Below are positions 1 to 33,968 of a stretch of 33,968 nucleotides of DNA, piece after piece. This DNA is from Candidatus Zhuqueibacterota bacterium (GTDB taxonomy: Bacteria > Zhuqueibacterota > Zhuqueibacteria > Oceanimicrobiales > Oceanimicrobiaceae): contig JAJDAG010000058.1 in the NCBI GenBank assembly GCA_029262005.1, positions 1 to 33,968 on the forward strand, read 5' to 3'. The notes beneath the pieces were generated by a model. It saw only the letters and a program-made list of their open reading frames with translations. It had not been told where the DNA came from and made no database searches. The position numbers and the translations under genes were made by a program. Position 1 is the first letter of the stretch. Every line of letters begins with the position of its first letter.

Positions 1-784
1 GGTCGGTATAAGTATTGCGAGTTTTAAATACATTAATTGGGATAGGCTCTGTACTTACCTGTATAAGCTGTGCCTTAGTATTACGGAGAAATTCGGTTTT
101 ATCAAACAAATCTCCTTTATAGTCAAACGCAATAAAATTTGTTTGAAACTTAGAGGCCTTGCGCAATTCAGTGAGGAAGTGCATCATAAAATAAGTTTTG
201 CCACTGCCCGGGCGACCAACAACGCCAATGTAATTGTTGTTATGTTCATCGATCTTATTGAAATTGATAATATGCGGTTCGTTATTCTCTTTGTTAACAC
301 CAACCCTTATAGAAACAACACTTTCGTAACCGGCGATTTCAGGTGTTTCTTCATCTGCAATATCCACATTCGCTGATAATTCATTTAAACCTTTTCTCGC
401 TATGGCAACCAAATACTCAAATCCGCTGAATCGTTCAGTCTCCTTGTCTAACAGTTCTAGGCCATGTTCAATATGGTTTTCCAATAATTCTTCGTATTCA
501 GCATCAGTTAGTTTGCGTTTGTAGTATTGTTGCAGTAACGCACGCAAAAGAGAAGCATCTCCTTGTTCCAAAGTAGGTACCTCTATTTCGAAAGGCCTTG
601 ATCCAGCTTTGTTTGCATTTGTACTTTCGTGCGTTCCCCCTATTTGGGAAGGAGCTGTCTGCAATGACCTGGAAAGTGCAATCCTTAATGTCCAAAGAAA
701 TTCTCGTTTTTCCAATCGGATCCGATTTCTTACACGGTACATCTGATCTGTTGCATAAGGTGCAAGTTTGATCTTTCTAGCCAT
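1..784 (-). CDS. dndE: DndE-like protein fused to a HerA/FtsK-like P-loop ATPase (partial, C-terminus beyond window)
   Basis: An uninterrupted reading frame of 261 codons starts at ATG 784 and runs off the left edge, so the C-terminus is missing. Its start lies 2 nt after the dndD stop, which implies translational coupling. Residues 1-120 are basic and helical (MARKIKLAPY..., then REFLWTLRIALSRSLQ) and fit DndE in size and position; known DndE proteins are about 110-130 residues and complete dndBCDE operons. After a linker, the frame continues into a nucleotide-binding domain: GRPGSGKT (residues 190-197) is a Walker A, followed by FMMHFLTELRK and FIAFDYKGDLFD, the pattern of HerA/FtsK/VirB4-type ATPases. 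The role of DndE in sulfur incorporation or DNA binding is established for the family; the ATPase fusion is seen directly. Whether the first part is a true DndE domain is inferred from context and length. Confidence is high for coding and for the P-loop, moderate for the DndE name. Confidence 0.75.
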   Translation of the reverse strand, partial: MARKIKLAPYATDQMYRVRNRIRLEKREFLWTLRIALSRSLQTAPSQIGGTHESTNANKAGSRPFEIEVPTLEQGDASLLRALLQQYYKRKLTDAEYEELLENHIEHGLELLDKETERFSGFEYLVAIARKGLNELSANVDIADEETPEIAGYESVVSIRVGVNKENNEPHIINFNKIDEHNNNYIGVVGRPGSGKTYFMMHFLTELRKASKFQTNFIAFDYKGDLFDKTEFLRNTKAQLIQVSTEPIPINVFKTRNTYTD

Positions 785-786
785 AG

Positions 787-2823
787 CTAATTAAAGTAAC
801 CTTCATTTACTTTGGATGTTTTTAAAGCAGAATCCTTTGTTATCAAGAATTGTTTACATAGAAAGGGTTTTACCGCTTCGTATTCTTTACCTATTATTTC
901 CGTATTGGTGGATAATAGGATTACTTGATGACTTGCGTTAGAGAAATAGTTGCGGGCAATATTCTCGCGATGCACGGAATCCAAGCGTCCTAACGGCGTA
1001 TCAATCACGACCGGCAGACTTCGGTTCGCTAGTTTGGACAAAGCCCAAATGAGAGAAATAGCAAGAAGCTCCTTCTCACCGGCAGAGAGTTTTGTTTTGT
1101 CGAGTTTTCTATCGCGTGCATCATATAACTCAATTGAGAATTGACGGTCAGGGTTTATTATAATAGATTTCACATGATCTTTCTTGTGTGAAAGCTTACC
1201 CCACATATCTAACGTATACTCTTGCAATTGAGCAACTTTTCTTGTCCTTAAACGGTGCGAGAATGAATCTAAAACACTTTTTAAGCGCTTGGTGTAATCA
1301 ATTTGTTCATGTCGAGAAAGCGTTCGTTCTAGCTTCTTCTCCAGAATTGTTCTTTGAGACTGTTTTGACGAAATCTCATCTTTTAGTTTTTGCTTCTCAA
1401 CAAGAAGTCCTTCCTGAATTTTTTCTTTAGTAGACTTCTCCTGAGCTAAACTTCCTCGCTCCTCGTATAGGCGGTTGGCTTCAGGGTCATCACTCTTCGA
1501 CTCGGCCTGTCTTATTTTTTTTAGCTTTGGCTCAATCTCCTGCAGGCATCGCAAATGCGCTGATATTTTTCGTACCGAAGCCACGGTTCCTTCAATGCGG
1601 AACCTTATTTGTTCGCTATCCGTCCTTGATAAATTATGTATTTCTTTAATGCCGTCAAGATCCTTTGGCTTTTGTGCAAGCATGTTTTCCAAAACTTTTA
1701 TTAGCTTTGCCTGATAAAAGATTTTTTGACCTTCTTGTAAAGAGGGGATAGGTTCCTCACCACTAAAAAGGGCATTTGATATTTGCTCAATTTTCGGCTG
1801 AAAGCCTCGTTTGGTCACTTTGAACTCCTCCAACCGAGACTCCTCGTTCAATTGTGCTAGGAGCTGACTACATAAAGCCCCGGTTATCACAAAAGGTAGA
1901 TCATCCTGAATTGCTGTCAAGACTTTTTCTTCGAGAATAACCTTTTCTGCTAGCAATGATTCCTTTTCAGTACGGTACTCGCTTAAGAGTTCGGTTTGGA
2001 CACGGGTAATTCTCCGGGTTTCTTGATCGATGTCAGAAATTCTTTCTTCTAAATTCGAAATGGTATCCTCGACGCGTTCAATTGATTCATCGTGTTTTCG
2101 GATATGTTTTTCTAGCTCGGCCAATTCAGCATCGATTTTGGTTAATTCTAGCTTTGCATCTTCGTCCTTATTATAGTCACGAAGAATTCTACGACGAACC
2201 TCCTCCAAATCATTCTTTAACCTATCATAGAGGGAAATTCCTAACACTCTTTCGAGTGATTCAGCAAATTCCTTATCTTCATCACGCACAAATTCTTGAA
2301 TTTTTTCACCATCAAAAAAGAAAAACTGTGAGACCTCATAGGGAATGAGTTCAAGGATAAATTGTTCCCAATCTTCAACTGAAACAAAATCTAATTCCTG
2401 ATCATTTTCTTCTAAAATTGTAAGCTGTCCATCGTTGGAAAGTGAATTAGTATGGTTATCAACCATCCACGTACGCCTGACAGTTAATGATCTTGGAATA
2501 CCAGCCAAATCAACTTCTTTAAGATATAACTCAATAAACATTTCAGTTCTTATTGCATCAGACTTAGCATTGTTATTTGTGACAGAAACAATATAGTGCT
2601 GGTAGTCTTCTCGTTTTGCTCCTTTTGAGGGCCATAGTGTTTTATTCAATCGTCCGTACAGACAAAGAAGCAAGGCCTCAAAGATAGTTGTTTTACCGGC
2701 ACCATTCATGCCTCCGAAAAGAAGAATTTTTCGTTCCGAAGTTAGATGCTCAGAAAGTCCGTTTATATGACACGTTCCCTCAAAGCTTTTGAAATTGTGT
2801 AATGTAATTCTGTCAATCTTCAT
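787..2823 (-). CDS. dndD: DndD, SMC/RecN-like ATPase of DNA phosphorothioation
   Basis: A 678-residue protein, the usual DndD size. The N-terminus has an SMC/Rad50-type Walker A, GGMNGAGKTT, at residues 37-46, following the typical opening MKIDRITLHNFKSFEG. The middle (about residues 200-310 and 390-540) is charged coiled coil. The C-terminus holds the ABC signature KLSAGEKELLAIS and a Walker B, LPVVIDTPLGRLD. DndD hydrolyses ATP and is thought to help nick or open DNA so that DndC can place sulfur in the backbone. No CxxC zinc hook is visible between the coils. The start ATG lies 17 nt after the dndC stop, and dndE begins 2 nt after this stop, so the three genes form one transcript. The gene is clearly AT-rich compared with the region beyond 5986, in keeping with the mobile nature of dnd islands. 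Confidence 0.95.
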   Translation of the reverse strand: MKIDRITLHNFKSFEGTCHINGLSEHLTSERKILLFGGMNGAGKTTIFEALLLCLYGRLNKTLWPSKGAKREDYQHYIVSVTNNNAKSDAIRTEMFIELYLKEVDLAGIPRSLTVRRTWMVDNHTNSLSNDGQLTILEENDQELDFVSVEDWEQFILELIPYEVSQFFFFDGEKIQEFVRDEDKEFAESLERVLGISLYDRLKNDLEEVRRRILRDYNKDEDAKLELTKIDAELAELEKHIRKHDESIERVEDTISNLEERISDIDQETRRITRVQTELLSEYRTEKESLLAEKVILEEKVLTAIQDDLPFVITGALCSQLLAQLNEESRLEEFKVTKRGFQPKIEQISNALFSGEEPIPSLQEGQKIFYQAKLIKVLENMLAQKPKDLDGIKEIHNLSRTDSEQIRFRIEGTVASVRKISAHLRCLQEIEPKLKKIRQAESKSDDPEANRLYEERGSLAQEKSTKEKIQEGLLVEKQKLKDEISSKQSQRTILEKKLERTLSRHEQIDYTKRLKSVLDSFSHRLRTRKVAQLQEYTLDMWGKLSHKKDHVKSIIINPDRQFSIELYDARDRKLDKTKLSAGEKELLAISLIWALSKLANRSLPVVIDTPLGRLDSVHRENIARNYFSNASHQVILLSTNTEIIGKEYEAVKPFLCKQFLITKDSALKTSKVNEGYFN

Positions 2824-2840
2824 TAGGAGACTATTTTTAC

Positions 2841-4244
2841 CTACCCTTTTTTCACGAATCCTTCTATTTTCAAACGCATATCATCGAAAATATTATTTCT
2901 CCGGAGAAATGAGAGGTGCTCCTTTTCAAGTTGCATTAACTCTTGAATATGATCAGGATTGACTTCAAGTTCAGTGCAAACCTCATCAAGAATTTGGAAC
3001 TCTTCACTACGGTGTTGCGAGGTTTTGTCTTCGAGGATCATTTCAGTACCTCCCTTAGATTTGCTATATATTTCTGCGACAGAATACCTAAAGTTACCAT
3101 CATAATTCCATTGGTATTGAATCGCCATAAGCTCTTGCTGAGAAATGAATTGATGCCCAACTTTGTTTTCAACTTTTAGGAGACGTTCGAGAATCTCTTT
3201 TCTCGTTTCCATTGTAAAAGGGCCTATTCCAGGCTGATTATTGCGCCGCCACTTAGATCGTTTTGTCTCATCATCTCTAATGACATAGAGCCAATCCCGA
3301 AACTCTATGAGGGGTTGCATCCATTCTTCGCCATTTGTGATCATGTGGCCCATTGATCGGTCTTTATCTACTACAGTACATACCCAACAGCCAAAACGCG
3401 AATTACCACAACTCGCAGTCGTATTGTCTATGACTAATGGGCATTCCATAATGTCCGAAGCGCTGCGATATAAATCTAAAAGTTGTTGATTATCTGCACC
3501 CCAAGGGTTTTCTGTATTTATTAGATATGTCCAAACCTCTTTATTGGACATATTGGCAATGGGGGCAAAAACAAAGGCGTTTGCTAACTTATGTTGTCTT
3601 AAACGAACTCCCGGAATCTCATACTGCTGCATTGACGCAGAGCGGTTTGAAGATTCTGCTTTTCTTGTTCCTAACACTATGATGGCTTGACCATGCTGGT
3701 TAACCGTACTTAAAATATAATCATTTGTTGGATTAATTTTCATTCTTTCAGTACACCAACGAAACCAGCGATTTGGCGAAGGATAACCTTTACCAATCAG
3801 ATTTAGCCAAAAAGTATCTTCTAACCTTGGAGTTGATTTGCAAACATTAAAGAGTGAAGGATTATGCGCAAACAACTCATTTCTACCGATTAATTCAATT
3901 TTTGTTAATTGTTCATCTAAAAATTTAACAACATTGGGATTTTCGACTAATGTATCATTAGATAATACATGGACTTCTTTAGTAAGAAGATTGGGTGGTA
4001 TTTCTTTTAAGGCATAAAAAATCAATTGCAATAAAGCTGTACTATCCTTACCACCCGAAAAACCAATTACCCAAGGTGTGGAATCTTCTAGGTATTGTTC
4101 CTTTATTTCATCAACGACTTCTTTTGCTGTATTTGATAAAGTATTTAAAAATATTTCAACGTTGATAGCTTCAGTGTCTATAATAGCACTCCTTGTGACT
4201 GTATATTCTACAGCATCAGTGAATTGAAATTGTTGGAATGGCAA
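2841..4244 (-). CDS. dndC: DndC, PAPS-reductase-like sulfurtransferase of DNA phosphorothioation
   Basis: DndC carries an ATP pyrophosphatase loop and an Fe-S cluster, and activates the DNA backbone for replacement of a non-bridging oxygen by sulfur received from a cysteine desulfurase. The PP-loop SGGKDST is at residues 63-69. Cysteines likely to bind the cluster are C268, C279, C286 and C289 (CGNSRFGCWVCTVV), with another in RWFRWCTERMK (C164). All are typical of the family. The open frame begins at TTG 4244, which has no good ribosome binding site. An AAGGAG lies just before residues 21-22 (ATT ATA, around 4184), where shorter family members begin, so the real start may be a rare ATT/ATA codon there. 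It is first in the visible dnd operon; dndB, usually upstream, is missing and an insertion sequence lies 80 bp away. Confidence 0.95.
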   Translation of the reverse strand: MPFQQFQFTDAVEYTVTRSAIIDTEAINVEIFLNTLSNTAKEVVDEIKEQYLEDSTPWVIGFSGGKDSTALLQLIFYALKEIPPNLLTKEVHVLSNDTLVENPNVVKFLDEQLTKIELIGRNELFAHNPSLFNVCKSTPRLEDTFWLNLIGKGYPSPNRWFRWCTERMKINPTNDYILSTVNQHGQAIIVLGTRKAESSNRSASMQQYEIPGVRLRQHKLANAFVFAPIANMSNKEVWTYLINTENPWGADNQQLLDLYRSASDIMECPLVIDNTTASCGNSRFGCWVCTVVDKDRSMGHMITNGEEWMQPLIEFRDWLYVIRDDETKRSKWRRNNQPGIGPFTMETRKEILERLLKVENKVGHQFISQQELMAIQYQWNYDGNFRYSVAEIYSKSKGGTEMILEDKTSQHRSEEFQILDEVCTELEVNPDHIQELMQLEKEHLSFLRRNNIFDDMRLKIEGFVKKG

Positions 4245-4254
4245 TAAGTAGGAT

Positions 4255-4283
4255 AAAGTAGTTAAGATATTCTAATAAATCAA
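4255..4283 (-). promoter_or_regulatory. Candidate promoter for the dnd operon
   Basis: Between dndC and the IS end there are only 79 bp. On the minus strand this gap contains TTGATT (4283-4278) and, 17 bp on, TACTTT (4260-4255); a better -10-like TAGAAT lies at 4274-4269 but has no matching -35. If TTGATT/TACTTT is used, transcription would begin almost at TTG 4244, which would favour the downstream start near 4184. This is weak, pattern-only evidence. Confidence 0.22.
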
Positions 4284-4323
4284 GGTTTTCGTTTTCTAAG
4301 TGCTGCTTTATTGTTTATCATAC

Positions 4324-4341
4324 TTCTACTTCGGTAGATTA
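4324..4341 (+). repeat. Left terminal inverted repeat of the IS
   Basis: TTCTACTTCGGTAGATTA. It pairs with 5776-5793 with one mismatch. The inner part, CTAC-TTCG-GTAG, is itself a small palindrome. Confidence 0.85.
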
Positions 4342-4378
4342 AGAAACAATTTGTAAGTTTCATAAAAAATAATATATT

Positions 4379-5778
4379 ATGGCATGGAAAAAGCGAACAG
4401 AAAAACGCCACTCTAACCAAGGAGCCACAAAAACGATGAGATTTTCCGAGACCCTATCGAGAGTCGCGGAAATGATTTTTTATCTTTTCATACCAGGTAT
4501 TTTCATCATTTTGGATTACGAACAAAGTCGGTATTTCGCCAAGCTCAAGGTTATCTTTGTGGCCTGATGCAAGCTCAGAAGGCCAACATGGAACGCATGG
4601 TTGAAGAAGTTCCAGAAACAGATTGGGATTCAATGCAGAACTTTATATCTGACTCTCCGTGGCAACACCAGCCTATACTCGAGCAAATTAAATGAACTAT
4701 TGGGCGCTCATTCTGGCAATTGTCTTTTGGTCGATGAATCCTATTTTGGCAAAAAAGGCAAAAAGTCCGTTGGGGTTGCCCGCCAATGGAACGGTCGATT
4801 AGGTAAAGTTGATAACTGTCAAGTTGGCGTCTTTATCGCCCTTGGCCGCTACTCACACATAAACTTGACTGATTTTAGACTCTTTTTGCCCAAAGAGTGG
4901 ACAAGCGATAAACCACGTTGTCGTCGGGCTGGCATTCCCGAACAGTTCATTGAAACGCGAAGCAAGATTGATTTAGCTCTTGAAATGGTCGCGAGCGCAA
5001 AAGCTCAAGGTTTTAATTTTCAATGGGTTGAGGCCGACGGATTTTATGGCAGAGACAGCCATTTCCGTCATACACTTAGCGCCATGAACTTGACTTACAT
5101 GGTCGATATACCCAAGGACACGACCCTTTACTTTGAAGACCCCAAACCTTTTATTCCGCCTAGATCTTCAAAAAAGGCCGAACACCGACGCGCCTAAAAG
5201 CATCTACTGAAGGCATGCGCCTGGACAAATGGTTGGCGCCACAACCCGACTCAGCCTTCCAGAAAATCATTGTCCTGAGTGCGGCAAAAGGACCTTTGAC
5301 AGCCCAATTCTCACATAAAATCATTTGGCTTTGGGACGGAAAATCACCTGAAGCTGATAAAGTACATCTCATCATACGAAAAGATACAGGTGAATCCCAA
5401 ACCACCCTTAAATATTCTGTCAGCAATGCAGTCTGTGAAACGCCCATCGAACGCCTTGCCTATATGCAATGTCAACGGTATTGGATCGAAAGAGCATTCC
5501 AAGACAGTAAAAGTCATGTCGGTATGGCCGAGTATCAGGTTCGGGGATGGAGAGCCTGGCACCATCATATGACAATGGTTGCACTGGCCACCCTGTTCAT
5601 GCTCAATACCAAAATCAATCACCAACAGGACTATGAACTTTTGTCCGCAGCTGACATCAAACACCTATTGTCGAAATTCTTGCCCCAAAGACAAATCTCA
5701 AAACAAAATGTCATCGAAGTCATGAGAGAAAGACATCGTAAAAGACAAAAAGACATAGACTTATATAGAAAAATCTAA
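4379..5778 (+). pseudogene. IS701-like transposase, frameshifted
   Basis: The transposase can be read only by changing frame. An N-terminal part with FRQAQGYLCGLMQAQKANME and NFISDSPWQHQPILEQIK is open from 4417 to a TGA at 4693-4695. The next part, from about 4690 to 5197 in the +1 frame, carries NELLGAHSGNCLLVDESYFG, the first catalytic Asp, and EADGFYG, the second. The last part, to 5778, is back in the first frame and has IERAFQDSKSHVGM with the catalytic Glu. The join near 5170-5176 is A AAA AAG, a canonical -1 slippery heptamer; reading back one base gives SSKKGRTPTRLKAST, as expected for the family. A short start frame from ATG 4379 to 4567 may supply the extreme N-terminus, with one more shift. 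With two or three frame changes the gene is most likely inactive, although all three catalytic residues survive. Confidence 0.8.
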
Positions 5779-5793
5779 TCTACTGAAGTAGAA
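5776..5793 (-). repeat. Right terminal inverted repeat of the IS
   Basis: Reads TTCTACTTCAGTAGATTA on the minus strand, 17/18 identical to the left end. It begins within a few bases of the transposase stop (5776-5778), so the gene ends inside or at the repeat. Confidence 0.85.
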
Positions 5794-5821
5794 TTAAGAT
5801 AAGGAGTTGCGGAGAAAAAGT

Positions 5822-5856
5822 AAAGCCCGGGGTTCTATGAGAAGGAGCCGGGCTTT
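5822..5856 (-). terminator. Probable intrinsic terminator downstream of the Na+/phosphate cotransporter
   Basis: A perfect 9-bp stem AAAGCCCGG (5822-5830) / CCGGGCTTT (5848-5856) with a 17-nt loop. On the minus strand it is followed by TTTACTTTTTC, a U-rich tail, so it fits a rho-independent terminator for the gene ending at 5986, about 130 nt upstream. On the plus strand the tail is poor. Confidence 0.6.
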
Positions 5857-5866
5857 GTTAATTCGT

Positions 5867-5901
5867 TGCTTACGTGCAGGATTACAAATCCTGAGTAAGC
5901 A
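5867..5901. repeat. Nested hairpin TGCTTAC/GTAAGCA with inner AGGATT/AATCCT
   Basis: The outer 7-bp stem is 5867-5873 with 5895-5901, and the inner 6-bp stem is 5878-5883 with 5887-5892, around a 3-nt loop. Both stems are perfect. It has no U-tract on either strand, so it is not a plain terminator. It lies between two other hairpins in the gap between the IS and the cotransporter gene. Confidence 0.6.
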
Positions 5902-5919
5902 GAAGCGGAAAGAGACTGC

Positions 5920-5971
5920 GGCGTGCAAAACCAGCTTTTCCCGAAACAGAAAACCTGACATTTTGCACGCC
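5920..5971. repeat. Long imperfect hairpin just after the cotransporter stop
   Basis: GGCGTGCAAAA (5920-5930) pairs perfectly with TTTTGCACGCC (5961-5971). Inside this, CAG and TTTTC pair with GAAAA and CTG, giving an almost continuous 52-nt hairpin with a short CCGAAACA loop. It begins 14 nt after the stop of the minus-strand cotransporter gene. It could protect or terminate that mRNA, or be a small palindromic repeat element. Confidence 0.6.
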
Positions 5972-5985
5972 ACAATTAAATGTTC

Positions 5986-7689
5986 TTACTCGGGGTCGGC
6001 TATTTTCCCACCCTCAATTGCCTCGGCAATATTTAACAGATGATCTTTGATCTTTCGATATGCCATGACAATGTCCATGTACGACGTGCTGACCAGTGGC
6101 TCAATGGCTTGCTCAGATAAACGCTGCCAGTGCAAAGATCTCAACTCACGAATTTCATCGGTAATCTTACGGCTATCTCGTCGTACTTTAATCAGGTATT
6201 CCTTTAGATTGCTAGTCTGGAATCCAGCATGAACCGTTTCATAATATTGATCCACACGGTCGTGCAACTCTAAAACTACTTTCTGTTGCTGTTCCGTAAG
6301 CGGGGCATCGTTTTCTTTAAGGCGTGAATGAACCTTCAGAACTGTGGTGACATAATCGCTAACCGATTCGTACTCATCTGCCAGACGAAGTTGCGCTCTG
6401 GCCTCTTCTGCATTCTCCAGGCTCAATGGCCGGGCCAGAAGACGAGTAAGAAAAGTAGTGATCTCAATTTGAACCTTGTCAAGAATCTCTTCCCGTTCGA
6501 AAACCTTCTCCTCAAGTGCACTCGTTTCTTTCCCACCGGTGCTGCCAATGATGGTGCGGAGATTTCCCAACATTTCCTTTACGTGGTTATCCATTCGCTT
6601 TATTTCGGAGGTGGATTGCTCAATGGCTGTCAGAGGCGACGAGGTAACTTCAAAATCCAAGTGCGTCAGGTAAGCCTTGGCGCCTTTCTTGCCGCCGGTC
6701 ACATATTTTTCAAGAAAACGTGTTATCGGTTTTACCAAAGGAATAAATAAAATTGTATTGGCAATGTTAAAGCCGGAATGCGCCGCCGCAATTGCGCTGG
6801 TCATGTAAGGATAACTGTCGCCATTCATTAAATCCGGGTTTGTGCCGATAACAAAATTTTTAATAAAAGGCAGATAAAAGGGATGAAATAATGCGGTAAT
6901 CCAGGCCACACCCAGCACATTGAATAGAATATGAAAGTAAGCGGCTCGTTTTGCATCGATGTCTTCGGCCCCTAAAGATGCCAGGTACGCAGTAATTGTG
7001 GTGCCGATATTCTCGCCTAAAACCAGTGCCGCGGCTGTTTGGAATTCAATTACGCCGGTGTTGGCCAAGGCGATTGTAATGCCCAAAGTCGCCGATGATG
7101 ACTGCACAACGACTGTCAGCAGACACCCAACCAAAGCTGCTTTAATAACACCCAAATAATCTGTGGCCTCGAACATCTGAAACCAGGTCGTAAACTCGGG
7201 GTGACCTCGCAGCGGCTTGAAGCCATTCTTCATCAATTCCAGGCCGAAGAAAACCATACCAATACCCAAAATAGCCAGGGCCACATAGCGATATTTTTCT
7301 TTCTTCAAAAATAGCCAACCGAAAGCACACACGCCGATTATCGGTAAACCGTATTTCCCTATTTTCAAAGCGAGCATCCAGCCGGTAATGGTCGTGCCGA
7401 TATTGGCACCCATGATTACACCGACTGCGCCACTCAACGCCATCAACTCGCTGTTGACCAAACCGATTACCATAACAGAGGTGACTGAACTCGATTGAAC
7501 AAGTGTTGTTACAAAAACACCTATTCCGATTGCCAGAAACCTGTTGCCCGTAACGGCATTTATCATTTTCCTTATACGCGGCCCGGCAACCACTTGCAAG
7601 CCCTCCTGCATGTAGCGCATACCAAGCAGAAAAATACCCAGTCCGCCTACAAGGGCAAAAATCATTTGAAGAATGACTTCTCCACTCAT
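5986..7689 (-). CDS. Na+/phosphate cotransporter family protein with PhoU-like C-terminal domain
   Basis: A 567-residue inner-membrane protein of the NptA/PF02690 type, importing phosphate with sodium. Two inverted Na/Pi repeats are seen, each with the QSSS hallmark: TTLVQSSSVTSVMVIGLVNS near residue 64 and VVQSSSATLGITIALANTG near residue 195. GANIGTTIT and GENIGTTIT follow each. About eight to nine hydrophobic segments fill residues 5-330. From about residue 350 the protein is soluble, helical and charged, matching the PhoU-like tail common in bacterial members and thought to regulate transport. GAGGGAG about 10 nt before ATG 7689 supports the start. It is preceded by a 180-bp gap from the STAS gene and followed by hairpins at 5971-5822. 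Confidence 0.93.
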   Translation of the reverse strand: MSGEVILQMIFALVGGLGIFLLGMRYMQEGLQVVAGPRIRKMINAVTGNRFLAIGIGVFVTTLVQSSSVTSVMVIGLVNSELMALSGAVGVIMGANIGTTITGWMLALKIGKYGLPIIGVCAFGWLFLKKEKYRYVALAILGIGMVFFGLELMKNGFKPLRGHPEFTTWFQMFEATDYLGVIKAALVGCLLTVVVQSSSATLGITIALANTGVIEFQTAAALVLGENIGTTITAYLASLGAEDIDAKRAAYFHILFNVLGVAWITALFHPFYLPFIKNFVIGTNPDLMNGDSYPYMTSAIAAAHSGFNIANTILFIPLVKPITRFLEKYVTGGKKGAKAYLTHLDFEVTSSPLTAIEQSTSEIKRMDNHVKEMLGNLRTIIGSTGGKETSALEEKVFEREEILDKVQIEITTFLTRLLARPLSLENAEEARAQLRLADEYESVSDYVTTVLKVHSRLKENDAPLTEQQQKVVLELHDRVDQYYETVHAGFQTSNLKEYLIKVRRDSRKITDEIRELRSLHWQRLSEQAIEPLVSTSYMDIVMAYRKIKDHLLNIAEAIEGGKIADPE

Positions 7690-7740
7690 GTTGTCAACTC
7701 CCTCTCTATCTCTATGTTTGTTTTGTGCATTAACGCAGAA

Positions 7741-7780
7741 TTTCGTACTGCAACACTGTTACAAATTATTGTCAAAATAA
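7741..7780 (-). promoter_or_regulatory. Candidate promoter of the Na+/phosphate cotransporter gene
   Basis: A perfect -35-like TTGACA is present on the minus strand at 7775-7770, in an AT-rich 180-bp gap upstream of the start at 7689. The hexamer 17 bp further (TGCAGT) is a poor -10, so this is only a candidate. Confidence 0.28.
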
Positions 7781-7871
7781 TGAATTTATTATATCAAAGG
7801 TGGGGGTGCATAATATTGCGATAGGATATAAAATCTTCCTTCTAATGCATGTGATACTGAATAATATTTAT

Positions 7872-8216
7872 CTATTTATTTAACGCCCCTACTGCTTCCT
7901 CAGCTGTCTCAAAGGTATCAAATATTTGGGTTAAGTTTGTCATTTTTAACAAACTTTGTACCGGTGACTGGATATTGCAAAGTACCATATTGCCATCACT
8001 TTTCTTAAGCGAAGACAAAGAAGCAATAAGTTCACCCAAACCGGTGCTGTCTACCCAACTCACCTTACCCAGATCGAGCACAACCCGGTTGATCTTCTTG
8101 CGCGCCAAATCGCGAACCTTATCCTGAATTGTTCCCTTGCCCTCAATTCCTGACAACTTTCCCTCAATGATGCAAACTGCCACGCCGTCAACTAGTTTTT
8201 CGATGATCTTAATCAT
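7872..8216 (-). CDS. STAS-domain protein, anti-sigma factor antagonist type
   Basis: A 114-residue single-domain protein like SpoIIAA/RsbV. These proteins bind a switch kinase/anti-sigma factor unless phosphorylated on a conserved serine. Here the loop VSWVDSTGLGEL places that serine at S57. The fold elements are clear: MIKIIEKLVDGVAVCIIEGKL as the first strands, RVVLDLGKV before the loop, and the C-terminal LLKMTNLTQIFDTFETAEEA helix region. AGGGA about 10 nt before ATG 8216 supports the start. No partner kinase or PP2C phosphatase is visible nearby, so its partner must be encoded elsewhere. It is followed on the same strand by the cotransporter gene after 180 bp. Confidence 0.92.
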   Translation of the reverse strand: MIKIIEKLVDGVAVCIIEGKLSGIEGKGTIQDKVRDLARKKINRVVLDLGKVSWVDSTGLGELIASLSSLKKSDGNMVLCNIQSPVQSLLKMTNLTQIFDTFETAEEAVGALNK

Positions 8217-8428
8217 TGGCTTTCAATCCCTGTCTATTTATCATTTCAACCTAACTCTAAACTTTCGAACAAGAGGTCTTGATCACCCCCATTGCAGTTC
8301 CCGCTTATATCTATCTATTTTCAGGAAGGCTAGTAAAGGATCCCAAAATCACGAACAACCATCGGGATATTGAACACAAAATCACCCATAATATAGCACT
8401 CGCAGCAAACAATACAAGTAAAATTTAC

Positions 8429-9391
8429 TCACTGCCATTTGCTAAAATTAAAGTGGTCAGAGCCGTTTGCGAGGCCATAGCCGTCCAGCGTCATCCGAAT
8501 ATCGCTTCTTATCACCTGAAAACCGCGACTCAGAAACCAGTCGAAGCCACTTTTGCAATTCAATGGTATTCGCAAATAAAGGGACGGCAGCGCTTCCCGG
8601 AGCGCCCAATCCTCAACCGCCGTCAATATTTTGCCAAGCAAAGACACAGGCGCACCCATAGCTGTTTGCACGACATTCATTTTCAAAAATTCTCTTTTCT
8701 CTTGTTCAGTGTAAGTTGCCGTATGTGCGATAATGAATGCTTGCAATTTGCCATCATGCAGCAAAAACAAAACATCACCGTAGCCATGCTCCAAAACCAA
8801 CTTAACTTCGGAACTATAGTCAAGGCCCGGGCAAAACTGCTGCGACAAATGCAGTGCGTCATTCAGCAACCGCCTGCCTTCTTCCGGATGAACACTTGAC
8901 AAGTACACAGCCTCAAACCCACCCGCATGAATTTGTGGTTCTGCCGGCACCTTGCCTACAAGATCGAGGGTGAGCGTTTCCACAACAAAACCGAGCTTCG
9001 TATAAAAAGCAATATTTCCTGGAGAATCGGCCGTAAGTTCAAGCCCTATAACCGTGTGACCTTGTTTAATGAGAAACGCCGTTGCGGCTTGAACGATTTG
9101 CCTGCCGTACCCTTTCCCCTGCTCTGACGGCAAAACAGCCAGCGGGCCAAGCCAGGCAGTCTTTCCCCATGAGCGGGTAAAACAGTACGCGGACACCCTC
9201 CCCTTTTCTTCACAAACAAAACAACCGCCCGGATTGGCTGAATAGTACATTTTAAGAAATGAACTTCGGCATAACGGCACTCGCCCGTCAGAAATGCGTG
9301 AGTTGAGCCTCGAATGCGTAAAAGACTTGGACTGAATCAAGTTCACGCTTGATAAATCAGTCTCACGCATTGGGCGAAGAGGCGGTTTCAT
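8429..9391 (-). CDS. GNAT-family N-acetyltransferase with extra C-terminal domain
   Basis: A 320-residue protein. The N-terminal GNAT domain (residues 1-140) has the acetyl-CoA loop EQGKGYGRQIV and the following ALTAFLIKQG-type helix, then DSPGNIAFYTKLGFVVETLT, the typical last strand. The C-terminal half (about 150-320) has a second GNAT-like layout with LYLRIPLNCKSGFDWFLSRG and FQVIRSDIRMT, as in two-domain acetyltransferases that include a substrate-covering domain. The substrate cannot be told. ATG 9391 has no clear ribosome binding site; M8 is an alternative start. Confidence 0.88.
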   Translation of the reverse strand: MKPPLRPMRETDLSSVNLIQSKSFTHSRLNSRISDGRVPLCRSSFLKMYYSANPGGCFVCEEKGRVSAYCFTRSWGKTAWLGPLAVLPSEQGKGYGRQIVQAATAFLIKQGHTVIGLELTADSPGNIAFYTKLGFVVETLTLDLVGKVPAEPQIHAGGFEAVYLSSVHPEEGRRLLNDALHLSQQFCPGLDYSSEVKLVLEHGYGDVLFLLHDGKLQAFIIAHTATYTEQEKREFLKMNVVQTAMGAPVSLLGKILTAVEDWALREALPSLYLRIPLNCKSGFDWFLSRGFQVIRSDIRMTLDGYGLANGSDHFNFSKWQ

Positions 9392-9450
9392 TGTGTCACT
9401 GTTCTGTTGTTTGATGTTTATGATTGGCCAATAAAAATCGGCTTACGAAT

Positions 9451-9470
9451 GCGCATCATTCATGGTGCGC
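9451..9470. terminator. Small hairpin between aminotransferase and acetyltransferase genes
   Basis: GCGCA (9451-9455) / TGCGC (9466-9470) with a 10-nt loop. A T-rich run (TTTCATTTTTTC) follows only on the plus strand, whereas both neighbours are minus strand, so its terminator role is doubtful. Confidence 0.3.
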
Positions 9471-9531
9471 TTTCATTTTTTCAATAACCCACAAAAGCCA
9501 CAATATTGTTTACGTGAAGAGAAATGAATTT

Positions 9532-10644
9532 TCATCTGAACCCGGATGCCAAACCATTGAGAATGTCAACAGCTCTATCCAAATCATCGTCTCCGGCAGA
9601 GAAAGCTATACGAAAATGTGTATTTTTCTCAGAGAAAACATTTCCGGGTATGATAAAGAGTTTCTGCTGAATCGCCGCTTTCACAAATGCTTCTGCATCG
9701 CCCCCCGGTGCTTTTGGGAACAAGTAGAAGGCACCACCCGGCTTACGCATGCTAAAGTTATCCTTAAGACCTTCATACAATTTATCCCGCCGGGCCTGAT
9801 AGCGGGCAACATACTCTGTTATGTCAAAATCGATAGCTGTGATGGCAGCCTTTTGAGCAACAGAATTGGCGCAAACGTATGAATATTGTTGAAATGTCGC
9901 CATGGCATCAATAATATGTTTTGGAGCCGTTGCGTAACCAAGCCGCCAACCTGTCATTCCGGAACTTTTCGAAAACCCGCTAACGACAACGGCGTCATCC
10001 GCCACCTCTGACATGCTGACAAACGGCACATTGTCAAATACAAATTTATCATAAACTTCGTCTGAGATAATATGCAAACCGAATCGGTTAGAAATATCCG
10101 CTACAATCTTCAGCTCATCGGCGCTATAAACAACGCCGGTAGGATTGCCCGGATTGTTGATTACAATCGCTTTTGTTTTCGGCGTAATATGCGGAAGCAG
10201 GCACGCCTCACTTAGGTCAAAATCGGGATAGGTGTCGACGAACACAGGTTTGCCACCACACATAATGACGACATTGGCATAAGAGACGAAATAGGGATCC
10301 AGCACAAGGACTTCATCGCCCGGACTGATCACAGCCAACATAGCGAGGTAGTAGCCGCCAGTGGCCCCGGCGGTTATTAGAATATCCTCAAATTGCAGAC
10401 CCTTGCCTTGCAAACGCGCTATGAGCTTTTCACGCAACTCAGGAATGCCACGGGTGGAAACATAGCTGTTGAAGCCAGCGTCAATCGCCCGGATGGCCGA
10501 CTTCTTAATCGGGTACGGCACATCAAAATCAGGATCACCTATCGACAAATCGATGCCATCAGGATTGGCACAGGCAATATCAAAAATCCTGCGAATGCCT
10601 GAAGGCAGAATTTCTGTGACCCTTCTTGACAAGTCCTTTTTCAT
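9532..10644 (-). CDS. PLP-dependent class I/II aminotransferase, aspartate aminotransferase-like
   Basis: A 370-residue fold-type I aminotransferase. The PLP-binding lysine is K226 in SGFSKSSGMTGWRLGY. Other fixed points are the glycine-rich ITAGATGGYYLAM cofactor loop, the INNPGNPTGVVYS loop, and IISDEVYDKFVFD with the PLP-contacting Asp and Tyr. A C-terminal Arg for the substrate carboxylate is expected in FRIAFSAGDDDLDRA. Length and motifs fit the AspC/AspB-like group (Iγ), which moves amino groups between amino acids and 2-oxoacids in the cytoplasm; the exact substrate cannot be read. The start ATG 10644 lacks a clear ribosome binding site. The gene upstream on the same strand ends 186 bp away, so it may be its own unit. 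Confidence 0.92.
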   Translation of the reverse strand: MKKDLSRRVTEILPSGIRRIFDIACANPDGIDLSIGDPDFDVPYPIKKSAIRAIDAGFNSYVSTRGIPELREKLIARLQGKGLQFEDILITAGATGGYYLAMLAVISPGDEVLVLDPYFVSYANVVIMCGGKPVFVDTYPDFDLSEACLLPHITPKTKAIVINNPGNPTGVVYSADELKIVADISNRFGLHIISDEVYDKFVFDNVPFVSMSEVADDAVVVSGFSKSSGMTGWRLGYATAPKHIIDAMATFQQYSYVCANSVAQKAAITAIDFDITEYVARYQARRDKLYEGLKDNFSMRKPGGAFYLFPKAPGGDAEAFVKAAIQQKLFIIPGNVFSEKNTHFRIAFSAGDDDLDRAVDILNGLASGFR

Positions 10645-10830
10645 AGGGCAGGTTGTGTTCCATTAATCAAGCGCCATAGCCAGAACCTACTGAAACTTTC
10701 GACGCAATTGAATTGGGTTCGAGTTCTTGAAAAGAGATTCCTAAACCGGAAGATTTCCTAATCACAAATAATCTTGGGTTCTTGCGGCTGTGGCCAAAAT
10801 ATGCGCAAGAAGTCAGTTATTTCCAAGCCT

Positions 10831-12516
10831 TCAGTTGGCTTTTCTTGTTGTAAATCGCGGCGTTTCCCGCAGAATCCAATTGTCCGGATCGACCACAGGC
10901 AAAACATTCTTTGACACAGAAATACTTTCTTCGTCCGAGCGCATCGCTACTTTCCGGATGCCAACGCCCATTCGCACTTCAACGGGCATACGAAAAGGTA
11001 AATCGCCAGGTACGTCCCAGTGCAGCGACAGGCGGTCGCCTTTTTGGGAACTTATGAGTCGGGGTAATTGCGGCTGGCGTAAATAAACCTCAAAAAACCA
11101 GTCAAGCTCCTGACCTGACACGTCCTTTACAACTCGCTCAAAGTCAGCCGTTGTTACAAAATGACACTGGCTGCCATCGGTGGCATATGTCATGGCGGAA
11201 TCCGGATAAGCGAGCAAGCGCAACGACTGCACCAACGCCTCTTTTCCAATTAGATATCTCAGAGTGTGCAGCATCCAGGCGCCTTTGCGGTAAATATCAA
11301 GGCCATAAATGTCGCGGGTGCGCTGAGAACTTCGAGGCGCAACAGCACGACGGTTCTGCAGCCCGACCCTGAAATCCGCGAGGTAATCATGGTAAGCTTC
11401 AATGCCATACAAACTCTCGGCATACAACGCCTCAAGATAGGTAGCTATGCCTTCGTGCAGCCACCAGTCTTGCCAGTCAGGCACAGTTACCATATTAGCA
11501 AACCATTCATGCGCCAACTCATGGAAATGGTCTGCATCAAAGCCGTAGCGATTGTTCCGGAAGCTGCCGCCGTAAGAAATTACCGTCTGATGTTGCATGC
11601 CGCTGTAACGTGTTTGCGCGACACTGTACTTGTCTGCCCGGAACGGATAGGGCCCCAGAGTTTGCTCCAGGAAACGAAGCTGTTTTGAAATCTGCGGGAA
11701 AAACCGCATCGCCTTGACGTAATCCTCGGGCATCACCCAAAATGTGACAGGCACTTTTTCGCCACCAATGCTGCGGTAGGTATCCTTCAACTCACTGTAC
11801 TGGGCGATATTCAGAGTCACACCGGAGTTGTTAATTGGCGTTGAAACAAACCAATGAAAAGTGTGCATTCTCGGAAGACCACCATGCCGAACATAATCCC
11901 GCAAGCGTCCGTTCGTCGCAACAGTCAAAGGCTCCGGCACAGTGATGTGCAGTGCCATGGAATCGGCTTCATCGGAAGGATGATCCTTACAAGGCCACCA
12001 GATATCTGCTCCGTTCAACACGGAAACAATACCCAGCCAGGGTTCGCCACTCTTGGAGTGGGACCAGATAAAACCATCGGACCAACTCCCTGGCTCCGGC
12101 TCCGGAGCGATCATAGGCCTGCCACCATAGTCCACAACCACTGAGAGATATTCCCCAACAGCAGCTTGCTCTGGAAGTTTGATCCACAATTTTCCAACCC
12201 TGCGCTCGAAATACAGAAGATTTGCGTTGCTTCTACCGCGCTGCATTACTTTTTCGACCTGAAGCAGGGGATCGAGATCGAGCACAAACCAGGTAAGCGG
12301 CTCAAGAACAGTTGCTTCTGCCCTGAGCGCGCCGTGAATCGTGCTATCGTCCGGGTTTACAAAAAGAGTCAGATCATAAAATGTGATATCGTAGGCAGCC
12401 TGTTCCGGCATAAGAGGGCCGCCTGAGTTGTAGACGCCGGTCTGCGCCCAGGACAATCCGGTGAGAAAAAGAAATACAACCGTACAGTTCTTCATAGATT
12501 TTGATATTTTCGTCAT
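10831..12516 (-). CDS. Secreted M1-family (gluzincin) metallopeptidase-like protein
   Basis: A 561-residue protein with an N-terminal signal peptide (KNCTVVFLFLTGLSWAQ) so it is exported. The zinc site is complete: H332 and H336 in HELAHEWFAN, and E355 in WWLHEGIATYLEALY, 18 residues on, as in M1 aminopeptidases. An N-terminal all-beta domain (about 30-220) precedes the catalytic part. It has no extra C-terminal helical domain, so it is a short M1 protein. The motif equivalent to GxMEN reads SGMQHQT (residues 305-311), with Gln308 where the amine-binding Glu is normal. This may change or weaken aminopeptidase action. ATG 12516 is chosen over the TTG two codons upstream; ATG 12495 is also possible. 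Confidence 0.9.
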   Translation of the reverse strand: MTKISKSMKNCTVVFLFLTGLSWAQTGVYNSGGPLMPEQAAYDITFYDLTLFVNPDDSTIHGALRAEATVLEPLTWFVLDLDPLLQVEKVMQRGRSNANLLYFERRVGKLWIKLPEQAAVGEYLSVVVDYGGRPMIAPEPEPGSWSDGFIWSHSKSGEPWLGIVSVLNGADIWWPCKDHPSDEADSMALHITVPEPLTVATNGRLRDYVRHGGLPRMHTFHWFVSTPINNSGVTLNIAQYSELKDTYRSIGGEKVPVTFWVMPEDYVKAMRFFPQISKQLRFLEQTLGPYPFRADKYSVAQTRYSGMQHQTVISYGGSFRNNRYGFDADHFHELAHEWFANMVTVPDWQDWWLHEGIATYLEALYAESLYGIEAYHDYLADFRVGLQNRRAVAPRSSQRTRDIYGLDIYRKGAWMLHTLRYLIGKEALVQSLRLLAYPDSAMTYATDGSQCHFVTTADFERVVKDVSGQELDWFFEVYLRQPQLPRLISSQKGDRLSLHWDVPGDLPFRMPVEVRMGVGIRKVAMRSDEESISVSKNVLPVVDPDNWILRETPRFTTRKAN

Positions 12517-12522
12517 AGGCAA

Positions 12523-12858
12523 ACGTTGAGGACCACCTCACGGTGAAACCGACAAGTAATCCTAAAATAAAAGCAAAATTGTAATGTCAAAAGTCTCTCT
12601 TCCATGTTTTTGCAACTACTCAGCCCGAAAACTAAAGCATACAAAAATTCCACTAGTTCGTTTCTGCCAAAGTAGCAACGCCCACCTTTTCTCCAGCGCT
12701 ACAGAAACCAAGGCACATAGATGATCACAAGTTATTAAGATGAATTCGGCACAGCCAAAACATTTTTTCGTGAAACGAGGCGAATGAAGTGTTTGTTTTG
12801 ACAAAACTAATATATTCACAAAGTACTTAAATTGCGGTTCGACAAATTGGCTACCTTG
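12523..12858. other. Intergenic stretch with no recognised gene
   Basis: Between the channel gene and the metallopeptidase gene, both minus strand. GAGGTGG lies shortly before the peptidase start. Small frames here do not resemble proteins, and I see no tRNA, repeat or strong hairpin. Confidence 0.5.
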
Positions 12859-13596
12859 TCAATGCACTTGAAACAGTTGTTTACGGCGTTTTTCCATGAT
12901 CACATAGTGCAGCGTGATGCACGGGCTAATTAAAAAGTAAGCAAATCCAGACAATCCAGGATACACTGGCAGAACAAAGGCCAGGCCGACTGACAAAATG
13001 CCAATGCCCATGTAAATAAAATTACGCTGGATTGCCTGTTTTGTAATATGCAATTCGATCTGGGTTAATTTAAGCGCTGCACCAGAGCGATAGGCATGTA
13101 TATAGAGAACCGCAAAAATTAAAAACACCGAGATGTAGCCAAGGCCATAAATGATCAGCAACTGGTGTACTTGTTCCTGCTTGATAATTGGAACGATAAT
13201 ACCATTGGCCAAAGTGGTTGTCAAGGAACCGAAAAACTGATTGACTAGAAGCGAAAACAGAAACTTCAGAGGGTAAACATAAAAGAGAATAACAAAAAGT
13301 AGTATTGCGTTTAACGTAATTGTCGTATTATCTACCAGGCCGTATCTGCGAAAAAAAGAATAATGCGTGTACCAAATGCCCACAAGCGTGACAAAACATA
13401 TAGAAAATGCCACAAAGCCGCGCATGGCCAAAAGCAAGTCATCAAAAGTTTTCGGCACCTCCAGAGAAACCACCAGCAGCGTTAGTGCAAATGCGAAAAC
13501 AGCATCGCTAAACCCTTCAAGACGGGACACCTCGGTGCTACGCCAACTGAACTGACCATGCTTCCCCAGTCCTTTGGAAATGGCTTTCTTGCGCAT
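12859..13596 (-). CDS. TMEM175-family potassium channel-like membrane protein
   Basis: A 245-residue integral membrane protein with six hydrophobic segments. The first helix carries the family hallmark RLEGFSDAVFAFALTLL (residues 25-41); FSD is the gate-forming motif of TMEM175 (DUF1211) channels, which are leak-type K+ channels lacking the usual TVGYG filter. The first residues (to about 24) are basic and cytoplasmic. Bacterial members are about 200 residues with one six-helix repeat, forming tetramers. Its ATG overlaps the stop of the malic enzyme gene by one base (TAATG), so the two are co-translated. The physiological link is unknown. Confidence 0.88.
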   Translation of the reverse strand: MRKKAISKGLGKHGQFSWRSTEVSRLEGFSDAVFAFALTLLVVSLEVPKTFDDLLLAMRGFVAFSICFVTLVGIWYTHYSFFRRYGLVDNTTITLNAILLFVILFYVYPLKFLFSLLVNQFFGSLTTTLANGIIVPIIKQEQVHQLLIIYGLGYISVFLIFAVLYIHAYRSGAALKLTQIELHITKQAIQRNFIYMGIGILSVGLAFVLPVYPGLSGFAYFLISPCITLHYVIMEKRRKQLFQVH

Positions 13597-14792
13597 TATA
13601 GAGCCTGCACGGATGGGTCACTTTCATACGCCTCTTTAACCTGTTGCGCAATGCGCGGAGCAACAGACTTGTCCAGTGGCGATGGCAAAATTTTATCAAC
13701 GGTCGGCGAATCGACACAATCAGCCAACGCATAAGCGGCCTCAAGCTTCATCTTGCTTGAAATCACTTTGGCACGCGCATCGATGGCACCGCGAAAAATG
13801 CCGGGAAATGCAAGCACATTATTTACTTGATTGGGGAAATCACTTCGGCCCGTGCCAACGACAAATGCACCGGCTTCCCTGGCAATGTCGGGCATGATCT
13901 CCGGCGTGGGGTTGGCCATGGCAAAAACGATGGCTTTGTCAGCCATGCTTTTTATCATTTTCGGGGACAAAATATTGCCCTTGCTGACTCCGATAAACAC
14001 GTCGGCATGCTCCAATGCAGTTGCCAGAGTTCCTGTTATTTCCTGGCGATTGGTTATTCTGGCAAGCCGCAGTTTCGTCCGATTAGTCATGATGTCCGGC
14101 CGGGATTGGGAAATAATTCCTTTAGAATCACATACAATTATTTGCTTGACCCGCTCACAAACGCTCGGGTCGTGCCCAACGCAAAGCAACATTTCGGCAA
14201 TGGCCGTGCCCGCAGCGCCCGCGCCATTTATCACAACTTTTAACTCGGTTAACTTCTTGCCGATAAGCCGGGTTGAATTGATCAAACCTGCCAGCAGGAC
14301 AATGGCAGTACCGTGCTGATCGTCATGAAAAACGGGGATGCCAATATCTTGCAGCGCCCGCTCGATCTCAAAGCATCTGGGCGCAGAAATATCTTCCAGA
14401 TTTATTCCGGCAAAAACAGGTGCGATATTTTTCACAAGATTGATAATCTCAAAAGCATTTTGCGTTTCAACACAAATCGGAAATGCGTTTATGTCGCCGT
14501 ACTCCTTAAATAGCATTGCTTTGCCTTCCATAACCGGAATGGCCCCCTTCGGACCAATATTACCAAGCCCCAACACAGCAGAGCCATCGGAAACAATCGC
14601 CACTGTGTTGCCTTTGATTGTCAGGTCATAGGCCCTGTCTTCATTTTCAGCAATATCGCGACACGCCTGGGCAACGCCCGGTGTGTAAACCAGCGACAAA
14701 TCATGTTGATTTTTTATTTCGTATTTGCTGCATACTTCCAACTTGCCGCCTAACTTCTGGTGCAGTTGCGTTGATTCCAAATAGATATCCAT
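13596..14792 (-). CDS. Malic enzyme (malate dehydrogenase, oxaloacetate-decarboxylating)
   Basis: A 398-residue short-form malic enzyme that converts malate to pyruvate and CO2 with NAD(P)+. Catalytic Tyr36 is in SLVYTPGVAQ. GNIGPKGAIPVMEGKAMLFK carries the catalytic lysine region, and NLEDISAPRCFEIE with IPVFHDDQHGTAIV supplies the metal-binding acids. The Rossmann motif is INGAGAAGTAIAEML. It lacks the phosphotransacetylase-like C-terminal domain found in MaeB enzymes, so it resembles the compact bacterial/archaeal type. Cofactor choice cannot be read. GGAGA before ATG 14792 supports the start. The TPR gene upstream ends 63 bp away, and the channel gene downstream overlaps by 1 nt. Confidence 0.95.
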   Translation of the reverse strand: MDIYLESTQLHQKLGGKLEVCSKYEIKNQHDLSLVYTPGVAQACRDIAENEDRAYDLTIKGNTVAIVSDGSAVLGLGNIGPKGAIPVMEGKAMLFKEYGDINAFPICVETQNAFEIINLVKNIAPVFAGINLEDISAPRCFEIERALQDIGIPVFHDDQHGTAIVLLAGLINSTRLIGKKLTELKVVINGAGAAGTAIAEMLLCVGHDPSVCERVKQIIVCDSKGIISQSRPDIMTNRTKLRLARITNRQEITGTLATALEHADVFIGVSKGNILSPKMIKSMADKAIVFAMANPTPEIMPDIAREAGAFVVGTGRSDFPNQVNNVLAFPGIFRGAIDARAKVISSKMKLEAAYALADCVDSPTVDKILPSPLDKSVAPRIAQQVKEAYESDPSVQAL

Positions 14793-14855
14793 TTAGTCTC
14801 CAAAATTTGTAGGCGAAAAAGTTACTTTAAACATCTTTGAGCAAATGCCCGGCGA

Positions 14856-15605
14856 TCACCGGACTCTTTTGTTAATACGCTTCGCAGCCTCTTTGTATTG
14901 CTGCGCTTTTTCCGGCTCACCGGCACGGTTATAAAGTGTTCCCAGATTGCGGAGCACGACGGCCACTGCGGAGTGTTTTGGGCCAAAACACTCACGCCTG
15001 ATATCCAGAGCACGCTGATACAATGACTCTGCCTGCTGAAAAAGTCCGCGTGTTTTATATAACCCCGCCAGGTTATTCAGCGCGGTTGCCAAATTGGGAT
15101 GATTTCGCCCCAACTTCTTTTCGATAATTGCGATAGCTCGTTTGTAGTAAGGTTCGGCTTCTTCGTATTTACGCCACGCATCATAAAGCACTGCTAGATT
15201 ATTGAGCGAAACAGCGATGTCGAGGTCATCAGGATCCAGTGTTTTTTCACGGATTCCCAGTGCCTGCTTGTGTAGCGCTTCCGCTTCCTGGTAATCCCCC
15301 TGGGTTTTGTAAAGCACAGCCAGATTATTCAGAGAATTCGCAACTTCAGGATGCTCAGGGCCCAACGTTTTTTTGCGAATTGCCCAAGCTTGCTCATAAA
15401 GAGGCTCGGCCGCTGCGAGATCCCCCGTGGCCTTGTAAATCCCGGCAAGGTTATTTAACGATGTGGCGACCTTTTCATGCTCAGTACCGTAAGAATCCTT
15501 GGCCATGCGCAAGGCTTGTTGCGCTAATTGCAGTGCTTCACGCTGATTGCCCGAACGAAAGGCGGAAGCTGCCTTGTCGTTTATTTCTTCCCAGATCGAT
15601 TTCAT
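14856..15605 (-). CDS. Tetratricopeptide repeat protein, kinesin-light-chain type
   Basis: A 249-residue protein made almost wholly of five 42-residue TPR units of the kinesin light chain type. Each has the core LNNLAxLYKxxGxxxxAExLYxxAL followed by RE/KKTLGPEHPxVA. The repeats begin near residue 20 (ASAFRSGNQREALQLAQQAL) and continue to the C-terminus. No signal peptide or catalytic domain is visible, so it is likely a cytoplasmic scaffold. Neighbours (malic enzyme, channel) do not tell its partner. The start lacks a clear ribosome binding site. Confidence 0.88.
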   Translation of the reverse strand: MKSIWEEINDKAASAFRSGNQREALQLAQQALRMAKDSYGTEHEKVATSLNNLAGIYKATGDLAAAEPLYEQAWAIRKKTLGPEHPEVANSLNNLAVLYKTQGDYQEAEALHKQALGIREKTLDPDDLDIAVSLNNLAVLYDAWRKYEEAEPYYKRAIAIIEKKLGRNHPNLATALNNLAGLYKTRGLFQQAESLYQRALDIRRECFGPKHSAVAVVLRNLGTLYNRAGEPEKAQQYKEAAKRINKRVR

Positions 15606-15866
15606 TTGAAACGGCCGTCAGGTTCATATCCGCCATGGGGGCACAGGCAAAAAGAAGTGAATCAAGCGCGAATATTTTTGCTTATTTCGGTTGCAATGCC
15701 GTCATTGAAAAAAACAGGACACTATTTTCCGTATGAAGGTATACCGGCTTGCAAATCAATCGCTAAAACAAGCAAGTTCAATATTGAAAGACAAAACTGC
15801 TTGCATTACCACTCATAATGATTCTATTTAATGTTTGACCAAAAACTATGGCACGTTTCATAACGG

Positions 15867-15988
15867 GTGTCATTCCAAAACCGTTGTTCAGGATAAAGAA
15901 TATAACAAGGAGGATTTACACATTAAAAACAATGTCTTAAAGACGATGAATCCATACTTCGTCAAATCTTCCTCCTGGTCGAAATGAC
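15867..15988. repeat. Imperfect palindromic element, MITE-like
   Basis: The left end reads GTGTCATTCC and continues to AAGGAGGATTT (15907-15917). The right end has AAATCTTCCTCCT then GAAATGAC (to 15988). The complement of the right end, GTCATTTCGACC then AGGAGGAAGATTT, resembles the GTCATTTCGAC...AGGAGAAATCT palindromes dispersed in many bacterial genomes. No transposase is present. Confidence 0.45.
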
Positions 15989-16286
15989 TGCACCGGCGTT
16001 TTCAGTCAATCACTATTTAAACAAAAAACAAAAAGAAAGCAAGCGGAATTGACAACGCGCCAAGTTATTTGCAATTTCCACACCCAGCCTCAGAATTATC
16101 TTGTTGCATCACACGATTTCCCGAATTGCATCAGGAGGAGATGCCGAAGGGCCGATTCTCCCAACGTTACTTTTGCTGAAAATGACAGTAAATGAGTGAA
16201 TAATTAAGCGGGAGTAACTTTGGAAAGGTATCTATCCTGATTAATTCCTAAATTCACAATTTGAGGTCAAACGTCATACACCGGAT

Positions 16287-16355
16287 TGTCACTCAGGAGG
16301 CGTCTTGTTAGCTTGGCAAACCGCTGTAAATTAAAAAGATTCCTCCAGAATGACA
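16287..16355. repeat. Second imperfect inverted repeat of the same type
   Basis: TGTCACTCAGGAGGCGTCTT (16287-16306) pairs with the sequence ending in AGATTCCTCCAGAATGACA (to 16354), whose complement is TGTCATTCTGGAGGAATCT. The arms are about 24 bp, with a 21-nt centre and several mismatches. It shares the TCATTC...GGAGG core with the element at 15867-15988. Confidence 0.5.
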
Positions 16356-16486
16356 AGGGTGCTGTGAATTATTCAGACTAGTAAATAATATCTTTGTGAG
16401 GAAATAGCTTAACTGTTTCCAGCGTGCGAATGCTCGCGCACACCGGAAAAAACAACGCATGTATTGTAAGTCCTGCTTACGAAAAC

Positions 16487-17764
16487 TCACATTCTGAACA
16501 TCCAGTTAAATGCAAAACCCAGGCCTCGCCCACCCGTCATTTGTCCCTTGCTGGCAAGAGCAAAATCCCAGGAAAAGGCCGCAAAGTCAAACGCGAACCC
16601 AACTGAGGACGATATACCATGTTTGCCGCCAAAGGCCACACCTGCCCGAACAGGGAAAAAACTGAGCAATCGCAATTCAGAACCAATGGCGATTCTTGGT
16701 TTTGTCGAAACACCGGGACCGCTCTTAAAGCCTTGAGCCATACTAAAACCCAGCGTAAGAAGATTGCCCGTGCGAGCAACGCCGAGGCGCAGTTCAGAGG
16801 GCAGTCTTGTGCTGAATGGCTTCAGGTCAACCGTTTCGTCGTTGTTGACTATGACAGAATCAATATCATTGGCACTGATTTTTTGCACCGAAATAGAGTC
16901 AGCTCTAAACGTGAAAGTTGAACGTTCAATATCTTTACTCCATTTAATGCCGTTAATGATGTTTGATATACTCAGGCCGACAGTCAAATTATTGGTAAGC
17001 TTACCGGCTGCACCGATATCAAGACCAAAACCACTGCCGCCGCCGCGAGCGTGATCAATCACAAGACGGCCAGTGCCGTGCATGCCATCGATATCTGTGG
17101 TGAATGTAGAGGTTGCATCATCAACCGTCGCATAGGCAATTCCCTTTAAGTACTTTGCCGAAACACCCACGGAAAACTCCTTCAAAAGGGGCAGAGGCAA
17201 GTGAATGGGGAAACCTCCTGAAACGGCAAAACTGGTGTAACCGTAACCCTCACCGTTGGAATCGGTGAACTCGTAAATCCGCTCGAATTCATTTCCATAC
17301 AAAGCAAGCTCAAAAACATCCTTCGAAAGGGAAAAATCCGAAGTTGCAATACCTGTCGCGGTAAAAGCAAATGCGCCAACGTTGATGCCCAGCAGTTGCA
17401 CTTCCGTATCTAAATCGAAAAGAAGCCCTTCGGCTGGAATCGCACTGAGGAGATCCTTTTTGTCCGCTGCGGTCAGGTGTTTGCCATTGTACAAATCATA
17501 GTGACTTTTCGAAAAGCTGTTATTATGAATGCCAATGCCCACTGAAACCAAATTGAGTCGATATGTACGCTTACTGGAAAGTCCAAGATTAGCCGGATTC
17601 CAGCCCGGCGCTTCTATTCCGCGAGCAAGCGCAGTGTAGGCGCCGCTCATGGCAACGCTTCGAGCATTTGACATGCCATTCTGAGCAAGTATGTTTGAGG
17701 CAAAAACGCCAGCAAGAAAAATTACTGCGCAGAACAGAGTCACTTTATTCTTCGAATGAAACAT
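16487..17764 (-). CDS. Outer-membrane beta-barrel-type protein, DUF5723-like
   Basis: A 425-residue exported protein. The N-terminus has a signal peptide (TLFCAVIFLAGVFASNILAQ), then SNARSVAMSGAYTALARGIE and APGWNPANLGL. This opening, in which a set of strands follows a WNPANL element, is seen in FadL/PorV-like and DUF5723 proteins of the Bacteroidota side of the tree. The rest alternates short amphipathic strands (for example LRLGVARTGNLLTLGFSMAQ) and ends FAFNWMFRM, with the aromatic end typical of barrel proteins. AGGAGAA 6 nt before ATG 17764 supports the start. It is the second gene of an operon; the lipoprotein gene upstream ends 17 bp away. I cannot give a substrate; DUF5723 is a best match from memory. 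Confidence 0.65.
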   Translation of the reverse strand: MFHSKNKVTLFCAVIFLAGVFASNILAQNGMSNARSVAMSGAYTALARGIEAPGWNPANLGLSSKRTYRLNLVSVGIGIHNNSFSKSHYDLYNGKHLTAADKKDLLSAIPAEGLLFDLDTEVQLLGINVGAFAFTATGIATSDFSLSKDVFELALYGNEFERIYEFTDSNGEGYGYTSFAVSGGFPIHLPLPLLKEFSVGVSAKYLKGIAYATVDDATSTFTTDIDGMHGTGRLVIDHARGGGSGFGLDIGAAGKLTNNLTVGLSISNIINGIKWSKDIERSTFTFRADSISVQKISANDIDSVIVNNDETVDLKPFSTRLPSELRLGVARTGNLLTLGFSMAQGFKSGPGVSTKPRIAIGSELRLLSFFPVRAGVAFGGKHGISSSVGFAFDFAAFSWDFALASKGQMTGGRGLGFAFNWMFRM

Positions 17765-17781
17765 TAGAATTTCTCCTGGGG

Positions 17782-19866
17782 CTAATCTTGATTGACTTTC
17801 ACACGAATTCTGCTATATGACTTAATCTCGATAAAGTCTGAGGCACTGACCTTAATATATTTTCCGCCCGTGCCATCGATGGCCACACGCACACCCGAGT
17901 AAAGTACATCCTCGAGAAATGTCTTCATCTCTTTTTCACTTAATGAAAAATTCACATCAGATTGCTGTGAACTAATAACATACCCGTTTGAATCGAGCGA
18001 GGCGGCATTTGCCAGAATTGGGCCAATTGTCAAAATAGGCTGTTCAAACACCAGTGAGTCAACCGTTCCAAACATAACCTCAACACTGGCGCCAATCGGC
18101 AAATGATTCGATATTTCCGCATAAAAAGAGCCATTGGCAATATTGTCAATTATATCGTCTTTAACACCCTCTTCAATGTTGAGCTCATTGACATCCGAGT
18201 CGATGTTTTGCGCCGGCAGTTTCAGAGAAAATGGCGCTGTTATCTTAACGGAACCATCAACAAAATCAGATTTTGAGATCGTACCAACATGATTCGGATC
18301 ACCCAACGCAACCTGGCCGTCAATCTTGATCAGGTTCGGCAAAATGCTGATAAAATCTTTAATATTGCTGTTGGTTTGATTTAGCCGTACAATTGTGGTC
18401 TTCGGCACACCGGGCTGACTCGCCGCTTGAATCACTTCGTCAACACTCAAATACGAAATTGCACCGCTTTCATTTTTTCCCTCAATACTGAACTGCAATT
18501 TCGCCGGGAAATTGATGCCATTATTTATTTCCAATTCCAACGCCGCTGTTTCAAAAAAGATACTGTCCAAATCTGCCGGTATGTCAAACTCGATATCTTC
18601 CTGAGATACATCAATATCCTGCTGGCCTATTCTGCCGGTTACGGTCGAAAACACCATGTCGGCCAGCGTAAAACCAGCAGTCATAACATCTGAACTTCGA
18701 ACCAAGGCCATATTTTCGCCGGTATCAATGGTGCGAATATGCCAGTCAAATCGAACTTTCTGCTGTGTGAAATTTGCGTCGACGGGCCGCAAAGCAAAGC
18801 CGGCCAAATTAACCGTGTTCGATACATCCTGATTTCTCGTAATGAAAAACGAATCTATAAACGCCTCACCAGTCGGACGATAAAAATCAGGCAATCCATA
18901 AACCAGCCAGGCATCGAGTGGCAAATCTCCACCCAGTTGCAGGCTCAAAACACCGCTCTCAACCATTGCTTCAATCACCACAAGTGAATCTGTGATGGTT
19001 ACTTCATCGTCCCGGGTCACGCGTTGTTCCGGCACCTCAGCCATGGCTTCCAGCACTGTCAACGCACTGATTTCTCCGGCCATTTCGAAACGACTATCTG
19101 CTGAGATGGGTACCATTGAACCAGCGCTTCCCGGCGAAAACGCAACCATGCGAATAGCCAGTTTGTTCGGCAAAACAATGCCATCCAGAGATGCAGAAAA
19201 AGTTTGAGATTGATTGGGCGGAATTTGTATGCTATTCACAACCGTAACAACCAACGTGTCGGCAACTGTGTCCCATACCTCCAACGTGATCGGTGAGCCC
19301 AACGGCACAACCAGGCCATTGACAACTAAAATATTGATGCTTCCGGTTTCGATGACGACATAGGCAAAATCGTCGTAAGTATCGAGAGTTTTCTTTTCGG
19401 TGGTGAAATTAAAAGATGGAATTATCGCTGTTTGACCGTCAAGAATATCCGCATTCGAAAATATTTCGCGTAAGGCAACATTGGTTACTTCAGAACCCGG
19501 GGAATCGATATCGAACGACCCAAGCGTCAACGTAAAAAAATCGTCCATATTTTCAATATCGAGTTGCTCGCCAACAACGTACTCATCGAGACTGGAGGTT
19601 TGTTCGAAAGCCAACAGACCGGTACTGTCCAGCTTAATGGCCTCCTCATCGTCGGCAATTTCCTGCATGGTGTAAATTTTACTGACTAGCGGAATCGTAA
19701 CATCCACATCCCATGAAGGCGCGCTCGGTTTTTTAAATGAACAACTCAGCGTTGAGAACAACAAAACTGTTACGCTCAACACCAACCAGACAGCCCGGCG
19801 GGAAGGCTTAGCAAGAACCAGACTCTTTAGTTTTTCAATAAAACGAACCCAGGCAAATTGATTCAT
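17782..19866 (-). CDS. Large lipoprotein of unknown function
   Basis: A 694-residue protein with a lipoprotein signal peptide: a basic start (FIEKLKSLVLAKPSRRAV), then the hydrophobic VWLVLSVTVLLFSTLS ending in a lipobox LSC, so Cys is acylated. Mature parts are beta-rich with a periodic acidic, serine-rich composition, and show repeated motifs of the form TITDSLVVIEAMVESG and LPLDAWLVYGLPDFY. The segment SWDVDVTIPLVSKIYTMQEI after the lipobox resembles proteins I associate with Calditrichota/KSB1-like genomes, but no named domain is recognised. AGGTGG 6 nt before ATG 19866 supports the start. It is transcribed with the barrel-type gene 17 bp downstream, so the two probably form an envelope complex, as a lipoprotein and outer-membrane pair. 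Function unknown. Confidence 0.7.
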   Translation of the reverse strand: MNQFAWVRFIEKLKSLVLAKPSRRAVWLVLSVTVLLFSTLSCSFKKPSAPSWDVDVTIPLVSKIYTMQEIADDEEAIKLDSTGLLAFEQTSSLDEYVVGEQLDIENMDDFFTLTLGSFDIDSPGSEVTNVALREIFSNADILDGQTAIIPSFNFTTEKKTLDTYDDFAYVVIETGSINILVVNGLVVPLGSPITLEVWDTVADTLVVTVVNSIQIPPNQSQTFSASLDGIVLPNKLAIRMVAFSPGSAGSMVPISADSRFEMAGEISALTVLEAMAEVPEQRVTRDDEVTITDSLVVIEAMVESGVLSLQLGGDLPLDAWLVYGLPDFYRPTGEAFIDSFFITRNQDVSNTVNLAGFALRPVDANFTQQKVRFDWHIRTIDTGENMALVRSSDVMTAGFTLADMVFSTVTGRIGQQDIDVSQEDIEFDIPADLDSIFFETAALELEINNGINFPAKLQFSIEGKNESGAISYLSVDEVIQAASQPGVPKTTIVRLNQTNSNIKDFISILPNLIKIDGQVALGDPNHVGTISKSDFVDGSVKITAPFSLKLPAQNIDSDVNELNIEEGVKDDIIDNIANGSFYAEISNHLPIGASVEVMFGTVDSLVFEQPILTIGPILANAASLDSNGYVISSQQSDVNFSLSEKEMKTFLEDVLYSGVRVAIDGTGGKYIKVSASDFIEIKSYSRIRVKVNQD

Positions 19867-20196
19867 AACTTACCACCTGTGATTAAATCGCAGATTCAAT
19901 TGAAATTTAGTATATTCATATTTTCGACATGGTTGTTCCCGACTTTAGAACGGCATTAAATGATGATAAAATCTTAAGAATCAGAATTAGGCAAGGTTCA
20001 GCTCAAAACCCGCAATTGACAACCACGGGCAGTTAATATTTTGTCCAAACGTTCAAAAATACAAAGCATGTCCCCTTCCCTGTCAGCACCATTTAAAACA
20101 ACCTCGCTGTCAAAGCACTTGCTTCGTCACGCCGAAATCACTACTTTCAAAACCAGAATTCACTAGTTTCGAACCCACAGTTTGAGAGTCTTGCAG
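19867..20196. other. Divergent intergenic region between lipoprotein and sirtuin genes
   Basis: 330 bp separating a minus-strand operon and a plus-strand gene, so it must hold both promoters. It is AT-rich near 19900-19990, but I cannot pick a convincing -35/-10 pair. No RNA gene is seen. Confidence 0.5.
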
Positions 20197-20973
20197 ATGG
20201 CAAATTCATCCAAACAACTTGCTGAACTACTCGGGAAGAGCCACGACATCCTGATTTTTACCGGTGCCGGCATTTCTACCGGCAGTGGCATTCCTGATTA
20301 CCGCGGACCGCAAGGGGTCTGGAAGCAACGACAGCCGGTTTACTACCAGGATTTCATGGCATCGGACGCTGCCAGACTTGAATATTGGGACTACAAGTTA
20401 GAGGGCTGGGAAGGATTTCGTGATGCCGAACCCAATGCCGTGCACAACGCCATCGTAAGAATCGAGCAAGCGGGACGACTCTGCATGGTTGTAACTCAGA
20501 ATATCGACGGTTTACACACCAAGGCCGGCACAACGGTTGAGAAGCTCGTTGAACTGCACGGCACCAATCTTGGGGTGGAATGCCAAAAGTGCTGGGAAAA
20601 GACAGCACCAGCAATCCATTTTGACTATTTTAAAAGAACCGGCAAAGCACCATTGTGCAAAAAATGTGGTGGCTTTTTAAAACCAGCCACCATCAGCTTT
20701 GGCCAGAGTTTGCGGGAGGATGACCTTAACAAAGCAAGCCTGGCTGCAAGTCAGGCTGATCTGGTTGTGGCACTCGGCTCCACCTTGTCCGTGCATCCGG
20801 CGGCATCGGTTCCGCTCATCGCTGCCGGCCGGGGTGTGCCGTACGTAATCATCAACAGGGGTGTCACAGATCAGGATGGCCACGCTTCAGTCTCTCTTAG
20901 ATTGGAGGGAGATGTGAGCGAAATTTTTCCACAAAGTGTAGAAACGGCTTTGCCAGGAAGTGAAAAGCTTTAG
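20197..20973 (+). CDS. Sirtuin, NAD+-dependent protein deacylase
   Basis: A 258-residue Sir2 protein. The NAD+ site reads FTGAGISTGSGIPDYRGPQGVW (in short, GAGISTGSGIPDYRG). TQNIDGLHTKAG supplies the Gln-Asn-Ile-Asp loop, and the catalytic His is in ELHGTN. The zinc site is CQKC...CKKCG. GSTLSVHPAAS is the late NAD+-binding loop. It removes acyl groups from lysines, giving nicotinamide and O-acyl-ADP-ribose. ATG 20197 is preferred; a TTG five codons upstream is in frame but lacks support. A plus-strand thioesterase gene begins 55 bp after the stop. NAD+ synthetase at 29027 is not linked by position. Confidence 0.96.
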   Translation: MANSSKQLAELLGKSHDILIFTGAGISTGSGIPDYRGPQGVWKQRQPVYYQDFMASDAARLEYWDYKLEGWEGFRDAEPNAVHNAIVRIEQAGRLCMVVTQNIDGLHTKAGTTVEKLVELHGTNLGVECQKCWEKTAPAIHFDYFKRTGKAPLCKKCGGFLKPATISFGQSLREDDLNKASLAASQADLVVALGSTLSVHPAASVPLIAAGRGVPYVIINRGVTDQDGHASVSLRLEGDVSEIFPQSVETALPGSEKL

Positions 20974-21028
20974 CATTGTCTGCCTGAAAACTGAAACCAA
21001 CTGGGGGAAAAAACAAACAGGTATTCAC

Positions 21029-21499
21029 ATGTCATCAAACGAAGAAAACTGGAAACAAATACTCTCTCAGGTTAAACACACTTTTGAGGAGCAAGTGCCG
21101 TTCAACAAATTATTGGGGCTGAAAATCGACCGGCTGGACCTTGAGTGTGTCAAGGTAAGGATAGAAAAAGATGATCACCATGTGGGTAATTTTGTGCACG
21201 GTATTTTGCATGGCGGTGTCATCGCAGCAGTCCTGGATGTAACCGGCGGTTTAACCGCCTTTGTGAGCTTGCTGCAAAAAATGGGAGATGCTTCTGTTCA
21301 GGAAAAAATGGAACGCCTGGCTAAATTCGGCACCATCGATTTGCGGGTCGATTACTTGCGACCTGGAAAAGGCAAGCACTTCACTGCAGAGGGCACTATT
21401 TTGCGAACCGGAAAAAAAATTGCCGTAACACGGATGGAGTTGCACAATGATACCGGGCACATGATCGCCGTAGGAACCGGGACGTATTTGGCGGTTTAG
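21029..21499 (+). CDS. Hotdog-fold thioesterase, PaaI/YigI-like
   Basis: A 156-residue hotdog protein that would hydrolyse acyl-CoA thioesters. The helix-containing segment HGILHGGVIAAVLDVTGGLTA carries the PaaI-type HGG motif and catalytic acidic residue region. VDYLRPGKGKHFTAEGTILR is the conserved core strand set and GKKIAVTRMELHNDTG the final strands. The size and layout are close to E. coli YigI, a medium/long-chain acyl-CoA thioesterase. The ATG at 21029 (MSSNEENWKQIL) is chosen because an upstream in-frame start at 20960 would lie inside the sirtuin's 3' end and give an unlike N-terminus. It is likely co-transcribed with the sirtuin. Confidence 0.9.
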   Translation: MSSNEENWKQILSQVKHTFEEQVPFNKLLGLKIDRLDLECVKVRIEKDDHHVGNFVHGILHGGVIAAVLDVTGGLTAFVSLLQKMGDASVQEKMERLAKFGTIDLRVDYLRPGKGKHFTAEGTILRTGKKIAVTRMELHNDTGHMIAVGTGTYLAV

Positions 21500-21667
21500 C
21501 TGCTGCACGCACCCTTGCCTTTTCACCCTGTTTTTTGCCTGAGAACGCTATTACCAAAACCACTTGAATCGCATCACAATCCCAGTGTTTAGAACTCGTT
21601 AGCATCAGGAAATCCCGATAATACAAGCACGCTTTATTGAAATCCTTTTACAAGCGGCAATCTATTT

Positions 21668-22363
21668 TCACTCTTTATTTGCTAAAATGAGCGAACTCAT
21701 TAAATGGGCAAGCACCTCTTCCCTATTTGCAAAAAATTGCCACTTCCCGCGGTCACCAACAACTGGAACTGAATCGATGTGCAGTTCCTGCATCGTCGCC
21801 AGAACGTCTTTCGCAGACATGCCCGGTTCCACATGATGCATACTTATTCCTTGCATATTTTTCAATTCATTAAAGGGAATAATGCCGTCTCTTGCAGGTA
21901 GTTGTGCGACAAAAGTACCCGAGTTCAGCCAGCCGGCAAACTTGTCCCTTTGCTGGAACACGACATAGCGCAAACCAAGCGTACTAATGTATTCTTTGAG
22001 TAATTCAATAGAATAATTTTGAACATTGTCCACTATCAGGAGTGTGTTGATTGTCTTGTTTGGTGAGTTTCTAAGTTCACTTTGAAGTTCAACTAATGCA
22101 GATCGAGAACCTTTGCGCACAACGCCACCAGCGCCGCCAAACCCCTCAATAGACAGGTTTGAGACGGACAAATCTTGAATTTCGGTATTGGTCGCTTTTT
22201 CACCGAGCTTAAAAATGCCCCCGATTTCAACACTGCCGCCCGACTTAACGCGCTCCAAAGTTAGATCGTAAACCTCACCGACCTCACTTCGAAATATCAA
22301 TAAAATTATCCCTACAATTACCGGCCACACAAGCTTATTGATAAGTGGAATCCAGTCTTTCAT
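21668..22363 (-). CDS. Membrane-anchored protein with CBS-like C-terminus, function unknown
   Basis: A 231-residue protein. A single N-terminal hydrophobic segment (KLVWPVIVGIILLIF) anchors it, and the rest is probably cytoplasmic or periplasmic. The middle (about 95-150) has a Rossmann-like strand LLIVDNVQNYSIELLKEYIS. The tail GMSAKDVLATMQELHIDSVPVVGD followed by KWQFFANREEVLAHLMSSL looks like one half of a CBS domain. I do not recognise a named family. GGAGG five nt before ATG 22363 decides the start over ATG 22375, which lies upstream of it. It follows the MarC-like gene with a 66-bp gap and may be in the same transcript. Confidence 0.7.
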   Translation of the reverse strand: MKDWIPLINKLVWPVIVGIILLIFRSEVGEVYDLTLERVKSGGSVEIGGIFKLGEKATNTEIQDLSVSNLSIEGFGGAGGVVRKGSRSALVELQSELRNSPNKTINTLLIVDNVQNYSIELLKEYISTLGLRYVVFQQRDKFAGWLNSGTFVAQLPARDGIIPFNELKNMQGISMHHVEPGMSAKDVLATMQELHIDSVPVVGDRGKWQFFANREEVLAHLMSSLILANKE

Positions 22364-22441
22364 CCTCGCCTCCATTCTCAGAATTTAACATTTCAGTTAA
22401 TTGAAAATTGTATTGCATAAAATAAGGAAATATCACATCGT

Positions 22442-23038
22442 CTATTTCAAGGATTTGATGCCGTTTAAGAGCATCTGAACAGAAATCATAACCAAGAGCA
22501 TACCCATCAACCGTTCTATTGCAGCCAATCCACGTTGCTTTAAAATGCGAAAAAAAAATGGCGCTGCCAGCAAAATAACTGCTGTCGCTCCCCAGGCGAT
22601 GAGCAACGCTGCCAGCCACTCTAACATGCGAGCGGGATCCGTGCGTACCATCAGGATTAAAGTAGCTAAAGCAGATGGGCCGGCAATCAGAGGAATTGCC
22701 AGAGGGACGATAAAAGGCTCTCCCTGCAATTGACTTCCCATCACGCCATGGCTCGTTGGAAAAATCATGCGAATGGCGATAATAAAAAGCACAATGCCAC
22801 CTGAAATGCTGACGGATTCCTGCTGCAGATTCAAAAAATTCAACAGCCCTTGTCCAAAAAACAGAAAGATCAGCAAAATTCCGAGCGCAAAAAGGACTTC
22901 CCGCAGAATGATCGGCCGGCGGCGTTTCGTTTCGATGTCTTTCAATAACGATAAAAATAATGGAATATTACCTAATGGATCCATCACTAAAAACAAGATT
23001 ATTGATGCTGGTAGGACCGTATTGAGGATTTCTGCCAT
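22442..23038 (-). CDS. MarC-family (UPF0056) integral membrane protein
   Basis: A 198-residue protein with six hydrophobic segments. Family-typical parts are ILFLVMDPLGNIPLFLSLLK near the N-terminus (the DPxGNxP motif), SGGIVLFIIAIRMIFP, and PLAIPLIAGPSALATLILM (the PLAxPxxAGP motif). MarC proteins resemble small-molecule exporters of the LysE type, but their substrate is unknown; the old link with antibiotic resistance was not confirmed. GGAAGG before ATG 23038 supports the start. A membrane-anchored protein gene follows on the same strand. Confidence 0.93.
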   Translation of the reverse strand: MAEILNTVLPASIILFLVMDPLGNIPLFLSLLKDIETKRRRPIILREVLFALGILLIFLFFGQGLLNFLNLQQESVSISGGIVLFIIAIRMIFPTSHGVMGSQLQGEPFIVPLAIPLIAGPSALATLILMVRTDPARMLEWLAALLIAWGATAVILLAAPFFFRILKQRGLAAIERLMGMLLVMISVQMLLNGIKSLK

Positions 23039-23509
23039 GCGACCTTCCTAATTCACGTCTTAATTGAAACCAGGTATTTTATAAACATGTAATTGCTCGA
23101 TAAGCGAAAACAATATTCGTGTGAGTAGAGAACACATCTGAAAAGACTTTACCAAATAAAAAAAAGAATAGCAGGATTCCAAATATTAAATGGACTTTCG
23201 ATAAACTAATTGGTTGGGAGCATATCCATTCGAGTCAACAGAGATGCATTGCAGGCGGGTTTATTCCGCCCGAAAAAAATAGGATGTTTGCGACGTTAGC
23301 AAAAAAAGTCGTTCATGTGGAATCGTTCCTGCAAATACTTTTTAACATAATGTCTACTGAACTGTCCACAGCATAACCTTAAAACAAAACAGCCCAGGTC
23401 AGTTTGTGTTCAACCAATCAGGGCTGTCGGCAGTTCTGCCACTATTCTTAGTTTTGGGGAGAAGCAGGCGTATTCAGGTTATTCAATCTTTCCTGATTTT
23501 GAGTATCCA
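23039..23509. other. Intergenic region holding a repeat/terminator
   Basis: 471 bp between the kinase stop and the MarC-like start, both minus strand. It holds the repeat with a stem and U-run at 23361-23440, which probably ends the kinase operon. The MarC promoter should lie here, but no clear hexamers are seen. No coding frame resembles a protein. Confidence 0.5.
23361..23440 (-). terminator. Repeat copy A with terminator-like stem, downstream of the kinase gene
   Basis: On the minus strand ACAGCCC pairs with GGGCTGT (23427-23421 with 23395-23389), followed by TTTGTTTT, a U-rich tail. This fits a rho-independent terminator for the histidine kinase operon, ending 70-80 nt after its stop at 23510. 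The same 80-bp sequence recurs at 28761-28838, so it is also a dispersed repeat. Confidence 0.6.
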
Positions 23510-26500
23510 TTACTGGTTAGCAGCTTCTAACATTTGACAACTTTTATTAATCATTGCAAGAAGTTCATCCACCTTTATCGGCTTTGTCAGATAATCATCC
23601 ATCCCAGCTTCCAGGCAGCGATCCCGATCTCCTTTCATGGCGTTGGCTGTTAGCGCAATAATAGGGATATGTTTTCCCGTTTCCGTTTCCTTAATCCTAA
23701 TTTGCTTAGTTGCTTCGAGACCGTCCATCTCCGGCATTTGCACATCCATAAGAATAAAGTCATATCCAATCCGCCGGACTGCGTCTACCGCTTCGAGACC
23801 ATTGGCCACCACATCGGCTTTGAAACCATTTTTTTCCAAAAGGCGGCGAGCAAGCTTTTGATTGACGATATTATCCTCTGCAACCAGGATGCGAAGTGCC
23901 GGCAACTGCTGCGAACTCGCTTTACTATCAGGATCAGGCACAACGGTAACTACAGTTTGTTCTTTTTCAGCATCATAGCATAAATCACCGACCAGGGATT
24001 CGACAAGCTGTGTTGCTTTAACCGGTTTCGTTAAGAAACGCGTTATCGCGAGTGTGTCTAATTCTTTTCGAGCCATCCGACCGTCTGCAGAAGAAATCAT
24101 AACGACAATGGCATTCTCTCCGAAACCCATATCCCGAATTCTGCGCGCCGTTTCCGTACCATCCATTCCAGGCATCATCATATCCAGTAAGATTATATCA
24201 AAAAACTCACCGGCACGCCGTTTTTTTTCCAGCATCTTTAAACTCTGCGGGCCGCTTTCTGCCTGCTCAACGATGCAACCATAGTGCTCCATTATTTTTT
24301 GTAACAAGAGTCGATTGGTCGTGTTATCGTCAATGGTAAGAATACGCATTCCCTTTAGCTTATTAATATCCAGGCTTGGTTTTTCCAGTTTAATGGATTT
24401 ATTTTCAGATGTCTGCAACCTGACTGTAAACCAGAACTTAGAGCCTTTGCCGAGCTCACTCTGCACGCCGATTTCACCGCCCATGAGTTTGGCAAGCCGC
24501 TTACAAATCGCCAATCCCAGGCCGGAGCCACCGTACTTGCGCGTGGTGGAGCCATCAGCCTGTGAGAAGCTTTCAAAAACATGCTTTTGTTTGTTCGAAG
24601 GAATTCCAATGCCGGAATCAGTCACGGCAAAATATAACATCGTTTCACCCTTAACATCGACTTTCGGAGCCTGGAATGCAGAGCCTTCATTACTCTTCGT
24701 TCCTTTTTTATCATCCCAATCTATTAAGCCTTCCGCAAACGAGTCACTGCCCGGCAAAGAGAGTGACTGCCGCCCCTTTACTTTTGTCCCCGCCAACTTG
24801 CATTCTACCACAATTTCACCGGTTTCGGTGAATTTCACAGCATTGCCGACCAAGTTGATTAAAATCTGGCGGATGCGAGACGGGTCGCCTTGAAAACAGG
24901 ATCGAATATCAGGCTCGATATCGACTATCATTTCGAGGTTTTTGTCATAAACCTTCTGTGCAGTCATGTCAACGACACTTTCAATAGTATTAACGATATC
25001 AAAATCGATGATTTCAAGCTCGAGTTTACCAGCCTCAATCTTCGAGAAGTCAAGAATATCATTGATTAGGTTCAACAACGACTCGGCGCTCTGCTTAACA
25101 ATGAACGCATATTCGTGCTGGTCTTTGTCGAGCCTGGTATCGAGCAGAAGATTGTTCATGCCGATGACGCCGTTCATCGGCGTTCGGATTTCGTGGCTCA
25201 TTGTGGCGAGAAACTCACTCTTGGCAATGTTGGCCGCATCGGCTACTTCTTTGGCTATTTGCAGATCATCCGCCTGTTGCTTCGTTTGCGCCAACAACTT
25301 CTTTAAATGAACACGAGATTGCGCTGAATTGCAAGCAATGGAAATATTTTCTGCATTCTCCATAAGAAAGTCTTTTTGCACACCACTAAATTGGCAAGAT
25401 GAACCTAAATGTATAATGCCTAAAATTCTTTCTTCATAGAAAAGCGCCAACGAGAGAATACTATGAAGCCGGACATTGCCTAAGCCCGGATATGTTTTTT
25501 CAATTTGCTTTGTTACTTTTGTGACGATAACAGTTTGTTTTTTCCAGACAATATTCTCAAAAAAACTATTTTTCAGATTGAATGGTTTCACGATATTGCT
25601 GTTTGTTGGAACTTGAATACTCCCTGCCGGCCTGAATTGATTACTTCCAGAAGTCAGAAAAAGGGCACCGGTTTGCACATTTAAATATGTAGCAAGAAAG
25701 GTGATTATATTTTGCGTTAGTTCATCCATCTCCTGATTTCCATGCATCTTTTCATGGAGTTGTGTTCGGCCGGCTTGCATCCAGCTTTGCAGCTCATTTT
25801 TTTGTGAGATGCTTATCAAATCCATTTTCATCGATGCCAATGCATTGCCAAGGATGTCTTTTTCACTTCTCACTTTAACGGGAACACTATAGTCCCCCTT
25901 GCCGATTGCACTTGCAGCTTTGGTCAGGTTTTCAGTCGCTTCTATTAGAATAGAAAAAGCATTTGCCAGCTCGCCCACTTCATCTTTCGATGTTATATCG
26001 AGTTTAATATCACTATTGCCGAGAGCAAGCTCCTTAGCGCCGGCTACAACCCGGTGCAGCGGCTTGGTGATTGAACGGGTGATGAACATCGATAACCCGC
26101 CAAGCGAAATAATAAAGAAAATTATTATCCCGCTCATCACAACCGCCGATTTTTTATTATTCTTTCGGGTGGATGCGAAGGCTGCTGCCATTTGCTTTTT
26201 ATCACGCTCTGTGTTCGAGTGCAGCTTCTCCTTTATCCCGTTGTATTTATTAGTCATCTTTCTCAAATCGATGAGCAGCGCTTCTCCTTTTATTTCTCCG
26301 CTGATCATGCGCGGTGCGGTTTTTCTGGCCAGTGAGTAATACGCTTGCAGTGCTACTTTAAGAGAATCCAGATCGCCCGTAGCAAGAATTGAATTATTTC
26401 GTCCTTCTTCCAGCCGATTGATGAATGCATCGTGGAAGTCATCAGTTTTGGCTAGCGCTTCTTCATCGGCGATAGACACAGCATCTAACATGCTGCGTTG

Positions 26501-26692
26501 CATGGATATGAGTATCGCTTCAAGGTCATGGCTCATTTCTAAAGCAGGTGCGTAGCCGGTTTCGATCCTGGTTAATAACTGTTCATTGCTTGCGCCAAAG
26601 AACTTCGTTGCCAGAAGAATGAGAAGAAATGCGCAAGTCGCCATTGCAGGCATAAGAATAATTTTAAACTTAAATCTTAAATTTTTAAGCAT
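23510..26692 (-). CDS. Hybrid sensor histidine kinase with two receiver domains
   Basis: A 1060-residue membrane kinase. Hydrophobic segments near residues 12-34 and 183-206 frame a helical periplasmic sensor domain (about 35-182), followed by a HAMP linker (207-265) and a GAF-like domain (about 330-455). His[16 protein letters not shown] with phospho-His500. HATPase: N-box [18 protein letters not shown]1 DSGIGIP, G2 GGSGLGLAI; about 50 unusual residues lie between N-box and G1. Receiver 1 has acceptor Asp837 in [12 protein letters not shown], receiver 2 Asp983 in [12 protein letters not shown]. No Hpt or DNA-binding domain follows, so the final output partner is elsewhere. The small binding-protein gene lies 37 nt upstream, suggesting it senses a ligand delivered by that protein. 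Confidence 0.94.
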
Positions 26693-26729
26693 TGTAGCAC
26701 CAGCTTTTTTTCTTCGAAACAGGGTGGTG

Positions 26730-27173
26730 TCATTTCTTGATTCTTAAAATCTTGACCTTTGATTTACCTAACTTTGTTGCTTTTGAGATATAGCCTATTG
26801 CGTCAGGGTTGTCTTGAATATATTTTATTACTTCAGCAGCGGAAAGTTTCTCTAAGGGCGGAACTTCGCGACCGGAAAAAACTTGTTGCTGCCAGTAAGC
26901 TTCGAGCACCGGGGTCGCTTTCCCAATAACCTCCTTAGAAAACTGTTTCCTGATGACTGAGGACTGACCCAGATTCACAGGAAGCACTGTTTTGCCATTT
27001 CCCCACTTGGTGACCTTCTTTAAAAATAAATTGGAAATTTGAGCTTTGGTCATTTCAGAAACTGAATTTGTCGCATTAACGATAATATTGTATGAAGTGT
27101 CACCTTGGGCAGTTGCCTGTCCATAAAGAAGAGGGGGGCAACAGGAAACGATGAGAAAAAAAACTATCTTCAT
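26730..27173 (-). CDS. Small phosphate-binding-like periplasmic protein (PstS-like, one lobe)
   Basis: A 147-residue exported protein: signal peptide [20 protein letters not shown], then a short PstS-like domain. [20 protein letters not shown] and [20 protein letters not shown] match the class of small phosphate ABC-type binding proteins that have only about half of the usual two-lobe structure. The C-terminus [20 protein letters not shown] is typical of this class. SD-like GAAGGGAAG precedes ATG 27173. It lies 15 nt after a porin stop and 37 nt before the hybrid kinase, so these are one operon; I infer it delivers a signal to the kinase rather than to a permease, as no ABC transporter genes are nearby. 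Ligand could be phosphate or another oxyanion. Confidence 0.8.
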
Positions 27174-27188
27174 ATTGATACTTCCCTT

Positions 27189-28310
27189 CTAAAAGGCAAA
27201 TTGAGCGCCGAAGATGAACAAATCTGTCTGTTCTTTCAGCGTGTGGTTTAAAAGCGCAGCATCAAGGGCTTCGGGCTTGGCGAAACGATTTCCATCGACA
27301 TGGTGATACGATAGCTTCAAGACAAAATAGGAATTAAACCAGTAGTTGATGCCAATGACATTCTCTCGGTGTTTAAGCAAGGATGGCGCCTCGCGAGTAT
27401 CTACTTCGGGCAGCACAGTGTTTAGCCGCTCCAGGCGAGCAGCAATTTGCCAATTCCTCGAAAATTTGCGCGCCATTTCAAAATAAAAGGCATTTAGCTT
27501 CAGTTCGTCGCCATCTATCTGCCGGTAATACTCGCTGCGCACCGACCACACATTAGAAAGATATTCTCCATGAACGCCATAAACGCTATGTCTCTCCGCA
27601 GTGTTTTCCTCCTTGCCGGAATAACCGGAAATGCCGAGTTTCAACCCGTCAATCGGTACATCAATTGTCACTCTACCGCCAAGGATATCTTTAATGTTGT
27701 GTTCTTCTCCAAAGCCTTCTTCATTTTCATTCAATTCCCCAAAATAGCGGATAGGATTTTCGCTATCCAAGTTCAATTCCCCAACGTAAATATCATAACC
27801 CAAACCCCAATCATTGACGGTTTGCAAGAAGCCGGTAAAACCCGCGCCCTTGTATGCTTCTGCGCTGATCCCAGTCTCATTATAAACTGAGCTCGGAAGA
27901 GCGAAAAATGGTCGCAGAATTCCAACATCAAAAATCTCCCCATAAATTCCAAAAGGGTGTTTCACCTGGCCAATACGCAGCCTTAAAATATCTGAAAATC
28001 GCCACTCAGCAAAAGCGTAATCGACAGCCGCCTCTGTTCCATCATCATCTGCATTCCAGTAAAGTTGCGCCTTGACTTGGAGATTTTCTTTGGGTTTAGC
28101 GGTTACGGCGAGGGCAAAATCGAGATAGTCGTATTCCCCACCCTCCACGCCGAAAAGATACTTGTTGCTGTCCGTGCGGCCATAGCCCCAGGAACCAAAG
28201 CCATGAATGTACACTTTTTCAAGTTGCTGGGCAAAACCATCACTTATCGCAAAAAACAAAATCAATACTGACAGACTTCTGGTGAGCGCGCTCATGCTAA
28301 GATGCCTCAT
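27189..28310 (-). CDS. Porin-like outer-membrane protein (OprP/OprO-like)
   Basis: A 373-residue exported protein. The signal peptide is LTRSLSVLILFFAISDGFAQ. The mature part is a 16-strand-like barrel with many aromatic-ended strands (WGYGRTDSNKYLFGVEGG, YDYLDFALAVTAKPKENL, LRIGQVKHPFGIYGEIF) and it ends in a terminal aromatic residue, GAQFAF. It resembles phosphate-selective OprP/OprO porins (Porin_O_P family), which form trimers; the substrate cannot be told from sequence alone. It starts at 28310, overlapping the end of the upstream truncated gene (ATGA), and the small binding-protein gene follows 15 nt on. Confidence 0.82.
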   Translation of the reverse strand: MRHLSMSALTRSLSVLILFFAISDGFAQQLEKVYIHGFGSWGYGRTDSNKYLFGVEGGEYDYLDFALAVTAKPKENLQVKAQLYWNADDDGTEAAVDYAFAEWRFSDILRLRIGQVKHPFGIYGEIFDVGILRPFFALPSSVYNETGISAEAYKGAGFTGFLQTVNDWGLGYDIYVGELNLDSENPIRYFGELNENEEGFGEEHNIKDILGGRVTIDVPIDGLKLGISGYSGKEENTAERHSVYGVHGEYLSNVWSVRSEYYRQIDGDELKLNAFYFEMARKFSRNWQIAARLERLNTVLPEVDTREAPSLLKHRENVIGINYWFNSYFVLKLSYHHVDGNRFAKPEALDAALLNHTLKEQTDLFIFGAQFAF

Positions 28311-28411
28311 TTCTCTTTAATCTTCAAAATTCTGACCTTAAAGCTACCAACATGTGCTGATTTCGCCACATAGCCAATTGCGCCAGGAGCAGAATGTTGA
28401 GCCGGCAAAAT
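28307..28411 (-). pseudogene. C-terminal remnant of a second small phosphate-binding-like protein
   Basis: The last 34 codons before a stop at 28307-28309 read SAPGAIGYVAKSAHVGSFKV and RILKIKEK, clearly parallel to the C-terminus of the intact protein at 26730 ([20 protein letters not shown]). Upstream in the same frame there is no signal peptide or IFLKK...WGNG-like core. So the N-terminal two-thirds is missing or scrambled. It overlaps the porin start by 4 nt, as a functional operon gene would. I interpret it as the decayed first gene of the operon. Confidence 0.6.
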
Positions 28412-28651
28412 AAACGAACCGTAATTTAGCGCATCATTTAAAACTCTCGCAGCGGAGAATATTACTAAAACTGTTGCCATTATTTGTGTGAAAGTGAAAT
28501 AAAGTAAAATATTTCTTTTACAGCGTCCAACATTTCCCTTTTCGATTCCCCAAAATCGGGACAAATCATTCCTCAAAACAACTATTCCGCAATTCGGTAT
28601 AACAGGGCCTTCGCATAGCGAATTACCTCCCTGGCAGCAAGCCTTGACCAT

Positions 28652-29026
28652 CTCTCGTTTGACAGCAGGCCAATATAAGCATTTTCGGCAGCTTGGGCAG
28701 TTGACTTCACTTGTTCTACCTAAATTGAGCGATAGATGCTATGGCAATATTTTTCTCATGACTGCCCACAGCATAACCTGAAAACAAAACAGCCCGGGCA
28801 GTTTGATTTCAACCAACCAGGGTTGTCAGCAGTTCTGCATGAAATCAGTCATGTAACATCTACTTAAAAGAAATAAATAACGGTGCTATTTTAACCGCGC
28901 TCTACACAGAACAGCAAACTACAATCCATTTCCAGCCCTTCGCAAAACCGCTTGACTTTCATCCGCCGAAGCGCTAATATCGGCACAATTTATTGGTATT
29001 TTAATTTCACCACAAATAAATTCCCC
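28652..29026. other. Intergenic region upstream of porin operon and NAD+ synthetase gene
   Basis: 375 bp between divergent transcripts. It contains repeat copy B at 28761-28838. On the minus strand a Cys-rich frame (NCPSCRKCLYWPA) and an Ala-rich frame exist, but neither resembles a known protein. Promoters of both transcripts should lie here; none is convincing. Confidence 0.5.
28761..28838 (-). repeat. Repeat copy B with conserved stem, upstream of the porin operon
   Basis: About 78 bp, closely matching 23361-23440: shared runs include CCACAGCATAACCT, AAAACAAAACAGCCC and CAGTTCTGC. The stem ACAGCCC (28789-28795) / GGGTTGT (28820-28826) is preserved, one C being replaced by T to give a G-U pair. 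On the minus strand the stem is followed by a TTTTGTTTT run, as in copy A. No minus-strand gene ends just before it, so it may be a leader or attenuator of the porin operon or a remnant of duplication. Confidence 0.7.
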
Positions 29027-30772
29027 ATGGCCGAAACCCTTCGCATAGCTCTGGCTCAAACCAACACCACGGTCGGTGATTTTAAAGGCAATTGCCGCAA
29101 GATTATCGAATATATCAACAAGGCGAAAAACACAGGCGCAGAAATAGTGCTGTTCCCCGAGCTGACCATTCCGAGTTACTTTCCAGAAGATCTGTTGCTG
29201 AAAAAAAGATTCGTGCAAGACAATCTAAAATATTTAGACGGACTGGCTGCTAAAGTTCGTGATATTATCGCCATCGTTGGTTTTGTGGACCTTGACGAAA
29301 AAACAGGCAACACCCATAATGCCGCGGCTATTTTGAATCAAGGGAAAATAGCGGCAGTTTACCACAAAATCTGCTTGCCAAATTACAGCGTTTTCGATGA
29401 AAAACGTTACTTTGTGCCGGGCGATCGCCCCATGGTGTTCGACTGCAACGGCAGCAAAATCGGCCTGAACATTTGTGAGGATATTTGGGTGCCGGATGGC
29501 GTAACAGAATGTCAGGCGTTTGCCGGGGATGCCGAAGTGATTTTGAGTTTGTCGGCTTCACCTTATCATAAGGAGAAGCGGAAAATACGAGTGGAAATTG
29601 GCGCCACGCGAGCGTCATTTACCCGGGCGATTGTGGTTTACTTAAACCTTGTGGGTGGCCAGGACGGACTGATTTTTGATGGCAACAGTTTTATTGTTGA
29701 TCACCGGGGCGAATTGATTTGCGAATGCGCTCAATTTATCGAGGATTTTGCCGTGGCTGATCTGGATTTGGCTGCGGTGCGGCAATTTCGAAAAGAAGAT
29801 GCAACCTATCATTACGATAAGAAGGCGTATAAATCACTCTATCAGCCAGAGCTGGTGTCGTTGTCACCCCATGTTCGAAAGAAAAATCTTCCCGATGCAA
29901 CCGCAACTTGCAAAGTGCCATTAAGCCATCTGGAGGAAATTTATCAGGCACTGGTTTTAGGTACACGTGATTACGTTAGAAAAAATGGTTTCGCAAAGGT
30001 TGTCATTGGTTTAAGCGGTGGCATTGACTCGGCTCTGACAGCAGCAATTGCCGTGGAGGCCCTTGGCCGGGAAAACGTGATTGGGATTCTCATGCCCAGC
30101 GACATTTCCTCTGAGGGAAGTGTAAACGACTCTCTGGATTTGGCATCTAATCTGAACATTGAAACGAAAACGATCCCAATCAGTCAAGCCCTGGATATTT
30201 ACTTAACTCTGCTAAAGGGCACCTTCGAGGATCGGCCGGTAGACTCAACTGAGGAAAACTTGCAAGCGCGCATTCGTGGGAACATTCTTATGGCGCTTTC
30301 GAATAAATTTGGCTGGCTCGTGCTGACAACCGGTAACAAAAGCGAAACCAGTGTTGGCTACTGCACGCTCTACGGCGACATGGCCGGTGGGTTTGCGGTG
30401 ATTAAAGACGTGTGGAAAACACTCGTGTATGAACTTTGTAACCACATAAACAGCTTTGCACAGCGCGATGTGATTCCACGAGCGATTATCACAAAACCGC
30501 CTTCTGCTGAGTTGCGGCCCGACCAAACTGATCAGGATTCCTTGCCGCCTTATGATTTGCTCGATGCAATTCTGGAACAGTTTGTGGAAAAAGACAAGAC
30601 GGTCAAAGAAATTATCGCCGAAGGGTATCCGCGGGAAGTCGTGAAGCGGGTGGCCAGACTGGTGGATATCAATGAGTACAAACGCCGGCAAGCACCACCT
30701 GGCATCAAAATTAGCCGGAAAGCTTTTGGCAAGGACCGGCGTATGCCCATCACCAATCAATATCAGACTTGA
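29027..30772 (+). CDS. nadE: Glutamine-dependent NAD+ synthetase
   Basis: A 581-residue two-domain enzyme that forms NAD+ from deamido-NAD+ with ammonia from glutamine. The N-terminal nitrilase-like glutaminase has its triad E45 (FPELTIPSYF), K114 (YHKICLPNYSVFDEKRYF) and C150 (GLNICEDIW). The C-terminal synthetase domain has the PP-loop SGGIDS at 330-335, TTGNKSETSVGYCTLYGDMAG, and KPPSAELRPDQTDQDSLPPY, all standard. Start ATG 29027 (MAETLRIALAQ) is preferred over the upstream TTG 28952, which would add an unlike leader. The stop at 30770-30772 lies in a hairpin. The downstream gene is convergent. Confidence 0.97.
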   Translation: MAETLRIALAQTNTTVGDFKGNCRKIIEYINKAKNTGAEIVLFPELTIPSYFPEDLLLKKRFVQDNLKYLDGLAAKVRDIIAIVGFVDLDEKTGNTHNAAAILNQGKIAAVYHKICLPNYSVFDEKRYFVPGDRPMVFDCNGSKIGLNICEDIWVPDGVTECQAFAGDAEVILSLSASPYHKEKRKIRVEIGATRASFTRAIVVYLNLVGGQDGLIFDGNSFIVDHRGELICECAQFIEDFAVADLDLAAVRQFRKEDATYHYDKKAYKSLYQPELVSLSPHVRKKNLPDATATCKVPLSHLEEIYQALVLGTRDYVRKNGFAKVVIGLSGGIDSALTAAIAVEALGRENVIGILMPSDISSEGSVNDSLDLASNLNIETKTIPISQALDIYLTLLKGTFEDRPVDSTEENLQARIRGNILMALSNKFGWLVLTTGNKSETSVGYCTLYGDMAGGFAVIKDVWKTLVYELCNHINSFAQRDVIPRAIITKPPSAELRPDQTDQDSLPPYDLLDAILEQFVEKDKTVKEIIAEGYPREVVKRVARLVDINEYKRRQAPPGIKISRKAFGKDRRMPITNQYQT

Positions 30773-30812
30773 AAGGAACACCTGAATTCAGTCCAGGCAT
30801 CCCTTTCAAGTC
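30766..30812. terminator. Hairpin between convergent genes, overlapping the nadE stop
   Basis: GACTTGAAAGG (30766-30776) pairs perfectly with CCTTTCAAGTC (30802-30812); CCTG and CAGG inside can extend it. It contains the nadE stop codon. It lies 14 nt past the stop of the convergent minus-strand gene at 30826, so it could terminate both. There is no clear U-run on either side. Confidence 0.4.
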
Positions 30813-30825
30813 GCGCAAATCCTCT

Positions 30826-31896
30826 CTATGGAAACTTCAACTCAAGCCCAATTCGTGGCCGAACTCTGATTTTCAGGCTAAAAGGATCGATGCCGTTCTC
30901 AACTTGTTGGCCAACGCTGAAATTGTCCGACTTAAGCTCGTTAGCAAATTCCACGCTGACACCGCCGAAAAAATGCACCTCGACAGGAAGCCCGGTAGGA
31001 AAACCAAGCCCAACGCCTAGCAACGGCTCAATATGACCTCCCAGTCTGAGGCCACCCAGCAGATGAAAGGAACTTGCCACAGTAGGCTGCTTTGTGTCAA
31101 CCGGTTGGAAATGGTAGTTGATAACACCGAAAGTTGCTAAATCGCCAAACGGTTTTGGCACAACAACGATAACGCCATTCTCCACCCGCAAATCAACATC
31201 ATCGATTGTGGTGATGGCTGTGGCAATTCCAAAGCTCCATTTTTCTAATGACGTGTTGTCAAACGTTGTGTGGGCAAGAAATTTCTCGGAACTAATTTCC
31301 TTTTTCACGATAATTGAAATATCCGAATTTTTTTGAAATTTTTCCGGAATGTCAAACTTGCGAATATCGATCCACACATCCTGCGAGCTACCGGAAATGC
31401 CGGGAATGTTTGGAATCGGTGTAAAAAGTCCAATGAAATCCAAAATACTGGATTGAAAGGGTGAGCTTTTTCTGGTTAAAGTCACCGAGAGAAAAGACTC
31501 TGCCTTTTCACTTTTTGAAATAAATACGTAGTAAAGGTTGGCATCGCCGAGGCCGTATAATCTTGTATCGTAAAACGTGGAGCCGGCGTGCAGCATGCCA
31601 ATTGGGCTCATGTGGTCACCAAAATTTGCCACGACAATGTAATAATTATTTTCATTGAAGTCATGGCCCGGTAGCCTTTGCATGAGTAACCGCAGGCTAT
31701 CTACTGCCCATTCAATATGACCTTCATGAAACCAGCGAAAAGCTTTGCCGAACAAGTCGCCTGAATCCTGCACTTTAAACGGCGTGCCGGCAACAGGTTT
31801 GGGCACTGTGATAATTTTGTCCTGCCCTGAAACAGTGGTAGAAAATACCGGCAAGAGTAAAAAAATTATTGAAATTCGGATGAGGCTGCTTCTCAT
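30826..31896 (-). CDS. Exported protein of unknown function
   Basis: A 356-residue protein with a signal peptide (ISIIFLLLPVFSTTVSGQ). I recognise no domain. After the signal there is DSGDLFGKAFRWFHEGHIEW, then a middle region with a two-strand pattern, and the C-terminal half alternates strands and glycine (LLGGLRLGGHIEPLLGVGLG, VEVHFFGGVSVEFANEL) ending RPRIGLELKFP, which looks barrel- or beta-sheet-like. AAGGAG before ATG 31896 supports the start. It is convergent with nadE and divergent from the phosphoesterase gene. It may be an outer-membrane protein, but this is only a guess from the end pattern. Confidence 0.75.
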   Translation of the reverse strand: MRSSLIRISIIFLLLPVFSTTVSGQDKIITVPKPVAGTPFKVQDSGDLFGKAFRWFHEGHIEWAVDSLRLLMQRLPGHDFNENNYYIVVANFGDHMSPIGMLHAGSTFYDTRLYGLGDANLYYVFISKSEKAESFLSVTLTRKSSPFQSSILDFIGLFTPIPNIPGISGSSQDVWIDIRKFDIPEKFQKNSDISIIVKKEISSEKFLAHTTFDNTSLEKWSFGIATAITTIDDVDLRVENGVIVVVPKPFGDLATFGVINYHFQPVDTKQPTVASSFHLLGGLRLGGHIEPLLGVGLGFPTGLPVEVHFFGGVSVEFANELKSDNFSVGQQVENGIDPFSLKIRVRPRIGLELKFP

Positions 31897-32127
31897 TGAA
31901 CATCTCCTTATGTGATGGTAAAAACATGAATTTTGGCATGCTGAAGACGCGAAGTTTATGAAGTTTAAAGTATCTTACAGCAAAATGCAACAGAAAATGT
32001 TACTGCTGATCAACATTTTTGCCGTTGTCTTTTACAGGAATGAACGCTATCTTTTCGTGAGAGGGGCAAAGGACTGGAATGATTTTCCCCGGGTGAGTGG
32101 TTGTTGAATGTAAAAGGAAAAGACCAA

Positions 32128-33339
32128 ATGCTACGACTTTTATTATTGCTTTCTATGCTTCTCTTTTCAGCCTGCACCGGCACAAGCCCATATTTGCGCG
32201 TTGGAGATGAAGTCAAATCCGGCACCCGAGATGCGCGTCCTGATAGTTTGGATGTGGTGACATTTTATGCTCTGGGAGACTGGGGAACCGGCGGCAAAGC
32301 ACAGCACGCGGTTGCAGCCGTTTTGCGCCGGGACGTGGCCGTAATTCCGGCACAAAAACACATTCTTCCGTTTGCAGTTGGCCTTGGAGACAATGTGTAC
32401 GCGGAAGGTTTGCCCGCGGGCTGGGCCCGTCGACAAGAAGCAGTCCAAATGCTGCACCAAACCTTTGGCGCTGTTTATGAAAACGTCAAATATGCGGACA
32501 AGACAATTGATTTCCACATTGTGCCGGGAAATCATGATTATGCCGGGTCAGCAATGAACGCGCAAGACTATGGTGACATTCTGCACCAGGAGACCACGGC
32601 CGAGGCACTTTTTTCGTTTTGGAAGTACTATCCCATCGACCCGGCAATCAACTCAAACAACAACGACTCGACCAATTACAGCGCCTTGGCCCGCGTGGAA
32701 ATTGTACAACGGACTCTGCCGCAACGAGTAGATTTTGGTGCTTCGGATAAGCTGGATATTTTTGCAATAGACACTCAGGTCATGCTGGATTTATATGCCG
32801 GCAATGACAGTCAAATCGATTTGCACTGGCAACGTCTCAATGAATTGGTTGCTGCAAGTTCAGCTCGCTGGAAAATACTCATCGGCCACCACCCGGTGCG
32901 CAGCCATGGCAAACACGGTGGTTTTACTGAACCGTTTTGGTGGATTCCACCGCTTACAATTGTGCCCATCATCGATAAATTGTTTGTAAAAAGACTGCAG
33001 GATCTGGATCATCAGGCCAATCGGCGTTTTCAGAAAGACATGGTAGATTTCATGAAAAAGCAAGACGTGCAGTTTTATTTGGCCGGCCATGATCACAGTT
33101 TGCAATTTATGGGCATTGACACAGGGCATTTTCAGGTTATCTCCGGTAGTGCGGCCAAACTCTCCGGCGCAGGCCACGGTGACGAAACCTATTTTTCCCA
33201 CAAGGCATACGGTTTTGTCAGATTCGATATCACTGAAAAACAAGTCTGGCTTGAGTTTTTTGCGGTTGACCCGGCAAATAACTCAGGGCAATCAACCTCA
33301 CTTTTTACCGTTCAGGCGAAACAAAAGCATTTCCAGTAA
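32128..33339 (+). CDS. Lipoprotein metallophosphoesterase, acid-phosphatase-like
   Basis: A 403-residue protein that starts MLRLLLLLSMLLFSAC, a lipoprotein signal whose Cys is in the box FSAC. The metallophosphoesterase fold has every dimetal motif: FYALGDWGTGG, GLGDNVY, VPGNHDYAG, IGHHPVRSHG and AGHDHSLQF. The order and spacing match tartrate-resistant/purple acid phosphatases, so it probably frees phosphate from organic esters outside the inner membrane. AAGGAAAAGACCAA precedes ATG 32128; an upstream TTG (32101) is in frame but lacks a site. It is divergent from the exported protein gene. Confidence 0.92.
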   Translation: MLRLLLLLSMLLFSACTGTSPYLRVGDEVKSGTRDARPDSLDVVTFYALGDWGTGGKAQHAVAAVLRRDVAVIPAQKHILPFAVGLGDNVYAEGLPAGWARRQEAVQMLHQTFGAVYENVKYADKTIDFHIVPGNHDYAGSAMNAQDYGDILHQETTAEALFSFWKYYPIDPAINSNNNDSTNYSALARVEIVQRTLPQRVDFGASDKLDIFAIDTQVMLDLYAGNDSQIDLHWQRLNELVAASSARWKILIGHHPVRSHGKHGGFTEPFWWIPPLTIVPIIDKLFVKRLQDLDHQANRRFQKDMVDFMKKQDVQFYLAGHDHSLQFMGIDTGHFQVISGSAAKLSGAGHGDETYFSHKAYGFVRFDITEKQVWLEFFAVDPANNSGQSTSLFTVQAKQKHFQ

Positions 33340-33835
33340 GACCCTTGAGCATGACGTTCGCGGATGTTTGATTGTGAGCCTGTCCCACGCTGACAAACCT
33401 TCAAACCCAACCACGGCTAGCTGCTTTTTTACTCTTTGCGCTCGGCACCGGCATTGTTGAGTCTTGCCCTCCCGCTGTCTCCCGACGCCACATTTGTTGC
33501 TTCCATGCTTTTACTTGACACTTTTGTCGGAATTAACTATATAGATGCATACCTTGGGCCGCAAATTGGATTTCTTTCGGCATGAACTCACTGTTATTTG
33601 CGGCTGCACAGTCTTTCTTACGACCTTTTGGATATTGTTGTTTTCCATATAAAGCTGGTGTACGGTTTGGCTTTTTAGTAAGTCGGCTCCTCAAATGTAC
33701 CATTTTAACAGCATCGTTTTATAAACAACTAATATATATTTTCTTCATCCCTCGGCAGGGTGATTTACATGCTGCCGGTTGACAAAAACTCAGGCGACAT
33801 AAAAATCGATTGCTCATTTTTAATAATACTTAGTT
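33340..33835. other. Intergenic stretch with no recognised gene
   Basis: 496 bp between the phosphoesterase stop and the end of an IS30-like transposase. Small frames here do not look like proteins. The right end of the IS30-like element should lie in 33700-33835, but no terminal repeat can be defined without its other end. No clear terminator hairpin is seen after 33339. Confidence 0.5.
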
Positions 33836-33968
33836 TCAAGTTCCAAGTGCGACAAAATTATCTACAAATAATTCGTTTGGCGTTTTGAATTTTATAGTTT
33901 TTCTGGGTCTATTGTTTAATCTGTCTTTAACGAATTCAGTATCAGCATCGCTGATGTCATCAAAAGGA
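33836..33968 (-). CDS. IS30-family transposase, C-terminal end (partial)
   Basis: The minus strand reads 43 codons to a TGA at 33838-33836 and runs off the right edge. LNNRPRKTIKFKTPNELF is the hallmark tail of IS30-family transposases, the C-terminal end of the DDE integrase core. The N-terminal helix-turn-helix and the acidic triad are outside the window, so activity cannot be judged. It marks mobile DNA at the right edge, as the IS701-like element does near the left. Confidence 0.82.
   Translation of the reverse strand, partial: PFDDISDADTEFVKDRLNNRPRKTIKFKTPNELFVDNFVALGT

Follow-up and report, generated by a model that had tools for sequence, protein, structure and literature searches.

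A DndE-HerA/FtsK fusion gene beside dndC and dndD in a genome of Candidatus Zhuqueibacterota

In a subset of Dnd systems, one clade of HerA/FtsK ATPases is fused to DndE and lies beside a DndD-type ATPase (Rakesh, Aravind, Krishnan, NAR 2024, PMC10853773). The view in the literature is that DndE, together with DndD, searches DNA for its target sites and brings in DndC. A gene for such a fusion is present at the left edge of the 33,968-nucleotide stretch of DNA analyzed here (the window), and a first-pass annotation had put it forward as a possible new Dnd layout. The same fusion is explicitly described in the 2024 study, so the architecture is already known and the window is a further example of it. 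In the open-access literature, we found no paper reporting an experimental test of such a fusion.

The fusion gene and its continuation on a second contig

The window is the entire contig C159 (33,968 bases), part of a draft genome of 5.77 Mb, and its left edge falls inside the fusion gene. Three genes are arranged in a row at this end, all on the minus strand, in the order dndC, dndD and dndE-herA. The first (positions 2841-4244) codes for a PP-loop sulfurtransferase of 467 aa (TIGR03183, 421 bits; cut-off 290), and the second (787-2823) for a coiled-coil ABC ATPase of 678 aa that is without a CxC zinc hook (TIGR03185, 376 bits; cut-off 246). The 5' half of the fusion gene (1-784) begins with an ATG at position 784, 2 bases from the stop of dndD, and is open to the contig edge over 261 codons (261 aa). 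It specifies a divergent DndE-like domain (residues 4-116; 437-775, minus strand), recognized by PF08870, by profile matches to DndE structures and by fold, followed by the Walker A motif of a HerA/FtsK ATPase domain, GRPGSGKT (residues 190-197; 194-217, minus strand), and the frame after dndD does run past the size of a DndE into a Walker A, as had been read from the sequence. The window thus holds dndC, dndD and a DndE domain, the gene set that identifies a Dnd phosphorothioation (PT) modification system, and the fusion gene is paired with a DndD-type ABC ATPase, as expected of a DndE gene. Beside dndC, at 4601-5778, are two adjoining plus-strand ORFs that by eye resemble halves of one transposase, and the dnd operon may have been shortened by them at its 5' end.

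Extension to the left, as the first-pass annotation had advised, recovered the remainder of the gene in frame on another contig, C68. The last 46 bases of C68, which ends at base 27364, match window bases 1-46 in the right orientation with 3 mismatches, suggesting strain variation or contig-end error. On C68 the frame runs on for 266 codons to a stop and so supplies the missing ~250 codons, for a joined protein of about 512 aa. Identity to a homologue encoded by a single ORF in Candidatus Kapaibacterium (scaffold L027) is 58% over residues 181-246, 57% over 247-260, 50% over 261-320 and 64% over 321-400, and since it is even before, across and after the junction, the join between C159 and C68 is sound. 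Searches of the same genome found no second copy of either half. An assembly artefact that fused dndE to an unrelated ATPase gene might be suspected from a window that stops within the gene and from the disagreement of the two contig ends at 3 of 46 bases, but the DndE domain and the Walker A both lie inside the window itself, and full-length, single-ORF homologues occur in a finished plasmid and on twelve other contigs; the chance of such an artefact is negligible. Kapaibacterium and Methylorubrum extorquens AM1 carry full-length fusions, and an assembly join as the source of the fusion is refuted by relatives in the finished plasmid and in a 260-kb scaffold.

Domains of the joined protein

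For the window protein alone, residues 4-116 match PF08870 with an E-value of 9e-5 and 23.1 bits (Pfam cut-off 25), rising to 25.4 bits when the neighbours in the frame are included, while the score against the DndE equivalog TIGR03184 is 21 bits, far below its cut-off of 71.85, so this is not a canonical stand-alone DndE. Taken from the window sequence by itself, the DndE call is suggestive only. It becomes firm, at the level of sequence profiles, once the relatives are included: PF08870 matches in 12 of 13 full-length relatives (43 bits for the Kapaibacterium homologue), and the first PDB matches of a profile built from 12 N-terminal regions are all solved DndE structures, namely 7x4e (1.2e-8), 5wtu (2e-3) and 4lrv (0.014). 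In an AlphaFold2 model of the window domain (pLDDT 76), the best two fold matches in the PDB are also DndE, 5wtu (probability 0.98, E 0.13) and 4lrv (probability 0.90, E 0.33), although these E-values are weak. The model of the Kapaibacterium protein has a strand at residues 4-6 and helices at 9-21 and 31-42, then a linker, a strand at 59-61 and helices at 62-81 and 87-109, and a helix at 114-128. This is the DndE fold of two strand-helix-helix (RHH) units with a linker and a C-terminal helix. The profile and structure searches proposed earlier for this region therefore bear out its assignment, weakly for PF08870 in the window, strongly through the relatives, and with DndE structures at the top. 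Chains of the F-plasmid relaxosome appear further down the fold list at low probability; DndE has been compared with TraY of the F plasmid (PMC10853773).

The remainder of the joined protein carries the Walker A (GRPGSGKT, 190), a Walker B (VIVIDEAH, 401), the arginine of an RSKG motif (428) and Q439. In the segment IREIRSKGASVMLLSQ are an arginine immediately preceding strand 4 and the glutamine of sensor 1, which serve to define the HerA/FtsK clade (PMC10853773). The Walker A, the Asp-Glu of the Walker B, the RSKG arginine and the sensor-1 glutamine are invariant or nearly so in the 13 relatives, so that the Walker B, arginine finger and sensor for which a check had been suggested are all present and conserved. 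PADLOC DndH profiles match residues 137-448 (E 8.9e-31). With a full-length family profile, the matches were to the DndH C-domain (7es4, 8.4e-31) and to HerA (4d2i, 2.6e-12), and a fold search placed 7es4 at the top (E 2.4e-20), then HerA 4d2i, VirB4 and TrwB. No nuclease domain was found in the fusion protein by domain search. The description of the gene as a DndE-like protein fused to a HerA/FtsK-like ATPase holds, both domains being in one ORF here and in the relatives.

Related operons and neighbouring genes

Scans with a single query sequence gave no matches in genome or viral contigs, and relatives were found when a two-sequence alignment was used as the query; 13 complete fusions were gathered as the comparison set. 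The Kapaibacterium homologue, of 510 aa, is 52% identical over residues 1-510, a Chloroflexi contig carries a fragment with 73% identity, and further fusions were found in Bacteroidota, Rhodovarius and Sulfuritalea. On the finished megaplasmid of M. extorquens AM1, dndC, dndD and the fusion lie in a row, and the fusion is one ORF of 514 aa that scores above the cut-offs of both PF08870 (31.8 bits; cut-off 25) and DUF87 (27.7 bits; cut-off 23.2). Plasmid matches to the ATPase part were mostly long or otherwise different HerA-type proteins that are not beside dndC or dndD, and were set aside. A contig from the human gut (MT835906.1; L021, 6283-14313) shows apparent type III Mod/Res-like genes, then genes for an ABC ATPase and for a HerA-family protein of 526 aa related to the fusion; mobilisation-like genes adjoin.

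A gene for a DndD-type ATPase lies upstream of, and is co-directional with, all 13 fusions, usually with an overlap of a few bases, and a C-x-C motif is absent from every one of the 13 ATPases compared. In Kapaibacterium, two genes lie between dndD and the fusion, one of which is dndB (PF14072, 113 bits); between dndD and dndB, at 8228-8722 of L027, is an ORF of 164 aa that matches GIY-YIG weakly (E 0.018). The pairwise identities of DndD and of the fusion are strongly correlated (r 0.98, 78 pairs, Mantel p 0.0002), indicating that the two evolve as a unit. The window has dndC, and so do at least five of the related loci (L013, L027, L030, L043 and L045). Several Bacteroidota operons with a DndD-type ATPase and DndE-HerA are without dndC (L031, 5454-7649; L032, 4592-7519; L033, 299-2710; L034, 5524-7728; L035, 5554-7518), and encode upstream, instead, a large protein bearing HA, sigma-70 region 4 or RNA polymerase alpha-CTD-like domains, which implies that sulfur is not the only process in which the motor pair can work. 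One relative (L045, 264-20312; IMGVR_UViG_3300003965_000020) belongs to a temperate phage or prophage that has genes for an integrase, TerS, TerL and a portal. The module of this phage, closely related to that of AM1, sits between the integrase and the terminase/portal genes, and the phage carries a C5-methylase (cytosine), dndC, dndD, DndE-HerA and two ParB-N6/N4 methylases; no nuclease was recognized among the neighbours examined.

A survey of 82 genomes from the window's phylum gave a DndE match in this one alone, a distribution that fits horizontal acquisition. Profile searches found neither DndH nor DndB in it, and no other DndE, DndB or DndH match that would indicate a second dnd locus. 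Directly downstream of the fusion on C68 (L003, 10743-14538) are four co-directional, tightly spaced genes, coding in order for a GHKL ATPase (PF13589, E 1.8e-12), a ParB-like protein (PF02195, 5.9e-15) and products of 231 and 206 aa. The 231-aa product has no convincing matches, and the 206-aa product matches PD-(D/E)xK nucleases weakly (PD_DExK, E 0.003), with no relative found in the PDB or Pfam. As for the dndFGH or other restriction genes sought further to the left, no DndH was found in the genome, and what the extension brought is this ORF with its weak nuclease match. None of the other collected fusions has a GHKL-ParB cassette beside it, and GHKL homologues elsewhere are in other settings, so a conserved link between fusion and cassette was rejected; the cassette may be a partner in restriction or an independent set of defence genes.

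Proposed role and comparison with known systems

HerA/FtsK proteins are hexameric DNA pumps. In the present case both domains lie in one ORF, the ATPase motifs are intact, the pairing with DndD is constant, the two proteins diverge congruently, and the operon has the full dndC, dndD and dndE/herA complement. We infer from these sequence features ring formation, translocation and a use in modification rather than restriction. The gene product would belong, as a subunit with two domains, to a Dnd system that modifies DNA by phosphorothioation. Its N-terminal double ribbon-helix-helix DndE domain would bind both the target DNA and the ABC ATPase DndD, and its C-terminal HerA/FtsK domain would form a ring and, using ATP, translocate duplex DNA. 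By virtue of the covalent fusion, each DndE of the complex would bring a motor domain, and such a motor-driven scanner would carry DNA past DndC for the insertion of sulfur, probably supplied by a housekeeping cysteine desulfurase.

The first-pass annotation had supposed that the fusion joins the modification and restriction arms. One part of this stands, as DndE and a DndH-like ATPase are in one protein; the restriction arm finds no support in a fusion with no nuclease domain, a genome in which no DndH or DndB was found, and a phage relative that sits among methylases. For these reasons we favour a DNA translocase of the scanning and modification complex over a merged restriction arm; of a phage, one would expect that it carries genes to modify its own DNA and not to restrict it. 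We put the probability of the whole scanner model at about 0.6. Weighing against it, several Bacteroidota loci pair the ABC ATPase and fusion without dndC, so that PT is not the sole context, HerA domains elsewhere are mostly tied to restriction or defence nucleases, and a weak nuclease-like ORF lies downstream in the operon. A stronger form, in which HerA is the obligate motor of modification, phosphorothioation is processive while DNA is pumped, and temperate phages use the module to mark their own DNA, is offered tentatively and is more doubtful.

Were the HerA domain instead a restriction arm replacing DndH, it would pull unmodified invader DNA to a nearby nuclease such as the 206-aa protein, which would suit an ATPase domain closest to DndH and the close, co-directional spacing of the downstream genes, one with its weak PD_DExK match. 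However, the GHKL-ParB cassette is particular to this locus among the collected fusions, the downstream genes of the closest relatives are unrelated, and the nuclease call is weak and lacks a PDB or Pfam relative, making this reading unlikely. The idea of 'HerA/FtsK capture', proposed for HerA domains in PMC10853773, would have the HerA domain serve the DNA handling of phages or plasmids (packaging or segregation), with DndE doing no more than target it, as an interception module without modification. It accords with the Bacteroidota loci that are without dndC, but the operon includes dndC in the window and in no fewer than five relatives, and dndB occurs in Kapaibacterium as well; we consider it improbable.

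Since the motor and the DNA-targeting subunit are united in one protein, mutation of the Walker A alone would test whether DNA translocation is required for phosphorothioation, which is harder to learn cleanly where DndE and DndH are encoded apart. Among known families, the ATPase domain is most similar to that of DndH/DptH of the DndFGH system, but DndH is a multidomain protein of about 1,700 aa with helicase-like, TRD, methylase-like and nuclease (REase) domains, and the 512-aa fusion, consisting of DndE and ATPase only, is not of that type. The N-terminal 116 residues match canonical DndE (4lrv, 5wtu, 7x4e) in sequence profile and fold; canonical DndE, however, is a stand-alone protein of about 110 aa, whereas the window domain is fused and falls below the TIGR03184 equivalog cut-off. 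PbeABCD and the CxC ABC-ATPase systems likewise have an ABC ATPase and DndE pair, but the zinc hook that marks them is missing from the window DndD, which has no C-x-C, and no HKD-nuclease/SF2-helicase gene of the PbeABCD kind was noticed beside the fusion. With the clade-3 fusions of PMC10853773 the locus shares DndE and HerA/FtsK in one polypeptide, an adjoining DndD-type ABC ATPase and a setting in Dnd PT-modification operons. No architectural difference from them was found, the likeness being one of architecture and context, and to this described fusion the present locus and its relatives add a host lineage and several complete operons.
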